Shown one piece after another: positions 1 through 64,000 of a stretch of 64,000 nucleotides of DNA. The position numbers and the translations under genes are program-made. Every line of letters begins with the position of its first letter. Within the stretch, counting starts at the first letter, position 1. Below the pieces are notes generated by a model, which saw only the letters and a list, made by a program, of their open reading frames with translations, made no database searches and was not told the DNA's origin. The stretch spans positions 372,001 to 436,000 of the forward strand of contig JABSPZ010000005.1 in the NCBI GenBank assembly GCA_013213785.1, read 5' to 3'. Source of the stretch: Henriciella sp. (GTDB lineage Bacteria > Pseudomonadota > Alphaproteobacteria > Caulobacterales > Hyphomonadaceae).

Positions 1-2359
1 CGAGCGTTTCGCGATTATAGCGCTTCCCACCGCAAGACTCACAAGTGACGTAAACGTCGGGCAGGAAGTGCATCTCAATCTTGATGACCCCGTCGCCCTG
101 ACACGCCTCGCAGCGTCCGCCTTTGACGTTGAAAGAGAAACGGCCGGGTTTATATCCGCGCTGTTTCGACTCTGGCAGACCTGCGAACCAATCGCGGATC
201 GGTCCGAAAGCGCCAGTGTAAGTCGCCGGGTTCGAGCGCGGTGTCCGGCCGATCGGGCTTTGGTCAATATCGATGACCTTATCGAGATGGTGTAGCCCTT
301 CGATCGTTTCGTACGGTGCCGGAGCCTTGCTGGCACCGTTCAGTTTGCGGGCGAGTGCCTTATAGAGCGTCTCAATAATCAGCGTGGATTTCCCGCCACC
401 TGATACGCCGGTGATCGCGGTGAATGTTCCAAGCGGGATCGTCGCATCAACGTTCTGAAGATTGTTTCCAGTCGCGCCCTTAATGGTGAGTTCGCGGCCT
501 TTTTTCTTCACGCGGCGACGCGCCGGGATAGCGATTTCTTCTCGGCCAGAGAGGTAAGCGCCGGTCAAAGACTTCTCATCGGCGATGACCTCGGCAGCCG
601 TGCCTTGGCTAACGATTTGGCCGCCGTGTACACCGGCGCGCGGGCCCATATCGATGACATGATCAGCGGTCAGAATTGCGTCTTCATCATGCTCTACCAC
701 GATGACCGAGTTTCCAAGATCACGCAGGCGTTTCAGTGTTTCGAGGAGGCGTTCATTATCGCGTTGGTGAAGGCCGATACTAGGTTCATCGAGTACATAA
801 AGGACGCCGGTCAAGCCGGAACCGATCTGGCTCGCCAACCGAATGCGCTGGCTCTCGCCGCCGGACAGCGTACCTGACGCACGCGACATAGAAAGATAGT
901 CAAGACCAACCGCGTTCAGGAAGATCAGGCGGTCATTGATTTCTTTCAGGATCCGCCCAGCGATCTCCTGAGATTGCGGTGTCAGCGTTTCGTTGACCTT
1001 GGCAAACCACTCGCCCGCCTCACGGATTGAAAAACTTGACGCGTCAGAGATATCTAGCCCGGCGATCCGGACAGCGAGTGCTTCTGGCCGTAGGCGTTTG
1101 CCGAGGCATTTTGGGCAAGCCGCGGCGGATTGAAACTTTGCGATCTCGTCCCGCGCCCACTGGCTTTCAGTTTCTCTGAAACGGCGGTCGAGATTGGGGA
1201 TCACGCCTTCAAAGGTCTTCGTCACTTCATACCGGCGCAGACCATCGTCATAGACAAACTCTATCTCTTCTTCGCCGGTGCCATTCAAAACGACGTCCTG
1301 AACCTTTTCAGAGAGCTTGTTCCAAGGTGTTTTGAGGTCGAAGCCATAATGGTCCGCTAATGCTTGAAGCGTTTGCGTTTGATAGGGTGAAGCTTGCTTG
1401 GCCCACGGTGCGATCGCGCCATTCATCAGATCGAGGTCTTTGTCCGGCACCACCAGACTCGGATCGATTTTTAATTGCTGGCCAAGGCCATCGCAAGCAG
1501 GGCAAGCCCCAAATGGATTGTTGAACGAAAAGAGCCGTGGCTCGATTTCGGGGATTGTGAAGCCAGACTCAGGACACGCGAAGTTCGCACTATAGGTGAT
1601 GCGCTTCGGCGTGGATTCGCCTTCTTCGAGATCCGCATATTCGGCAATGGCAATTCCATCGGCGAGGGGTAGGGCTGTCTCGAAGCTTTCTGCGAGGCGT
1701 TGCTCCATGCCTTCACGCACGACGATACGATCCACAACGACGTCGATATCGTGCTTATATTTCTTATCGAGCGTAGGCGGTGTTTCGAGATCATAAAACT
1801 CGCCATCAACTTTTACGCGCTGGAAGCCGTTTTTGAGGAGTTCGGCGAACTCTTTGCGATACTCACCTTTGCGGCCACGGATCATGGGCGCGAGGAGGTA
1901 AAGGCGGCTGCCTTCAGGCAAAGCCATCGTGCGATCCACCATTTGGCTGATCGTTTGACTCTCGATTGGAAGACCTGTGGCGGGCGAGTAGGGGATCCCG
2001 ACACGCGCCCAGAGTAAACGCATGTAGTCATAAATCTCGGTCACCGTACCGACTGTTGAGCGCGGGTTTCGGCTGGTCGTCTTCTGCTCAATCGAAATGG
2101 CCGGTGAGAGCCCTTCGATGCTTTCAACATCAGGCTTCTGCATCAACTCCAAGAACTGGCGCGCATAGGCCGAGAGGCTCTCGACATAGCGTCGCTGGCC
2201 TTCAGCGTAGATTGTATCAAATGCGAGCGAGGATTTCCCGGAGCCAGACAGCCCGGTCACGACCACTAATTGATTGCGCGGAATGTCAACATCGACGCCT
2301 TTTAGATTGTGCTCTTTAGCGCCGCGCACACGGATGAAGGGGCTTTCTAGGGAGGGCAT
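1..2359 (-). CDS. uvrA: Excinuclease ABC subunit A (partial, C-terminus outside window)
   Basis: UvrA is the damage-recognising ATPase of nucleotide excision repair; it loads UvrB on lesions. Reading the minus strand from the ATG at 2359 gives 786 codons without a stop. Visible are a first Walker A (GLSGSGKSS) about 30 residues in, a zinc-finger segment (CPACDGLG), the ABC signature [14 protein letters not shown] followed by LDEPSIGLH, a second Walker A (GVSGGGKST), and the start of the C-terminal zinc finger ([17 protein letters not shown]). Family members have about 940-960 residues, so roughly 160 are missing beyond position 1; the gene is cut by the window, not broken. It is divergent from ssb with two LexA-type boxes between, so SOS induction is expected. 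Confidence 0.97.
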
Positions 2360-2429
2360 GCGAATAGCAACCTGATCTCTTATTGTTGTTCAAAGTGTGA
2401 TGTGTGTCGTGAGTCCGATTTGGCGACAA

Positions 2430-2444
2430 GAACGTATTAAGAAC
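2430..2444. promoter_or_regulatory. LexA (SOS) box, uvrA-proximal
   Basis: The sequence is GAAC, seven bases (GTATTAA), GAAC, an exact match to the direct-repeat LexA operator GAAC-N7-GAAC (GTTC-N7-GTTC on the other strand) known in alphaproteobacteria. It lies 70 bases upstream of the uvrA start. Assignment to LexA is inference from the motif and from the flanking repair genes. Confidence 0.85.
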
Positions 2445-2527
2445 ATCCATTTTGTCGCGTAAACCCAAAACATATCAGGTGATCTGTGGCGAGGTGGCTG
2501 CTCCGCATTGCTGACAGAAAATGACAA

Positions 2528-2542
2528 GAACAAAATGTGAAC
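2528..2542. promoter_or_regulatory. LexA (SOS) box, ssb-proximal
   Basis: This is a second exact GAAC-N7-GAAC repeat (spacer AAAATGT), 84 bases downstream of the first and 113 bases before the ssb ATG. Two operators in one divergent intergenic region suggest that uvrA and ssb each have a LexA-repressed promoter. Confidence 0.85.
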
Positions 2543-2655
2543 AAAATCTTGACCGAGACATCCTTTGTGGATATATGAGAAACGCAGCGCGACAGAAGTG
2601 ATTCGAGCTCTTACGCGCTGGTCGTGTATCGGAAGCCAAGAACGGAGAACGGAAA

Positions 2656-3141
2656 ATGGCAGGATCAGTGAACAAAGTTATTCTCGTCGGCAATGTCGGC
2701 CAGGACCCAGAAGTGCGACAGTTTCAGAATGGCGGACAAGTCTGCTCATTCTCCATCGCAACCTCAGAAAATTGGAAAGATAAGAACACAGGTGAACGCC
2801 GGGAAAAGACCGAGTGGCACCGGATTTCTGTCTTCAATGAAGGCCTCATTCGTGTGGTCCAGAGCTACGTCAAAAAAGGCTCTAAGCTTTACATCGAAGG
2901 ACAGCTTGAGACCCGTAAGTGGCAAGATCAGAACGGCCAAGACCGTTACTCGACTGAGGTCGTTCTTCGCGGTTTCGGCGCAACGCTCACCATGTTGGAT
3001 AGCCGGAACGGTGGCGGCGGTGGCAGCTATGCCCAAGACTCAGTGGCTTATGGCAATCAAGGCCAAGGCGGTGGACCGCGCCAAATGGAAGGTCCAGCCC
3101 AAGATTTCAGTCAGGACTTTGACGACGAAATTCCGTTCTAA
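2656..3141 (+). CDS. ssb: Single-stranded DNA-binding protein
   Basis: SSB coats single-stranded DNA during replication, recombination and repair. The 161-residue product has the OB-fold N-terminus ([21 protein letters not shown], first ~110 residues), a Gly/Gln-rich linker, and the acidic tip DFDDEIPF that recruits partner proteins. The ATG at 2656 follows a GGAGAACGGAA ribosome-binding stretch. It is divergent from uvrA and convergent with the kelch gene, whose end lies 23 bases downstream. The LexA box at 2528 suggests damage induction in addition to housekeeping expression. Confidence 0.98.
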
Positions 3142-3163
3142 GAGCGGAACGGCGAGCGCTTGC

Positions 3164-4222
3164 TCAAGCTGAGGGTGTAAAGATCTCGACCAAGTCAGAG
3201 GTTTTTCGCCCGCCGACTTCTAAGGCGCCGCCAATCAGGTAAATCTCATTCTCGACCGCGACCGCGCCCAATCCATGGCGCGGGTGCGGCATATCGGGGA
3301 TCGCCTCCCAAGAATCGCTCGCCGGGGCATAGAACCAGGCTTCGGGATAGACCCCGCCACCATTGTCGAAGAATTCACCACCGAACGCATAGAGCTTGCC
3401 GCCGACAGATGCTGCCGCGAGCCCACCTTGGCCTTGCGGCATCGGCGCAGCCGTCCGCCAGCGATCCTCGTTTGCATCATAGACTTCGTGCACAGGTGTG
3501 TTGCCGCCGGAGACGGTTCGCCCTCCGACCATGTGCCAATTCGATCCGATAATGGCCGCCGCTGCGCTATTGCGCGCAGTTGGTAATGGGGCAGCAGCTT
3601 CCCATGCACCATCTAAGCCGGTCAGGACAAAATGGTCTGAAATGTCGGTATGGTTATTCCAGCTCGCATTTGATGATCCACTTGGTTTCCTACCGCCGCA
3701 GGTGTGCAACGTGTCGCCCAGGATGCCCAAAACGCTCTCCCCATTCGGTTGAGGGAGCGCAGGGGCGTCGGACCAGGTCTTTCCGTCGAACGCCCACACG
3801 CCAGTTTGCATGATCCACACAGCATCTTCCGATCTGGCTTCAAATCCACCGATTGCGAGCAGGCGGTCTTGGTAGCTGATCAGGTTGGGGTGATGTCTCG
3901 CGATCGGTAGCGGTGTAGCATCGTTCCACTCGCCTGTTTGGGTGTCTAAAATCACATGCCGGTCTGTAGTGCCTGAGATCGTCTCGCCGTTGGAAACAAA
4001 GCCACCTGCGAGATGGATCTTGCCCTTATGGAGCGCCGGATAAATTTCTTGGGCTGCGAAAGGTAGAGCGGGTCCGGCGCGCCAAAGTGGGGTTTTAGGG
4101 CTCGTTTCGGCCGATGAGTCTGGGCGCCCGGAACACGCGAATAAAAGCCCGGCTGAACCAGTGACCAAAGCACCTCTGCGAGTGATTGAATTTAAAGACA
4201 TTTTTTGACTACGCGCGGACAT
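3164..4222 (-). CDS. Tat-exported kelch-repeat lipoprotein
   Basis: This is a secreted beta-propeller protein of unknown function. The N-terminus carries a twin-arginine signal (NSITRRGALVTGSAGLLFAC) ending in a lipobox-like LFAC, so export as a folded lipoprotein is likely. The mature part has six kelch-type units, each with a hydrophobic strand ending in GG (LAGGF, AIGGF, CGGR, VGGR, FGGE, IGGA), enough for one six-bladed propeller. The ATG at 4222 is chosen because AAGAGTGG lies about ten bases upstream; an in-frame GTG at 4270 and an ATG at 4201 are alternatives. It is divergent from gyrA. Kelch propellers occur in galactose-oxidase-like and sialate-processing proteins, but no catalytic signature points to either. 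Confidence 0.85.
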   Translation of the reverse strand: MSARSQKMSLNSITRRGALVTGSAGLLFACSGRPDSSAETSPKTPLWRAGPALPFAAQEIYPALHKGKIHLAGGFVSNGETISGTTDRHVILDTQTGEWNDATPLPIARHHPNLISYQDRLLAIGGFEARSEDAVWIMQTGVWAFDGKTWSDAPALPQPNGESVLGILGDTLHTCGGRKPSGSSNASWNNHTDISDHFVLTGLDGAWEAAAPLPTARNSAAAAIIGSNWHMVGGRTVSGGNTPVHEVYDANEDRWRTAAPMPQGQGGLAAASVGGKLYAFGGEFFDNGGGVYPEAWFYAPASDSWEAIPDMPHPRHGLGAVAVENEIYLIGGALEVGGRKTSDLVEIFTPSA

Positions 4223-4341
4223 TTCGGTGCCACTCTTAAACGTGCGCTCAAGATTTGTAACCACCCCCACATCCTGCTAGTCTTTTCCGTAATAAAGACG
4301 GGCGATTCGGCGCCCGGACTGGCAGCAAGAGGCAGAGCCCC

Positions 4342-7113
4342 GTGAGCGACGATACGACACCGCCAGAAGATCCAGATATGGCGCCCGTACCGGGCGAGGA
4401 CGGGATTGATCCCGTCAGTATCGAAACAGAGCTGAGGCGCTCATATCTCGACTATGCGATGAGCGTAATCGTTAGCCGCGCGCTCCCAGACGTTCGCGAC
4501 GGATTGAAGCCTGTCCACCGCCGCATTCTCTATGCGATGCAGGTCAACGGCAACACGCCGGATAAGCCTTACAAAAAGTCCGCGAACATTGTCGGTGCCG
4601 TGATGGGTAACTTCCACCCGCATGGAGACAGCGCGATTTATGATGCCTTGGTGCGGATGGCGCAGCCATTCTCTATGAGCCTGCCGCTCGTTGACGGCCA
4701 AGGGAACTTCGGATCGATCGACAATGATCCACCAGCCGCCATGCGTTATACCGAATCGCGCATGGAAAAGTCGGCGCAGTATCTGCTTGCCGACATCGAT
4801 AAAGACACTGTTGATTTCCAAGACAACTATGACGGCTCGCAGCAAGAGCCGATGGTGCTGCCTGCGCAGTATCCGAATCTCTTGGTCAATGGGGCCGGTG
4901 GTATCGCCGTGGGTATGGCGACAAACATTCCGCCTCACAATCTAGGTGAAGTTGTCGATGCGACGCTCGCCATGATCGATAATCCAGCGATCGATGATGA
5001 GGAATTACTCGAGATTGTTCCCGGGCCCGACTTCCCAACGGGAGGCTTGATCTTAGGCTATACCGGCTCACGCAAGGCCCTCCTTGAGGGACGCGGTTCG
5101 GTGATCATGCAAGCACGTTCTGAGATCGAAGAAATGCGCAATGGTCGCCAAGCGATCATCGTTACGGAGATCCCATACCAGGTAAACAAAGCCTCCTTGG
5201 TCGAGAAAATTGCGGGCATGGTTCGCGATAAACGGATCGAAGGGATCGCGGACCTTCGCGATGAATCAGATCGTCACGGTATTCGCGTCGTCATCGAGGT
5301 GAAACGTGATGCCAGCGCCGATGTCGTACTCAACCAGTTGCACCGTTACTCGCAGCTGCGCACCAGTTTCCCAGCCAATATTCTGGCTCTGAACGGCGGA
5401 CGGCCAGAGCAGCTCAATCTACGCCAAATTCTACAGGCCTTCATTCGGTTCCGCGAAGAAGTTGTGGCTCGCCGAACCAAGTTCGAGCTCAACAAAGCCC
5501 GCGACCGAGCCCACGTCTTGGTCGGCTTGGCACTCGCGGTTGCGAACATCGATGAGATCATCGCAATTATCCGTCACGCGCCGGACCCGAATACGGCTCG
5601 CGAACGATTGCTTGAGAAAGCCTGGCCGATCATGGATATGGGCCCGCTCCTGGATCTCGTGGCAGATCGTCGGACGCGCTGGGAAGGCGAAGATGCAATC
5701 TTCCTCTCCGACGAACAGGCTCGTGCGATCTTGGCCCTGCAACTATCTCGCCTGACAGGTCTCGGCCGCGATGAAATCGGCAATGAAGCCAAGGGCTTGG
5801 CGGACAAAATTGCTGATTATCTCGACATCTTGCGGTCGCGTCCGCGTGTGCTCGACATTATCCGCGGCGAACTCGGCGAAGTGAAAGAGAAGTTCGCTGT
5901 GCCGCGTCGGTCTGAGTTTACATTCGGCGGCGCCGATATGGACGACGAGGATCTGATTGAGCGCGAAGATATGGTAGTTACCGTCACGCATGGTGGTTAC
6001 GTGAAGCGTACGCCGCTTTCGACTTATCGGACGCAGCATCGCGGCGGCAAAGGCCGGTCCGGAATTTCAATGAAGGATGAGGATTTCGTCACGCGCGTGT
6101 TCATGGCGAACACGCACACCGAGATCTTGTTCTTCAGCTCTGAAGGCATGGTCTATAAAGAGAAGGTTTGGCGCCTTCCGGTGGGCGGACCGCAATCTCG
6201 AGGTAAAGCGCTGGTCAACATCTTCCCGCTCTCAAAAGATGAGCGGATTGAGAGTGTGATGCCTCTGCCGGATGATGAGGAGAGCCGGAACCAGCTCGAT
6301 GTCATGTTCGCGACACGCACAGGTAATGTGCGCCGGAACAAACTGTCAGACTTCATTCGCGTGAATCGTAACGGTAAAATTGCGATGAAACTCGATGAGG
6401 GTGACGGCATCGTCCGCGTTCGAATTTGTTCGGAAGATCAAGATGTTATGCTGACGACGGCGCTTGGGCAGTGTATTCGTTTCCGAGTGACGGATGTTCG
6501 CGTTTTTGCAGGTCGAAACTCGACTGGGGTGCGCGGTATTCGCCTGGCCAAGGGCGACCATGTGATTGCTATGGGCGTCCTGCGCCATATCGATGTGACG
6601 AGCGCAGAATCCCGCGCCTATCTCAAACATGCAACCGCAATGCGCCGTGCTGCGGATGGCGATGAGGAAGAGCTTACAGACGCGATTTCCGATGATGACG
6701 GTGATGATGGCGAAGAAGAAGCCGCCTTGTCGGCTGAGCGGATCGCTGAACTGGGCGCGGCAGAGCAGTTCATTCTAACCATCTCCGATGATGGTATGGG
6801 GAAACGTTCTTCAGCTTACGATTACCGCGTCACAGGCCGGGGCGGCAAAGGCCTCGTTGCTCATAATATCTGGGGCAGCAATAAAAAGACCGGGCACATC
6901 AAAGAAATCGCTTCTTCCTTCACCATCGACGAGGATGATGAAGTGATGTTGGTGACCGATGCAGGTCAGTTGATCCGGACACCTGTGGATCAAATTCGTA
7001 TCGCTGGACGCGCCACATCTGGTGTTTGGGTGTTGCGAACCAAGGAAGATGAGCGCGTTGTCTCTGTGGCACGTCTTGCAGACAACGGTGAAGACGATAC
7101 AGAAGAGTCCTAG
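4342..7113 (+). CDS. gyrA: DNA gyrase subunit A
   Basis: GyrA is the DNA-cleaving and religating subunit of gyrase, which introduces negative supercoils with GyrB. The 923-residue product has the breakage-reunion domain with catalytic Tyr136 (AAMRYTE) and the quinolone region [10 protein letters not shown]; Ser97 and Asp101 correspond to E. coli Ser83 and Asp87 and are wild type. A GyrA-box-like motif ([10 protein letters not shown]) opens the C-terminal beta-pinwheel. Within the pinwheel, near 6650-6770, sits a very acidic insertion ([12 protein letters not shown]). The start is GTG at 4342 with AGAGG upstream. A short hairpin (CGGGCG/CGCCCG, 4299-4316) lies in the leader. It heads a same-strand run into coaD. 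Confidence 0.99.
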
Positions 7114-7116
7114 GAA

Positions 7117-7149
7117 CGCCCGGGAACACTTCGATTAGCCATCCGGGCG
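7117..7149 (+). other. Hairpin between gyrA and coaD
   Basis: CGCCCGG at 7117-7123 pairs with CCGGGCG at 7143-7149 across a 19-base loop, just before the GGAGGAAT ribosome-binding site of coaD. No T-tract follows, so it does not look like a terminator. It may be an mRNA stability or processing element; that is inference. Confidence 0.35.
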
Positions 7150-7160
7150 CGCGGAGGAAT

Positions 7161-7661
7161 ATGATGGAGCGCGTTGGGCTGTATCCCGGAACCTTTGATC
7201 CGGTGACGATGGGGCACCTCGATATTATCGGTCGGGGCATGAAGCTGGTCGATAGATTGATCATTGGTGTCGCCGTCAGCGAAGCGAAACGACCGCTATT
7301 CCTGCTCGAAGAACGTATCGAAATGATGCTCGAAGAGTGCAAAAAGCTCGAAGGACCGGGACGCGCTAAGATTGAAGTGAAGCCCTTTGATACGCTGCTT
7401 ATGCATTTTGCTGAGCAAGAAAACGTCAATGTCATCGTGCGTGGATTGAGGGCGGTTTCTGACTTTGAGTACGAGTTCCAGATGACCGCGATGAATGAAC
7501 AACTGAATCGCGAGATTGAAACTGTCTTCCTAATGGCCGATGTTCAACATCAGGCCGTGGCCTCGCGACTCGTCAAAGAGATTGCGCGATTTGGTGGGAA
7601 TATCACGCCGTTCGTCACGCCTGGTGTAAAAGAACGATTACTGGAGAAGTATCGGAAATGA
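7161..7661 (+). CDS. coaD: Phosphopantetheine adenylyltransferase
   Basis: CoaD transfers AMP from ATP to 4'-phosphopantetheine, giving dephospho-CoA, the penultimate step of CoA synthesis. The 166-residue length is standard. The nucleotidyltransferase signature is clear: YPGTFDPVTMGHLDII (T/HxGH type) at the N-terminus and the later VRGLRAVSDFEYE segment. A strong GGAGGAAT site precedes the paired ATG ATG at 7161/7164. It lies 47 bases after gyrA, and its last four bases (ATGA) overlap the next start, so it is probably translationally coupled to the cyclophilin gene. Confidence 0.97.
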   Translation: MMERVGLYPGTFDPVTMGHLDIIGRGMKLVDRLIIGVAVSEAKRPLFLLEERIEMMLEECKKLEGPGRAKIEVKPFDTLLMHFAEQENVNVIVRGLRAVSDFEYEFQMTAMNEQLNREIETVFLMADVQHQAVASRLVKEIARFGGNITPFVTPGVKERLLEKYRK

Positions 7662-8539
7662 CTCTGAGAACCCTGCTAAGCGGCTTAGCTGTAACGGGAT
7701 TTGTAGCATGTGCGGGGGCACAGACTGAAACTGAAGAGGCGGTGACCTACACCATGGCAGACGTCGAAGCGTCGCCCGAAACGTGGCGCGAAGTCGACCC
7801 CGAAAATTTGGTCATCATGGAGACCAGCAAAGGTCAGATCACGATTGAGCTTTTGCCCGTAGTTGCTCCGGCTCACTATGATCAATTTAAAGCCTATGTT
7901 CGTGCGGGCCTCTATGACGAGACACCGTTTCACCGCGTGATCCAGGGGTTCATGGCTCAGGGCGGGGATGTTGAGGCAACCCATGGAGCGGAGAGCATGC
8001 TGCCGCCTATGCAGGCAGAGTTCACCTTCCGCAGAAATCCAACTGAAACACCGCTTCAAACAATCGGACCAGAAGACTCAGCGGACGCTGGACTGCACCT
8101 CGGTTTCCCGATGACGACCCAACCTGGATTCTTGGCGGAAATGTCAAAAGATGGCCTGGTTGAGAGTTGGATCCCACATTGCCCAGGTATCCTCTCTACC
8201 GCCCGGACAGACGATGCGAACTCAGGCAATGCGCAGTTTTTTTTGATCAGCGATGAAGGTCAGCATCTGGACTATAAATACACGGCTAAGGGACGCGCTT
8301 TGACCGGCCTCGACGTTATCTTGGAGATTAAGCTGGGACCTCGACCAAATGGGTTCCCAATTGCCAATCCGGATGTCGTCATTTCTGCAAAAATGGCTGC
8401 TGATATTCCTGAAGCTGACCGCCCGAAAGCCTATGTCCAAAAAACCGATACGGTCGAATGGCAAGAGCGTTTGATCGAAGCGGATTCAAAGCGAACTCCA
8501 ATTTGTGACCTGCCGCCCGTGCCGGCGGTTGTGGAATAG
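7658..8539 (+). CDS. Exported cyclophilin-type peptidyl-prolyl isomerase
   Basis: This is a cyclophilin-like proline isomerase, probably acting in the periplasm. The first ~22 residues form a signal peptide (TLLSGLAVTGFVACAGAQ); the VAC may be a lipobox, but Phe at -3 makes lipidation uncertain. The domain starts near residue 50 (VIMETSKGQITIELLP) and has the family motifs ETPFHRVIQGFMAQGGD and later NAQFFLI. At 293 residues it is longer than a minimal cyclophilin, with an insertion in the middle and a C-terminal extension. Its start overlaps coaD by four bases, and queA follows 33 bases later. Confidence 0.9.
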   Translation: MTLRTLLSGLAVTGFVACAGAQTETEEAVTYTMADVEASPETWREVDPENLVIMETSKGQITIELLPVVAPAHYDQFKAYVRAGLYDETPFHRVIQGFMAQGGDVEATHGAESMLPPMQAEFTFRRNPTETPLQTIGPEDSADAGLHLGFPMTTQPGFLAEMSKDGLVESWIPHCPGILSTARTDDANSGNAQFFLISDEGQHLDYKYTAKGRALTGLDVILEIKLGPRPNGFPIANPDVVISAKMAADIPEADRPKAYVQKTDTVEWQERLIEADSKRTPICDLPPVPAVVE

Positions 8540-8572
8540 GGGCCCCAACTGGCGAAATTCGTTTCGACCGAT

Positions 8573-9622
8573 TTGTCGGCTTATGAATTCGAGTTGCCTG
8601 AGCGCAATATTGCGCTGCGGCCTGTAGAACCGCAGGACGCAGCGCGTTTGCTCGTCGTGCATGGTGATGGGCGACTAGAAAATGCGCACGTTAGAGACCT
8701 GCCAAGCTATTTGAGCCCTGGCGACGCTTTGGTTTTCAACGACACCCGCGTCATATCCGCGGCGTTGAAAGGCATTCGCCCGGCGAGAAATGAGCATGGA
8801 ACAGATGTCTCCGTCGACATCAATTTGGTCGCACGCGAGAGTGAGTCGGACTGGGTTGCGCTCGCTCGCCCAGGCAAACGTCTCAAGGTCAGTGATATTG
8901 TTCGAATTCGCGAAGACTTAACCGCAGAGATCATCCATAAACGCGCCGATGGCGAATTGGTGCTGCGGTTTTGTCAGTCTGGTTCATCGCTTGATCGGGC
9001 CATTGAGGCAGCCGGGAATATGCCTCTTCCGCCTTACATTGCACGCAAGCGACCCGCGGATGAGAGTGATCGACAAACGTATCAAACCAGTTTTGCCGGT
9101 GATGATGCTCAATCTGTGGCCGCGCCTACCGCTGGGCTGCACTTCACACCTCGTCTTTTGAAAGAAATCGATGCGGCAGGGCTCCTTAGGGCGCGGGTAA
9201 GGCTGCATGTCGGGCTCGGGACTTTCGCACCCTTGAAAGACGAGCAAATCAAAAGCGGTATCCTTCATGACGAGTGGCGCCAAATCACGCCTGAGGTTGC
9301 TCAGCAGCTCAACGAAGTGCGCGCAAGTGGCAGTCGCTGCGTTGCCGTTGGCACCACCTCGCTCAGAACTTTGGAAAGCAGTGCAACAGAAGATCAAAGA
9401 ATCTTAGCGGAATCTGGAACGACAAGTATTTTCATCCAACCCGGATATAAGTTCCGTGCGACGGATGCGCTGGTCACGAATTTTCATCTGCCAGGATCCA
9501 GCTTGTTTATGCTCGTCTGCGCTTTGATGGGTACCGATATTATGCAGGCAGCCTACGCACATGCAATCGCTGAGGACTATCGCTTTTACTCTTATGGCGA
9601 TGCGTGCCTGTTATTGCCGTAA
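8573..9622 (+). CDS. queA: S-adenosylmethionine:tRNA ribosyltransferase-isomerase
   Basis: QueA moves the ribosyl group of SAM to preQ1 at the tRNA wobble position, forming epoxyqueuosine. Family motifs are clear: FELPERNIALRP, ALVFNDTRVI, GNMPLPPYI, SVAAPTAGLHFT, VGLGTF and the end segment TNFHLPGSSLFMLV. The start is uncertain: no ATG or GTG lies between the previous stop and the conserved LSAYEFELP, so the TTG at 8573 is taken and no strong ribosome-binding site is seen. Translation may depend on coupling to the upstream cyclophilin gene. The rest of the queuosine pathway is not in this window. Confidence 0.96.
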   Translation: MSAYEFELPERNIALRPVEPQDAARLLVVHGDGRLENAHVRDLPSYLSPGDALVFNDTRVISAALKGIRPARNEHGTDVSVDINLVARESESDWVALARPGKRLKVSDIVRIREDLTAEIIHKRADGELVLRFCQSGSSLDRAIEAAGNMPLPPYIARKRPADESDRQTYQTSFAGDDAQSVAAPTAGLHFTPRLLKEIDAAGLLRARVRLHVGLGTFAPLKDEQIKSGILHDEWRQITPEVAQQLNEVRASGSRCVAVGTTSLRTLESSATEDQRILAESGTTSIFIQPGYKFRATDALVTNFHLPGSSLFMLVCALMGTDIMQAAYAHAIAEDYRFYSYGDACLLLP

Positions 9623-9631
9623 GGGCGTTCA

Positions 9632-10498
9632 TTAGGCTGCGAAACGACCACCTTTGTTCGCATATTCCTGAGTGCCTCTTGAGATAACGTGATCTGTTGG
9701 CAAGACGTCTTCTGGCTTGAGGTCGAACTTGCCTTGCATCTCGGCGTATAGAGGTGCGAAGTCTGTATCTACTGTTGCGCGGAACAGCTGTTCATAGTTT
9801 TCGATGACGAAATAGGTCTGTTGGAAATCATCGATCCGATAATCCGTTCTCATCAGTCTTTGAAGGTTGAACGCTATGCGATTTGGCGACGCGTTCTCTA
9901 AACTAAAGCGGCTTTCAGCGGGCGATGACACGATTCCAGCGCCATAGATTCGTAAGCCCTGATCGGTCTGGATCAGACCAAATTCCACGGTGTACCAGTA
10001 AAGGGCTGCAAGGTTTTTGAGGGAGGCGTGACGTAGGCTCCGTAAGCCGCCTTCGCCATACGCGACCATGTAGTCGGCAAACACCGGATCTGTGAGCATC
10101 GGGACGTGACCAAACACGTCGTGAAACACATCTGGTTCCTGGATATAATCTAACTGGTCAGGTTTGCGGATGAAATTCCCTGCTGGAAACCTGCGATTGG
10201 CGAGGTGCTCGAAGAAAACCTCATCTGGGACCAATCCTGGAACGGCAACTACGCGCCACCCAGTTAGCGATTCCAACTCGTCTGACATTCTTTCGAAATC
10301 AGGAATTCCGCCGCGATGGAGATCGAGCGCTTCTAAGCCTTTTATAAATTCCGGCGCAGCGCGGTTAGGCAAAACCTTCATCAACCGTTCGTAGAGGACA
10401 TCCCAAGTTCGATGCTCTTCATCGGTATAAGCGGACCACCCTTGATCAATGGTCCAATCCTCACGCGCATTGGCGGGCTTTGCAAAATAGTTGTTCAT
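9632..10498 (-). CDS. phhA: Phenylalanine 4-monooxygenase
   Basis: This is a non-heme iron, pterin-dependent hydroxylase that converts phenylalanine to tyrosine. The catalytic core shows the iron ligands: the two His in HDVFGHVP and the Glu in WYTVEFGL. The ATG at 10498 (MNNYFAKP) gives 288 residues, normal for the bacterial enzyme. The longer in-frame start at 10582 would overlap the divergent maiA and cross a good promoter, so it is not used. The promoter -10 ends six bases before the ATG, which suggests a leaderless message. The divergent maiA gene belongs to the same Phe/Tyr breakdown route. Confidence 0.96.
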   Translation of the reverse strand: MNNYFAKPANAREDWTIDQGWSAYTDEEHRTWDVLYERLMKVLPNRAAPEFIKGLEALDLHRGGIPDFERMSDELESLTGWRVVAVPGLVPDEVFFEHLANRRFPAGNFIRKPDQLDYIQEPDVFHDVFGHVPMLTDPVFADYMVAYGEGGLRSLRHASLKNLAALYWYTVEFGLIQTDQGLRIYGAGIVSSPAESRFSLENASPNRIAFNLQRLMRTDYRIDDFQQTYFVIENYEQLFRATVDTDFAPLYAEMQGKFDLKPEDVLPTDHVISRGTQEYANKGGRFAA

Positions 10499-10504
10499 GC
10501 AACT

Positions 10505-10533
10505 AATATAGCAAGTGAGTCCCGTGCTGTCTT
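10505..10533 (-). promoter_or_regulatory. Sigma70-like promoter of phhA, probably leaderless
   Basis: On the minus strand AAGACA (-35), a 17-base spacer and TATATT (-10) are followed six bases later by the phhA ATG. Transcription would start at or next to the start codon. This matches the lack of a ribosome-binding site before 10498. Confidence 0.55.
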
Positions 10534-10574
10534 GAGGCATAAGGGAAAAATATTGTGATTCCGGAGATTTTCGC

Positions 10575-11210
10575 ATGCTCAAGCTCTATGACTATTGGCG
10601 ATCGTCGGCGTCTTATCGGATGCGGATCGCGCTAAACCTCAAGCAGGTCGAGTATGAGACGGCAGAGGTAAGTCTCCACCCAGACCACCTCGCTCAGAAC
10701 AGCGCTGAGTATCGAGCAATCAATCCTCAGATGCGCGTTCCCTCGATCGATATTGAGGGACGGGTCTTCGGGCAATCCATGGCATTGATCGAATGGCTCG
10801 AAGAAACAAAGCCTAATCCGCCTCTGCTGCCGTCTGACCCGATGGCGAGACTAAGCGCACGCGCCTTCGCGGACATCGTGGCCTGCGATATCCACCCGCT
10901 AAATAATTCGAGTGTATTGAAATACCTGCGGGAAGAGTTTTCTGCCGATGCGGATAAGGTAGGTGCTTGGTACGGGACGTGGATCACGCGAGGATTTGAG
11001 GCCTTAGAGGCTTTGGCACCTAAAGACGGGTCATTCTTGTTCGGTGACACGCCGGGTCTCGCCGAGATTTGTCTTATCCCGCAAATTTATAATGCGAAGC
11101 GATTCAATATCGGTCTGTCAGCATTTCCGCGACTTCTAGAGGCAGACGCAGCTTGCGCCGAAATTCCCGCTTTTGCGAATGCAGTCCCTGAGGCGGTAAA
11201 ACCGACCTAG
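10575..11210 (+). CDS. maiA: Maleylacetoacetate isomerase
   Basis: This is a glutathione-dependent zeta-class GST-fold enzyme that isomerises maleylacetoacetate to fumarylacetoacetate in tyrosine/homogentisate catabolism. The N-terminal thioredoxin-like half has the glutathione-binding motif YWRSSASYRMRIALN, with its catalytic Ser pair, followed by INPQMRVPSID and the QSMALIEWLE helix. At 211 residues the length is standard. It is divergent from phhA, so phenylalanine hydroxylation and later tyrosine breakdown may be co-regulated. Its 3' end overlaps the convergent hspQ by four bases. Genes for homogentisate dioxygenase or fumarylacetoacetase are not in the window. Confidence 0.94.
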   Translation: MLKLYDYWRSSASYRMRIALNLKQVEYETAEVSLHPDHLAQNSAEYRAINPQMRVPSIDIEGRVFGQSMALIEWLEETKPNPPLLPSDPMARLSARAFADIVACDIHPLNNSSVLKYLREEFSADADKVGAWYGTWITRGFEALEALAPKDGSFLFGDTPGLAEICLIPQIYNAKRFNIGLSAFPRLLEADAACAEIPAFANAVPEAVKPT

Positions 11211-11626
11211 TTACGCTGCGCGGACTTTAAGACGTAACCCTGTTCCGTCAGCTCAAACATTTTTGCGATGTCTGGGTGGCTTACGCGTGTTTCGTCTTCA
11301 TCGGGCACGAGGTTTTGCTCTGAGACGTAAGCCACGTAATGGGTGCGCTCATTCTCTGCGTACAAATGGTAGTAAGGCTGATCCTTGGCTGGGCGGGCCT
11401 CTTCGGGGATCGATTCATACCACTCATCTGTGTTCGCAAAAACTGGATCGACGTCGAAAACAACGCCGCGAAAATCGAACAATCTGTGCTTTAGGACCTG
11501 CCCAATCTGATACTTGGCTTGGCGCATAGGAATTGCGTTCGGCAGCTCTGGCGGTGCCGGCTTCTCGCTAACCGTTTGTGCCGTTTCGGGTTTTTTACCC
11601 CCGAACAATCGCATAAAGCGCTTCAT
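11207..11626 (-). CDS. hspQ: Heat shock protein HspQ (YccV-like hemimethylated DNA-binding fold)
   Basis: The C-terminal ~105 residues match the HspQ/YccV fold: KYQIGQVLKHRLFDFRGVVFDVDP, then DQPYYHLYAE and YVAYVSEQNLV. In enterobacteria HspQ is a specificity factor for Lon protease; the older name refers to binding of hemimethylated DNA. About 33 residues of Lys/Pro-rich sequence precede the domain. The ATG at 11626 (MKRFMRLFGG) is the most likely start; an upstream in-frame start at 11698 would run into the divergent ppx start and is less likely. Heat-shock control is expected from the family, but I see no clear sigma32 promoter. Confidence 0.85.
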   Translation of the reverse strand: MKRFMRLFGGKKPETAQTVSEKPAPPELPNAIPMRQAKYQIGQVLKHRLFDFRGVVFDVDPVFANTDEWYESIPEEARPAKDQPYYHLYAENERTHYVAYVSEQNLVPDEDETRVSHPDIAKMFELTEQGYVLKSAQRN

Positions 11627-11698
11627 GACGTTCGGTCCATGACTCCAGAGGAGTTTGTGTGCTACAGCTATCTGCAACTTACAAGATTTGGTCAGCAC

Positions 11699-12814
11699 AT
11701 GACTGTAGAGAATGTGCGTGATGCCCGGCCCAAACGCAAAAGGACCGGATCACGCAAAGGTCGCAAGCCACCGCTCTATGCGGCGGTGGATATGGGGACG
11801 AACAATTGCAGACTGTTGATCGCCGCGCGTCGCGGCGACACCTTTTCTGTGCTCGATTCTCACTCACAAGTCGCAAGGCTCGGAGAGGGGCTAGAGGCAA
11901 CGGGGCGCCTGTCCGATGCCTCGATTGAGCGCGCAATGGATGCGCTTGGCAAAATTTCAAAAAAGATCCGCGCCAAGAAAGTTGGCCAAGTGCGTTGCAT
12001 CGCTACGGAAGCTTGCCGCCGCGCTGAAAATGGCGCCGAGTTCATTAAGCGCGTGCGCGATGAGACCGGTTTGACGTTCAAAATCATCGGCCCTGAAGAA
12101 GAAGCCCGGCTTGCGCTCATTGGGTGTCACAACCTCATAGAGCCAGATACCGATCGTGTCCTAGTCATCGACATTGGGGGAGGTTCAACGGAGCTCTCTT
12201 TCGTCGACGCGCGGCCCGCTCACGAGGGTGGTTTGAAAGGGCTTTTACAACGTCCCCCGATCCTCGCATGGCGGAGCCTTCCCGTTGGCGTTGTTACTTT
12301 GACCGAGGCCTTTGCGCACTTGCCCGCCGATGAGGCGTATCCGCAGATGCTGGCCCACGTGATGACCCAAATTGAAAAGTGGAAGAGAAGCCCTGAGATC
12401 AGACAAAGCTTCGAAGAGGGGCGTGCGCACGTGATCGGGACGTCTGGCACTGTGACATGCCTGACGGGCGTCACACTTGGTTTGACCAAGTACCGCCGGG
12501 ACAAAGTCGACGGCGCCTGGATCAACCAGGCTGAAATGATGGGAACAGTCCAAAAGCTGCGAGACGCCGGTCCTGACAAGATCCATAAGTTTCCGACGAT
12601 TGGAACTGATCGAGCCGGCCTCATGCTGGCGGGTTGTGCGATTGTCGAAGGGACTTGGTCTCTCGCGCCGAACGGAAAGATGCGGATCGCTGATCGCGGA
12701 TTGCGTGAGGGGCTGCTGCTATCGATGATGCACGGGCCGAAACGACGAAAGCGTCGCCCGCGTCGTAAACCGGGGACGAAATCCAAACCCAGCGAACAGG
12801 AAACAGTCTCATGA
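11699..12814 (+). CDS. Ppx/GppA family exopolyphosphatase / guanosine pentaphosphatase
   Basis: This is an ASKHA-fold phosphatase that releases phosphate from polyphosphate or pppGpp; sequence alone does not separate the two activities. Motifs are AAVDMGTNNCRLLIA (phosphate 1), a central VLVIDIGGGSTELSF (phosphate 2) and GTSGTVTCLTGV. The N-terminus before the domain and the C-terminal tail (KRRKRRPRRKPGTKSK) are strongly basic, which could bind polyphosphate or RNA. The ATG at 11699 is the closest start to the domain; ATG 11639 is possible. The C-terminal HD-type domain of E. coli Ppx is absent (371 residues). It overlaps rlmE by ATGA, so co-translation is likely. Confidence 0.9.
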   Translation: MTVENVRDARPKRKRTGSRKGRKPPLYAAVDMGTNNCRLLIAARRGDTFSVLDSHSQVARLGEGLEATGRLSDASIERAMDALGKISKKIRAKKVGQVRCIATEACRRAENGAEFIKRVRDETGLTFKIIGPEEEARLALIGCHNLIEPDTDRVLVIDIGGGSTELSFVDARPAHEGGLKGLLQRPPILAWRSLPVGVVTLTEAFAHLPADEAYPQMLAHVMTQIEKWKRSPEIRQSFEEGRAHVIGTSGTVTCLTGVTLGLTKYRRDKVDGAWINQAEMMGTVQKLRDAGPDKIHKFPTIGTDRAGLMLAGCAIVEGTWSLAPNGKMRIADRGLREGLLLSMMHGPKRRKRRPRRKPGTKSKPSEQETVS

Positions 12815-13518
12815 CGGATGATGGCAAACGTCGTTGGAAAGGCCCAACTGGCAATAAAAAAAGCTCCGGCCGCCGCGCCGGTGAGCGTAAGGTAATCGCC
12901 TATCGCGCCAAATCGGAAAGCTCGAAAAAGTGGATCGAGCGCCAGCTCTCAGATCCCTATGTGCAAAAAGCGCACTCTGAAGGTTTTCGCGCACGCGCCG
13001 CTTACAAGCTTTTGGAATTAGACGAGCAGGTAAAACTGTTGCGCCCGGGTATGCGTGTCGTCGATCTTGGCTGTGCGCCGGGCGGTTGGCTACAAGTCTG
13101 TGTTCGCCGCGGTGTAAAAGAGGTTGTCGGGATTGATTTGCTCGAGGTCGAACCCGTGTCTGGCGCTCACATCGTGCAAGGCGACGTCAACGAGTCAAAC
13201 GATATCGCCGAGATGATGAAGGGGCTCACGGGAGCTCCTGATTTGATCCTTTCTGATATGGCGGCGAATACGACCGGGCATAAACAAACAGATAGTTTGC
13301 GCACGGCTGCTTTGGCTGACATGGCTTTAGCCTTCACGGAAGAGAACTTGGTTCGCGGCGGCGCCTTCTGCTCCAAAGTCTTTCAAGGCGGCGCGACACC
13401 GGAAATGATGGCGCGATTGAAGCACTTGTTTAAATCTGTGAAGCACATCAAGCCACCAGCAAGCCGCGCGGGTTCACCCGAGCTCTTCGTCGTCGCCAAA
13501 GGGTTTCGATATGGCTGA
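12811..13518 (+). CDS. rlmE: 23S rRNA (uridine 2'-O) methyltransferase
   Basis: RlmE (FtsJ/RrmJ) methylates the 2'-O of the uridine equivalent to E. coli U2552 in the 23S A-loop, using SAM, late in 50S assembly. The Rossmann-like domain has the SAM motif VVDLGCAPGGW, LILSDMAAN and FCSKVFQGG, which supply the Asp and Lys of the K-D-K-E tetrad; SPELFVVAKGF gives the final Glu. A basic, disordered N-terminal ~35 residues precedes it. It overlaps the upstream ppx gene by four bases and the prepilin peptidase start by eight, forming a tight three-gene unit. Confidence 0.96.
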   Translation: MTDDGKRRWKGPTGNKKSSGRRAGERKVIAYRAKSESSKKWIERQLSDPYVQKAHSEGFRARAAYKLLELDEQVKLLRPGMRVVDLGCAPGGWLQVCVRRGVKEVVGIDLLEVEPVSGAHIVQGDVNESNDIAEMMKGLTGAPDLILSDMAANTTGHKQTDSLRTAALADMALAFTEENLVRGGAFCSKVFQGGATPEMMARLKHLFKSVKHIKPPASRAGSPELFVVAKGFRYG

Positions 13519-14101
13519 AGGGCCGGATGAGTTTCCGGATGTCGCGATACCAGCGCGATCAGCGCTTATAATTCTGGTAGGGCTCGCAATGGCCTATGCG
13601 GGCGCCTTCTTACTTCTTGGGCAGCACGTTCATTCAAGCTTTCCATTTATGATCGCAAGCGCGGTGCTGGCCGTTGCTCTGCTGGCATTGAGTTACATCG
13701 ACTTACGGACGGGCTTGCTGCTCGACATCCTCACACTGCCGTTGACTGCGCTTGGTCTCGCTTTCTCCGTTTGGACCGGCGACTGGATGTTTTCCCTCGC
13801 TGGCGCAATTCTGGGTTACGCGATGATCGCGTGGCTTGCGTATTATTGGCGCGTCCGACGCGGATATGAAGGCATAGGCCTTGGCGATGCTAAACTCCTC
13901 GCCGCTGGAGGGGCATGGGTTGGGATTTCTGGAATACCGATTCTTCTGCTCATCGCATCGAGTGTGGGAATCATAGCGGCGATAGCTGTGTCACAAATAA
14001 CACGTTCGACGTCCGACCGGATCGCAATTCCATTTGGGCCAAGCCTAGCGCTCGGGATTTGGGTCGTTTGGTGTGGTATCGAAATGATGCTGCTTGGATA
14101 A
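13511..14101 (+). CDS. A24 family prepilin peptidase (GspO/PilD-like, peptidase domain only)
   Basis: This is a membrane aspartyl peptidase that removes the leader of type IV prepilin-like proteins. The hydrophobic 196-residue protein has about six membrane segments and the two catalytic aspartates in the expected places: SYIDLRTGLLLD and GIGLGDAKLLAAGG. The N-terminal methyltransferase half of full-length PilD, with its zinc CxxC pairs, is absent. Five pseudopilin genes with cleavage motifs lie 12 kb downstream in the gsp operon, which itself lacks gspO, so this enzyme is the natural candidate to process them (inference). Its start overlaps rlmE. Confidence 0.9.
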   Translation: MAEGPDEFPDVAIPARSALIILVGLAMAYAGAFLLLGQHVHSSFPFMIASAVLAVALLALSYIDLRTGLLLDILTLPLTALGLAFSVWTGDWMFSLAGAILGYAMIAWLAYYWRVRRGYEGIGLGDAKLLAAGGAWVGISGIPILLLIASSVGIIAAIAVSQITRSTSDRIAIPFGPSLALGIWVVWCGIEMMLLG

Positions 14102-14317
14102 TCCGGATGCTGATTATTCAAAAATGGACAAATCCATAGTCTTCGGGGTTTCACCGCAAATAGACGCGTGACTTGGTGTTTTCTGAAATGTCCGAAGCCG
14201 GATAAAAACATTACATACCAGTAATTTATACGACAATTCGATGACGGTGAGTGTCGCAGAAGCGTAATATAAACGCAAAAAAAGCGTCATCGGAAACACA
14301 TAATCGGTCCCCTGGAA

Positions 14318-14335
14318 GACGCGGAGACTCGCGTC
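14318..14335 (+). other. Leader hairpin in the 14102-14377 intergenic region
   Basis: The 276-base gap before the duplicated lipoprotein gene contains GACGCG/CGCGTC pairing around a six-base loop (14318-14335). A longer-range complementarity also exists, GATGACG at 14240-14246 with CGTCATC at 14285-14291. No gene or recognised RNA family is visible. The structures suggest a structured 5' leader but could be chance. Confidence 0.3.
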
Positions 14336-14377
14336 CGATTCCGTTGTTCATTGAAACCGTTTTCAGGGAAAAACACT

Positions 14378-17146
14378 ATGAAGCTTCCTATGACAGTTAG
14401 CGCCATCGCACTCGGCATGATGGCCGCTTGTTCTCAAGGCAGCGATATCGCATCGCCTGGCACAGTCACACCTACAACACCCCCAAGCACTGGTGGCGGC
14501 GGCACCGGCGGCGGTGGTACGACCGTTGATTGTCCTTCTGGCTTCACACAAGACACGGCGCAAACCGGCAGTCTAACCACCTGTGTGGTTTCTGGAACAA
14601 TTCTCTCAGATCTCACGCTTCCATTTGTAGAAGGCACCGCGTTCCGTCTCGATGGCCGTGTTGACGTCGGTCAAGACGTCGGTGGTGACGGCTCAAGCGG
14701 TGACCCTGCAGTGCTGACAATTGAACCGGGTGTGACCGTTTTCGGAAACAGCGGCGACGACTATCTGGTTGTTAATCGAGGGTCGCGCCTAGTCGCCGAC
14801 GGAACAGCAGCAGCGCCGATTATCATGACCAGTGACGAAGACCTGGATCGCCAAAACGATTCAGACGCTTCGAACGATGATGGCGGCGATGCAATTGGTG
14901 AGTGGGGCGGCCTGGTCATCCTCGGGCGCGCACCGATCAACGATTGTAACACCACTGTTGCAGCTCAGTCTGTCGACTGTGAAAACCGGATTGAGGGTGT
15001 CGAGCCAGTCGCACTCTTCGGCGGCGCAACTCCAGACGACAATAGCGGTATCCTGAACTACTTGCAGGTTCGCTTTGCAGGCAACCCGCTCGCCTCTGGC
15101 GACGAACTGAACGGCATTTCATTCGGTGGTGTTGGTAACGCGACTGAAGTTGAGTTTGTGCAAGTTCACAACAACTCGGACGACGGCGTCGAGTTCTTTG
15201 GCGGTACCGTCAACGTAAAATACCTCGTTCTGACCGGTAACGATGATGATTCTGTTGACACTGACACAGGCTATCAGGGCAATATTCAATACGCCGTGAT
15301 CCGTCAGCGCCCGAGCAGCGGCGACAACCTGTTTGAGGCCTCTTCTACAACGGGCCCCGGTGTTCCACTGGCCGAACGCTCTAACTACAATATCGCAAAC
15401 TTCACCGCGATCGGATTTGAACGCGGGAACGCATTGCGTCTCAATGAAGGAACGGTTGGTCAGTACATAAACGGCGTTGTCGTCGACGAAGCTGAGTGCT
15501 TCCGCTGGCAAGATGCTGGTAACGACAATGCGACTTTCGAGGCAGCTGAAGACCCAAGCTTCAACTCTGTCCTGTTCGATTGCTCAGCGCTTTCAGCGGC
15601 GAACTCAACCGCAAATGGTACAACCGTTGCGCCGCTCGCACTCGCAGCTGATGCAAACAATGTAGAGTCGCCAAATTCTCTCGCAGGTGTCCTCCCAGGC
15701 GCGAATGAAACCGGCGTTACGCCATTCGCTGCGTCCAGCGTCGACTCGTTCTTCGAAGACACAACCTATATCGGTGCTTTCGCCCCCGAAGACACAGAAA
15801 CAAACAACTGGGCAGCCGGCTGGACGTTCGCACTCTTCTCAGACCCAACTTGCCCAACCGGAACGACCGATGTTGGCGTCGAAATCAATGATACCAAAGT
15901 GTGTCAGGTCAGCGGCGTTATCACGAGCGACCTGCGCCTGACGCGCGGCAATATCTACCAGCTCGACGGACGTGTTGATGTTGGTGTGGACGCAGGCGGC
16001 GATGGAAGCGGCAGTGAGACTGGAACACTCACGATTGAGTCTGGTGTGACGATCTTCGGTGAGAGCGGTGATGACTATCTTGTCGTCAACCGTGGCTCGC
16101 AAATCTTTGCGAATGGAACGGCTTCGAACCCAATCGTCTTTACCTCAGAAGATGATCTGACCAATTCGCAAGTCGATCCAGACAATGCGATCGGTGAGTG
16201 GGGCGGTGTTGTGATCCTCGGCCGCGCTCCGATCAATGATTGTAACACGACCGTTGCGGCTCAGTCGGTTGGCTGTGAGAACCGTATAGAAGGTGTTGAG
16301 CCTGTTGCACTCTTCGGCGGCGCAACTTCGGATGATAATAGCGGAACGCTCCGTTACGTTCAGGTCAAGCACGCTGGTAACCCGCTCGCTTCTGGTGACG
16401 AGCTGAACGGCATTTCTTTCGGCGGCGTCGGCGACGCAACTCAGGTCGAGTTCGTGCAAGTTCACAACAATTCTGATGATGGCGTTGAGTTCTTCGGCGG
16501 TACTGTGAATGTTCGCTACCTCGTTCTTACTGGCAACGATGATGACTCTGTCGACACGGACACGGGCTATCAGGGCAACATCCAGTTTGCGATCATCACA
16601 CAGCGTCCGAACAGCGGCGACAACTTGTTTGAAGCATCTTCAACCACCGGCCCAGGTGTGCCGTTGGCAGAGCGTTCAAACTACAACATCTCGAACTTCA
16701 CTGCGATCGGCTTTGAGCGAGGGAATGGTCTGCGCCTCAATGAAGGGACCGTTGGTCAGTATATGAACGGTGTTGTGGTCGAAGAAGCTGAATGCTTCCG
16801 TTGGCAAGATGCTGGTAACGACAATGCGACATTCGAAGCCGCAGAAGACCCAAGCTTCAACTCTGTCCTGTTCGATTGCTCTGCGCTTTCAGCGGCGAAC
16901 TCAACTGCGAACGGCACAACTGTTGCGCCACTGGCACTTGCAGCCGATGCGAACAATATCGAGACGACCAACACGCTCACATCGACCTTCATCAATGGCG
17001 CGACAGAAGCTGGCGTAACCGCTTTTGATGCTTCTACGGTCGATCCATTCTTCATCGCGACCGACTATATCGGCGCTGTTGAAGATGCGAGCGACACTTG
17101 GTGGCAAGGTTGGTCTTGCGGTTTGGAAGCTTCAGACCCCTGCTAA
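14378..17146 (+). CDS. Large lipoprotein made of two tandem homologous units
   Basis: This is an unrecognised surface or periplasmic lipoprotein. The signal peptide ends in lipobox MMAAC (Cys about 17 residues in), followed by a Thr/Pro/Gly-rich linker. The rest is two ~430-residue copies of one unit: the first from about 14536, the second from about 15847 to the stop. Each copy has SGTILSDLTL/SGVITSDLRL, TIEPGVTVFG/TIESGVTIFG, GEWGGLVILGRAPINDC, VQVHNNSDDGVEFFGGTVN, LTGNDDDSVDTDTGYQGN and AECFRWQDAGND. Repeating short strands with Gly and Asn turns suggest a right-handed beta-helix (inference). Cysteines are conserved between copies and could pair. The ATG at 14378 has AGGG upstream; a longer start at 14351 is less likely. 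A strong terminator follows, then a TonB-dependent receptor and the type II secretion operon. Confidence 0.88.
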   Translation: MKLPMTVSAIALGMMAACSQGSDIASPGTVTPTTPPSTGGGGTGGGGTTVDCPSGFTQDTAQTGSLTTCVVSGTILSDLTLPFVEGTAFRLDGRVDVGQDVGGDGSSGDPAVLTIEPGVTVFGNSGDDYLVVNRGSRLVADGTAAAPIIMTSDEDLDRQNDSDASNDDGGDAIGEWGGLVILGRAPINDCNTTVAAQSVDCENRIEGVEPVALFGGATPDDNSGILNYLQVRFAGNPLASGDELNGISFGGVGNATEVEFVQVHNNSDDGVEFFGGTVNVKYLVLTGNDDDSVDTDTGYQGNIQYAVIRQRPSSGDNLFEASSTTGPGVPLAERSNYNIANFTAIGFERGNALRLNEGTVGQYINGVVVDEAECFRWQDAGNDNATFEAAEDPSFNSVLFDCSALSAANSTANGTTVAPLALAADANNVESPNSLAGVLPGANETGVTPFAASSVDSFFEDTTYIGAFAPEDTETNNWAAGWTFALFSDPTCPTGTTDVGVEINDTKVCQVSGVITSDLRLTRGNIYQLDGRVDVGVDAGGDGSGSETGTLTIESGVTIFGESGDDYLVVNRGSQIFANGTASNPIVFTSEDDLTNSQVDPDNAIGEWGGVVILGRAPINDCNTTVAAQSVGCENRIEGVEPVALFGGATSDDNSGTLRYVQVKHAGNPLASGDELNGISFGGVGDATQVEFVQVHNNSDDGVEFFGGTVNVRYLVLTGNDDDSVDTDTGYQGNIQFAIITQRPNSGDNLFEASSTTGPGVPLAERSNYNISNFTAIGFERGNGLRLNEGTVGQYMNGVVVEEAECFRWQDAGNDNATFEAAEDPSFNSVLFDCSALSAANSTANGTTVAPLALAADANNIETTNTLTSTFINGATEAGVTAFDASTVDPFFIATDYIGAVEDASDTWWQGWSCGLEASDPC

Positions 17147-17159
17147 GGCTCCAATACGA

Positions 17160-17195
17160 CCGGGACAGCTGTGAGCAGCTGTCCCGGTTTTCTTG
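17160..17195 (+). terminator. Rho-independent terminator after the duplicated lipoprotein gene
   Basis: A perfect 12-base-pair stem (CCGGGACAGCTG with CAGCTGTCCCGG, loop TGAG, 17160-17187) is followed by TTTTCTT. It lies 13 bases after the stop codon and separates the lipoprotein from the TonB-dependent receptor. Confidence 0.9.
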
Positions 17196-17267
17196 CTTTT
17201 ACTCCGCGCCCTTACTCGAAACATGCTGATGAGGGGCGCGTCCGTTCAAGGACTAAGGTTAAATCGA

Positions 17268-19859
17268 ATGAGACGTTCATCCCGTTATATCACTCTGCTT
17301 TCGACAGCTGCGCTGGCGATTGTGCCAGCTATCGCGCAAGAAGAAACAGAACCAACCGAAAGCGTGGAAGAGCGCACGTTGCAGACGGTTGTTGTGCGCG
17401 GCGCATTTATTCCCGCACCACAACGCGAAACCTCGCAAGTTGCGTCTTTCCTCTCTGAAGAAGATCTCATTCGCCAAGGTGATGCGAACGCAGCGCTGGC
17501 ACTCACGCGTGTCAGCGGCTTGAGCGTCGTCTCAGACAAGTTTGCTTTTGTCCGTGGTCTGGGTGATCGTTACTCTTCAGCTTTGCTCAACGGGTCGCCG
17601 CTGCCGAGTCCTGAGCCGCTTCGACGTACGGTTCCGCTAGATCTCTTTCCGTCTAACATCCTCGGCGGCGCTGCTGTCCAAAAGACGTACTCGGCAAACT
17701 ATCCTGGGGAATTCGGCGGTGGTGTGATCGATCTGAAAACGGTCCGCATTCCGAGCGAAAACTTTTTCAACGTCAAACTCGGCGTCGGATACAACACTGA
17801 ATCCACACCGAATGACGGGCTTTTTGTCCGCGGTAGCGACACCGATTGGTCTGGTTACGATGATGGATTGCGGGATCTCCCAGGACCCGTGATCAGCGTT
17901 ATCAATCAAGGTCTCGATTTGAATGACCAAGACGATGCATTCGTCGAAGCGGTTGGGGAGAGCTTTGTAAACACGCCGCTTACTGTGATCCAAACAGGCG
18001 AAGTTGATCCTGATTTGAACGCCACAATCGATTTTGGTCGCGCGTTCGATATGGGTCGATTTGATGTCGGTATTGTTGGCGTTGTCGGCTTTGAAAGCGG
18101 ATGGACAACGGAAGAGTCGATCCGTCAGACTGCTCGTCTCACCAGCACCGAGCTGCGGTCAGACATTCGTACGACCGAAACGACATATGATGCGACGTTG
18201 AACGGACTTGGTTCCGTCGCGCTCGGTTGGGATACGAATGAGATCCAAGCCACGCTGTTTTATGTGCATACGACCTCAAAAGAGGCTCAAATCAACGAAG
18301 GCGACTTGCAGTCAGAGTCGCTTCCGATCTTCGAGGAGTCTTCTGGTTGGTTCGAGCGCGAGCTGTATTTCACACAACTCGCTGGCGAGCATCAGTTTGG
18401 TGACTTCGATCTAAACTGGCGCGGATCCTACTCATTCTCAGGCCGTGACGCACCCTATGAGAGAACGCTAACGCGTTTCCTTGAGCCCGATGGTGTGGTT
18501 AGATATGCGGCAACCGGTAACAATGCGGTCTTTTCCTTCTCAGAGCTTGAGGATGAGAATTATAGCTTCGGCATCGATGGTGGATATCTGATCGCGCTTG
18601 GTGATGTTCGCGAACTTCTGCTCACGGGCGGTATCGACTATTCGAACACTGAACGGGACTCTAAGATTCTGAATTTCGAGTTCCAAGGTGGTAACTCACT
18701 GGATGATGAGACGGCTGCCCTGCGTCCTGACTTCCTGTTCTCCCAGGCCAACATTGATCCTGCGCGGTTTGTGTTAGACTTCCGTGATCGAGATGTTGAT
18801 TTTTACATCGGAGAACTGGAAATCTCATCAGCCTTTTTGCAAGGGCAGATCGATATCACGAACTTCATTAATGCTACGATTGGTGCGCGTTATGAGGAAG
18901 CAGAGCAAAGCATCGTGACGACCAGTCGGTTCGGCGACATCGGATCAACAGCAAATCTGGAGAATGACTACATTCTTCCGACTGCTACCGTCACATGGAA
19001 TTTTGCTGACGACCTTCAGCTTCGTCTCGGTTACTCTGAAACGATCTCCCGACCGCAATTCCGTGAATTGTCTCCTTCGATCTTCAATGACCCAGATTCA
19101 GATCGTATTTATCAAGGGAACGAGCAGCTTCAGGACACAGAGTTCACGAACTACGACGCTCGCCTAGAGTATTATATGGGACGCAACCAATTCATCACGC
19201 TGGCCGCGTTTTATAAGGAAATCATCAACCCGATCGAAGAATTCTCCTTCATCAATCCGGGCGGCGCACTGCAGACGTCCTTTATCAACGCACCTGAGGC
19301 TGAGCTTCTTGGAGCAGAGTTCGAGTTCAAGACGCGCTTTGAAATGCCGATTGACCAAATCTGGTTCAATCAGCGGGACTGGCTGTTCTCGTTTAACTAC
19401 ACTTACACATCGACCGAAATTTCTGCCGGTGAAACCGATCTGGTGGCCGGTCCGTTCAGCCCGGTACCTGTTCCAGGCAATCTGTTTGGTCTCGACGGCG
19501 CGCAGCTGCAGGGAACACCAGAGAACATTCTCAATCTCCAGTTCGGTTGGGACAATGATGTTGAACAAGCGACACTTCTTCTCAACTGGGTGGATGAGCG
19601 CATTCTGCAAAGAGGGCGTCCAGATGGGACGTCTCAAATTGCCGATGTGTTGCAAGATCCAGGTGTGCAGCTCGACTTCGTCTATCGTCGTGATCTGACT
19701 TTCGGCGACAGAGATTTCACGCTCGGTTTGAGCGCGCGTAATCTTCTCGGCGAGAAAAACGAAGAGTTTCAGCTGAATGGCGGTGAGCTCGGTCGTACGG
19801 AATTTAACACGTATGAGCGAGGAACCAGCCTCTCCGCGAGCGTCACAGCGAAGTTCTAG
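17268..19859 (+). CDS. TonB-dependent outer membrane receptor
   Basis: This is an energy-dependent outer membrane transporter of unknown substrate. A signal peptide (RRSSRYITLLSTAALAIVPAIAQ) is followed by a plug domain: LQTVVVRGAFIP (TonB-box-like region), ALTRVSGLSVVSD, FVRGLGDRYSSALLNGSPLPSPEP and LDLFPSNILGGAAVQKTYSANYPGEFGGG. The remaining ~650 residues are Asp/Phe-rich beta-barrel strands ending in the terminal Phe typical of outer membrane proteins (ASVTAKF). The ATG at 17268 is chosen for the signal peptide fit. With an 863-residue length and no siderophore-type hallmarks it resembles receptors for carbohydrates or peptides. It sits between a large lipoprotein and the gsp operon, so the three may serve one nutrient-capture function (inference). 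Confidence 0.93.
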   Translation: MRRSSRYITLLSTAALAIVPAIAQEETEPTESVEERTLQTVVVRGAFIPAPQRETSQVASFLSEEDLIRQGDANAALALTRVSGLSVVSDKFAFVRGLGDRYSSALLNGSPLPSPEPLRRTVPLDLFPSNILGGAAVQKTYSANYPGEFGGGVIDLKTVRIPSENFFNVKLGVGYNTESTPNDGLFVRGSDTDWSGYDDGLRDLPGPVISVINQGLDLNDQDDAFVEAVGESFVNTPLTVIQTGEVDPDLNATIDFGRAFDMGRFDVGIVGVVGFESGWTTEESIRQTARLTSTELRSDIRTTETTYDATLNGLGSVALGWDTNEIQATLFYVHTTSKEAQINEGDLQSESLPIFEESSGWFERELYFTQLAGEHQFGDFDLNWRGSYSFSGRDAPYERTLTRFLEPDGVVRYAATGNNAVFSFSELEDENYSFGIDGGYLIALGDVRELLLTGGIDYSNTERDSKILNFEFQGGNSLDDETAALRPDFLFSQANIDPARFVLDFRDRDVDFYIGELEISSAFLQGQIDITNFINATIGARYEEAEQSIVTTSRFGDIGSTANLENDYILPTATVTWNFADDLQLRLGYSETISRPQFRELSPSIFNDPDSDRIYQGNEQLQDTEFTNYDARLEYYMGRNQFITLAAFYKEIINPIEEFSFINPGGALQTSFINAPEAELLGAEFEFKTRFEMPIDQIWFNQRDWLFSFNYTYTSTEISAGETDLVAGPFSPVPVPGNLFGLDGAQLQGTPENILNLQFGWDNDVEQATLLLNWVDERILQRGRPDGTSQIADVLQDPGVQLDFVYRRDLTFGDRDFTLGLSARNLLGEKNEEFQLNGGELGRTEFNTYERGTSLSASVTAKF

Positions 19860-20010
19860 TTCAAAAAAGCGTTTTCTGATGTTTAATTTTGAACCTGAGA
19901 AGTCGCCGCTATCGTATTGTGTAGGTTAACACTTTTCAGGTCTATGCGTAGCTATACTGTGGTTTTCCGCGTAGGGTCGAAATTAGAGCGGAGATTCAGG
20001 AGAACGCGCG

Positions 20011-20901
20011 ATGGCTAGTGCCCTCGATACGGCACTCGAAAAGATCAGCGGTTTCGAGCGTCCAGTCCGACTGGCGCTCGAAATTGTGCTTGCGGCTGTC
20101 TTGGCGCTTCTTGTCGCGCGACTGGCTTGGTTGCTCATCGCGCCAGAAGAAGCTGTGTCGAACTTTACGGATCGTCCTCTTGCGTCTCCTATTTCTGGAC
20201 CAAGTGGGGCGATTTCGTTGTCGGTGGATCGCACGATACTGATCAGCAACAATCCATTTGCGTCGCTTGAACTGGAAGAGATTGTCATCTCAGCGCCTGA
20301 AACGAGCCTGAACTTGCAGCTCGACGGCCTCCGGGCGTCAGACAATACGAGTGTGTTGGGCAATGCGATCATCCGAACGCAGAACGGAATCGCGAAGAAT
20401 TACCAAGTCGGAGATGAGATCATCGCGGGGGTTACGCTTGAGCGTATTCTCTCAGATCGCGTGATCATTAATCGAGATGGAGTTTCTGAGACACTGATGC
20501 AGGGGGGCAAAGGCGCCGGGCTCTCTGTGATTGGCGATGAGTCCCAAGCGGTTACGGCAGCAAGTCCCAACTCTGGCTCAAGTTCAGAGGCCCAGACGAG
20601 TTTGCCTCCGATTACCGGTCGTGTCGCCGGGCCTGACGTGCTTTTCACAGCGATGTCGATCACGCAGACCCGTCTCGACAATGGTGCTGAGGGATATCGT
20701 CTTTCTCCGCGAGGCGACGCAGCTATGATGCGGCAGGCTGGTTTTGAACCAGGAGATGTGTTGCTGCAATTTAACGGGACATCCGTCGCCAATATTGATG
20801 TCGATAACCTGTTCAGTGAACTGGAAGGTCTTGAGACTGCAATATTGCGCGTAGACCGCAACGGAACAGAACGCACAATTCGTTTAGAGTTGGGTGAGTA
20901 A
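20011..20901 (+). CDS. gspC: Type II secretion system protein C
   Basis: GspC links the inner membrane platform to the secretin GspD across the periplasm. The 296-residue protein has a single N-terminal membrane helix (about residues 25-45, LALEIVLAAVLALLVARLAWLL), a homology region (NPFASLE through ERILSDRVIINRDG) that would contact GspD, a Ser/Thr-rich linker, and a C-terminal PDZ domain (GYRLSPRGDAAMMRQAGFEPGDVLLQFNG). A good ribosome-binding site (AGGAGAA) precedes the ATG. It starts a run of overlapping or closely spaced genes to yacG. The 151-base gap upstream contains a -10-like TATACT but no convincing -35. Confidence 0.93.
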   Translation: MASALDTALEKISGFERPVRLALEIVLAAVLALLVARLAWLLIAPEEAVSNFTDRPLASPISGPSGAISLSVDRTILISNNPFASLELEEIVISAPETSLNLQLDGLRASDNTSVLGNAIIRTQNGIAKNYQVGDEIIAGVTLERILSDRVIINRDGVSETLMQGGKGAGLSVIGDESQAVTAASPNSGSSSEAQTSLPPITGRVAGPDVLFTAMSITQTRLDNGAEGYRLSPRGDAAMMRQAGFEPGDVLLQFNGTSVANIDVDNLFSELEGLETAILRVDRNGTERTIRLELGE

Positions 20902-20911
20902 GGTTTAGATC

Positions 20912-22849
20912 ATGAAAAAGTTTATTGCCGTATCCGCATTGGCTGTCTGCCTGCAATCCGGCGTCATGGCAGAAATGAATTCCCCGCAAGCAGCGCGGCA
21001 TGTTCTGAGTTTGAACGATGTTGATATAACTGCGTTGATCGATGATGTCTCAATCATCACGGGATACACCTTTATTCTGCATCCTGACGTGCGGCGCACT
21101 AAGGTGACGGTGATGTCCCAGGCGCCAATGAGCACGAACGAAGTGTTCCAGGTCTTCCTGTCGACCCTGCGTGTGCATGGGTTTGCCGCGGTGCCAGCCG
21201 GTAAAGGGGTCTATCGGATCGTACCGGAGCAAATGGCGATTGGGGAAGCTGCAGTCGGCGGCGTTGGACCCAATGCTTTCATCACTCAGGTGTTTAAGCT
21301 TGATAATTTTAGCGCGATTGAAGCTGCGCAAATGGTAAAGCCGCTGATTGATGCGCAAGGCCAAGTGGTCGCTAACGCGCGATCGAACACGCTGGCAGTC
21401 GTCGATTACGCCTCCAACATGCCGAGACTGCGCGAAATCGTTTCTGGTCTAGATGAAAATGATCGCACCAAGGTCGAAACGATCGAGCTGCGCAATGTCC
21501 CGGCGCGCGAAATTGAAGGCATTCTGTCAGACTTGCTCGGCGGCAGAGATGAGAACCCAAATAATCAATTTGAGGTATCGGCGTCTGCCAGTTCCAACGC
21601 GATTGTTGTTAAAGGGGATGAGGCAACTGTGGAGCGCGCCATCCGCGTGGCGACCGAGTTGGATAATTCAGACCCCGTTCGTGATAGTCTTCGCGTTATC
21701 GAACTGAAAAACGCCAATGCAGAGGATATTGTCCCCATCCTAGAGCGGCTCGGTGAAACCATGGCGCAACAACAAGCGCCGGGTGAAACACAAACACCCG
21801 GTGCAACCATCGCGCACCACCAACCGACAAACTCTCTCATTATTAGCGCCTCGCCAGATACGATCTTGGCGATGGAGCGAGTTGTAGACGCGTTGGATAA
21901 GCGCCGTGCGCAGGTGCTTCTCGAGGCCATCATCGTTGAGATTTCAGACACAACGGCACGCGATTTGGGCGTTCAGTTCTTATTGTCTGGAACCGGTGAT
22001 AGTTCAGTGCCGTTTTTGAGCACGAATTTCTCAAACGATACGCCGAGCCTGTTGCAACTCGCGGGCGCCATCGCTGATCCCGATAATTTCGGTGGTACGA
22101 ACCCATTCGTATCTGGCGCTATTTCATCATTACTCTCTCAGCAAGGCGTTGGATTTGGCGCCGGTGGACAAAGTGGAGATACGCTTTTCGGAGCGATCGT
22201 CACAGCTCTCGAAGAAGATGAGCAATCAACTGTCCTGTCTAAGCCTTTCAATATGACGCTGGATAATGGGACCTCAGAGCTTCATGTCGGGCAACAAATT
22301 CCGGTCACAACGGGCGAAACACTTGGGTCTGACAACAGTAACCCATTCCGTACGGTGACGCGCCAAGACGTGGGTATCAAACTCAATGTTACGCCGCGGA
22401 TCACGGCCGATGATACAATTCATCTGGATATCTTTCAGGAGGTATCCAGCATCTCGCCGACCTTGAGTGCGGGCATAGACGACTTTGTGACAAATCTCCG
22501 TCAAATTACCACTTCGGTGCTCGCCGACGATGGCGAAATCATCGTCCTCGGCGGTTTGATTGAGCAACGCCAAGACGTGGTGAACCGTAAAGTGCCGATT
22601 GCGGGCGATATCCCAGTCGTCGGGAACTTGTTCAAGTCCGAAAATGATACCCTGGCGCGCTCCAATTTGATGGTGTTTATCCGCCCAACGATTGTTCGGA
22701 CCGCAGACGAGTCACGCGCCGTAACGCGCCGTAGCTATCGATACATTCGCGCCGAAGAACTTCTGAATGATGGCATCGAAGACGAAGCGATCTCAGAACT
22801 CGATGCGTTCTTCAACGAAGTTTTAGGGTCAACGCCGCCAACCGATTAA
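20912..22849 (+). CDS. gspD: Type II secretion system secretin D
   Basis: GspD forms the outer membrane channel through which folded substrates leave. The 645-residue protein has a signal peptide (first ~20 residues), the N0 domain (LNDVDITALIDDVSIITGYTF), three N domains with FKLDNFSAIEAAQMVKPLI and related repeats, and the C-terminal secretin domain (VLLEAIIVEISDTTARDLGVQF, then VGQQIPVTTGE, DVGIKLNVTPRI, EIIVLGGLIEQ and VPIAGDIPVVGNLF). It lies 10 bases after gspC. A pilotin is usually needed for such secretins to reach the outer membrane; none is certain here. Confidence 0.97.
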   Translation: MKKFIAVSALAVCLQSGVMAEMNSPQAARHVLSLNDVDITALIDDVSIITGYTFILHPDVRRTKVTVMSQAPMSTNEVFQVFLSTLRVHGFAAVPAGKGVYRIVPEQMAIGEAAVGGVGPNAFITQVFKLDNFSAIEAAQMVKPLIDAQGQVVANARSNTLAVVDYASNMPRLREIVSGLDENDRTKVETIELRNVPAREIEGILSDLLGGRDENPNNQFEVSASASSNAIVVKGDEATVERAIRVATELDNSDPVRDSLRVIELKNANAEDIVPILERLGETMAQQQAPGETQTPGATIAHHQPTNSLIISASPDTILAMERVVDALDKRRAQVLLEAIIVEISDTTARDLGVQFLLSGTGDSSVPFLSTNFSNDTPSLLQLAGAIADPDNFGGTNPFVSGAISSLLSQQGVGFGAGGQSGDTLFGAIVTALEEDEQSTVLSKPFNMTLDNGTSELHVGQQIPVTTGETLGSDNSNPFRTVTRQDVGIKLNVTPRITADDTIHLDIFQEVSSISPTLSAGIDDFVTNLRQITTSVLADDGEIIVLGGLIEQRQDVVNRKVPIAGDIPVVGNLFKSENDTLARSNLMVFIRPTIVRTADESRAVTRRSYRYIRAEELLNDGIEDEAISELDAFFNEVLGSTPPTD

Positions 22850-22888
22850 GGGCCACCTAACTAGGCCAAACGTTTGATAAAGTCAGAT

Positions 22889-24376
22889 ATGAGCACCTCC
22901 ACGACAGATCTTTCTTATGCCTTCGCACGCGACAAAGGGGTCGTTGTGCTTGAAGGCCATGAGGATCAGGTGCGTTTAGCAGTTCGCCATGGGGCAGACC
23001 CGTTTTCACTGATCGAGGCAAGACGGGTATTGCGTCGTCCACTTACTTTACAGTCGATGGGCCCCCAAGAGTTCGAACGGGCTCTAACCGAGCATTATGC
23101 GCGTGAAGGCGTGTCCGGTGACGAGGCGGAGGCGGAACTAGACCGTCAGGGCGGGCTCGCGAGCCTTGTTGATGGTATCCCCGAGACCGCTGACCTGCTG
23201 GACGGGGATGATGATGCGCCTGTCATTCGCCTGATCAATGGGCTGATCTATGAAGCGGTCAATCGCAAGGCATCTGATGTTCACATCGAGCCTCATGAAG
23301 ACAACCTGTCGGTACGCTACCGAATTGATGGTGTCTTGCAGGAAGTCTTGAGCCCATCGCGCCGTTTAGCGGCGCCGCTCACCAGCCGGATCAAAGTTAT
23401 GGCGCGGCTCGATATTGCCGAAAAACGCGTCCCGCAGGATGGACGGATTTCGCTCTCGATAGGTGGTCGCAGCATTGATGTTCGTGTTTCGACCTTACCT
23501 AGCCGCTATGGCGAGCGGGTGACGATGCGTCTCCTCGACACCCGGAATGCGTTGCTTGGGCTTGATGAGCTCGGGATGGACGAAACTACGCTTACGCGTT
23601 TTCGGGATATCCTGGCACAGCCTAATGGGATCACGCTTGTTACTGGGCCGACAGGCTCGGGCAAAACGACCACACTCTATTCTGCGCTATCCGTGCTGAA
23701 CAATGGCGAGCGCAACGTGATGACGCTCGAAGATCCGATCGAATATGGCCTCGACGGGATCAGTCAGACGCAGATGCATCACAAGGTGGGGCTGACCTTC
23801 GCCGCGACCCTGCGCGCTATTCTTCGACATGACCCGGACGTCGTCATGGTCGGTGAGATCCGTGACCTCGAGACCGCGAAAGTCGCGTTCGAGTTCGCCT
23901 CCACTGGCCGCCCCGTCCTCTCGACGGTTCACACGAACAGTGCGGCTGGGGCAATTCAGCGTCTGCGTGACATGGGCATTGAACCATACGTACTCGCGGC
24001 AACACTGAAGGCAGTGATTGCACAGCGATTGGTTCGAAAGCTCTGCGATCACTGCAAAGAACCGCATCCGACCACGCCAGAAGAGTTAGCGATGTTCGGT
24101 CTGCAGCCAGGTGATGCGCCCCAGCTTTGGCGCCCAAGGGGCTGCATGGCCTGCGGAAATAGCGGCTATAATGGCCGTCTCGGCGTTTACGAGCTTATTA
24201 CCGTCGATGGCGGATTGCGCGATTTGATCCGGGCCGATGGGTCTGAGGATGATATTCAAGATATGGCGTTCACCCATCACGATACGCTGTTCCGAAACGC
24301 GGCAAGATATGTGGCCTCCGGACAAACCAGTGTCGAGGAGGTCCTTCGCGTCTGCCGCCGAGAGGAAGAGCGTTAA
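22889..24376 (+). CDS. gspE: Type II secretion ATPase E
   Basis: GspE is the cytoplasmic hexameric ATPase that drives pseudopilus assembly. It has an N1E-like N-terminal domain, then Walker A GPTGSGKTTTLYSAL, an Asp box (TLEDPIEYGLDGISQTQ), Walker B (RHDPDVVMVGEIRD), a His box (STVHTNSA) and the zinc-binding CxxC pair region (LCDHC, CMACG) of GspE/PilB ATPases. The start is taken at ATG 22889 (MSTSTTDLSYAF); an in-frame TTG at 22874 is also possible. gspF begins three bases after the stop. Confidence 0.97.
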   Translation: MSTSTTDLSYAFARDKGVVVLEGHEDQVRLAVRHGADPFSLIEARRVLRRPLTLQSMGPQEFERALTEHYAREGVSGDEAEAELDRQGGLASLVDGIPETADLLDGDDDAPVIRLINGLIYEAVNRKASDVHIEPHEDNLSVRYRIDGVLQEVLSPSRRLAAPLTSRIKVMARLDIAEKRVPQDGRISLSIGGRSIDVRVSTLPSRYGERVTMRLLDTRNALLGLDELGMDETTLTRFRDILAQPNGITLVTGPTGSGKTTTLYSALSVLNNGERNVMTLEDPIEYGLDGISQTQMHHKVGLTFAATLRAILRHDPDVVMVGEIRDLETAKVAFEFASTGRPVLSTVHTNSAAGAIQRLRDMGIEPYVLAATLKAVIAQRLVRKLCDHCKEPHPTTPEELAMFGLQPGDAPQLWRPRGCMACGNSGYNGRLGVYELITVDGGLRDLIRADGSEDDIQDMAFTHHDTLFRNAARYVASGQTSVEEVLRVCRREEER

Positions 24377-24379
24377 GCG

Positions 24380-25591
24380 ATGGCGGTCTTCGACTATGTT
24401 GCGATTGGAGCGGACGGAAAGCGCGCCACCGGAGTTATCACGGCTGACTCTGCACGCTCTGCACGTAAAGAGTTGCGACTCAAACAACTCTCTCCGCTTG
24501 AGGTTAAAGAGGCGCGCCAGAAATCGGCTGCTGTTGGTCGACAAAAGGGATCTATGTCCGGAAAGGACCTCGTCCTTGCGACCCGCCAATTAGCGATGTT
24601 GATTAAATCGGGCGCTACCGTCGAAGAGGCACTTGGTGCGATTGCCGCCGAGGCCGAAAAGCCGGGAGCTCGCCGCGTGCTCATGAAAGTTCGCGGCAAC
24701 GTTCAAGAAGGCTATTCCTTCTCAGAGTCTTTGAGCCAGTCATCAAAGGCCTTTCCGCCTTACTATCGGGCCGTTGTCGCCGCGGGTCAGACATCAGGGC
24801 GATTAGGCGACGTCATGGAGCGCTTGGCGACCCATCTCGAGAAATCGCGTAAGCTGCGGAGCAAACTTCTATCGGCGTTGATCTATCCGGCTGTGCTGGC
24901 GGTGGTTGCGCTTATCGTCGTGGTTCTGCTTCTAATTTTTGTCGTACCAGCGGTTGTCGAACAGTTCCAAACTGTGGGGCAGGATTTACCGGCGCTGACC
25001 AATGCTGTGATCGGTGTCTCCAACTTTATGCGCAGTTGGGGGTTGATCGTTCTGCCAGCCATCGGCTTGGGCATTTGGTTGCTACGCGGTGTTTTTCGGA
25101 CCCCAGCGGTTAAGATCGGATGGGACAAGTTTGTTTTGCGCCTGCCTCTTCTTGGAAAAGTCATCAAAAACGCCAATGCTGCCCAGTTTGCGAGAACCTT
25201 TGCCACGCTATCCGGAAGTGGCGCGACCGTCCCAGACGCATTGGTTGCGGCACGTGGATCGGTCGGGAACGAAGTCTTTCGCCAAGCTGCGACGAAGGTT
25301 CGGCGGCAAGTTGAAGAAGGCCAGCCTCTGAACCGTGCAATGCGCAGCACAGAAGTCTTCCCGCCTATGCTCGTGCATATGGTTGCGAGTGGCGAACGCG
25401 GCGGCGATTTGCCCGCAATGATGGGGCGCGCAGCTGACTATATGGAAGACGAACTTGATAGCAGCGCAACTGTTGCATTGGGGCTCTTGGAGCCGCTCTT
25501 GATCGTCTTATTGGCCGGTGTCGTCGCTGTGATCGTCCTAGCCATTATGCTCCCAATCTTACAGCTCAACACGATGGCCATTGGTGCCTGA
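24380..25591 (+). CDS. gspF: Type II secretion inner membrane protein F
   Basis: GspF is the polytopic membrane platform protein that couples GspE to pseudopilus growth. At 403 residues it has the standard length with two repeated T2SSF domains; each carries the pattern ARQLAMLIKSGATVEEALGAIA / ARTFATLSGSGATVPDALVAA. Three membrane helices are visible, near residues 170-195, 220-240 and 370-395 (LGLLEPLLIVLLAGVVAVIV). Start ATG 24380, three bases after gspE. Confidence 0.97.
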   Translation: MAVFDYVAIGADGKRATGVITADSARSARKELRLKQLSPLEVKEARQKSAAVGRQKGSMSGKDLVLATRQLAMLIKSGATVEEALGAIAAEAEKPGARRVLMKVRGNVQEGYSFSESLSQSSKAFPPYYRAVVAAGQTSGRLGDVMERLATHLEKSRKLRSKLLSALIYPAVLAVVALIVVVLLLIFVVPAVVEQFQTVGQDLPALTNAVIGVSNFMRSWGLIVLPAIGLGIWLLRGVFRTPAVKIGWDKFVLRLPLLGKVIKNANAAQFARTFATLSGSGATVPDALVAARGSVGNEVFRQAATKVRRQVEEGQPLNRAMRSTEVFPPMLVHMVASGERGGDLPAMMGRAADYMEDELDSSATVALGLLEPLLIVLLAGVVAVIVLAIMLPILQLNTMAIGA

Positions 25592-25601
25592 GGAGAACGT
25601 C

Positions 25602-26057
25602 ATGTCGAAGATCCAGAAACAAAAACAGGCGCGCCAGCGCGGGTTTACGCTGACAGAGATCATGGTCGTGGTCTTTATCATTGGCCTGCTCTCGAGCGTG
25701 GTTCTGTTCAATGTGCTCGGAGCGCGAAGCGATGCGCAGGTTAAAACGGCGAGCGTGAATATTAGCGCGCTATCGCAAGCGTTAGAGCAGTATGCGCTCG
25801 ACGCCTACGACTACCCGACAGAGCGTCAAGGATTGCAGGCGCTTGTTGAGCGTCCCGATGACCTGCCGGATGGCGCGTCATACCGCACGGGTGGATATCT
25901 TCAGAAAGGGTCAATTCCCTTGGACCCTTGGGGACGCGAATATGTCTATGAGCGCCCAGGCGACAAATCGGGCCGCCCTTATGATCTTTATTCTCTCGGA
26001 GCCGACGGCCAAGAGGGTGGTGAAGAGCTGGACGCCGACATCGGCAACTGGGACTAA
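25602..26057 (+). CDS. gspG: Major pseudopilin GspG
   Basis: GspG is the main subunit of the type II secretion pseudopilus. The prepilin leader QKQKQARQRG is cut before FTLTEIMVVVFIIGLLSS, with Glu at position +5 and a hydrophobic helix. The C-terminus has the calcium-binding segment typical of GspG (LGADGQEGGEELDADIGNWD). The ATG at 25602 follows GAGGAGAA; the longer frame from 25581 overlaps gspF and is not used. The mature protein should be about 135 residues, as usual. Confidence 0.96.
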   Translation: MSKIQKQKQARQRGFTLTEIMVVVFIIGLLSSVVLFNVLGARSDAQVKTASVNISALSQALEQYALDAYDYPTERQGLQALVERPDDLPDGASYRTGGYLQKGSIPLDPWGREYVYERPGDKSGRPYDLYSLGADGQEGGEELDADIGNWD

Positions 26058-26074
26058 TCCAAAGGTCTCGAAGT

Positions 26075-26554
26075 ATGTGGCAGCGGTCGAACAACAGAGC
26101 GTCAGAAAGAGGAATGACGATTGTTGAAGTGCTGATGGTGGTCTTCATCATCGGCCTTACGGCTGGCATTGTAACTTTGACTATCCCGCAACGTCCCACT
26201 GAGGAGCAAGCGGGCGCGCAGGCATTTGCCCGCGTACTTCGCGAGGCCCAGGATCAAGCTATCCTGTCCGGACAGCCAATCGGGCTTAAGCTATCTGAAC
26301 GTGGATATGCGCTTCTTCAGTGGCGACGCGAGCGCTGGGTCCCTCAGGGCCGCGCGGTCACGCTGCCAAGACAGCTCGAAATTGTCGAAGAGGAAGATCT
26401 GCTGGTTGACCAACAGATCCCGTCGAATTGGCCGGATCTCGTCTTCGACCCGACGGGGATCGTCGAGATAGCAGAGTTTCAGCTGCGGGGGCGCGGCGTT
26501 CGGATTGATGTCACCATCAACGAGACGGGGGAGGTCATCCTTGTTGAACGTTGA
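26075..26554 (+). CDS. gspH: Minor pseudopilin GspH
   Basis: The 159-residue protein has a prepilin leader (NNRASERG) followed by MTIVEVLMVVFIIGLTAGIV, with Glu +5 and the hydrophobic helix. The mature domain matches the GspH/FimT type, with AFARVLREAQDQAILSGQPIGL and YALLQWRRERW. GspH is one of four minor pseudopilins that prime the pseudopilus tip. It lies between gspG and gspI, and its end overlaps the proposed gspI start. Confidence 0.92.
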   Translation: MWQRSNNRASERGMTIVEVLMVVFIIGLTAGIVTLTIPQRPTEEQAGAQAFARVLREAQDQAILSGQPIGLKLSERGYALLQWRRERWVPQGRAVTLPRQLEIVEEEDLLVDQQIPSNWPDLVFDPTGIVEIAEFQLRGRGVRIDVTINETGEVILVER

Positions 26555-26972
26555 GACAAATCCCCAATCCGGCTTCAGCCTCGTTGAGACCGTCGCTGCG
26601 ATGGGCATTCTCGCGCTGGCGGCGGTTCCGCTGCTGCAAATTACGACGGATGCAACCCGGAATGCGGCCAATTTGGAAGGCCGGGTGCTGGCGAGAACGG
26701 TCGCGGAGAACGTGATGGCACGCGCCATGGCGACGCCGGAAACCATCGATGCTGGAATTGCGACCGGCAGTGAGACTCAAATGGGACGAACATTTATTTG
26801 GACTCGCACTGCGAGCCTGCCGCAATTGGGCGAACTGCAAAACTTGGAAGTCCAAGTTCGGCGCGAAGAGGATGAGCAAGTCGTCGCGCGATTGGTGAGC
26901 TTAAAATACATGCCAGCGATCCTCTCAGTTCCCTCAACAACAGCGCCAACCTCCGATGAGGAGGAAACCTAA
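26541..26972 (+). CDS. gspI: Minor pseudopilin GspI
   Basis: A short leader (NVETNPQSG) precedes FSLVETVAAMGILALAAVPLL, with Glu +5 and the pilin-like helix. The mature region (AENVMARAMATP and following) fits GspI, which forms the tip complex with GspJ and GspK. No ATG suits the start; GGGGGAGG at 26527-26534 is well placed for TTG at 26541 or 26544, so a TTG start inside the end of gspH is proposed. The stop overlaps the gspJ ATG by one base (TAATG). Confidence 0.9.
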   Translation: MLNVETNPQSGFSLVETVAAMGILALAAVPLLQITTDATRNAANLEGRVLARTVAENVMARAMATPETIDAGIATGSETQMGRTFIWTRTASLPQLGELQNLEVQVRREEDEQVVARLVSLKYMPAILSVPSTTAPTSDEEET

Positions 26973-27592
26973 TGAAGACTGGTGGACCTCAAACTGGATT
27001 CTCTCTTGCTGAGACGTTGGTCGCGCTTTTCATCCTTGCACTCGTTTCGTCTGCTGGTGCGACGCTGCTCATCGGTGCCACAGGGGCAGGGAAGCAAATT
27101 CGCGAACAAGAAAGCGAGGCACGTCAGCTCGACATCGCTCAACGGCTTATTCGGCAGGACATTGCAGCAATGACGCAGCGCGCCGTGCAGCCAGCGAATG
27201 GGTTCTCTCCGCCCGGAAATCTGTTTGGCGAGGCGCCGAGAGGCGAAGAGCCGTTTTTACGGTTCGTCCGCGGTGGCTGGATCAATCCGGCTCACATCGA
27301 GGGGCGCAGCTCTCTTCAATCAGTTCAGTATGTGCTTCGCGACGGTGCGCTCGTGCGGGAGGTAACGCTTCGGCCTGATGCGACCGCGGGCACACCAGTT
27401 TCGACACGAGTGCTGCTTGAGGACGTTAAATCGATAGACCTTGGCTTTGTGAGGGGCGGCCAGCGTTCTGACTTTTGGCAGGGCGATGCCGTGACCAATC
27501 TCTCCGTTCTTCCGGACTTAATCGAGTTGAACATCGCCTTTGAGAACAATGTCACGCTTTCCATCGCGGCGCTGACGGGAGGGCGAGCATGA
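26972..27592 (+). CDS. gspJ: Minor pseudopilin GspJ
   Basis: The leader MKTGGPQTG is followed by FSLAETLVALFILALVSSAGA, with Glu +5 and the membrane helix. The ~195-residue mature part has ARQLDIAQRLIRQDIAAMTQR and the LFGEAPRGEEPFLRFVRGG segment common in GspJ. GspJ is a wide minor pseudopilin of the I-J-K tip complex. It is coupled on both sides: TAATG with gspI and ATGA with gspK. Confidence 0.93.
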   Translation: MKTGGPQTGFSLAETLVALFILALVSSAGATLLIGATGAGKQIREQESEARQLDIAQRLIRQDIAAMTQRAVQPANGFSPPGNLFGEAPRGEEPFLRFVRGGWINPAHIEGRSSLQSVQYVLRDGALVREVTLRPDATAGTPVSTRVLLEDVKSIDLGFVRGGQRSDFWQGDAVTNLSVLPDLIELNIAFENNVTLSIAALTGGRA

Positions 27593-28590
27593 AATTAGCG
27601 TCTCGCCGATCCGAACGCGGCGCAGCCCTGCTCACTGTGCTCATGATCATTTCGGCTATGGCTGTGGCGGCACTGGCTGTCTCGAGTGCCATCACGCAGT
27701 CGACCCAGCGCGCGCGATCTCTCGATGCGCAAGCGCAGCTTGGATTATATGCGGTCTCGGCGGAGGAAGTCGCGAAGGCGCGCATGACAGCCATACTCGA
27801 ACCTCTCCAGAGCCGATTAAGTGTCGATTTGCCAGGATACAGAGAGCCGCAAATCGTTCCCGTGGATGGTGGCGCGTTCACGGTCACTGTCCGCGACAAG
27901 ACCAACTGTTTTGACGTCAATCGGTTGGCCCAAGAGGCGCAGTCAAACAATGAAGTCGCCGATTCAAGCGTTCGCGATGCTTATGTAATTTTGCTGACAG
28001 GACTTTTGGAAGATAGCTTCAACTCAGATGTGACCAGTTTGGTATCGTCTCTCAGGGACTGGATGGATGAGAATTCGGTGCCTGGGAACGGCGGCGCGGA
28101 AGACTTGTACTATCTGAGTGAGACTCCGTCTTATCGGACGTCCAGTCGCCCCCTACAAACGCTCGATGAGTTGCGCGCGATTAGAGGCTATTCGACCGAT
28201 GTGTTTCTTGCGGTTCAACCCGTTCTTTGCGCGCTACCTTCAAGCCTCCAGAGAACGTCTGACGCGCTTAACATCAATACATTAGAGGCGATTGATGCAC
28301 CGCTCTTACAACTGGCTTTCGGAGACGCTTTGACCTTGGACGATGCGAGAGATTTGATCGACAGTCGACCGATCGGGGGATGGGCTGAGGTTGAAGACTT
28401 GCTCGAGGATCCGATCGTGAGCCGCATAGATCCCTATCGAATACAAACCGATCGCCTTGGTCTGGTCACAAGCTTGGTGGAAGTTTCAACCAATGTGTCT
28501 TATCGCGGATATGATATGACGATGCGCTTTCTATTTGAGGCCTTGCCGGGGCAACCCATTCGCACGCTTAGACGGGAGCGGATCGGCTGA
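27589..28590 (+). CDS. gspK: Minor pseudopilin GspK
   Basis: GspK caps the pseudopilus tip. The leader (LASRRSERG) is followed by AALLTVLMIISAMAVAALAV; position +5 is Thr instead of Glu, which is characteristic of GspK and fits its tip position. At 333 residues it is the largest pseudopilin, with the expected alpha-helical insertion (NCFDVNRLAQ, YVILLTGLLEDSF, LRDWMDENSVPGNGGAED) and helix-hairpin-helix-like repeats (INTLEAIDAPLLQLAFGD, LDDARDLIDSRP). It overlaps gspJ by ATGA and gspL by one base. Confidence 0.95.
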   Translation: MKLASRRSERGAALLTVLMIISAMAVAALAVSSAITQSTQRARSLDAQAQLGLYAVSAEEVAKARMTAILEPLQSRLSVDLPGYREPQIVPVDGGAFTVTVRDKTNCFDVNRLAQEAQSNNEVADSSVRDAYVILLTGLLEDSFNSDVTSLVSSLRDWMDENSVPGNGGAEDLYYLSETPSYRTSSRPLQTLDELRAIRGYSTDVFLAVQPVLCALPSSLQRTSDALNINTLEAIDAPLLQLAFGDALTLDDARDLIDSRPIGGWAEVEDLLEDPIVSRIDPYRIQTDRLGLVTSLVEVSTNVSYRGYDMTMRFLFEALPGQPIRTLRRERIG

Positions 28591-29759
28591 TGGCACAGAT
28601 TTACGCACTTCTTCAGCCCGATGGGAGTTTGCTATCCGCGCGACGCAAATCGAAAGGTTGGGCCGTCACGAGCGGCACGCCCGGTGTCGAAGGGCGCGGT
28701 AAGAACTTGACCGTCTTCTTGAATGGTCTCGATGTTCTGGGGTTAACAGCGTCGATCCCAGCACGAAACGAAAACGAAGCGCGCAGGGCCGCTCCTTTCG
28801 CGATCGAAGATGAAATCGCAGAGGCGGTAGAAACAAGTCACGTAGCCCTGTCTGCAGGTGATAAAGCGAACCTAGCGGCGCCTCGGCAAATTAACGTGGC
28901 GTCTGTTGAAGCGCTCAACGGGATTGTCTCTCATTTAAGCGATGCTGGGCTCGGAGATGCAGCGATTGTCGCCGCGCATAGCGTTTTACCGACCAAAGAC
29001 GCGCTATATGAGGGGCCGGGAATTATCCTGGGCCGCCTCGGAGAGCGAACTTTCTCTGTCGACGCCTCGCTCGGTCGGGACGTACTTGTCAGCTTGCTAG
29101 AACCTTTTCCCGAGGCCGATATTCATGGTGAGCATGTCGCTCAAGCGGTTGGTCGGACTTCTTCATCACCTGGCGCAAACAGCTTAGAGGCTTTCTTGAT
29201 TCAATTGGCCGACTGGGCTGATGGTGGGACGGCTGGGATCAATTTGCGGCAGGGTAATTTCCGGGTTCGACAGTCGGTTGATTTTGACGGCTTCGGACAC
29301 TGGCGCCTTGCAGGGGCACTCGCCGCGGTCGCGGCGTTGGGTTGGTTTGGAAGCGCGATTGTGGAAACATCGGCCATGCAATCTCAAACCGCGGGTTATG
29401 AAAAACTCTCTCAGGAGTTTGCACGTGTGGGGTGGCCTGAAACGAACGGCGATGTTCAGCAGGTTTTAGCGTTAGCGAGCAGCGACCGTGGGAATGCGGG
29501 GCAGGCGTTTCCATCCGTGCTGGATGCAACCGCAGTGCTGTATGACTCGCTCGCTCAGGTTGAGGGAAGTGAGTTGCGGAGCGTTCGATATGACCGATTG
29601 CGCCGGCAGATGACGGTCACCGTAGCGTTTGACAGTTTCGCGGACGTTGATCGCCTCACAACGATTGTGACCGAGTCTGGCTTGAATGCACGCTCAGGTG
29701 ACTCAAGACAAAGCGGATCTAAAGTGATCGGCGACCTAACGTTGGAGAGTGGGGCATGA
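28590..29759 (+). CDS. gspL: Type II secretion protein L
   Basis: GspL recruits the ATPase GspE to the membrane. The 389-residue protein has a cytoplasmic actin-like part (about 1-225), one membrane helix near residues 232-250 (GALAAVAALGWFGSAIV), and a small periplasmic ferredoxin-like domain at the C-terminus (LRSVRYDRLRRQMTVTVAFDSF). It is the partner of GspM, encoded next with an ATGA overlap. Sequence conservation in this family is low; gene order supports the call. Confidence 0.92.
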   Translation: MAQIYALLQPDGSLLSARRKSKGWAVTSGTPGVEGRGKNLTVFLNGLDVLGLTASIPARNENEARRAAPFAIEDEIAEAVETSHVALSAGDKANLAAPRQINVASVEALNGIVSHLSDAGLGDAAIVAAHSVLPTKDALYEGPGIILGRLGERTFSVDASLGRDVLVSLLEPFPEADIHGEHVAQAVGRTSSSPGANSLEAFLIQLADWADGGTAGINLRQGNFRVRQSVDFDGFGHWRLAGALAAVAALGWFGSAIVETSAMQSQTAGYEKLSQEFARVGWPETNGDVQQVLALASSDRGNAGQAFPSVLDATAVLYDSLAQVEGSELRSVRYDRLRRQMTVTVAFDSFADVDRLTTIVTESGLNARSGDSRQSGSKVIGDLTLESGA

Positions 29760-30244
29760 CGGCATGGTGGACAGGCCTCGCCGATCGCGAGCGCCTTTTG
29801 ATTTCGATAGCGGGTCTTCTCACAGCTTTGGTGCTGGTCTGGCAATTTGTTTTGGTCCCGACGACCAGCGCAAGGGCTGAAGCACGTGCAAACTTGGAAG
29901 AGGCAGACCGGGACTTAGCCAGGATCCAAGAAACCTATATGCGCAAGCGCGCTCAAGGGTCTGCGGCGCCTGCCAACGCACGCCCAACGTCGGCAAGTAT
30001 AGAAGACTTCAAGGCAGCAGTCACCGGTTCGGCGGGCGATATAGGCCTCTCCATTGCCCGTCTCCAAGGCGACAACGATACGAGTGTTCGTCTCGTGTTT
30101 GAGAATGCTGATCCGCGGCTAATATTTGTCTGGTTGGAAGACGTGCAGGCAAAGCATAGCGGCCAGGTGATGCGGTTTAATATGGAACAAGCGGGCGGTG
30201 GTCTGGTGCGCGTCAATGTTGATCTCGCTGCAGGAGGATTGTGA
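29756..30244 (+). CDS. gspM: Type II secretion protein M
   Basis: This is a small bitopic membrane protein that binds GspL. A helix at about residues 12-32 (LLISIAGLLTALVLVWQFVLV) is followed by a short coiled-coil-like charged stretch (EARANLEEADRDLARIQ) and a ferredoxin-like periplasmic domain ending in MEQAGGGLVRVNVDLAAG. At 162 residues it is typical. It overlaps gspL by four bases and meets gspN at the GTGATG junction. Confidence 0.92.
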   Translation: MTAWWTGLADRERLLISIAGLLTALVLVWQFVLVPTTSARAEARANLEEADRDLARIQETYMRKRAQGSAAPANARPTSASIEDFKAAVTGSAGDIGLSIARLQGDNDTSVRLVFENADPRLIFVWLEDVQAKHSGQVMRFNMEQAGGGLVRVNVDLAAGGL

Positions 30245-30990
30245 TGCGCCGGTTGATACTCCTGATCGTATTTATCGTGGTCCTGATTGGGGCTTTGATT
30301 GCCTACACTCCGCTTGGCTATGTTCTCAATCAATCAGGCGCGAGTGCTGCTGGGGTCGGCTGGGCGAAAGTGGACGGGACCATCTCCAAAGGAAAAATTA
30401 GCGGTCTTTATATCGATACGCAGCCATTGGGCGATGTGAACCTCAAGCTACGACCTTTGTCGCTTTTGACATTGAGTCCATCCTACGATGTTCAGTGGGG
30501 AGGAGCGGCAGGCCGGGGTACGGGCGTTCTAACACTCACGCGCGGTGCTTTGATCGGAAAAGACATCCGCCTGCAGCAAGAGATAGGAGCCTTGGAAGCT
30601 CTGTCTCCACCGGTGCGCGCCATGGGAGGTAGCTTGAGAGTTGCTGACGGATCGTTCCGGCTGTCTCGAATGGGGTGCGAGCAAGCCAGCGGCACATTGT
30701 CGACGGATACGCTTTCGACACTCGCCGCCCAGTATGGACGACAGTTTGGTCGAATTTCAGGACCGATCAGCTGTGACACTGGCGCATTCGTGATCGATAT
30801 GGAGGGGCGCTCGGATGCGGGTGACCAAGTTGAAATCGGTGCGAGAGCGGCTCTGACGGGACAGGGTGACTTCACCACTCGGATAAGCACTCAGGACACC
30901 CAAATTATCATTGCGCTAACCCAGATTGGGTTTGAACGCGAGAATGGTCAATTCGTTTATCGCCAATCTAGAAGCGCGGGGATTCAATGA
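30244..30990 (+). CDS. gspN: Type II secretion protein N
   Basis: The N-terminal membrane helix (LILLIVFIVVLIGALIAYTPLGYVL) is followed by a ~215-residue periplasmic domain with Gly-rich strands (GWAKVDGTISKGKISGLYI, PLSLLTLSPSYDVQWGG) typical of GspN, an accessory T2SS protein found in some systems. The ATG at 30244 has GGAGG about six bases upstream; the GTG at 30241 is an alternative. The stop overlaps the next ATG. The function of GspN is not well defined in general. Confidence 0.85.
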   Translation: MRRLILLIVFIVVLIGALIAYTPLGYVLNQSGASAAGVGWAKVDGTISKGKISGLYIDTQPLGDVNLKLRPLSLLTLSPSYDVQWGGAAGRGTGVLTLTRGALIGKDIRLQQEIGALEALSPPVRAMGGSLRVADGSFRLSRMGCEQASGTLSTDTLSTLAAQYGRQFGRISGPISCDTGAFVIDMEGRSDAGDQVEIGARAALTGQGDFTTRISTQDTQIIIALTQIGFERENGQFVYRQSRSAGIQ

Positions 30991-31484
30991 TGCCACGTCT
31001 TTCACTTGCAACTGCCGCGCTCGTAATTGGGCTGACGGCCTGTAGTTCTACTCCCGATCTGGATCCACAAGAGGCGCGCGCGAGAATGCTCGCTATGGCG
31101 CCTGCAATTGATAGTGTTCCATCATCTGGTCTGGGGCCTCAGGAGGTCTCAGCGGGTGAGTGCGCTCTGTTCCTGTGGAGCCAAACAGACACCTCGAAGT
31201 TTATTTTCTTCTCCAAGGCTCTTTCTGGAACGGCAGTATTTGCGCAAGGCGAGATCCCAATGGATCTCATTCAAACCGGAGCGGGCGGAGACATTTTCGG
31301 TCAGTTTAATACCGAAACGCGCTACATCTCGGATGATGGTCGAGAGATTGCTCTCGAAGTTGTTCCGGGGGAGCGTATGAATGGCGGTCAACGCGTTGAA
31401 CAAGGGCTGATCAGTTTGACGGATAAGGAAGGCTGGCTCACGAAGCTACCCGTCTTAGGTGTGCGCGCCTGCCAACCGGAATGA
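30987..31484 (+). CDS. Small lipoprotein in the type II secretion operon
   Basis: I do not recognise this family. The 165-residue protein has a signal peptide with lipobox LTAC (Cys about 19 residues in), followed by a compact domain with two further cysteines (GECALFLWSQ near the middle, VRACQPE at the end) that could form a disulfide. It overlaps gspN and the RNase E/G-like gene by four bases each, so it is translated as part of the operon. Its position raises the possibility of a secretion accessory role such as a pilotin, but no sequence evidence proves this. Confidence 0.8.
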   Translation: MMPRLSLATAALVIGLTACSSTPDLDPQEARARMLAMAPAIDSVPSSGLGPQEVSAGECALFLWSQTDTSKFIFFSKALSGTAVFAQGEIPMDLIQTGAGGDIFGQFNTETRYISDDGREIALEVVPGERMNGGQRVEQGLISLTDKEGWLTKLPVLGVRACQPE

Positions 31485-32518
31485 GCTCAATCAACGCGTC
31501 AGCCATTTTAACTCATACTGCGCCAGGGGAAACCAGAGCTGTCGCAATCGACGCCGATGGGCGTCCTTTCAAGCTGTTCAGCCAACGCTGGTCCGGGAAC
31601 GGAGAGCGCGTGCGATTTGGCCAGACCTCAAACGCGAGATTGCGCGCCTTCGCCGACGCTCTGCAAGGCGCGTTTCTAGAACTCCCGTCTGGTGAAGAAG
31701 CGTTTCTGCGGTTGAAATCGAGGGACGGTTTGACTGAAGGGGCTCTCTTCAGAGTCATCGTTCGAAGCGAGGCACGTTTCGAGAAACTTGCACGGGTGTC
31801 GCGGATCGAAGGATCAATGAACGAGCGCGATGCGTTTGAGCTTTGGTGCGAACACATCGGTGAAGCCTCAGCGCAGAGTGTTCGCGAGGATGCGGACAAG
31901 GTAATTGCGGCTTTTGACGATGCGCTGGCCTCATCAATGACCCTGCCAAATGGGGGGCGGCTACATATCGAACGGACGCGCGCGCTTACCGCCTTTGATA
32001 TCGACACAGCAGGTCGAATGAGCAAAGGGAGTGCTGGGGCGAGAGCCTTGGCCACGAACAAAGAAGCCGCACTCGAAATGGCCCGTCAGGTCAGCTTGCG
32101 TGGTTTGGGCGGCAACCTGATTCTAGACTGTGTTGGTCCTTTGAACGCAATGTCGCGGCAACAAGTTCAAACGACTGCGCAAACTGCGTTCAATGATTTA
32201 GGCATTGATGGCGCGAAAACGCTCAAGCCTTCGCCGCTCGGTTTATTGGAAGCGTCTGTTCCCTGGAGTGTTATGCCTGTTGAAGATCAGATCTCGGCAA
32301 ACCCATCTGAAGGGCAACTCTTAGATCTTCTGCGAGACGTACAGCGAGAAGCAAAAGCTGCTCCAATGCAATTTTTTGAATTGCGCCTTGGCGGGCAGAC
32401 TTGGCAGGCATATTTGTCTCGACGAAACGATGCCGATGCGGCGATCGATAAACACTTCAGTGGCCGACTGATCATTTCAGAAAGCCCGAGCCAGGAAAGC
32501 AGGATCCTGAAACGATGA
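31481..32518 (+). CDS. Short RNase E/G-family protein
   Basis: This is a ribonuclease E/G homologue of 345 residues, much shorter than RNase E (over 900) or RNase G (~490). The N-terminus fits the family opening (LTHTAPGETRAVAIDADGR), followed by a reduced S1-like stretch (SGEEAFLRLKSRDGLTEGALFRVIV). The two catalytic acidic segments are recognisable: LTAFDIDTAG and NLILDCVGPLN. The zinc-link CPxCxG and the degradosome scaffold are absent. A gene of this type next to yacG is common in alphaproteobacteria. Whether it is an active 5'-end-dependent nuclease cannot be told from sequence. It overlaps its neighbours by ATGA on both sides. Confidence 0.85.
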   Translation: MSSINASAILTHTAPGETRAVAIDADGRPFKLFSQRWSGNGERVRFGQTSNARLRAFADALQGAFLELPSGEEAFLRLKSRDGLTEGALFRVIVRSEARFEKLARVSRIEGSMNERDAFELWCEHIGEASAQSVREDADKVIAAFDDALASSMTLPNGGRLHIERTRALTAFDIDTAGRMSKGSAGARALATNKEAALEMARQVSLRGLGGNLILDCVGPLNAMSRQQVQTTAQTAFNDLGIDGAKTLKPSPLGLLEASVPWSVMPVEDQISANPSEGQLLDLLRDVQREAKAAPMQFFELRLGGQTWQAYLSRRNDADAAIDKHFSGRLIISESPSQESRILKR

Positions 32519-32700
32519 AGAAGAAAAAATGCCCAGTATGCGGAGCGCTTTTCGTTTCGGACGAGTTCAAGCCATTCTGCTCGAAGCGTTGCGCGGATGT
32601 CGATCTCTCGCGGTGGCTCAAAGGCGGATATTCCATCCCTGGGCGTCCCGCTGATCAAGCGGACGAAGTCCCAGGACGTCCTGACCCCTCAGATGCATAA
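32515..32700 (+). CDS. yacG: DNA gyrase inhibitor YacG (zinc-binding)
   Basis: The 61-residue protein has a four-cysteine zinc knuckle, CPVCGALF and CSKRCADVDLSRWL, the hallmark of YacG. In E. coli YacG binds GyrB and inhibits gyrase. It is the last gene of the run that starts at gspC, overlapping the RNase E/G-like gene by four bases. The C-terminal tail is Pro/Asp-rich (PGRPADQADEVPGRPDPSD). The gyrase subunit gyrA is also in this window, about 25 kb away. Confidence 0.95.
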   Translation: MKKKKCPVCGALFVSDEFKPFCSKRCADVDLSRWLKGGYSIPGRPADQADEVPGRPDPSDA

Positions 32701-32706
32701 GTAAAA

Positions 32707-34008
32707 CTAGCGGGTTGCGGAGGCCGGGTCGGGCTGTGGAAGCGGGCCATAAACCTGACGCATCGATAAAAGAATTAGGTCAGTATCCAATTCGGACTCC
32801 GTTTGGATCATTCCTACGAATGTAATCCGATTGACCGGATCCACCCAAAACCATGTTCCCTTTGCGCCCCACCAGTAATAAGTGCCGCGCGGCGCAGACA
32901 TCTGCGCGGCCTGCTGATCCTCGAGCACAGCGACACCAAAGCCAAACCCCAACCCGGAGAGGTTTCCGCCCCCTCTCATCGTGCTGGGACGACCACGATA
33001 TTCAACGGCATTGGTATGAAACCGCGACACCGTATCCGGCTTTAACAAGCGGACACCATCGAGCTCACCTTCATTGACGAGCATGGATAGAAATCGAGTG
33101 TAATCGCGCTGTGTTGAGAAAAGGCCGTGGCCGCCTTCGAAATACACTTTGGTCTGTGCTTCCTTGCTTGGAGATTCCGCATCGACATAAGCAAAGCCTG
33201 ACCCAACTCTGTGGGTCATGCCGCTGACCCGGTCCAGGTTCTGCGGGCCGACATAGAAACCGCTATCCACCATGCCGAGCGGATCGAAGATCTCGCGCTT
33301 CAGAAAAGCATCTAAGCTTTCGCCCGTAATGCGTTCGATTATGGCGCCCTGTAGATCTGAGGCGATGGAGTAGTTCCATTCCGCTCCCGGTGCGGACATG
33401 TATGGAACGCGCGATACGATTTCGATGAGAGTGTCCGAATCGGGAGCTTCGTTTGCGCGGTATTCTGTTAGCTTCTGATCGACGGGCCCTGACGCGCCGC
33501 CGCCATAGGCAAAGCCCGCCGTCTGGCTGAGAAGCTGCATCATCGTCGGAGGGCGTGGAGGGAGAAATGTATAGAACATCCCATTGGCGTCAGAATCAGC
33601 GAGCACCTCTGTCGCTTCGAATTCTGGTAAGAACTTTGTAATCGGATCATCAAGTCGGAACGCGCCTCGCTCCATCAGTTTTAGTAGTCCAATTGCGGTC
33701 ACAGGTTTTGTCATCGAGTAGATACGATGGATTGTGGTCTCCGAAACGGTATCCGGATTTTTCTCGCTTACCGGTTCGTAGAAGCCAGCGCGAACCAATT
33801 GTTCATCCCGCCAAACTTCAAAGGACAGATTGGCGAGTTGTTTCGTTTCGACGACGTTTCGCAGGCTCTCTTCAAGGCCTGCAAGGTCTTCAAACCCCAG
33901 ATTAAGCGGGGCCTCATCACCCGATGTTTGGGCTTGAGCGGAGCCAAAGTTGCCCGAGACAAAAATAAGGAGAAAGGCAAAATACGCCACAAATCTAAAT
34001 ACGCGCAT
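32707..34008 (-). CDS. Exported serine beta-lactamase-like hydrolase (class C/esterase fold)
   Basis: The product has a signal peptide (RVFRFVAYFAFLLIFVSGNFGSAQA) and a beta-lactamase/PBP-like domain. The SxxK motif is IYSMTKPVTAIGLL; the second motif, usually YxN, reads NYSIASD; the third, usually KTG or HxG, may be GAKG in WWGAKGTWFWVD. The residue pattern LMERGAFRLDDPITKFLPEF is standard for EstB-like esterases and 6-aminohexanoate-type hydrolases. Activity against beta-lactams is not implied. The ATG at 34008 is chosen because it starts the signal peptide; the frame is open to 34071. Its end lies seven bases from yacG, convergent. Confidence 0.9.
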   Translation of the reverse strand: MRVFRFVAYFAFLLIFVSGNFGSAQAQTSGDEAPLNLGFEDLAGLEESLRNVVETKQLANLSFEVWRDEQLVRAGFYEPVSEKNPDTVSETTIHRIYSMTKPVTAIGLLKLMERGAFRLDDPITKFLPEFEATEVLADSDANGMFYTFLPPRPPTMMQLLSQTAGFAYGGGASGPVDQKLTEYRANEAPDSDTLIEIVSRVPYMSAPGAEWNYSIASDLQGAIIERITGESLDAFLKREIFDPLGMVDSGFYVGPQNLDRVSGMTHRVGSGFAYVDAESPSKEAQTKVYFEGGHGLFSTQRDYTRFLSMLVNEGELDGVRLLKPDTVSRFHTNAVEYRGRPSTMRGGGNLSGLGFGFGVAVLEDQQAAQMSAPRGTYYWWGAKGTWFWVDPVNRITFVGMIQTESELDTDLILLSMRQVYGPLPQPDPASATR

Positions 34009-34162
34009 GCAGAGCAACTCTCGAACAACCAAGTCTATGCAACGCAGTATTTGAAGACCGAGCGAGACCACGATTTTTCGCGCGGTTCAATAGTTATTGT
34101 CTGGATCGCTTGACATAACTGTCGCACAAAGGGGGCTTGCCCTTCGAAAGTGACTCAATTAG

Positions 34163-36249
<2,087 letters not shown>

Positions 36250-36344
36250 ACAATCTGTGTGTGGGAGAGCAGGGCGTTTGGCAAGCTTTACGAGTGTCTC
36301 ATGAAAAACCGCTGCAAAAAATACATTCGGGCCGTCAAAGAAGG

Positions 36345-36373
36345 TTGCAAGCGCAATCGGGCTTGTCTATATC
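36345..36373 (+). promoter_or_regulatory. Sigma70-like promoter of tRNA-Glu
   Basis: TTGCAA (-35, 36345-36350), a 17-base spacer and TATATC (-10, 36368-36373) lie 16 bases upstream of the tRNA-Glu 5' end. Spacing and hexamers fit a housekeeping promoter. Confidence 0.6.
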
Positions 36374-36389
36374 GGCCCCTCAACAGAGC

Positions 36390-36464
36390 GCTCCCTTCGT
36401 CTATCGGTTAGGACGCCAGGTTTTCAACCTGGAAAGAGGGGTTCGATTCCCCTAGGGAGTGCCA
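36390..36464 (+). tRNA. tRNA-Glu (UUC)
   Basis: A 75-base cloverleaf with encoded CCA. The acceptor stem GCTCCCT/AGGGAGT has a G-T first pair; the anticodon stem CCAGG/CCTGG encloses loop TTTTCAA, with anticodon TTC; the T arm is GAGGGGTTCGATTCCCCT. Confidence 0.97.
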
Positions 36465-36565
36465 CTTTTACCACCGCAAATGCAAATTCTGTCGGCTCAG
36501 TGATCAAAGCTGCGTGACAGGTCGTCGCTCTCAGTCTAACGATATGGTTAACACGGGGGTGTGCT

Positions 36566-37081
36566 TTGAGTAACGCGGCTGAACAAGTCCCAGAAATGAG
36601 TCCTGAGCCAGGCGTTCGCCTGATCGGTCGAATCAAATGGTTCGACACGGTAAAGGGCTATGGGTTTGTGGTGCCGGAATCCGTGGAAGGCGTCATGCTC
36701 AATCAAGACGTCATGCTGCATGTCTCATGCTTACGAGCCTATGGGGAGAGTTCAGCCGACGAGGGATCACGTATCGTCTGCGATATCGTCGAGCGAGATC
36801 GAGGCTGGCAAGTCCTGAACATAATCGATATGGATCGCCCGAAAGCGTCCATTATGCGTGATAAAGGCGAGGCGGTGGTCTATGAGCGGGCCATCGTGAA
36901 GTGGTTCAATGCGGCGCAAGGATTTGGGTTCGTAAATCGACCTGGCGACGCGGCAGATATATTTATCCATATCTCCGTTATGCGGCGCGCCGGCATCGAC
37001 TCACTTGAGACGGGCATGATGATCGACGTTGTCGCGGGAAGCGGCAATAAAGGCGAAAGCGTCATCGCCGTAAAAAAATAA
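36566..37081 (+). CDS. Protein with two cold shock domains
   Basis: The 171-residue protein contains two CspA-like OB domains. The first (about 20-90) has [20 protein letters not shown], the second (about 105-170) [35 protein letters not shown]; both have RNP1 (KGYGFV, QGFGFV), and RNP2 is clear in the second (IFIHIS) and degenerate in the first (VMLHVS). Double cold shock proteins of this size are common in alphaproteobacteria such as Caulobacter and act as RNA chaperones. The start is TTG at 36566 with GGGGGTG just upstream; no ATG or GTG fits. Confidence 0.93.
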
Positions 37082-37138
37082 GTGATCTCTGTCCCGACTT
37101 GCTTGCTCACATAGTAGGGCGCAGCTACAGGTATCGCT

Positions 37139-37612
37139 ATGAAACGTATTCTTCTGTCGGCCTTCGCGGCCCTTACTCTCTCTGCATTGCCAGCTTTGGC
37201 GGATCCAATGGAGGTCACGCCCCTCTCGATCGTAACCAATGACGCTGTTCATGAGTTTTCGGTAGAGGTCGCGAATGACAGCGAAGAAATCTCTTTTGGG
37301 CTTATGGAGCGCGAGAGTATGGATGCCGATAAAGGCATGTTGTTCGACTTCAATCCGCCGCGTGAGCCGGGCATGTATATGAAGAACACGCTGATCCCAC
37401 TGGATATGCTCTTTATCGCTGAAGACGGATACGTCGAGATGATCGCGCGTAATACGGTTCCAGGCTCACTGCGTACGATTTCACCAGGCGTTCCGGTGCG
37501 AGCCGTTTTGGAATTGAATGGCGGACTTGCTGCCGAACTTGGCATTCTTCCGGGTGATACGGTTCAGCACCCACTCTTCGGTAATACCGTCGCTGAAACA
37601 CCTGCTGAATAA
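37139..37612 (+). CDS. Exported DUF192 protein
   Basis: The product has a signal peptide of ~21 residues (RILLSAFAALTLSALPALA) and a single DUF192 domain: ISFGLMERESMDADKGMLFDF, MYMKNTLIPLDMLFI, NTVPGSLRTI and VRAVLELNGGLAAELGI. The biochemical role of the family is unknown. It lies six bases before the thioesterase gene, so the two are probably co-transcribed. Confidence 0.92.
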   Translation: MKRILLSAFAALTLSALPALADPMEVTPLSIVTNDAVHEFSVEVANDSEEISFGLMERESMDADKGMLFDFNPPREPGMYMKNTLIPLDMLFIAEDGYVEMIARNTVPGSLRTISPGVPVRAVLELNGGLAAELGILPGDTVQHPLFGNTVAETPAE

Positions 37613-37618
37613 TATCCG

Positions 37619-38056
37619 ATGAGAGAAGAAGACCTTCCCGCGTATCTCGTCGTGCCGGAAGGATTTGCGCTATCAAAGTCGCGCGGGAAATTCTCAAACC
37701 ATAATGGACCGGTGTACGAAGCCAGTGCAGCTGGCGACGTTCGCAGCGGTCTTTTTGTGTTGGATCGCCACTGCAACAGTATGGGATTCTTGCATGGCGG
37801 CATGGCCAGCGCGTTCGCGGACCGCTCTTTAGCGATGGCAGTTTGGGCAGAAACGAAAAAAATGTCTGTCACCTTGAAGCTGACTTTGCACTTCTTGGAG
37901 ACGGTTCGGCTTCACAACTGGCTCGAAGCACACCCAACGGTGCAAAGCTATCACAATGATTTGGTTCAAGTTTCTGCAGATTTCCTGATAAATGGCGAGC
38001 GATTGGCCGCACGTGCAGATGCGACATTCAGGACACTGCGAAGACCGCAAAAATAG
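37619..38056 (+). CDS. PaaI-like hotdog-fold thioesterase
   Basis: The 145-residue hotdog protein has the PaaI/4HBT active-site segment GFLHGGMASAFADRSLAMAV (HGG with a downstream Asp) and the strand SVTLKLTLHFLETVRL. Such enzymes hydrolyse acyl-CoA thioesters; the acyl group here is unknown. It follows the DUF192 gene by six bases and precedes tRNA-Pro. Confidence 0.88.
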   Translation: MREEDLPAYLVVPEGFALSKSRGKFSNHNGPVYEASAAGDVRSGLFVLDRHCNSMGFLHGGMASAFADRSLAMAVWAETKKMSVTLKLTLHFLETVRLHNWLEAHPTVQSYHNDLVQVSADFLINGERLAARADATFRTLRRPQK

Positions 38057-38093
38057 GGTTGAAACCCAGAAAACCGACAGTATACCGGGAGGC

Positions 38094-38170
<77 letters not shown>

Positions 38171-38195
38171 GTTTCTTCTCTAGGAGATGGTCTAC

Positions 38196-38501
38196 ATGGA
38201 TGCCCGTATCTACAAGCCTGCGAAGACTGCCATGCAATCTGGCCGCGGCAAAACAAAGGATTGGGTGTTAGAGTTCGTCTCCGGAGCCAAAAGGTCCAGT
38301 GATCCCGTAATGGGCTGGACCAGTATCGATGATACAACCGGGCAGGTTCGCCTGCACTTTGATAGCCGCGAGCAAGCTATAGCTTACGCCAAGCGCGAAG
38401 GTTTGACGTTCGCGGTTGAAGAACCCCGCGAAGTCAAACGCCTGGTTAAGTCGTACTCAGAGAACTTCGCTGCCAATCGCAAGCAGCCTTGGACCCACTA
38501 A
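38196..38501 (+). CDS. NDUFS4-like complex I accessory protein
   Basis: The ~101-residue protein matches the ETC complex I subunit family (NDUFS4 of mitochondrial complex I): RIYKPAKTAMQSGRGKTKDWVLEF, then DPVMGWTSIDDTTGQVRLHFDSREQAIAYAKREGL. In alphaproteobacteria it is an accessory subunit of NADH:quinone oxidoreductase. The ATG at 38196 is nine bases after AGGAG; the ATG at 38187 touches the ribosome-binding site and is unlikely. It starts 25 bases after tRNA-Pro, so it may be co-transcribed with it. Confidence 0.93.
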   Translation: MDARIYKPAKTAMQSGRGKTKDWVLEFVSGAKRSSDPVMGWTSIDDTTGQVRLHFDSREQAIAYAKREGLTFAVEEPREVKRLVKSYSENFAANRKQPWTH

Positions 38502-39913
38502 ACGAAAGCAGGTCCAGACGCGAAATTCGAAAGGTTCGGAAGCGCAGCGGCGATCTCAGCATCTGTCAGACCGAACCATCGACCGAGCGGTTCAGCAAAT
38601 TGTTCTACTGAGGTTGTCGGAATAAGTCGGCCGCTTCCAGCATCTTGCTCATGTCCAAGATCAAATGGCGGGATGTCGCCATAGATCAGACCGCCTTGCA
38701 CGGCTTCACCGATGACAAAATGGTGGCTTCCCCAGCCATGGTCGGTGCCATCACCGTTGATTGCGAGGGTTCGACCAAAGTCGGAGGCGGTAAATAGAGT
38801 CACGTCACTGCCGAGCCCAATCTCTTGCATCGCCTGATAGAACGCTACCACACCGCCGTCGATTTCTTGCTGGAGAGCAGGCAGGTCATTGGCCTGGTTT
38901 GAATGTGTATCGAAGCCACCAATCGCGACGAAGAAGACCTGACGATTTACCAAAAGCGCGTCCCGAATAGCGATGGTATTCGCCACAGCCTGCAATTGCT
39001 GGCCGAGGAAATTCTGCGGAAATACCGTAGAGAAAGGTTGAATAGATTCAAACGCTTGGTTGAATGTCTCATTCGTCGTGAGGGCGGTCCTCATCGCATT
39101 TGCGATATCGCGATCTATCAGATTTGAGCTATTGAAATCCATCGCTTCAAAATGGTCTCTAAGCTTCTGATAGATTGAGTCTGGATCTGATTGATTTTCG
39201 CCACCAGCAAAGAAGTTGAGCGCATCAATCTCTGGGGCGCCATCCAAACCGATTTGGTAAGGGCTGGCCTCAGAACCAGTTAGGAAAAGCTCATTTCCCA
39301 GGCTGGTAATCGTTGAAAAGTCTTGAGCGCCTGAATTGGCTCCAGCGGCCAGTACGGCATCCGCAAACCGGCCACCCCAACCAAACTGAGCGCCCTCTGG
39401 TTCGCTCGACATCCAGGTGGATTGTTGATCATTGTGAGAGAATAGCCGCTTCGGCTGAGGCGCGCTGTCATTTTCAAACTGCGTCTTGGTGATCGGTTGA
39501 ATAAGTGGGCCAACATTGCCGACAATCGCGGCATTGCCGTCATCGAATAATCCTTTGATGCCGCTCAATTCTTCTGGGAGAGCGAACTGGCGTCCGCCAA
39601 AATTCGCTGCGTTCGAGGGAGAGAGAGGTAACAATCGATCCCGAGCGCGTGTCGATCCGCCTTGCATATTGTCATACAGGCCAAGAAGGGGGGCGCGAAT
39701 TTCCGCGTATCGATCATAGGACGCCTGGTCATATGGAAGAACCGTGTCGTGTCCGTCCAAACCGCCTAAGAAGAACAAGCAAACAATGGCTTTGTATCCG
39801 CCCGTCTCGGCAGCGCTGGCTTGGAATGCGGAGAGAGAGCTACCAATTCCGGTGAGGGTGGCCGCACTAAGCGCGCTTGCGCCGGTGAGGAAGGTTCTGC
39901 GTGTCTGTTTCAT
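38498..39913 (-). CDS. Tat-exported DUF1501 protein
   Basis: A 471-residue secreted protein of the DUF1501 family, distantly related to sulfatases and alkaline phosphatases. The Tat signal is clear (TRRTFLTGASALSAATLTGIG). Family motifs include FLGGLDGHDTVLPYD, RLFSHNDQQSTWMSS, GGFDTHSNQ and TASDFGRTLAINGDGTDHGWGSHHFVIG, which hold the predicted metal-binding His and Asp residues. It follows the DUF1800 gene with an 11-base gap; these two families are routinely paired, and their function is not established. Confidence 0.93.
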   Translation of the reverse strand: MKQTRRTFLTGASALSAATLTGIGSSLSAFQASAAETGGYKAIVCLFFLGGLDGHDTVLPYDQASYDRYAEIRAPLLGLYDNMQGGSTRARDRLLPLSPSNAANFGGRQFALPEELSGIKGLFDDGNAAIVGNVGPLIQPITKTQFENDSAPQPKRLFSHNDQQSTWMSSEPEGAQFGWGGRFADAVLAAGANSGAQDFSTITSLGNELFLTGSEASPYQIGLDGAPEIDALNFFAGGENQSDPDSIYQKLRDHFEAMDFNSSNLIDRDIANAMRTALTTNETFNQAFESIQPFSTVFPQNFLGQQLQAVANTIAIRDALLVNRQVFFVAIGGFDTHSNQANDLPALQQEIDGGVVAFYQAMQEIGLGSDVTLFTASDFGRTLAINGDGTDHGWGSHHFVIGEAVQGGLIYGDIPPFDLGHEQDAGSGRLIPTTSVEQFAEPLGRWFGLTDAEIAAALPNLSNFASGPAFV

Positions 39914-39924
39914 GTCATATCCTC

Positions 39925-41745
39925 CTAGCGTTGCACCACATAATCGGGCGACGTCATCATCATCAAAACGCCTAAGCCGACGCGTAAAAATGGACCGTTA
40001 TAATCAGGGTCACTCGGGTTCTCGAGCGCGATATCGTTCAAGAAAGTGACGATGGTGGCCTTGGTTTCGTCGGACGTTGACCCAAAGGTCAGCAACAGAT
40101 CTAAATGATCGACCAGTGCCTCCGGATCTTCTGCTAGGGCCAGCTCATCTGAATAGTCCGGGATGAAACTCGTAGTGGATGGTTCGTCCGATCCATTCGC
40201 GGCAAACGCAAAGGCGAAATAGGTCATGAAGTTCGCATAGTTTGAGATTGAGTTGGCATTGACCAGCTGCAGTTCTGGCATCGTCAAACCGGCGGCGCCC
40301 GTCTCGGTGCCTGGTGCAACATAGCCCGGGCGATAGAAGTTGAACACTGAAGGCGACTTATAGGGCGCTTGCGAAAGGCCGCCGCCAAAGGTGGTATTCC
40401 AAAGCGGGAACGTGTGCTCCGGGGTTACGGTTCCGGCGTCAAAGGCGCGTGCCCACTGAATGAACCGTAAGACGGGTTCGCGAATTTTTCCGAAACTGTT
40501 CTCGTCTCTATTTGCGGCGTCTCTGGCGTCCGGATCAAACAAAACGGCGGCGATCGTTGCGGAAAGGTCTCCCCGGCGGCCATCACCTACCGTAGACCCG
40601 TTCGGCAATTGATATTGACCATCCGCGAAGGCCGTCGCGACCCGTTCGATATAATCGGGTTCAGGGTGGCTCGTGACGAAGCGCTGGATCAGTTGACGCG
40701 CGAGGAAAGGCGGCGTGTTTGGGTGATCTACCAGCGTATCAAGCGCGATATCAATGCTCTCTTCTGGGCCTGTCCCCGGCGGAATTGTAGTGCCTAGGAA
40801 GGTCTTTTCGAGCTCAGAGTGCCACTCAGGGTAGGCTTGCATCGGCGTGTGAAGCGCATTGTCGGGCAAGGTTCTAAAATCAAAGAAGAATTCGCCGCCC
40901 GATAGGCTCAGTCCGGTGAACACGCGGGCGAGACCGGTAACATCTGCGTTTGAATAAGACTCTAGCGGAGCGCCATTCTGGGTAATCGGGCTGCCGTCCA
41001 AGTTCAAATCAACGAGGCCAATTGAGAAGAGTTGCATGACCTCACGCGCATAGTTCTCGTCTGGCATCTGTCCGATATCCGGATCGCCTTTTACATTTTG
41101 CAGATAGGTGAGGTACTCTCCCATAGCCGGCGAATAGGTGACGTCTTCAAGAAGGTCGCGATAATTCCCGAAGGCGTTGCTTACTAAGATGTCTTGATAA
41201 TGAGCCACCGTGTTCGGCACCTCGAACAAGAAATTCCCTTCAGAGTGAGAAATCACCAAAATCTGTGAGAGGGCGAAAGCCATCCTTTGGCGCAATTGAT
41301 CATCGCCTTCGATTGCGTTGATCCAAAACGAAAATGTGGGGGTTTGGCGCTTTTCGAACGAGAGTTGCCCCTCATCATCACGGGCCCCGTCTTCCGTGAT
41401 TTCGGTAAGGACGTAATTCAGGTTGAGGCTCGGGGCTTTGCCAAATTCAGCCTGGATCCAATCAGAAGGCGCAGTTCCCGTGAGCTGGGTAATATCTTCT
41501 TGTGTTGGCCCGAATGTGGCCTGCGTCAAAAACAGCGCCGTAGATTCTTCAGTAGAGAACGCCGTGCTTGACGGTGGTGGTGGAGGAGGGGGCGGAGGTG
41601 GAGGAGGGGGTGGGGGAGAGGTGCCCGTGCCTCCTGGGAGAGAGCCTCCGCTATCGCTTCCGCCTCCGCCGCCGCATGCAGTCACGCCCAAAACAAGGGC
41701 TAGCGCCGCACTCTGGGCAACGCGTCTGAACTTTATTGAATGCAT
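39925..41745 (-). CDS. DUF1800 lipoprotein with polyproline linker
   Basis: The product is a secreted DUF1800 protein of about 606 residues. The signal peptide ends in lipobox GVTACGGGGG, followed by a Gly/Ser stretch and a run of fifteen prolines that may span the periplasm or cell wall. The domain has LFLTQATFGPT, RMAFALSQILVIS, PNTVAHYQDILVSNAFGNYRDLL, NYAREVMQLFSIGL and FLARQLIQRFVTS. It is probably co-transcribed with the downstream DUF1501 gene. The ATG at 41745 (MHSIKFRR) starts the signal peptide; 41787 is a less likely alternative. Confidence 0.92.
   Translation of the reverse strand: MHSIKFRRVAQSAALALVLGVTACGGGGGSDSGGSLPGGTGTSPPPPPPPPPPPPPPPSSTAFSTEESTALFLTQATFGPTQEDITQLTGTAPSDWIQAEFGKAPSLNLNYVLTEITEDGARDDEGQLSFEKRQTPTFSFWINAIEGDDQLRQRMAFALSQILVISHSEGNFLFEVPNTVAHYQDILVSNAFGNYRDLLEDVTYSPAMGEYLTYLQNVKGDPDIGQMPDENYAREVMQLFSIGLVDLNLDGSPITQNGAPLESYSNADVTGLARVFTGLSLSGGEFFFDFRTLPDNALHTPMQAYPEWHSELEKTFLGTTIPPGTGPEESIDIALDTLVDHPNTPPFLARQLIQRFVTSHPEPDYIERVATAFADGQYQLPNGSTVGDGRRGDLSATIAAVLFDPDARDAANRDENSFGKIREPVLRFIQWARAFDAGTVTPEHTFPLWNTTFGGGLSQAPYKSPSVFNFYRPGYVAPGTETGAAGLTMPELQLVNANSISNYANFMTYFAFAFAANGSDEPSTTSFIPDYSDELALAEDPEALVDHLDLLLTFGSTSDETKATIVTFLNDIALENPSDPDYNGPFLRVGLGVLMMMTSPDYVVQR
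41572..41621 (+). repeat. G-rich low-complexity tract encoding the polyproline linker
   Basis: The plus strand carries about 50 bases made almost only of GGT, GGA and GGG/GGC triplets with runs of five or more G. On the minus strand it encodes the proline run of the DUF1800 lipoprotein. Such a tract could vary in length by slippage and could form a G-quadruplex. Confidence 0.7.
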
Positions 41746-41971
41746 CCCGTCCTCCCTAGTACATTCCCGCAGTGTTCGTTGGTTCACTTAATAAACGAAT
41801 TTTTGTCAGCCGAACTTTTATCCCCGGCCATGACAAAGGTTTAACGATAAGTGAGGCCAACTCCGTCGCTGCGTATTAGGAAGATGCGTTGAGGAAGGTG
41901 TTTGGATGCAGTCGGCACCACAAATCACGGCTTTAAATTTTCTGGCATTCAGATTAAGGCAAGCCGTCGAC

Positions 41972-42048
41972 GGCCCCTTAGCTCAGTTGGATAGAGCACC
42001 CGACTTCTAATCGGACGGTCGCAGGTTCGAATCCTGCAGGGGTCGCCA
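41972..42048 (+). tRNA. tRNA-Arg (UCU)
   Basis: A 77-base cloverleaf with encoded CCA. The acceptor stem is GGCCCCT/AGGGGTC; the anticodon loop CTTCTAA gives anticodon TCT; the T arm is GCAGGTTCGAATCCTGC. A run of six T follows two bases after the CCA and may end transcription. Confidence 0.96.
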
Positions 42049-42064
42049 GGTTTTTTAGGCGAAG

Positions 42065-42628
42065 CTAGTCGCCGAGTTTTACCACACGATCGCTAAGGGC
42101 TTGGATAGCGGCTTCAGGGGTTTGTTCGTGTACAAGCGCCGCGCGAAACTCTTCTGGTGTGAATTTTCCGTCGATAATGTGATCCATCAGCTCGAAGAAC
42201 GGCGCCCAAAAGCCATCTTCGTCTAGAAACGCCATAGGCTTTGCGTGCAAACCGAGGCGCGCCCAGCTCAGCATCTCTACAGCCTCTTCGAGCGTGCCAA
42301 TACCACCTGGAAGGACCACGAACGCGTCGCTTTCATCAAACATACGCTGTTTACGCGTGTGCATGTCTTCGACAATCTCATGCGGCACTTCATCGAAGAT
42401 GCGTTCTTTCTGCAAGAGGAAGCGCGGCATAATGCCAAGTACTTCACCGCCTTCAGAATGGGTTGCGCGAGCGCAGGCCCCCATAAGGCCGACACCGCCG
42501 CCGCCATAGACAAGCTTTATGCCTTGATGGGCGAGGGTTCGACCCAGGTCCTGCGCCAAGCGCAGATAGTCAGGTTTTACCTCGTTAGAGGAGCCGCAAT
42601 AAACGCAAACAGACTTCAACTTACCCAT
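42065..42628 (-). CDS. LOG family protein (TIGR00730, Rossmann fold)
   Basis: The 187-residue protein has the LOG signature PGGIGTLEEAVEML together with VCVYCGSSNEV and LVYGGGGVGLMGA. LOG proteins release free cytokinin-type bases from nucleoside 5'-monophosphates in plants; in bacteria many are nucleotide 5'-monophosphate phosphoribohydrolases, though the older label lysine decarboxylase persists wrongly. The true substrate here is unknown. It is convergent with tRNA-Arg. Confidence 0.93.
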   Translation of the reverse strand: MGKLKSVCVYCGSSNEVKPDYLRLAQDLGRTLAHQGIKLVYGGGGVGLMGACARATHSEGGEVLGIMPRFLLQKERIFDEVPHEIVEDMHTRKQRMFDESDAFVVLPGGIGTLEEAVEMLSWARLGLHAKPMAFLDEDGFWAPFFELMDHIIDGKFTPEEFRAALVHEQTPEAAIQALSDRVVKLGD

Positions 42629-42755
42629 TATTCTTGCCTTCGATTCAAACCCTTGGAGCCATAATGGATGTTTGGTTGAAAAACCAGAAAAAAGCGCTCT
42701 GAGTTCAGCGGAAACTCCGGAGAAGTGCGTGGGTGCGCTGGAGTGTGGTATTTCT

Positions 42756-42804
42756 GCGACTGATTGTCATTTTCGGCATTTGTTGCGATTGATTTTCATT
42801 TGCG
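42756..42804 (+). promoter_or_regulatory. Two direct Fur-like repeats upstream of the siderophore receptor
   Basis: Two similar 20-base elements, GCGACTGATTGTCATTTTCG (42756) and GCGATTGATTTTCATTTGCG (42785), start 29 bases apart, about three helical turns. The core TGATTnTCATTT resembles the Fur/Irr-type GATnATCAT pattern. Their place before a TonB-dependent siderophore receptor supports iron-responsive repression. Confidence 0.6.
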
Positions 42805-42848
42805 TTCGGCGTAAGAGACCTCCAACTTCTTTATAGGAATTGGAAATT

Positions 42849-45026
42849 ATGAACCGAATTCAATCGCGACTTCTCTCAGCCGCAGCTTTCTCTGCGCTTG
42901 TTGCTTCACCAGCGGTGTTTGCGCAATCAACTGCAGACGAAGAAGCTTCTGTCCAAGAGCCCGTTGTCGTCACTGGACAGTATTTGTACTCAGATCAGGT
43001 CAATGCCTTGAAAGCGCCGACGCCGATCATCGACGTGCCGCAGAGCCTCTCAATCGTAACAGCGGATCAGATTTCCGAGCGCGCGTTCACAAGCGTAGGT
43101 GACATCATCAACTACACTGCTGGCGTGAACAATTCTCAAGGTGAAGGGCACCGCGACGCCGTTGTGTTCCGCGGTATTCGTTCAACCGCGGCCTTCTTTA
43201 TCGATGGCGTGCGCGACGATGTTCAATACTACCGACCATTGTACAATGTCGAACAGGTTGAAATCCTGCGCGGACCGAACGCTCTGCTCTTCGGGCGCGG
43301 TGGTACTGGTGGTGTTTTGAATCGTGTGACCAAAAAAGCAGATCTAAATGAGCAGTTTACGGGCTATCGCGTTGGACTCGACACGTTTGGTGGCTTCGAC
43401 GTCGCGTTGGATAGCAATTTTGTCGTAAGCGATACGGCTGGTGTTCGCATCAACGCTTATTATGAGAGCCTCGATAATCACCGCGATTTCTACGATGGCG
43501 ACAATTACGGAATTAATCCGACGGCCCGTTTCGCGCTCACACCTCAAACGACGCTAGATCTGTCGCTTGAATATATCGACCAAGAGCGCTTTGTGGATCG
43601 CGGCATTCCAACAGGAACCGACGGTAAGCCTGTGGAAGCGTTTGAAGACATTGTATTCGGTGATCCAGAACTCAACACGACGACACATGAAGCGACGATC
43701 CTACGGGCGCAGCTACAGCATGAGTTTTCTGAGACGTTTAAAGGCATCGTCACAGCGTCTTATGGTGACTATGATAAGGCCTATACGAACTTCTATGCGT
43801 CTGGATACAATCAAGCGCTCAACCCGGGTTTTGTAACCCTGGACGGCTATGTGGACACAACGCAGCGTCAGAACTTCATTCTGTCCGGTAACTTGGTCGG
43901 TGAGTTCGATACTGGATCGATCGGCCATACGGTAATTGCCGGTGCTGAGTATATTGATACTCAAAACGACAATGACCGTTTCAACGCGCGCTGGAGCACC
44001 AATGGCTTCACGGATGATAACGAGATTTTTGCGATTCAGCGCCCGCTCGACTTGCGCGGCGGGGTTGGAACCGGATTCAACAATTTTGTGGATCCTGTTA
44101 CAGGAGTAATTAGCGGGACTGGTGAAGCGACGGTCAATGATTTTACGCGTAACCTAAACGACGACACCGAATCTGAAGTTCAGGTCTACTCGTTCTTTAT
44201 CCAAGATCAGATTGAACTCTCTCCGATGTTCGATCTTGTTCTGGGTGGCCGGTTTGACAGCTTCGATCAAAGCACACGCAACCTCGCAGCAGCTGGCACG
44301 CCGACCGCATCCCGCACAGACGAGAAGTTTTCGCCGCGCGCCGGCCTGATTTTCAAGCCGCAGGAAAATATCTCCATTTATGCCGCATACAGCGAGACGT
44401 TCCTTCCGCGTTCGGGTGAGCAGTTTGCCAGCACTGGCAGCCTTGACCCTGACGAGTTTGAGAATGCTGAAATCGGCGTAAAGTGGGATTTCCAACCTGG
44501 GCTTAGCCTAACCGCAGCCTACTTCCAGAATGATGAAACGCGTGCTGCGCGTGACGATACCACCGGCGAAGATTTCGAAGTTCGTGGTACTGAGGTCGAA
44601 GGGTTTGAAGTTCAACTTCAAGGGCAACTGACCGAACAGCTCTTCTTGACCGCAGGTTACAGCTACCTCGAAGGCGAAACCGACAATGGCCGTGAACTGC
44701 CGCGCGAGCTTCCTGAGAATATGTTCTCTGTGTGGGGCGCTTATCAGATCACAGACAAGTTCGGCGTCGGACTAGGGGCAACTTATCAAGATGAGTCGTT
44801 CATTACCGACCTTGATATCGGCGATGATGCTTCAACTCATCCAACCCTGCCAAGCTATACGCGCTTCGATGCTGCAGCTTACTACGACATCTCAGACGAT
44901 CTTCGTATCCAGCTCAACATCGAGAACCTCACAGACGAGCTCTACTTCCCAACATCGCACAGCACGCACCAAGCGACTGTCGGTGAGCCTCTGAACGCTA
45001 AAATCACCCTCACAGGTCGCTTCTAG
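42849..45026 (+). CDS. TonB-dependent siderophore receptor
   Basis: This is an outer membrane receptor of the ferric siderophore type (FhuE/FhuA/FpvA-like). A signal peptide (SRLLSAAAFSALVASPAVFA) is followed by a plug with EPVVVTGQY, IDVPQSLSIVTADQISERAF, VVFRGIRSTAAFFIDGVRDD and VEILRGPNALLFGRGGTGGVLNRVTK. The barrel contains SPRAGLIFKPQENISIYAAYSETF and ends in LTGRF with the terminal Phe. The ATG at 42849 follows AGGAATTGGAAATT. The Fur-like repeats upstream and a strong terminator downstream make it a single-gene iron-responsive unit. The siderophore itself cannot be named. Confidence 0.95.
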   Translation: MNRIQSRLLSAAAFSALVASPAVFAQSTADEEASVQEPVVVTGQYLYSDQVNALKAPTPIIDVPQSLSIVTADQISERAFTSVGDIINYTAGVNNSQGEGHRDAVVFRGIRSTAAFFIDGVRDDVQYYRPLYNVEQVEILRGPNALLFGRGGTGGVLNRVTKKADLNEQFTGYRVGLDTFGGFDVALDSNFVVSDTAGVRINAYYESLDNHRDFYDGDNYGINPTARFALTPQTTLDLSLEYIDQERFVDRGIPTGTDGKPVEAFEDIVFGDPELNTTTHEATILRAQLQHEFSETFKGIVTASYGDYDKAYTNFYASGYNQALNPGFVTLDGYVDTTQRQNFILSGNLVGEFDTGSIGHTVIAGAEYIDTQNDNDRFNARWSTNGFTDDNEIFAIQRPLDLRGGVGTGFNNFVDPVTGVISGTGEATVNDFTRNLNDDTESEVQVYSFFIQDQIELSPMFDLVLGGRFDSFDQSTRNLAAAGTPTASRTDEKFSPRAGLIFKPQENISIYAAYSETFLPRSGEQFASTGSLDPDEFENAEIGVKWDFQPGLSLTAAYFQNDETRAARDDTTGEDFEVRGTEVEGFEVQLQGQLTEQLFLTAGYSYLEGETDNGRELPRELPENMFSVWGAYQITDKFGVGLGATYQDESFITDLDIGDDASTHPTLPSYTRFDAAAYYDISDDLRIQLNIENLTDELYFPTSHSTHQATVGEPLNAKITLTGRF

Positions 45027-45041
45027 CGTTTCCTCCAAACT

Positions 45042-45079
45042 GCCGCAGGCCGATCCTGGCCTGCGGCTTTTTCTCTTTT
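45042..45079 (+). terminator. Rho-independent terminator of the siderophore receptor gene
   Basis: A perfect ten-base-pair stem (GCCGCAGGCC with GGCCTGCGGC, loop GATCCT, 45042-45067) is followed by TTTTTCTCTTTT. Confidence 0.92.
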
Positions 45080-45143
45080 AATGGCAGTGTCTTTTTGTAT
45101 GCTGCCCTATGCAGAGTGACCGGCTCGCCCCATATGGCGGCCT

Positions 45144-46982
45144 ATGAGTGCACAAACACAAACTGCGGACCCCGACAAAATTGAGAGTGCCGACGGCGGC
45201 ATTGGCGTTTCAATCGGCCGCATCCTGAAGCTCCTCGCACGTCCTGAACTCGCCAAATGGCGGCCTATTATGGTTTTGGCTATTTTGCTGACCCTCGGTG
45301 CGGCGGCATTGGAAGTGGCGGCACCGATCTTGGTTGGTGTCGCGATAAATCAACTGGTCGCGAATGAGCAGGGCATCGCCGCAGGGTTCGGATCTTCCGC
45401 GATTTACTTCATTGCCGCAATGAGTGTTCAGTTCATTGCTCGAGCCATGCCGCAATTACGAGACTGGCTGTTCTCTCCCGTAAGCCAAGACGCTCAGCGG
45501 ATTGCTTGTGTGGATGCGTTTGGACACGCTCAGAGCTTGTCGCTTGGATTTCACCAGACACGTCGGACGGGTGCGCTTAACCGAGTCATTGAGCGCGGCG
45601 CCAGCGCAATTGATTATCTCATCCGGTTCCTAGCCTTCAATATCGGACCGACTTTCGTGCGATTGATATTGGCAGCTATTGCGCTTGCCGTTGCCTATGA
45701 TCCTTTTCTCGCGGTTATCGCGATCGTCACTATTGCGATCTACGTGATCGCGACGGTCATGATTACAGAGTGGCGCGTTCGTCAGCGCCGCCGAATGAAC
45801 GAAGCGGATACTCGCTTTCGTGGCATAGCCGTGGATATTTTGACCAATTTCGAAACCGTGAAGTCGTTCGCTGCCGAAACAAGAGAAACGGGCCGCTTTA
45901 ACGACGCCATGCGCAATTACAATTTACGTTATGTAGACGCCATTCGGTCGATGTATGTTCTTAATGCGACCCAGGCATTTGTCATGAGTGCGGGTATGCT
46001 CGGTGCACTCGTTCTATCAGCCTGGAATGTGTCCCAGAACACAATGCAGATCGGTGATATCGCGGCGGTACAAATGCTGTTCGTTTCGCTCTACGCTCCT
46101 CTAAACATCCTAGGTTGGGCTTGGCGCGAGATTAAGCAGGGGGCTGTTGATCTCGAGAAGCTCTATGGGCTCCTCGGTATGAAACCGGAAGTAGCTGACA
46201 AACCGGATGCCGTCGAACTCAAGTCACCGAGAGGTAGCGTTTCGTTCGAACACGTTGGCTTTACGCATGATGCCCGAGCAGTTGGTGTTCAAGACATCAG
46301 CTTTGACGTGCCCGCTGGAAAGAAGATTGCTTTCGTCGGTACATCGGGCGCCGGGAAATCAACGCTCCTCAAACTTCTGTTCCGTTTTTATGACGTGCAA
46401 AGCGGCCGCGTTCTTGTTGATAGTCGGGATGTGCGCGATTTGACTCAAGAGAGCTTGCGACAAGCGCTTGGATTGGTGCCGCAGGACGTTGTTCTGTTCA
46501 ACGAAACGATCAAATCGAACATCAGCTATGCTAAGCCCGACGCCACAATGGATCAGTTGCGGGATGCGGCGCGCAGAGCGCAACTTCTCGACTTCATTGA
46601 GAGCCTTCCAGATGGCTGGGATACGCGCGTCGGTGAACGCGGGCTGAAACTCTCCGGCGGTGAGAAACAGCGTGTAGGCATCGCGCGAGTTATTCTCGCT
46701 GACCCCGCTATCCTCGTCCTCGACGAAGCGACATCGGCGCTCGACAGCGCCACAGAAGCTGCAGTGCAGGACGCGTTGGACGAAGCCTCGAGAGGACGCA
46801 CGACCCTTATGGTGGCGCACCGCCTTTCGACGGTTCAGAACGCCGACGAGATCGTCGTTCTCAAAGCCGGCCGAGTGATCGAGCGCGGGACGCATGAAGA
46901 CCTCTTGGCAGCCAGGGGCGAATATGCCGATATGTGGGCGCGTCAGGCGAAGCGCGATGCGCTCGCGTTACCTGCTGAATAG
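45144..46982 (+). CDS. Atm1/ABCB7-type ABC exporter (fused membrane and ATPase domains)
   Basis: This half-transporter of 612 residues has about six membrane helices (50-330) followed by an ABC domain: Walker A VGTSGAGKSTLLKLL, signature LSGGEKQRVGIARVIL, Walker B AILVLDEATSALD and the H-loop MVAHRLSTV. The segment FHQTRRTGALNRVIERGASAIDYLIRFLAFNIGPTF is typical of the Atm1 group, which exports glutathione-linked sulfur or metal compounds; the Novosphingobium homologue confers heavy-metal protection. It probably acts as a homodimer. The next gene starts 14 bases after the stop. Confidence 0.93.
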   Translation: MSAQTQTADPDKIESADGGIGVSIGRILKLLARPELAKWRPIMVLAILLTLGAAALEVAAPILVGVAINQLVANEQGIAAGFGSSAIYFIAAMSVQFIARAMPQLRDWLFSPVSQDAQRIACVDAFGHAQSLSLGFHQTRRTGALNRVIERGASAIDYLIRFLAFNIGPTFVRLILAAIALAVAYDPFLAVIAIVTIAIYVIATVMITEWRVRQRRRMNEADTRFRGIAVDILTNFETVKSFAAETRETGRFNDAMRNYNLRYVDAIRSMYVLNATQAFVMSAGMLGALVLSAWNVSQNTMQIGDIAAVQMLFVSLYAPLNILGWAWREIKQGAVDLEKLYGLLGMKPEVADKPDAVELKSPRGSVSFEHVGFTHDARAVGVQDISFDVPAGKKIAFVGTSGAGKSTLLKLLFRFYDVQSGRVLVDSRDVRDLTQESLRQALGLVPQDVVLFNETIKSNISYAKPDATMDQLRDAARRAQLLDFIESLPDGWDTRVGERGLKLSGGEKQRVGIARVILADPAILVLDEATSALDSATEAAVQDALDEASRGRTTLMVAHRLSTVQNADEIVVLKAGRVIERGTHEDLLAARGEYADMWARQAKRDALALPAE

Positions 46983-46996
46983 GAGACTTGGGTCCG

Positions 46997-47908
46997 ATGT
47001 CCGATACAGATTTAAGCCGCGAAACCTTCCCCTGGCTTCGGAGCGGGTTTGACTTGGAAGGATATGTCGGCGCGCTGGCTGCCTGGTTGGTCGGGATTCT
47101 GCTCGGTATTTTGTGGGCGCCGCTGTTTTGGATAGGCTTCACGGCGGCGATCGTCATTCTGTTGGCAACGCGTACGGCAGAGCGAACAGTACCAGATGCC
47201 GAGGATATCGTTGTTGCGCCATCTGATGGAATGGTTGTTTCCGTTGGCGGGGCGACGCCCCCTGATGAACTACGTCTAGAAGGGGCAGGCTGGACTAGGG
47301 TCCGTGTCTCCGTCGGCCCTACAAAAACGAATGGCATTTGCGCGCCCATGGACGGGGCAATCGACCACGTCATTCGGGAGACCGGCGATCCAGCAGCGTT
47401 CGCGGCGACAAAGCCGGACCGTCCTGGTCTGACGCTCGCTTATGTCGCGCTTGAAAGCGGAGAGCGCTCCGTCGGAATGTGCTACGCGACAGGTGGTCTC
47501 GGGCCACGTCTGGAGATTGATAAAGAGGCGGGGGACGCCGTGCGTCTTGGCCGCGGCATCGGCACGCTTCGTATGGGTGGTTGGTATGACCTCTATGTTC
47601 CGTCTGAAATGGATGTTCTTCCGGTGCCCGGACAAACCTTGATCGGATCAGAAACGATTATTGGGCGTTTTGGCGGCGCGAGCAGCGATCTCTTCGAGCG
47701 TGATGAGGTCGAGAAGACCGAGCCTGGGGCGGACGAAGACACATCAGATGAGCCGTTAGAGGCGGAGCTTGTGATTGATGAGGATGATGAGCTGACGCTT
47801 GAAGCTTTGTCCAGAGAAGAAGATGCGGTCGACAAGGAAGACGAAGACGTCTCTGAAATGTTCGCGCGTTTGAAGAAAGAAGCTCGCAAAATCCAGGATG
47901 ATGAATAA
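46997..47908 (+). CDS. Phosphatidylserine decarboxylase homologue lacking catalytic residues
   Basis: The overall pattern is that of the short bacterial Psd (proenzyme type II): two N-terminal membrane helices (VGALAAWLVGILLGILW), DIVVAPSDGMVVSVGG and LRMGGWYDLYVPSEMDVLPVPGQTLIGSETII. However, the Ser that forms the pyruvoyl group in the family FGS motif is Gly here (MGG), and the conserved His of the VHVNR segment is missing (SVGPTKTNGICAP). Without that Ser the protein cannot self-cleave to make pyruvate. A ~75-residue very acidic tail (ELVIDEDDELTLEALSREED) is added. It is probably a non-catalytic paralogue; no pssA follows. The ATG at 46997 is placed 11 bases after AGGAG. Confidence 0.8.
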   Translation: MSDTDLSRETFPWLRSGFDLEGYVGALAAWLVGILLGILWAPLFWIGFTAAIVILLATRTAERTVPDAEDIVVAPSDGMVVSVGGATPPDELRLEGAGWTRVRVSVGPTKTNGICAPMDGAIDHVIRETGDPAAFAATKPDRPGLTLAYVALESGERSVGMCYATGGLGPRLEIDKEAGDAVRLGRGIGTLRMGGWYDLYVPSEMDVLPVPGQTLIGSETIIGRFGGASSDLFERDEVEKTEPGADEDTSDEPLEAELVIDEDDELTLEALSREEDAVDKEDEDVSEMFARLKKEARKIQDDE

Positions 47909-48119
47909 CCGACGTCTAAAGACTGCGCCGTATTCATTGACCTTTAACCCAATCACCGCCATGTGGCGCGCGTCGTTGCGCAAAATGCTGCGCATGGCCT
48001 CAACAGCGTGAATCGCACCCGTCATTGAACGGGAAGAGTTGGTGCCTTTAGACAGTCTATTTCATAAGCGCTCTTGTTCACGCAGGCCGTTCTCTATCGC
48101 ACCAGACGAAAGACTTTGC

Positions 48120-49454
48120 GTGACTATATTTTCAGAACTGAACCTGCATCGCCAGGTTCTTAAAGCCGTGACGGCGGAAGGCTATGAAACGCCGACGCCA
48201 ATTCAACTCCAATCTATTCCGCATCTGTTAGAGCGCCGTGATCTCCTGGGCATCGCGCAAACAGGAACTGGGAAAACCGCTGCCTTTGCGCTTCCAACTC
48301 TCAACCATTTGAGAGAGCGCAACGAAAACCGAGCGCCCAAGAGCACGAAAGTTCTCGTGCTGGCGCCGACGCGCGAACTTGCGGCGCAGATCGCCGAGAG
48401 CTTTCAGACGTATTCGAAGTTCATGGATTGTGTGACGCAAACTGTGTTCGGTGGCGTGAAGATCAACAAACAGATCAGAGCGCTTGAGCGCGGCTGTCAT
48501 GTTTTAGTGGCAACGCCTGGGCGTCTTCTCGATCTCGTTAATCAGGGTGCCGTTCAGCTCGGTGACGTTGAAGTCCTGATTCTCGATGAAGCGGATCAGA
48601 TGCTCGATATGGGCTTCATCCACGATCTGCAAAAGATCATCTCTCATGTTCCGAAGGAGCGGCAGACACTCTTGTTCTCAGCGACGATGCCGAAACTGAT
48701 TTCAGACTTGGCGGAAAAGTATCTCAAAGATCCCGTTCGTGTTTCTGTTGCGCCAGAGAGCACGACCGCCGAGCGTGTTACGCAAGGGGTTATTCACGTC
48801 GCCAATAACAATAAGCTTCGGTTGCTGGGCAAATTGCTCGACGATCCGTCCATTGACCGAGCGCTCGTCTTCACGCGAACCAAGCATGGCGCGGATAAAG
48901 TCGTCCGAAAGCTGATGGCGAAAAAGTACCCCGCCATGGCGATTCACGGCAACAAATCTCAATCGCAGCGCCTGAAAGCGCTCGCAGCCTTTAAGTCTGG
49001 CGAGTGTCGCATATTGATCGCGACGGATATCGCCGCGCGCGGTATCGATATCGACGGCATCTCGCATGTGATCAATTTCGAGATGCCGAACGTCGCCGAG
49101 CAGTATGTTCACCGTATCGGTCGGACGGCTCGAGCAGGCCGCGAAGGTGTTTCGATCTCATTGGTTGCGGAAGATGAACTCTACTATCTACGGGAGGTCG
49201 AAAAGATCACCCGCGTTGAGGTCGAGATTTTGCCGGCGCCTGAGGGCTGCGAAGGGCTTGTCCTGCCGACCCCTGATCCAAGTGTTCGCGTTCGTAAGCC
49301 AAAAGGACCTGCACGTCGATCAGGGCGCAATCAAGGTCAGGGACGCGGCGGTCAACGCCAAGGTGGCAATCCGCCATCCAAGTCAAAGATGCGATCGCGA
49401 AAGCGTCCCGGCAAGAATCAACGACGTCGGGATCGTGAAAAGGTCAGTTCCTAG
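48120..49454 (+). CDS. DEAD-box RNA helicase (RhlE-like)
   Basis: The product is an ATP-dependent RNA helicase with the Q motif (YETPTPIQLQSIP), motif I AQTGTGKTAAF, Ia PTRELAAQI, Ib TPGRLLDL, II DEAD (ILDEADQML), III SAT and the C-terminal ARGIDID and HRIGRTARAGREG. The basic Arg/Gly/Lys-rich tail (GRNQGQGRGGQRQGG to the end) suits RNA binding. The start is taken at GTG 48120 (MTIFSELNLH), where RhlE homologues begin; a TTG at 48039 would add 27 residues of unlikely sequence. The 3' end overlaps the convergent DUF2842 gene by four bases. Confidence 0.95.
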   Translation: MTIFSELNLHRQVLKAVTAEGYETPTPIQLQSIPHLLERRDLLGIAQTGTGKTAAFALPTLNHLRERNENRAPKSTKVLVLAPTRELAAQIAESFQTYSKFMDCVTQTVFGGVKINKQIRALERGCHVLVATPGRLLDLVNQGAVQLGDVEVLILDEADQMLDMGFIHDLQKIISHVPKERQTLLFSATMPKLISDLAEKYLKDPVRVSVAPESTTAERVTQGVIHVANNNKLRLLGKLLDDPSIDRALVFTRTKHGADKVVRKLMAKKYPAMAIHGNKSQSQRLKALAAFKSGECRILIATDIAARGIDIDGISHVINFEMPNVAEQYVHRIGRTARAGREGVSISLVAEDELYYLREVEKITRVEVEILPAPEGCEGLVLPTPDPSVRVRKPKGPARRSGRNQGQGRGGQRQGGNPPSKSKMRSRKRPGKNQRRRDREKVSS

Positions 49455-49657
49455 TCTTCGGGGACTGAGTTCATCCACGTGAAGACTGGTTTGAGTGGTA
49501 GTACCCAGCCAATGCCAGCAATCACGAAGAAAATTAGGCTTATCCATTTTGGCGCGGTGGCGAGCATCGTGCCAATTGTGGCCGCCCCCCAAATCCAAAA
49601 CGCGAGGAAAAGCAGCACAGCGATACAGGCGATAAGTCTCCTTTGTGAGTGAGGCAT
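49451..49657 (-). CDS. DUF2842 small membrane protein
   Basis: The 68-residue protein has two membrane helices (LIACIAVLLFLAFWIWGAATIGTML and WISLIFFVIAGIGWVLPLKPVFTWM), matching the alphaproteobacterial DUF2842 family with its WVLP motif and terminal tryptophan-methionine. Function unknown. It is divergent from ctaA and preceded by GGAAAG. Confidence 0.88.
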   Translation of the reverse strand: MPHSQRRLIACIAVLLFLAFWIWGAATIGTMLATAPKWISLIFFVIAGIGWVLPLKPVFTWMNSVPED

Positions 49658-49732
49658 AAACTGTACTTTCCTTGATCCTGCGACCGTGTGGCCGCTTGCT
49701 GTTCGTGCTTAGAGGATCAAATAGAGCGCATT

Positions 49733-50785
49733 ATGCCTGACGCAACTTCTCCTATCGCCGCACGCTGGATCCAACGCTGGCTCATCGTCATTGGGCTCAT
49801 GGTCTATGCCATGATCTTGATCGGCGGTGCGACTCGGCTCACCGATTCTGGCCTATCCATCACCGAATGGGCCCCCATTAAAGGCGCTCTTCCTCCATTG
49901 AGTGAGCAAGCTTGGCTCAGCGAGTTCGAAAAGTACAAAGAGACAGCCGAATTCCAGCAGCAAAACTACAATATGACGATGTCCGAGTTCCAATTCATCT
50001 ACTGGTGGGAATGGGGACATCGCTTGTTTGGACGTCTGATTGGGCTCGTTGCCATTGGTGGCTTCGTTTGGTTCGCAGCAATGCGCTGGCTATCAAAGAA
50101 GTGGACTGCGCGTCTTGGTGTTCTTATCGCGTTGGGCGGTCTGCAAGGCTTCATCGGATGGTGGATGGTCGCGAGTGGTATCGGCGACACGGATCGGCTT
50201 GACGTTGCGCCGTATCGCTTGATGACCCATTTCGGATTAGCTCTGCTTATTATCGCGATTACCGCTTGGTTCTGGTTCGATTTGAGCGAGCGAGAACGAA
50301 CGCCCGTCAGAGGTTCTATTCGCTGGCTCGCCATGGGTGTGCTCGGATTGACCAGCTTTCAGATGATGTCCGGCGCGCTCGTTGCGGGGCTGGATGCTGG
50401 GCGTTCCTATACGGACTGGCCGCTTATGGCGGGCGAGTTGGTACCTACGCATTACATAGACGCCGAGCTTGGGGTGCGCAGCCTGTTTGAGGGGCGTGCC
50501 GCAACCCAGTTTAATCATCGCGCAGGGGCTTACTTGCTCTGGGCGCTCGCATTGTTCGCAGCCTTTCAGGCAAGAGGCACGACCCTGTTCAAACCTTTCG
50601 GTCTGATCGCATTATTGGTCACGGCGCAGGCGGTTTGGGGGATCATCACCCTGGTCAATGCAGCGCCGCTTCCAATCGCGCTGGTTCACCAGGGGCTTGG
50701 CGTGATTGTGCTGCTCGCCTCGATTTGGCTTGTCTGGGCTACTCGCCCTCAGGCGTTGCCGAATAGCCAAACGGCTCCAGCGTAA
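49733..50785 (+). CDS. ctaA: Heme A synthase (COX15/CtaA)
   Basis: CtaA oxidises the C8 methyl group of heme O to give heme A for aa3-type cytochrome oxidase. The ~350-residue protein has eight membrane segments and the four conserved His: WWEWGHRLFGR, YRLMTHFGLALL, QFNHRAGAYLLWAL and LVHQGLGVIVLL. It has LIGGATRLTDSGLSITEWAPIKG at the N-terminus, as in other proteobacterial COX15-type enzymes. The ATG at 49733 is chosen; the 49688 alternative adds an unlikely leader. The last 47 bases overlap the 3' end of the lipoprotein gene on the other strand. Confidence 0.97.
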   Translation: MPDATSPIAARWIQRWLIVIGLMVYAMILIGGATRLTDSGLSITEWAPIKGALPPLSEQAWLSEFEKYKETAEFQQQNYNMTMSEFQFIYWWEWGHRLFGRLIGLVAIGGFVWFAAMRWLSKKWTARLGVLIALGGLQGFIGWWMVASGIGDTDRLDVAPYRLMTHFGLALLIIAITAWFWFDLSERERTPVRGSIRWLAMGVLGLTSFQMMSGALVAGLDAGRSYTDWPLMAGELVPTHYIDAELGVRSLFEGRAATQFNHRAGAYLLWALALFAAFQARGTTLFKPFGLIALLVTAQAVWGIITLVNAAPLPIALVHQGLGVIVLLASIWLVWATRPQALPNSQTAPA

Positions 50786-51758
50786 CTTTACTCGGATCGA
50801 TATAGGTCACGGTGTGAGCATCAGTGCTGGCTTGTCCGGAAATAACGATGACGCCGCCGGGGTAGCCGCCGCCGCGTGCGTCGCCGGTCCCAGCCATATC
50901 AGTTGGCACCTGAGGCGGACGTACGGTGATCCCATCGAGGACTTCAAACTCCACGACTTCGTCAGACGGCGTCACCATTGTGTAGCCGCCGAGATCATCG
51001 AGAATGAAGCGATAGTGCTTGCTTCGGTTGCTCAAATCCAAAGCCGCGAGGACTGGAGCTGAGTAAGCAACATCCTCGGTATCAGTTAGAACACAAGCGG
51101 TGATGTCTCGGTCTGCGCGGGCCGGCTCGTCCAACAAGAGAATCAGATTGTCTCCAGCTTCAACCAGTCGTCCAAGTTTCAATTCGCGGCGCGCGCCTTG
51201 GGTCCAGAATCCGATTCGCATAATGCCATCGCGCTCAAATGTGGGGGCACCGCTACACAAGCCTTCTATAAGGTCGTCAGTTCCGGCGTCGAGCGGGTAG
51301 GGGAGCGGCTCGGGAAGTTCTCCGCCGTGCAAATAGAGAGATAGGTCGCCGTCTTGGGTAATCCCAGGGAACACAGTTACTGGCGTATCTTGCAATTGAA
51401 GAAACCGGCCGTCGGCGACTTGTGAAATGCCAATATCGGCTTTGTCGGTTACACGTTCGCCCTCCAGATCGAGAAACTGCAAACCGCCATCCAAAAAGGC
51501 CACAGCGACCGTAGATCCCAGTTCGCCGGCAACACCAATGCTATTAATTGGGCTGCCAAGGTCATTTGTTTGCCATACCGCCGGTAGTGAAAGCCCTTCA
51601 GATTCTGGTGTTTCGGCTGTATCTACGGGGGTATCGGACGTATCTGTATCCACAGGTGCGTCAGCCGGGCTACAGGCCGCAGCAAGTAAAAGCAGGGTCA
51701 GGGCCGAAGGCGCGTTGACAAGGCGTTTCGCGGCGCGTAGATGCGGGCGCTTGAACAT
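50739..51758 (-). CDS. Lipoprotein of unknown function, possibly a beta-propeller
   Basis: The signal peptide carries lipobox LLAAAC; then comes a Thr/Asp/Pro-rich linker (DTDTSDTPVDTAETPESEG). The mature domain (about residues 60-340) has short strand repeats such as VAVAFLDGGLQFLDLEGE, LSLYLHGGELPEPL and IMRIGFWTQG, which suggests a propeller like phytase-type or other repeat folds, but I recognise no family with confidence. The ATG at 51758 starts the signal peptide. Its 3' 47 bases overlap the 3' end of ctaA on the opposite strand, and its 5' end faces rplM. Confidence 0.75.
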   Translation of the reverse strand: MFKRPHLRAAKRLVNAPSALTLLLLAAACSPADAPVDTDTSDTPVDTAETPESEGLSLPAVWQTNDLGSPINSIGVAGELGSTVAVAFLDGGLQFLDLEGERVTDKADIGISQVADGRFLQLQDTPVTVFPGITQDGDLSLYLHGGELPEPLPYPLDAGTDDLIEGLCSGAPTFERDGIMRIGFWTQGARRELKLGRLVEAGDNLILLLDEPARADRDITACVLTDTEDVAYSAPVLAALDLSNRSKHYRFILDDLGGYTMVTPSDEVVEFEVLDGITVRPPQVPTDMAGTGDARGGGYPGGVIVISGQASTDAHTVTYIDPSKVTLEPFGYSATPEGE

Positions 51759-51795
51759 TATCCAATAACTCCGAATGAGAGGCTCCGGCGGAGCA

Positions 51796-52260
51796 ATGAA
51801 AACATATAACGCACCAGCCGACGTTGAGAACAAATGGATCGTCATCGACGCGACCGATGTCGTCGTGGGTCGTCTTGCTTCCTACGTCGCTAAACGTCTG
51901 CGTGGCAAGCACCGCGCTGACTTCACGCCTCACATTGACACAGGTGACTTTGTAGTCGTCGTCAATGCTGAGAAAGCCAAATTCACTGGCAACAAGCTGA
52001 GCGACAAAACTTACTACCGTCACACCGGTCACCCGGGCGGTATTAAAGAGACAACAGCTGGCAAGATCCTTGGCGGTCGCTTCCCAGAGCGCGCGATTGA
52101 GCTCGCTGTGAAGCGTATGCTGCCAAAAGAAAGCGCTATGGCGCGCAAGCAATTCAAAAAGCTGCGTGTTTATGCTGGCGCTGAGCACCCACACGAGGCG
52201 CAAGGCCCTGAAGCGGTCGACTTCGCGTCTATGAACACCAAAAATACGAAGGTCGCCTAA
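51796..52260 (+). CDS. rplM: 50S ribosomal protein L13
   Basis: L13 is an early-assembly large subunit protein. The product has [45 protein letters not shown] and [15 protein letters not shown], all characteristic. The ATG at 51796 is chosen over the frame start at 51775, giving 154 residues. rpsI follows two bases after the stop, the conserved rplM-rpsI operon. Confidence 0.98.
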
Positions 52261-52262
52261 GC

Positions 52263-52754
52263 ATGGCTGAGACTGCACAATCCCTCGAAGACCTGAAGAA
52301 CGTCACCGAAGGTGAAGGCGCCGCTGTAGAGCTGGAGCCGATCACTGCGGAACCAAAGATCGACGAGCACGGTCGCTCATACGGCACTGGACGCCGTAAA
52401 TCAGCGACTGCCCGCGTTTGGCTGAAGCCAGGTTCAGGCAAGATCACCATTAACGGTAAGGACCAGGACGAGTACTTCGCTCGCCCAGTGCTTCGCATGG
52501 TGCTCGAGCAGCCACTCATCGAAGCCGACCGTCGTACACAGTATGATGTTGTCGCGACTGTCAAAGGCTCTGGTCTTTCGGGTCAAGCTGGCGCCGTACG
52601 TCACGGGATTGCCCGCGCATTGGTCAACTTCGAACCAGAACTTCGTCGCACATTGAAGCCGTTCGGCTTCCTGACACGTGACCCACGTGTTGTTGAGCGT
52701 AAGAAGTACGGCCGTGCGAAAGCGCGTCGTAGCTTCCAGTTCTCTAAGCGCTAA
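52263..52754 (+). CDS. rpsI: 30S ribosomal protein S9
   Basis: The 163-residue S9 has an alphaproteobacterial N-terminal extension of about 35 acidic residues, then [47 protein letters not shown] and the C-terminal [17 protein letters not shown] tail, which reaches the P-site tRNA. It is co-transcribed with rplM, and a terminator follows 29 bases later. Confidence 0.98.
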
Positions 52755-52783
52755 GTGTTACGGTTTAAAAGTACACGTGATTG

Positions 52784-52808
52784 AGGCGCTCTTAACGGGC
52801 GCCTTTTT
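52784..52808 (+). terminator. Terminator after rplM-rpsI
   Basis: A six-base-pair stem (AGGCGC at 52784-52789 with GCGCCT at 52799-52804, nine-base loop) runs into a T-tract. It separates the ribosomal genes from argC. Confidence 0.75.
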
Positions 52809-52832
52809 CGTATCTGGAAGAGAGGTTTAGCT

Positions 52833-53873
52833 ATGAAAGTTCAAGCACCACTCAAAGCGGCTGTTCTCGGCGCCTCTGGCTATACTGGCGCTGAAACCGT
52901 TCGTCTGCTCGCGGGGCATCCGCAAGTCGAAGCAGGCGCCGCGACAGGGCATAGCCTTGCTGGTAAAAAGCTCTCTCAAATTTTCCCTCACCTCGCTGGT
53001 CCGACGGATTTGCCGGTTGTCAAAGCTGAAGACGTGAATTGGGATGAGATTGATATCGCTTTTGGGTGTTTGCCGCATGGAACGAGCCAAGATCTCATCG
53101 AAACGCTCCCGGAACATGTCAAAACCATCGACCTTTCCGCTGACTATCGTTTGCGAGACGCCGACCTTTACGCCAAAACCTATGGCCGGCCGCATCTGAA
53201 CGCTGAGCGGACAGCCAAGGTGAAATATGGTCTCTCGGAATGGCGAGGCGACGAACTGAAGGGGGAAACGCTCGTCGCGTGCCCTGGTTGTTATCCGACG
53301 GCTAGTCTTCTGGCGTTGCTTCCAATCATCCGGCTGATTGATACTGATAGCGTTATTGTTGACGCTAAATCTGGTGTTTCGGGTGCCGGGCGAGGTCTTA
53401 AGGAAGGAAACCTGTTTTCTGAGGCAGCAGAGGGTGTGCACGCCTACGGCGTCGGAATACATCGTCATGCGCCAGAGATCGAGCAGGAATTGAACCTACA
53501 GGCTGGGCGAACCGATATTGGCGTAACGTTCACACCTCATCTTATTCCGATGACACGCGGCGAACTGGTCACCTGTCATATGCGCGGTGATGTCGATCAA
53601 ATCCAATCTGCGCTCGAAACAAAATACGCAGGCTCTCCGTTTGTATCTGTTTTGCCGCTTGGATCCCCGACGCCTGATACTCGCCACGTTCGCGGAACCA
53701 ATAATTGTCGGATCGCGGTCTATCCGGACCGTGTAAAGGGTCGTGTGGTCGTAATTGCGGTCATAGATAACTTGGTCAAAGGCTCGTCAGGGCAGGCGAT
53801 TCAGAACCTCAACCTGATGATGGGCTGGGATGAAACGCTTGGCCTATCGGGGCTGCAGGCTCTGTTCCCATAG
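52833..53873 (+). CDS. argC: N-acetyl-gamma-glutamyl-phosphate reductase
   Basis: ArgC reduces N-acetylglutamyl phosphate to the semialdehyde with NADPH in arginine synthesis. The 346-residue product has the Rossmann motif AVLGASGYTGAETVRLL, the catalytic Cys in VACPGCYPTASLLAL, AKSGVSGAGRGLK, and YGVGIHRHAPEIEQEL with the active-site His. It is a type 1 ArgC by length. A GNAT gene follows 11 bases later. Confidence 0.98.
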   Translation: MKVQAPLKAAVLGASGYTGAETVRLLAGHPQVEAGAATGHSLAGKKLSQIFPHLAGPTDLPVVKAEDVNWDEIDIAFGCLPHGTSQDLIETLPEHVKTIDLSADYRLRDADLYAKTYGRPHLNAERTAKVKYGLSEWRGDELKGETLVACPGCYPTASLLALLPIIRLIDTDSVIVDAKSGVSGAGRGLKEGNLFSEAAEGVHAYGVGIHRHAPEIEQELNLQAGRTDIGVTFTPHLIPMTRGELVTCHMRGDVDQIQSALETKYAGSPFVSVLPLGSPTPDTRHVRGTNNCRIAVYPDRVKGRVVVIAVIDNLVKGSSGQAIQNLNLMMGWDETLGLSGLQALFP

Positions 53874-53884
53874 AGGAGAGTGAG

Positions 53885-54325
53885 ATGTCGATAGAAGTTC
53901 GTGCGGTAACTGAGCAGGACGAAGCGATCTGGCGAAAGCTCTGGACCGGCTATTTAGAGTTCTATGAGTCGAAGGTGGATGAAGCTGTCTATCAATCGAC
54001 ATTTCGACGTATGCTGACACCGGGTGAGTATGAACCCAATGCTCTCGTTGCTTGGGATGGGGATAAGGCTGTTGGTCTCGTCCACTACATGTTCCATCGG
54101 CACTGCTGGCGCATCGAAAATGTTTGCTATCTGCAAGACTTATTCGCGGATCCATCCGTTCGCGGGAAGGGGGTTGGTCGGGCGCTGATTGAGGCGGTTT
54201 ATGCTGCAGCAGACACAGCAGGTTGCCCCGTGGTTTATTGGAACACCGCAGACGACAACCATACGGCGCGTCTCCTTTATGATCGCATCGCGAAAAAGAC
54301 TCAGTTCATCAAATATCAGCGCTAA
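53885..54325 (+). CDS. GNAT family N-acetyltransferase
   Basis: The 146-residue protein has the acetyl-CoA motif DPSVRGKGVGRALIEAVYAAAD preceded by CYLQDLFA, and ends with WNTADDNHTARLLYDRIAKKTQFIKYQR. The substrate is unknown. It lies 11 bases after argC, but nothing in the sequence ties it to arginine synthesis. It is convergent with putA, whose end lies five bases on. Confidence 0.9.
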   Translation: MSIEVRAVTEQDEAIWRKLWTGYLEFYESKVDEAVYQSTFRRMLTPGEYEPNALVAWDGDKAVGLVHYMFHRHCWRIENVCYLQDLFADPSVRGKGVGRALIEAVYAAADTAGCPVVYWNTADDNHTARLLYDRIAKKTQFIKYQR

Positions 54326-54330
54326 GCGAA

Positions 54331-57300
54331 CTAGAGGCTTAGCAGCTCGGGATCGCCGCCTTGGGCAGTGATGTTGATGGTCACTGTCCGCTCAGTAGCA
54401 AACCGATGCAGATAATGCGGGCCACCCGCTTTCGGACCCGTGCCAGACAGACCCTCACCCCCAAATGGCTGCACGCCCACCACCGCGCCAATCATTGAGC
54501 GATTGACGTAGCAGTTTCCAATTGGAACAGCTTTTTGAACGGCATCCGCAAAGCGTTCCAAGCGAGAGTGAACGCCGAGGGTCAAACCATACCCTTTGTT
54601 AGCCAGTTCTGCGCCGACGCTTGCAATATCGTCGGGATCATAACGCAGCACATGAAGAACGGGCCCGAATGTCTCGTGATCAATTTGGTCGAGACTGTTC
54701 AATTCAATTAGGGCCGGACCAAAAAAGCTCCCTATATCGGGCGCTTTAACCTGATGTAGGAGTTTTGCCTCCTCGGACATATTCGAAAGGTGTCGCTCTA
54801 GGATGCCGTGCGCTTCCTTATCAATCACTGGACCTATATCGGTTTGTGTAAGGCCGGGATCGCCAAGCGAGAGTTCATCCATTGCGCCCTTTAGACCATC
54901 GATCAAACCATCGGCTGTATCGTGCGGCAGGAAGGCAATGCGTAAAGCTGAGCATCTTTGTCCAGCTGAACCAAAGGCAGATACGATAATATCGTCGATC
55001 ACTTGTTCGCGCAGCGCCGTTGTGTCGACGAAAAGGCCATTCAATCCGCCGGTTTCAGCGATTAAAGGAATGATTGGTCCATCTCGTCCCGCGAGCGTTT
55101 GATTGATCAGTCGCGCCGTCGAAGTGCCGCCTGTGAAGCAAACGCCCGACACGCGAGGATCATTGGTGAGGGCAGCTCCGACTGTTTCACCGCGGCCTGG
55201 AAGCAGGTGAAGTGCTTCGGCCGGAAGTCCTGCTGCTTGGAAGAGCTGAACTGCCTCATATGCGATCAGCGGCGTCTGCTCAGCGGGTTTTGCAACAACA
55301 GTGTTTCCTGCTGCTAGGGCAGCCGCAATTTGTCCTGTAAAGATCGCAAGCGGGAAGTTCCAAGGACTAATGCACGCGAAAACCCCGCGACCGTGGAGTT
55401 GCAGGTGGTTGGTTTCACCGGATGGACCAGGCAGCCGGATTGCCCCCTCGAATTCTGCTTCCGCCTGAGCCGCGTAATACCGGCAGAAGTCTACAGCCTC
55501 TCGTACCTCATCGACCCCATCGGCAAGTGTTTTGCCGGCCTCCCTTGCCATCAACGCGATCAACCGCGCGGCATTGTCCTCAAGCGTATCGCCCATGGCG
55601 CGGAGAATGTCGGCGCGCGCCGCCCCCCGAAGACGATCCCAGGTGGTCTGATATTTGGTGGCGGCCGTAAGCGCTTCATCGATGGCAGTGTCAGAGGCCT
55701 CGACGCAAGTGCCAATCCGCTTCTCATCAACGGGTGAGTTTACATCCGCACCCTTGTCGGTTTCGCTCGTGCCTGAGACAATTGGGCCCGCGGCGATGAC
55801 AGGGCGATCACGCATTTCCTGCATCGCGATCGCAATGGCATCCCGGGCGCTCAGTTGTGAGAGATCCAAACCGGTGGAATTGCTGCGTTCAGGCCCAAAG
55901 AGCCGAGGCGGCGTCGGAATACGCGGATGGCGTCTAGGACCGATTTCAACCTTCGCGATTGGATCTTCCACGACCTGTTCTACCGGAACGTCGGGATCTA
56001 GAAACGCGTGTACAAAGCTCGTATTGGCTCCGTTCTCGAGCAGGCGGCGAACGAGGTAGGGGAGAAGATCTTCGTGGGCGCCTACCGGTGCATAGATCCG
56101 GACCTTGGTCCCGGCATCTGCAGCATCAAACAGCGCTTCACCCATCCCGTGTAGGCGCTGGAACTCGTAGTTTCCGACTCCAGCATCAGCGGCAAGAAGT
56201 TCGATCGCGCTATACGTATGAGCGTTGTGCGTTGCGAATTGCGGATATATCGCCGGCGCGCCCGCCAGCATGGCTTTCGCATTCGCAATGTAGCTGAGGT
56301 CGGTGTTCTGCTTGTTAGTGAAGACCGGGAAGTTTGGGTAGCCCGAGACTTGAGCGTGTTTGATCTCACTATCCCAATAAGCCCCTTTCACCAGACGAAC
56401 CATGAGGCGCATTCCGGACGTTCTTGCCAGCTTGATCAATTCTTGGATGACGCGCCCGCTGCGCTTTTGATACGCCTGAACGGCGAGCCCTAAACCATCC
56501 CATCCTTTGAGAGATGGTTCCGCTGCAAGGCGTTCGAGAAGCTTTAGCGAAATGACCAAACGATCTGCTTCTTCAGCATCTAGGCACAAGTGCATATTGG
56601 TCGCTGCTGCGCGATCACACAGGGTCTTTAGTCTTGGATACAGCTCATCCATGACGCGCGCTTCGTTGACCGCTTCATAGCGCGGATGGAGCGCCGAAAG
56701 TTTCACAGACACGCCGCTAGAAGCTTCAGGTGCGAGTTTTGGATCTTTGTGTTTCGCAACCTGATCGATCGCTTGCGAGTAGGCCTCGTAATATCGGTCA
56801 GCATCCGCTTGGGTGCGGGCGCCTTCGCCAAGCATATCGAAACTGAAATGCGCGGCCTGACCGGAAGCAACAATCCGCTTGCTACGTTTCAGTGCCGCGT
56901 CGACATCGCGGCCGAGAACGAATTGCTCGCCCATGATCCGCATCGCCTGCATCATAGCAGCGCGAATAACGGGCTCGCCGCTTTCCCTAATCAGGCCTTG
57001 CACGAATTTCCCGGCGCCCTTTAGGGCATCCCGTGGCGCGCCGATGACCCGGCCTGTTAGCATCAAACCCCAGGTCGACGCGTTCACGAGCCAGCTGTCA
57101 GATTGCCCCTTGTGAGAATCCCAATCGCCCGATCGAATTTTTTCAGCAATCAGGTCGTCGCGTGTATCCGCATCGGGGACCCGCAGCAGCGCTTCAGCCA
57201 AACACATGAGCGCCAAGCCTTCAGAGTTTGACAGTCCAAACTCTTCTAGGAAGCTCTCCATCATGCCTTTCTTGCGTCCGGTTGCTCGAGCTTTCACGAC

Positions 57301-57462
57301 CAGCTCGCGTCCGATACGCACGGCGCTTCTCCGTTGACCCTCACTCAGGGCTGTCGTCTCCAGCAAGTCTGCAATCAATGCTTCTTCGTCTGCGAACTTT
57401 TCGAGGTCGAGATCATCCCAATTAATTTGGAATTCGGTCGGCATTGGAGCGGTTTGAGACAT
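54331..57462 (-). CDS. putA: Bifunctional proline dehydrogenase / glutamate-semialdehyde dehydrogenase
   Basis: PutA converts proline to glutamate in two steps at the inner membrane, passing electrons to quinone by FAD. The proline dehydrogenase TIM barrel (about residues 120-450) shows VKLSALHPRYEA, MHLCLDAEEADRL, RLVKGAYWDSEIKHAQ and FATHNAHTYSAI. The aldehyde dehydrogenase part (from about 560) has FACISPWNFPLAIFTGQI, FTGGTSTARLI, the Glu of LIAETGGLNG and the Cys of AGQRCSALRIA. At 1043 residues it lacks the ribbon-helix-helix DNA-binding N-terminus of E. coli PutA (1320), so it is not expected to be its own repressor. It is 48 bases downstream of selD on the same strand. Confidence 0.98.
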   Translation of the reverse strand: MSQTAPMPTEFQINWDDLDLEKFADEEALIADLLETTALSEGQRRSAVRIGRELVVKARATGRKKGMMESFLEEFGLSNSEGLALMCLAEALLRVPDADTRDDLIAEKIRSGDWDSHKGQSDSWLVNASTWGLMLTGRVIGAPRDALKGAGKFVQGLIRESGEPVIRAAMMQAMRIMGEQFVLGRDVDAALKRSKRIVASGQAAHFSFDMLGEGARTQADADRYYEAYSQAIDQVAKHKDPKLAPEASSGVSVKLSALHPRYEAVNEARVMDELYPRLKTLCDRAAATNMHLCLDAEEADRLVISLKLLERLAAEPSLKGWDGLGLAVQAYQKRSGRVIQELIKLARTSGMRLMVRLVKGAYWDSEIKHAQVSGYPNFPVFTNKQNTDLSYIANAKAMLAGAPAIYPQFATHNAHTYSAIELLAADAGVGNYEFQRLHGMGEALFDAADAGTKVRIYAPVGAHEDLLPYLVRRLLENGANTSFVHAFLDPDVPVEQVVEDPIAKVEIGPRRHPRIPTPPRLFGPERSNSTGLDLSQLSARDAIAIAMQEMRDRPVIAAGPIVSGTSETDKGADVNSPVDEKRIGTCVEASDTAIDEALTAATKYQTTWDRLRGAARADILRAMGDTLEDNAARLIALMAREAGKTLADGVDEVREAVDFCRYYAAQAEAEFEGAIRLPGPSGETNHLQLHGRGVFACISPWNFPLAIFTGQIAAALAAGNTVVAKPAEQTPLIAYEAVQLFQAAGLPAEALHLLPGRGETVGAALTNDPRVSGVCFTGGTSTARLINQTLAGRDGPIIPLIAETGGLNGLFVDTTALREQVIDDIIVSAFGSAGQRCSALRIAFLPHDTADGLIDGLKGAMDELSLGDPGLTQTDIGPVIDKEAHGILERHLSNMSEEAKLLHQVKAPDIGSFFGPALIELNSLDQIDHETFGPVLHVLRYDPDDIASVGAELANKGYGLTLGVHSRLERFADAVQKAVPIGNCYVNRSMIGAVVGVQPFGGEGLSGTGPKAGGPHYLHRFATERTVTINITAQGGDPELLSL

Positions 57463-57510
57463 GATCTTGTTTCGCTATTTCTAAGATAGTTCTAGTTGCA
57501 ACTAATCGTT

Positions 57511-59721
57511 TCAATTGCCAAGACGTTTTCGGCCAGAAGCGGAGTATCTATCTCTGATATCGATCATCGGCGATCCAGCTTTGATGTAACCTATCGTCCA
57601 GATCGGCTCATCATGTTCCGCAAATTCGGCCAATACTCTTATGATTTGCGTTTCAGGAATGGTAGCGAGCAAGCCGCCACAGGTTTGCGGATCAAAGAAC
57701 AGGTCTTTCAATGCGCCATCGCTCATGTCTACGCGGTCAATTTGAGTCGTGTTTGAAGACCACAGCGTGGATCGAATGCCGGTTTCCGCATATTGGATGG
57801 CGCCGTTTAGGACCGGAATGTTTTGAGCATCAATGTGTGCTGCGACACCCGATGCGACGAGAATGTTGAGCAGATGCCCAGCGAGCCCGAAACCAGTCAC
57901 GTCAGTCATCGCGGTAGCTGCTTTTGCTAGGACCGTAGATGCTGTCGCTTGCGAGCGCAGCATGCTTTCAATCGTAGCTAAATAGTGATCGCCATCCGCG
58001 ACTTGGCGCATCTCGGCAGCGAGCAATACCCCCGTGCCAATAGGTTTCGTGAGGACAATCACATCGCCGTCTTGAGCCCCGTTCTGGCGAACAATTTTGC
58101 ATCCAGCCGGAGCAGATACAGTGAACCCGATGGTGAGCTCTGCGCCGCTACTGGTATGTCCGCCGACGATCTTGGCGCCGCTCGCGTCCACGATTTCATG
58201 AGTGCCTGCCATAACCTCTCGCAACATGTTCGCCTGTTTTTCACTCGCAAGTGGGGGCAGGATGATATGGCTCAGTATTGCTTCGGGCGCTGTGCCCATC
58301 GCCCACATATCGCCTAGGGCATGAATTGCAGCGATTTTCGCGAGCAAATATGGATCAGAATTGAAGGCGCGCAGATGATCGGTACTTAGAATTCGGGCGT
58401 GGTCAGCTGGGCCAATGATTGCGGCGTCTTCCATACTTTTTGACGAAAAACCAAGACCCCTCGTGAGAGGGGCTTGCGCTAGCTTCGCACCGCAGCCTCC
58501 GCATGGGCTTTCGTGTTGCTGGAGGTATTCAGATACGCCATCGGCAACCTTCGGCGGTAGCTGCGTAGAAGGCATATCCATTACTCCCCGAAATTGATTC
58601 ATAAACTTACGATCAATTCGATCCTTGAGGCGCCACACCCAGTCACCGGAGAGCCCGACACCCCATTTGTCGGTAACGGCCGATCTGCGTCCGGTAGAGA
58701 TGAGTTTGAGATAGTCTTTCTGTGGCTTGTAAGATTTTGGCTGCCTGCTTGAAAGTTCGGCGTGTAGATTGTCGAAGAGAATAGGGGCTTGTCGGACCGC
58801 AAACACGCCGGCTTTAGGGCGTGGTGCCTGCGTGAGATACGCGCAATCGCCGACCGCATAAACACCGGGGGCGCCAATCGCTTTCAAGTGTTCGTCGACG
58901 GCTATGTATCCGTCATTCAGGCTTAGCCCAGTCTGCTCAAGCCAATCATGCGGCTTTGCGCCTGCGGCGCTCACGACGAAGTTCGCTTCCACGAGTTGCG
59001 TACCCGAGGCGATATGGATGCCTTGTTCTGACACTTTGGACGCTTTGGTGCTTAGTATGACGTCGACGTTTGAGCGCGCTAATTCGTTGGCCAACACGTT
59101 TCGTGCTCTGGGACGAAGCTCACCTAGGATACTGTCGCCGGCTTCAATCAAACGGACGCGTCCGTCGCCAGCGAGTTCTGTTTTTAGGCGATATGCCATT
59201 GCCAATGCCAACTCGACCCCGGCAACGCCACCACCGAGGATTGCTATGTCGGGTGTTAAGCCGGTGGTTTTTGCGCGTTCTATAAGAGTATCCCACGCTA
59301 TCGAGAACGTCCCAAGTGGTTTTGCGGGCACCAGATGTTTATCCGCGCCGGGCAGATCAATGAGACGAGATGTAATGCCGATATCTATAGACAGCGCGTC
59401 GTAAGCCAGATCAGGCGACGCGCCTAACTGTACGGTCTTCCGCTCAAGGTCGATCCCAATCGCATGGTCAATGACCAGCCGTGCATTTGCTTGCCGCGCC
59501 AGCCTGACAAGATCTATATCAAGTTCGTCTCGATCGTAATGTCCGGCAACAAAGCCGGGGAGCATTCCCGTGTACGGGGCTTTGACCTGCGGGTTCACGA
59601 TGGTGACTTGTGCGCCGGGCAAAGGTGTCATCGCCCATTTCCGCAAGACGAGCGCATGAGCATGACCGCCGCCGAGTAGAACGAGGTCTCGTGTGATGGG
59701 GAGAGGGCGGCTCGCCTGCAC
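57511..59721 (-). CDS. selD: FAD/NAD(P) oxidoreductase fused to selenide, water dikinase (SelD)
   Basis: SelD makes selenophosphate, the selenium donor for selenocysteine, from ATP and selenide. The N-terminal part (about 1-375) is a two-dinucleotide oxidoreductase: VLLGGGHAHALVLRKWAM, later ILGGGVAGVELALAMA and PGVYAVGDCAYL. The SelD part (about 395-736) begins with SPCGGCGAK: Cys407, Cys410 and Lys413 lie in the position of the catalytic Cys/Sec and Lys, so this is a Cys form. Then come STDHLRAFNSDPYLLAKIAAIHALGDMWAMG, ADVTGFGLAGHLL-type DVTGFGLAGHLL and FFDPQTCGGLL. The start is GTG at 59721 with AAAGGAG upstream. The fused oxidoreductase is thought to supply or handle reduced selenium, but this is not proven. 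It is on the same strand as the selenoprotein genes. Confidence 0.96.
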   Translation of the reverse strand: MQASRPLPITRDLVLLGGGHAHALVLRKWAMTPLPGAQVTIVNPQVKAPYTGMLPGFVAGHYDRDELDIDLVRLARQANARLVIDHAIGIDLERKTVQLGASPDLAYDALSIDIGITSRLIDLPGADKHLVPAKPLGTFSIAWDTLIERAKTTGLTPDIAILGGGVAGVELALAMAYRLKTELAGDGRVRLIEAGDSILGELRPRARNVLANELARSNVDVILSTKASKVSEQGIHIASGTQLVEANFVVSAAGAKPHDWLEQTGLSLNDGYIAVDEHLKAIGAPGVYAVGDCAYLTQAPRPKAGVFAVRQAPILFDNLHAELSSRQPKSYKPQKDYLKLISTGRRSAVTDKWGVGLSGDWVWRLKDRIDRKFMNQFRGVMDMPSTQLPPKVADGVSEYLQQHESPCGGCGAKLAQAPLTRGLGFSSKSMEDAAIIGPADHARILSTDHLRAFNSDPYLLAKIAAIHALGDMWAMGTAPEAILSHIILPPLASEKQANMLREVMAGTHEIVDASGAKIVGGHTSSGAELTIGFTVSAPAGCKIVRQNGAQDGDVIVLTKPIGTGVLLAAEMRQVADGDHYLATIESMLRSQATASTVLAKAATAMTDVTGFGLAGHLLNILVASGVAAHIDAQNIPVLNGAIQYAETGIRSTLWSSNTTQIDRVDMSDGALKDLFFDPQTCGGLLATIPETQIIRVLAEFAEHDEPIWTIGYIKAGSPMIDIRDRYSASGRKRLGN

Positions 59722-59777
59722 GGTTGGGGGCTCCTTTCTATCCTTCTCCGGTCGCAGATCCCGGCCTAAAACGCAAT

Positions 59778-59801
59778 CAGCCCGATCTTTCGACCGGGCT
59801 G
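59778..59801 (-). other. Hairpin with GAAA tetraloop between the UGSC gene and selD
   Basis: On the minus strand CAGCCCGGTC and GATCGGGCTG form a ten-pair stem (one G-T pair) closed by GAAA. It begins 24 bases after the UGSC stop. Only a weak TTTT comes five bases after it, so it may be a poor terminator or an mRNA 3'-end stabiliser that lets some transcription reach selD. Confidence 0.55.
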
Positions 59802-59824
59802 ATGAATATTGGAATTGCTATGTT

Positions 59825-60343
59825 CTAGTTAGTAAGCGCACTCACGACTTGATCATAGACCGCGACAGCTTTGGCGCGCATTTCGTCATCATTCGCATCC
59901 TGAATAGGATGATCAACGAGGACGAAGCGAGCGCCGTCCATACCGAGCGCTTCGCGCTGAGTAACCGCCGCATTGTGAAATTCGCTTGAAGCAATCGTAA
60001 CCGCTGGGAGGCCCTGGATTTCAAACCAGACTGTGTCGTGCATACTGCACGTCGTACAAGACCCTCAGTCAGCTAATCCTTCAATCACGAAATCACATTC
60101 CGCTTTCATCTGTGCCCGCAAATCGTCGGGACACGGTTTCGTAAAGGTCGGCTTCGCATAGCGCCGGATCTCAATATCCGGCATGCGTTCCCCCATTAGG
60201 CGTTCCAGCTCATCGAGCAGAACATCGCCGCGGGGTTTGCGAATATCCATCAAGCCGACCACCCCTGAGACCTGTCCGCTGCGCGGCGTAATCTGCCGAC
60301 TTACTGGAACAGCTTCATCAGTGGGATCGAGAATTACGGTCAT
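59825..60343 (-). CDS. UGSC-family selenoprotein (in-frame TGA read as selenocysteine)
   Basis: The ATG at 60343 (GGAGGAAGA just upstream) opens a frame with TGA at codon 93 (60067-60065), flanked by ...VIEGLAD and GSCTTCSMHDTVW. Read as selenocysteine, it gives 172 residues with the motif Sec-Gly-Ser-Cys that names the UGSC (seleno)protein family; the N-terminus ILDPTDEAVPVSRQITP also fits that family. The Sec-G-S-C-T-x-C pattern resembles the Sec site of glycine-reductase GrdB subunits (from memory). Product: a probable selenium/thiol redox protein, substrate unknown. The start is 14 bases after the partner gene stop. A SECIS-like hairpin follows the TGA, and tRNA-Sec, selB and selD are neighbours. 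Standard gene callers would report two fragments, 60343-60065 and 60043-59825. Confidence 0.93.
60037..60051 (-). promoter_or_regulatory. Candidate bacterial SECIS hairpin
   Basis: Thirteen bases after the recoded TGA, CGTGC pairs with GCACG around loop AGTAT. Outer pairing (TTGT with ACAG-type partners, through a small bulge) lengthens the stem. The apical loop begins 19 bases after TGA and has G at its second place, which fits the general bacterial SECIS description (loop 16-37 bases after UGA with an early G). SelB would bind this hairpin. Confidence 0.7.
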
Positions 60344-60357
60344 TCTTCCTCCTTCTT

Positions 60358-61944
60358 CTAGATATCTTCAATCTTCCGGGACACTGATTGCGATCCCATT
60401 GCGCCGGTCACCCAGCCATGAAACGCGCTCGAGAATTTCCCGGCGTCTGAGCCTGCAACTACCATATGGATATAATCGGAGCTGGCAAATTTCGGGACCT
60501 GCTTGTCGAGCTGTTCAGCGCTGAGTTTTGCGGCAGCGTCGCGGGTCATTCCGGCGCCAGACACATCGTCTGCGACCATGTCTCGCAAAGGCCGCTTTGT
60601 GACCTCCTGGATCCGGTCCCTCAGCCTGGATTTCTCATACTCGCCGTCTTTCAGGAGCGTATCTATGTGTTCCGGACACACAACTAACAGCGTATCGACG
60701 GGCATCATGTGATACTTAGGTAGGAAAAGAGCCTCCAGACCGAGCGCCAAAGATCCTGCGATTTCATCAGGAGCACGGGACTCCTGATCGACAATGTTCA
60801 CAGGGCCAGATGTCATAGCGAAGGCCGTCACGACTGAGTCTTCAGCTTTAAACCCGCGTTCAACATGGAGCGGCGCCCATGGCGAGCGCTCTTCCCATTC
60901 GGCGAAGCACATCGTGATCTTCATCGGGTTGCCAAGCGTTGATCGATCCGTGCCGCCCGGTTTTGCGCCACCAATATTACGGATGGCGAGACGAACTGCG
61001 CGTCCGATCGTGGCGTTCGCGCGGTTGCCGCTTCCAAGTGCTCCGAGGCCGCTATTCATTCCTATTCGTTCCCGAATGGGGCCGTTTACGACAAGGACGG
61101 GTGAGGCGCCCATGGTCGTTGCCATAACGCCATGTATGTTGAATTCGTCGGTGCAAACCGCTTCAATCGCGGCGATTACCACGGGCAAGTATTCTGGCTT
61201 ACAGCCCGCCATGACCGCATTGATCGCGACTTTCTCGATCGTCGCTTCCCCCATATTGGGCGGCATTTGTGCAATCACTTCCTGCGCATCGCGCCGGGTG
61301 CCAGACAACATCCGCATAACGCGCTCTGGTGTGGGCGGAACCAAAGGAAGGCCATCTGAGAAGCCCTGATCAAACATGAACTCGGCAACGTCATCCGCGC
61401 TCGCAACTTCAATCTTGCGCGCACGGATAGGGCTGTCATCAGCCTCGGCCTGGAGGCGGTCGTGAATGTCTGGATCTAAGTGTTTGGACCCGCACCCTGG
61501 GCGCCAATCCGGAAGCGAGTCCCAATCTATCTGCGCCGGCGCTAATTCAAGTGCAGCGGAGATGTCCGTATTTAGATCTTGCCACTCTGACTTTACGAAG
61601 CCTTCGAACATGGTCGCGGCGGAGGCTCCATCTGGGCACCAATAAATGGCGGGCACGATGTCGAAATAGAAGACAAACGAGGTCTTGAGCGTGGTATCCT
61701 CCAGTATGGGAAGCGTCAGGCCGTGCCGGTCTTTCAAAATCAATCCGCCATCGCGGGTTTGACTGATCATCCAGATATTCACGCTCTCGCCAAAGGCACT
61801 GTGCATGGCTTGGACGAGCGGCACAGCAAGGTTGCAGGTCGCGCAGTCCTCTTTCACGAAACAGAGAAGAGTAGGGCGCACTGATGGGAACGCATGGGAA
61901 GCGCCATCGAGGTCTTGGAGTTCAAACCCAGGAACTTCAGTCAT
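60358..61944 (-). CDS. Thioredoxin-fused partner protein of the UGSC selenoprotein
   Basis: The 528-residue protein has an N-terminal thioredoxin-like domain (about 1-135) with a CATC motif at Cys34-Cys37 (FVKEDCATCNLAVPLV) and a cis-Pro-like VPAIYW near residue 98. The rest (about 180-528) is a domain I associate with UGSC-type operons: GFSDGLPLVPPTPERVMRML, ATIEKVAINAVMAGCKPEYLPVVIAAIEA, NIHGVMATTMGASPVLVVNGPI and a Gly/Asn-rich GLGALGSGNRANATIGRA. No signal peptide is seen, so it is cytoplasmic. It starts at ATG 61944 with GGTGGAG upstream and lies 14 bases before the selenoprotein. The thioredoxin part may reduce the Sec site during turnover (inference). The chemical reaction is unknown. 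Confidence 0.85.
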   Translation of the reverse strand: MTEVPGFELQDLDGASHAFPSVRPTLLCFVKEDCATCNLAVPLVQAMHSAFGESVNIWMISQTRDGGLILKDRHGLTLPILEDTTLKTSFVFYFDIVPAIYWCPDGASAATMFEGFVKSEWQDLNTDISAALELAPAQIDWDSLPDWRPGCGSKHLDPDIHDRLQAEADDSPIRARKIEVASADDVAEFMFDQGFSDGLPLVPPTPERVMRMLSGTRRDAQEVIAQMPPNMGEATIEKVAINAVMAGCKPEYLPVVIAAIEAVCTDEFNIHGVMATTMGASPVLVVNGPIRERIGMNSGLGALGSGNRANATIGRAVRLAIRNIGGAKPGGTDRSTLGNPMKITMCFAEWEERSPWAPLHVERGFKAEDSVVTAFAMTSGPVNIVDQESRAPDEIAGSLALGLEALFLPKYHMMPVDTLLVVCPEHIDTLLKDGEYEKSRLRDRIQEVTKRPLRDMVADDVSGAGMTRDAAAKLSAEQLDKQVPKFASSDYIHMVVAGSDAGKFSSAFHGWVTGAMGSQSVSRKIEDI

Positions 61945-62021
61945 GTCTCCACCTTCCGCAATTTCAGAAAACTATGCTGAGATTCCAGAGCATGTCCACG
62001 CGTTGCGCAGCGTCACTTAAT

Positions 62022-62117
62022 TGGCGGAGGCGGATGGGAATCGAACCCACCACACGCCGGTAACGACGCGTCGCTGGTTTTGAAGACCAGGGAAGCCACC
62101 AGACTACAGTCGCCTCC
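62022..62117 (-). tRNA. selC: tRNA-Sec (UCA)
   Basis: A 96-base tRNA with encoded CCA, longer than normal tRNAs. The 5' end GGAGGCGA faces CCGCCTCC (seven pairs and one A-C contact, as expected for the extended Sec acceptor stem). The anticodon stem CTGGT/ACCAG holds CTTCAAA, anticodon TCA. A long variable arm of about 20 bases and the T arm GGGTTCGATTCCC follow. It lies 41 bases after the selB stop and 77 before the partner gene, all on one strand. Confidence 0.97.
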
Positions 62118-62158
62118 GCATCCGCTCAGACTTATAGCGCAGGTCTACGATCGCAAGT

Positions 62159-64000
62159 TCATTCGCGCGTCTCCGCCACTTTAATCACGCGAACGTTGCC
62201 ATCCCTGATCGTAATGCCTTGAGCATCGAGGTGCTCTAGCAATGGTACGATGGTTTTTCGATTGGTGGACAGCGCGGCTCGCGCTTCCCCTGTCTTAAAC
62301 GTTTGCCCTCCTGGAAAAGCGCGCTGCAGAGACGTGATCGCTCCAGCAACAACCTCAGACTGAAGTATAACGGTTTGGCTCAGGGCATGATTGTACAAAC
62401 GGACGGCCTCTCCATTCCACACCATCAGGTCGATCAAGTCGGCGTGTTCAATCTCCAATGAAGTCGGGTCCAAGAGTAGTTCTGGCATCAGGCTTGTACG
62501 CCGGAGTTGCTCGATAGCGTCTTGATAAAGCTCACGCTGAGCAGGTCCGAGGTGCTCGTTTGGATCATGTCCGACGATAGACATCCCATCCAAGCGCTCT
62601 TCGATTTCATTTTTGTCGACAAGAGATCGAACCGCATAAATCAGCAACTCCCTGGGGACGTGTTTGAAGGCGGCGCTCGAACCGGGTGATGGGGCGTGCG
62701 GCCTCAGCGGGCGATCTTTATGGAACGCTCGCATTGTTTCGACCAGACGCGCCTTCACGGAATCGATCTCCGCGATTGAGTGGGCAATGCGAGCCCCGTC
62801 AATAATGAAGTCGCGTCTTATGATGGCTGAACAGTTATCGATGGTTTTTCGAGCCAATCTCGAAAGCAAAGCAAGGTCTACAGACCCTTGATCTCGCTCG
62901 GAAATGCCCTTTGCAATCGCGAGCACGTCTGAGTTCGCAGCCGCCCTGAGAACGGCGACGTAAAGCTCTTTGTTTCGCTTCGCTAGCACGGCTTCCGCAT
63001 CTAAGACTTGTCCGCCGCAAATGGTTTGAGATGATGCGGGTCGCCGCAGGATAAAACGCTGTCCAACAAAGCCAATTTGATCGTTCTCGAACTCTAACTG
63101 CGCGATCGTGGCGTCTTGCTCGCTAGTTCCGAGGATTCGAACGCGCGCGGGACTACGACGCGTTCCGTGAAGAACCGTAACGGATTCCATATGGGATAGC
63201 CGACGGGTGCCTTCATCTGGCGCGTTGATCATGACATCGAACAGGCAGCTTGGCTGACCTTGGCCGGGCGCGCAAAGAACGTCACCTCTCCTGATATCCT
63301 GCGATTTGATGCCTCTTAGATTTACAGCGACCCGAGCGCCAACCGTAGCTTTCTCCGCGGTTTGGCCAGCGATTTGAAGCCCGCGCACGGAACAGGCTGT
63401 TTCCATTGGTTGGATCGTGACCGCGTCGTCCAAAGAGAGCTCACCGCCTAATAATGTGCCGGTCACTATCGTACCCGCACCCTCGGCTGAGAAAGCGCGA
63501 TCAATGGGAAGGAAAGCCCGATCGGGAGACGAGCTTTGCCCTTCTGAGCCAAACAAATCTTTCAAAGCGGCAGCGAGCCGATCAATACCTTCCATCGTCC
63601 GACTTGAGCACCTGATGATCGGGGACGCATCAAACCCATGTTCGCGAAGTAGTTCGGCGATAGCTCGTGGCGTGTTTTCGCTTGAGGCATTGTGGTCGAT
63701 GTCCGATTTGCTGAACGCAACAACCGCATCTCGAATGCCAAATAGCTTTGCGAGTTTGAGATGTTCAACGGTCTGATGAGATGGTCCTTCGCTCGAATCT
63801 ACAACCAGGAGAATAGCATCAGCACCGCTTAGGCCCGCTGCAGCGGTTTGGATAAAGTCGGCATGGCCGGGCGTGTCGATAAAGTGCAACCATCCTTCGG
63901 AGGCCTGCTGATTGGCGAAGCCGAGAACGATACTAAGTCCGCGTTTGCGCTCCTCCTCCAGTCGATCCGTGTCCGTTCCCGTGAGCGCTTTCACAAGCGC
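62159..64000 (-). CDS. selB: Selenocysteine-specific elongation factor SelB (partial, N-terminus outside window)
   Basis: SelB is the EF-Tu-like GTPase that brings Sec-tRNA to UGA codons marked by a SECIS hairpin. The frame is open to the window edge, with 613 residues visible; the family has about 615-640, so only the first ~12-20 (with the G1 loop) are lost. Visible are ALTGTDTDRLEEERKRGLSIVLGF (switch region), FIDTPGHADF (G3), VAFSKSDID (G4), EF-Tu-like domains 2 and 3, and at the C-terminus winged-helix repeats (SLQRAFPGGQTFKTGEARAAL, VPLLEHLDAQGITIRDGNVRVI) that bind SECIS RNA. selA is expected upstream, beyond 64000. Confidence 0.96.
   Translation of the reverse strand, partial: ALVKALTGTDTDRLEEERKRGLSIVLGFANQQASEGWLHFIDTPGHADFIQTAAAGLSGADAILLVVDSSEGPSHQTVEHLKLAKLFGIRDAVVAFSKSDIDHNASSENTPRAIAELLREHGFDASPIIRCSSRTMEGIDRLAAALKDLFGSEGQSSSPDRAFLPIDRAFSAEGAGTIVTGTLLGGELSLDDAVTIQPMETACSVRGLQIAGQTAEKATVGARVAVNLRGIKSQDIRRGDVLCAPGQGQPSCLFDVMINAPDEGTRRLSHMESVTVLHGTRRSPARVRILGTSEQDATIAQLEFENDQIGFVGQRFILRRPASSQTICGGQVLDAEAVLAKRNKELYVAVLRAAANSDVLAIAKGISERDQGSVDLALLSRLARKTIDNCSAIIRRDFIIDGARIAHSIAEIDSVKARLVETMRAFHKDRPLRPHAPSPGSSAAFKHVPRELLIYAVRSLVDKNEIEERLDGMSIVGHDPNEHLGPAQRELYQDAIEQLRRTSLMPELLLDPTSLEIEHADLIDLMVWNGEAVRLYNHALSQTVILQSEVVAGAITSLQRAFPGGQTFKTGEARAALSTNRKTIVPLLEHLDAQGITIRDGNVRVIKVAETRE

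Follow-up and report, generated by a model that had tools for sequence, protein, structure and literature searches.

A locus at the end of a 64,000-nucleotide window of Henriciella DNA (the whole stretch that was analysed) places a selenoprotein and a neighbouring protein beside genes for selenocysteine (Sec) decoding, and raises the question of which reaction this machinery serves. The preliminary description regarded the cluster as a self-contained, selenium-dependent redox system in which the client pair has no assigned reaction. The present analysis supports both the lack of an assigned reaction and the view of a selenium-dependent redox unit beside its own decoding genes.

The locus and its selenocysteine codon

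Five features had been described, and all five are found in place on the minus strand. They are selB, for the Sec-specific elongation factor (62159..64000; TIGR00475, 255.8 bits against a cut-off of 242.25); tRNA-Sec with the anticodon UCA, tca in the DNA (62022..62117; ARAGORN, and Rfam RF01852 with 73.2 bits against a gathering threshold of 47); PART, the partner of UGSC, with 528 aa comprising an N-terminal thioredoxin-like domain and a C-terminal domain (60358..61944); a UGSC-family selenoprotein of 172 aa (59825..60343); and an Ndh-type pyridine nucleotide-disulphide oxidoreductase fused to SelD (57511..59721; TIGR03169, 484.1 bits, and TIGR00476, 244.5 bits, both above the cut-off). The first 16 codons of selB, counted from the likely ATG of M-H-K-T-I-A, lie past position 64000, and the full reading frame is seen in locus L002. 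The absence of selA had been named as a finding that would overturn the description; selA is present as the next gene, just past the window end (match at contig positions 436069-437427; TIGR00474, 584.9 bits). Of the four SelD matches in the genome, only the Ndh-SelD fusion is above the cut-off, and the Sec-decoding trait is complete, where selA, selB, tRNA-Sec and selD are all present. The Ndh-SelD fusion is already published; set beside the excerpts of PMC2398784 that describe it, the same two domains are found here, with the CxxC of the SelD part in C-G-G-C-G-A-K, and nothing notable differs. The survey of the genome for other selenoproteins covered FdhA, GrdB/PrdB, SelW-like proteins and MnmH; no FdhA above the cut-off was found, and no GrdB/PrdB, SelW-like protein or MnmH.

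The UGSC protein scores 169 bits against NF041046 (cut-off 125) and 162.9 bits against PF24696 (cut-off 25), and with these scores above the curated cut-offs and a U/C-G-S-C motif with TGA-encoded Sec it belongs to the UGSC family. The motif reads D-U-G-S-C-T-T-C-S-M-H-D. As the preliminary description had it, the key gene contains an in-frame TGA, which is the sole TGA of the frame, lies at codon 93 (60065..60067, minus strand), is read through as Sec93 and is followed by G-S-C. The expectation that ordinary annotation would miss this gene is not sustained, as UGSC is a named family that current NCBI-style annotation need not miss. Nor is the client a new find. The family was published in 2008 (PMC2398784), and the passages of that paper on UGSC leave it without a function, give it a redox reading and suggest a thioredoxin-like fold; they also give 255 copies with Sec and 21 homologues with Cys for the GOS survey and place UGSC among the commoner selenoproteins of aquatic metagenomes. 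A 2026 review (PMC13188914) gives ABI76733.1 as the reference record and, in the part that lists it, assigns no function. The family, the motif and Sec are the same in Henriciella as in the published family. The reference record ABI76733.1 is presumably from Hyphomonas. The fusion partner called 'Unknown_1' in 2008 is probably PART. UGSC itself being already published, what is new here is the partnership, the conservation of Sec, the predicted fold with its relation to GrdB, and the thioredoxin (Trx) and thioredoxin reductase (TrxR) linkage.

The class and genome-contig loci yield 142 full-length copies; at the position of codon 93, 138 of them have Sec encoded by TGA and the other 4 have Cys. 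UGSC matches no longer than 130 residues had been removed before this count, and plasmid copies were counted apart; L136, with TAG at the Sec codon, and L128, at a contig end, stand outside it. Either Sec or Cys is present in all 142 of these copies and in the other 15 plasmid copies, and positions 93, 96 and 99 (UxxCxxC) are invariant in the UGSC alignment. Homologues with neither residue, which had also been named as contrary evidence, come down to one case, a very divergent fusion with Met on a Vibrio plasmid (25 bits).

A SECIS-like apical hairpin of 6 bp with G-U at the loop start (60037..60051, minus strand) starts 16 nt downstream of the first TGA base. The hairpin pairs were counted directly across the family: the stem pairs are formed in 81-100% of 125 distinct sequences, and 117 of them open the loop with GT. 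The stretch after the TGA has a mean z of −1.37 relative to synonymous shuffles (138 copies), compared with −0.36 for a control stretch. Two pairs between third codon bases vary on both sides; the conserved coding columns let some slid registers pair too. In the Henriciella gene the 6-bp hairpin is present, although the stability of its own stretch is unremarkable (z 0.48 and 0.38); RNAalifold gave an empty structure. Judged at the family level, the sequences point to a SECIS hairpin after the TGA. Because Sec is kept in nearly all full-length copies and the SECIS-like hairpin recurs across the family, the TGA looks like real recoding rather than decay.

PART as the partner of UGSC

Among 385 genomes of the class, UGSC matches occur in 40 and PART in 38, and all 38 genomes with PART have UGSC; the two with UGSC only (G228 and G291) match only in part, with 19-21 bits, and their matches stop short of the Sec motif. 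A query with PART alone confirmed at least 586 stretches, and the best 80 of these at least 586 loci all have a UGSC match on the same contig. As for gene order, of 158 UGSC domains 113 lie behind a separate PART and 18 ahead of one, 16 are fused to PART, and 11 have no PART within 700 bp on the strand. PART is thus a dedicated, near-constant partner of UGSC. For 45 genes from genomes with several copies, the UGSC and PART distances correlate with r = 0.93, where 1000 within-genome shuffles reach an r of at most 0.51, which indicates that the paralogue pairs co-evolve. The two proteins may form a physical complex.

The AlphaFold2 model of PART has a mean pLDDT of 93.2. Its thioredoxin-like domain (residues 1 to ~135, with C34xxC37) gives Foldseek matches to ResA/TlpA-type proteins and a weak match to MauD over residues 5-63. 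Outside this part, no credible family match was found in Pfam or NCBIfam, nor by sequence in the PDB. In the fold search with the full-length model, the 50 listed PDB matches are thioredoxin-like, uncharacterised or Bcp1; because all of them are only of thioredoxin-domain size, the C-terminal domain (residues 184-528) is left unplaced by fold. This domain contains Cys248 in the conserved motif N-A-V-M-A-G-C (61201..61203, minus strand), as seen in three alignments and in column counts. An identity of PART with the pyruvoyl subunit GrdE/PrdA was rejected, with a value of 0.1% in the profile comparison against 9 PF09338 proteins.

Of 176 PART copies, 102 are fused to a Trx domain, and another 6 have a Trx of its own gene no more than 2.5 kb away. 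A TrxR profile built partly from the PART loci themselves finds a TrxR-like gene no farther than 3 kb from 21 copies. Trx or TrxR occurs in none of 20 control windows. Neither is near 48 of the PART copies. The gene order is trxB-trxA-PART-UGSC in Arthrobacter and PART-UGSC-trxB in Roseovarius.

Predicted fold of UGSC and alternative readings of the pair

The AlphaFold2 model of UGSC (mean pLDDT 93.0) predicts a flavodoxin-like fold with Sec93 at the N-terminus of the helix 94-109; the best Foldseek matches are flavodoxin-like FMN reductases with a low TM of about 0.45. The thioredoxin-like fold supposed in 2008 is not borne out by this predicted model.

Every profile had Cys in place of Sec, which gives the C-G-x-C core a heavy weight in the scores that follow. 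In hhalign, the UGSC profile against 9 GrdB proteins gives 95.3% (E 2.2e-8), and GrdB as the query gives UGSC 96.1% (E 3.3e-9), where the best of 45 control families has 1.3%. UGSC as the query gives PrdB-like proteins 89.6% (E 1.9e-6; best control, 24.4%), and PrdB-like proteins as the query give UGSC 87.8%, but one control reaches 45.4%. The first, shallower comparisons of UGSC with PrdB-like proteins had given 35-67%, with controls up to 36.5%; it took deeper alignments and true GrdB to make the comparison convincing. When 1640 reading frames were searched with UGSC by hmmsearch, the three best-ranked are GrdB (E 2e-6 to 1e-5); the other GrdB proteins are weak (E from 0.006 to 3, with one missing from the list). 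Among 51 PrdB-like frames, 47 have a TGA inside the matched stretch. Since UGSC gives no match up to E 1 with the Pfam GRDB family PF07355, it is filed as a remote relative and not as a member. On the profile evidence, UGSC and the Sec domain of GrdB are remotely homologous, with Sec aligned on Sec and a detectable common ancestry.

UGSC could instead be a thioredoxin-like redox or antioxidant selenoprotein, which acts in thiol-disulphide exchange or peroxide removal with PART as its protein substrate or scaffold. The UxxC motif, the frequent fusion to Trx with TrxR nearby, and the redox reading in print in the UGSC passages of PMC2398784 are in keeping with this. It is nevertheless unlikely in view of the predicted fold, which is flavodoxin-like with Sec at a helix N-terminus, and of the remote homology to GrdB; moreover, of the 40 class genomes that have a UGSC match, 21 contain two to eight copies, and such numbers, together with the co-evolving pairs, suit substrate-specific enzymes better than an antioxidant of general use.

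A two-part catabolic enzyme of a non-reductive kind (e.g., an isomerase, lyase or hydrolase), where Trx only keeps Sec reduced, would agree with the PART copies that have neither Trx nor TrxR nearby and with the named plasmid relatives, which have CoA-transferases, LLM enzymes and carboxylate transporters as neighbours. However, such neighbours are not clearly enriched in the class set. When 18 families were compared between 34 class windows over 19 kb and 20 control windows, none was clearly enriched as a clue to the substrate: LLM neighbours occur in 10 of 34 class windows and 1 of 20 controls (p 0.039, uncorrected), ABC LivF has p 0.056, acyl-CoA ligase is commoner in the control windows (p 0.022), and the remaining families are not significant. 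The UxxCxxC motif and the GrdB homology also point to redox turnover, and this reading is considered improbable.

The cluster is conserved in the lineage of Henriciella, where tRNA-Sec is found in 12 of 14 loci (L097-L110). Its description as self-contained is not supported as a general property: in the fetched flanks, 63 of 80 genome-contig loci and 56 of 61 class loci lack any match to selA, selB or the SelD fusion, and Cys forms of UGSC occur on haloarchaeal plasmids. Over all plasmid copies, 12 of 16 have Cys; 17 of the 24 plasmid records with PART were covered. Cys forms also occur in G326 and G363, two class genomes in which selA gives no match. selA is above the cut-off in 35 of the 38 UGSC-PART genomes, compared with 56 of 385 class genomes overall. 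That UGSC-PART is itself a part of selenium metabolism, which delivers, stores or senses selenium for SelD, and not a client of it, as its place beside tRNA-Sec in this lineage, and in Henriciella also before SelD, and the result of the selenoprotein survey might suggest, is very improbable given these flanks, the Cys forms and the many UGSC copies per genome.

Proposed enzyme and its relatives

The reading proposed here is that UGSC-PART is a thioredoxin-dependent, GrdB-like two-part selenoreductase fed with Sec by the locus's own machinery, a proposal that we find evenly balanced between right and wrong. SelA, SelB, tRNA-Sec and the SelD fusion would supply Sec for use in one two-part enzyme, in which UGSC would be the single-domain catalytic subunit, remotely GrdB/PrdB-like. 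Sec at the helix start of the flavodoxin-like fold would attack a substrate carbon and displace the leaving group, and Cys96 or Cys99 would then free the reduced product and form an Se-S bond. PART's own domain would most likely bind the substrate and hold UGSC, and its CxxC thioredoxin domain, or in other lineages a Trx and/or TrxR encoded apart from PART, would ready the enzyme for another cycle by reducing the Se-S bond. We infer, rather than show, the reductive C-X chemistry, the substrate and what PART's own domain does.

A broader proposal is made more tentatively, and we lean somewhat against it: UGSC-PART may be a widespread second GrdB/PrdB-type selenoenzyme, thioredoxin-powered, two-component and without a pyruvoyl subunit, which has diversified into many substrate-specific pairs, takes a Cys form in haloarchaea and is, as far as tested, what this bacterium keeps the whole Sec pathway for. 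The partner, the likely electron source and the distant kinship with glycine reductase turn the orphan UGSC into a defined enzyme for assay, and suggest GrdB-like selenium chemistry outside amino-acid-fermenting anaerobes.

Compared with GrdB/PrdB (PF07355), UGSC differs in being a single domain of ~170 aa that PF07355 does not recognise. The partner of GrdB is the pyruvoyl subunit GrdE/PrdA, whereas that of UGSC is PART, which is not detectably GrdE/PrdA, and GrdB's pyruvoyl activation therefore has no visible counterpart here. The likenesses lie around the Sec residue and in the electron supply. The UxxCxxC motif, in print for GrdB in the excerpts of PMC13188914 and PMC6778437 that treat it, is common to UGSC and GrdB, where 5 of 9 GrdB sequences have U-G-[TS]-C-T-R-C; the H-P-[IL] motif downstream is similar in UGSC; and the gene linkage suggests that UGSC-PART shares with GrdB/PrdB a Trx-linked supply of electrons.

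Constancy and distribution of the UGSC-PART pair

The locus at 57511-64000 on the minus strand consists, in the order of transcription, of selB, tRNA-Sec, PART, UGSC and an Ndh-SelD fusion, and selA is the next gene upstream of selB, outside the window. The UGSC copy has 172 aa with a single TGA at codon 93, and it was matched by both NF041046 and PF24696 in the profile search. Its partner PART has 528 aa, and the C-terminal part gave no credible Pfam or NCBIfam match in the profile searches. Downstream of the selD fusion, after a gap of 48 bp, lies a 1043-aa ORF on the same strand (54331-57462), probably a PutA-type proline dehydrogenase/aldehyde dehydrogenase.

UGSC and PART are a dedicated pair. 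UGSC was found in 40 and PART in 38 of the 385 class genomes, where all 38 PART genomes also carry UGSC, and the two genomes with UGSC only (G228 and G291) hold partial matches of 19-21 bits that end before the Sec motif. When PART alone was used as the query, at least 586 stretches were confirmed in named genomes; the best 80 of these were retained as loci, and a UGSC match was present on the contig in 80 of the 80, truncated by the contig end in L128 and split by TAG in L136. In the 158 loci pooled from the class, named-genome and plasmid sets, PART occurs without UGSC at one locus (L274) and UGSC without PART at three (L048, L056 and L072). The gene order around 158 UGSC domains was PART followed by UGSC in 113, the reverse in 18 and a fusion in 16, while 11 had no PART inside 700 bp on the same strand. 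In multi-copy genomes, the UGSC and PART distances, drawn from retrieved copies only, correlated with r = 0.93 (45 genes), compared to a mean of 0.14 and a maximum of 0.51 in 1000 shufflings of partners within genomes.

By record names, the best 80 of the at least 586 PART loci belong to Alpha-, Gamma- and Deltaproteobacteria, Acidimicrobiales, other Actinomycetota, Chloroflexi and Acidobacteria. Among plasmids, 17 of the 24 records with PART were examined, seven of them haloarchaeal; UGSC adjoins PART in 16 of the 17, and of these UGSC copies three have Sec (L266, L268 and L276), 12 have Cys and one has Met. The Met form is a divergent UGSC-PART fusion on a Vibrio europaeus plasmid (L277:4443-6005), adjoining aconitase X and DUF126 genes. 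At the haloarchaeal plasmid loci L265, L271, L273 and L275, UGSC is of the Cys form and is accompanied by one or two PART genes; CoA-transferases, DUF6282 proteins and transporters of the MFS or TRAP type are among the neighbors. In Haladaptatus (L274:4977-5984), PART has no UGSC within the 11 kb retrieved, and the surroundings otherwise resemble those of Halorientalis L271. Catabolic genes near the pair showed no clear enrichment over control windows.

Decoding of the TGA codon and accompanying selenium genes

The TGA of UGSC appears to be read as a Sec codon. At this position, 138 of 142 full-length copies from the class and named-genome loci have Sec and four have Cys, and 117 of the 142 show the pattern D-U-x-x-C-x-x-C-x-x-H-D. 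The 48 bases from the TGA were more stable than synonymous shuffles, with a mean z of −1.37 (n = 138), compared to −0.36 for an upstream control stretch. The common hairpin after the TGA has a 6-bp stem with G-U opening its loop; its six pairs are formed in 99, 97, 94, 94, 100 and 81% of 125 distinct sequences, and in two pairs that join third codon bases both partners are variable. Conservation of the coding columns also lets some of the pairs form in shifted registers. The window copy has the stem with ordinary stability (z of 0.48 and 0.38 in two computations). In Candidatus Blastococcus massiliensis, the Sec codon is TAG instead of TGA (L136:9266-9268), in agreement with PMC5330540, where UGSC-motif selenoproteins of Geodermatophilaceae accompany a tRNA-Sec with anticodon CUA.

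selA was above the cut-off in 56 of the 385 class genomes and in 35 of the 38 with the pair; the three others are G326 and G363, whose UGSC has no TGA, and G011, which is 77% complete. G246 has selA and a UGSC without TGA. Within the retrieved flanks, selA and selB stand beside the pair in 17 of the 80 named-genome loci and in 5 of the 61 from the class, and tRNA-Sec is present in 12 of the 14 loci closest to that of the window (L097-L110). In the window genome, no FdhA above the cut-off and no GrdB/PrdB, SelW-like protein or MnmH was found. UGSC may therefore be the main reason for retention of the Sec pathway in this genome, which may also encode selenoproteins of other types.

Probable electron supply

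The PART model resembles ResA/TlpA-type thioredoxins in Foldseek, and in the PART alignment C37 of the thioredoxin domain is invariant and C34 nearly so. The domain is fused in 102 of 176 PART copies. A separate Trx lies within 2.5 kb of six copies and a TrxR-like gene within 3 kb of 21, both together at one; 48 copies have no Trx, fused or separate, and no TrxR-like gene, and a fused Trx combined with TrxR occurs in none of the 176. The TrxR profile was partly built from proteins found near UGSC-PART loci, and therefore the control windows from the same class genomes matter, where Trx or TrxR occurred in 0 of 20. Plasmid records show the orders trxB-trxA-PART-UGSC in Arthrobacter, PART-UGSC-trxB in Roseovarius, and trxB three genes ahead of PART-UGSC in Variovorax, each with the Cys form of UGSC.

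Relation of UGSC to GrdB and PrdB

The AlphaFold2 model of UGSC has a mean pLDDT of 93.0, with strands alternating with helices and Sec just before helix 94-109. Its top Foldseek PDB matches, at a low TM of ~0.45, are flavodoxin-like FMN reductases and azoreductases, and thioredoxins are not the best matches. None of the PDB sequences was convincingly related (best E 0.014, a "phosphate-loop protein").

GrdB proteins were collected from the phylum to which a Desulfatitalea genome belongs, and profile-profile alignment of UGSC with nine of these gave 95.3% (E 2.2e-8). When the GrdB profile served as the query, PrdB-like proteins ranked first (99.9%), followed by UGSC (96.1%, E 3.3e-9); none of the 45 control families exceeded 1.3%. 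UGSC against PrdB-like gave 89.6% (E 1.9e-6; best control 24.4%), and PrdB-like against UGSC gave 87.8%, with the best control at 45.4%. Sec aligned on Sec between UGSC and GrdB/PrdB-like; Sec was entered as Cys in every profile, and the C-G-x-C core therefore supplies much of the UGSC-GrdB score. Comparisons from fewer sequences were weak. When 1640 reading frames were searched with the UGSC profile by hmmsearch, three GrdB ranked top (E 2.2e-6 to 1.1e-5), and the others scored weakly (E 0.006 to 3), with one absent from the matches listed. As PF07355 gives no match to UGSC in the Pfam profile search, UGSC is regarded as a remote relative of GrdB/PrdB and not as a PF07355 member. A GrdB-like protein at L243:759-4457 has the Sec motif U-G-S-C-T-R-C, near the UGSC motif. 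PrdB-like proteins (PF07355) occur in bacteria at L177-L226, many also with UGSC, and 47 of 51 PrdB-like frames have a TGA inside the matched stretch.

PMC2398784 describes UGSC, a protein in which it is fused to "Unknown_1", and the Ndh-SelD fusion, and PMC13188914 places UGSC among proteins of largely uncharacterized function. In the open-access literature searched, we found neither a link between UGSC and GrdB nor a description of PART as the constant partner of UGSC.

PART was also considered as a counterpart of GrdE, the pyruvoyl subunit of glycine reductase, to which it is not detectably related (0.1% in profile comparison). According to PMC13188914, substrate binding and ammonia release are functions of GrdB, and Trx participates in reduction at GrdA. 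By analogy with GrdB, catalysis would involve attack of Sec93 of UGSC on an activated carbon; the intermediate would be resolved by Cys96 or Cys99, and the Se-S bond would be reduced by the Trx domain of PART. In this scheme, PART may bind the substrate, and the reaction may be a C-X cleavage.
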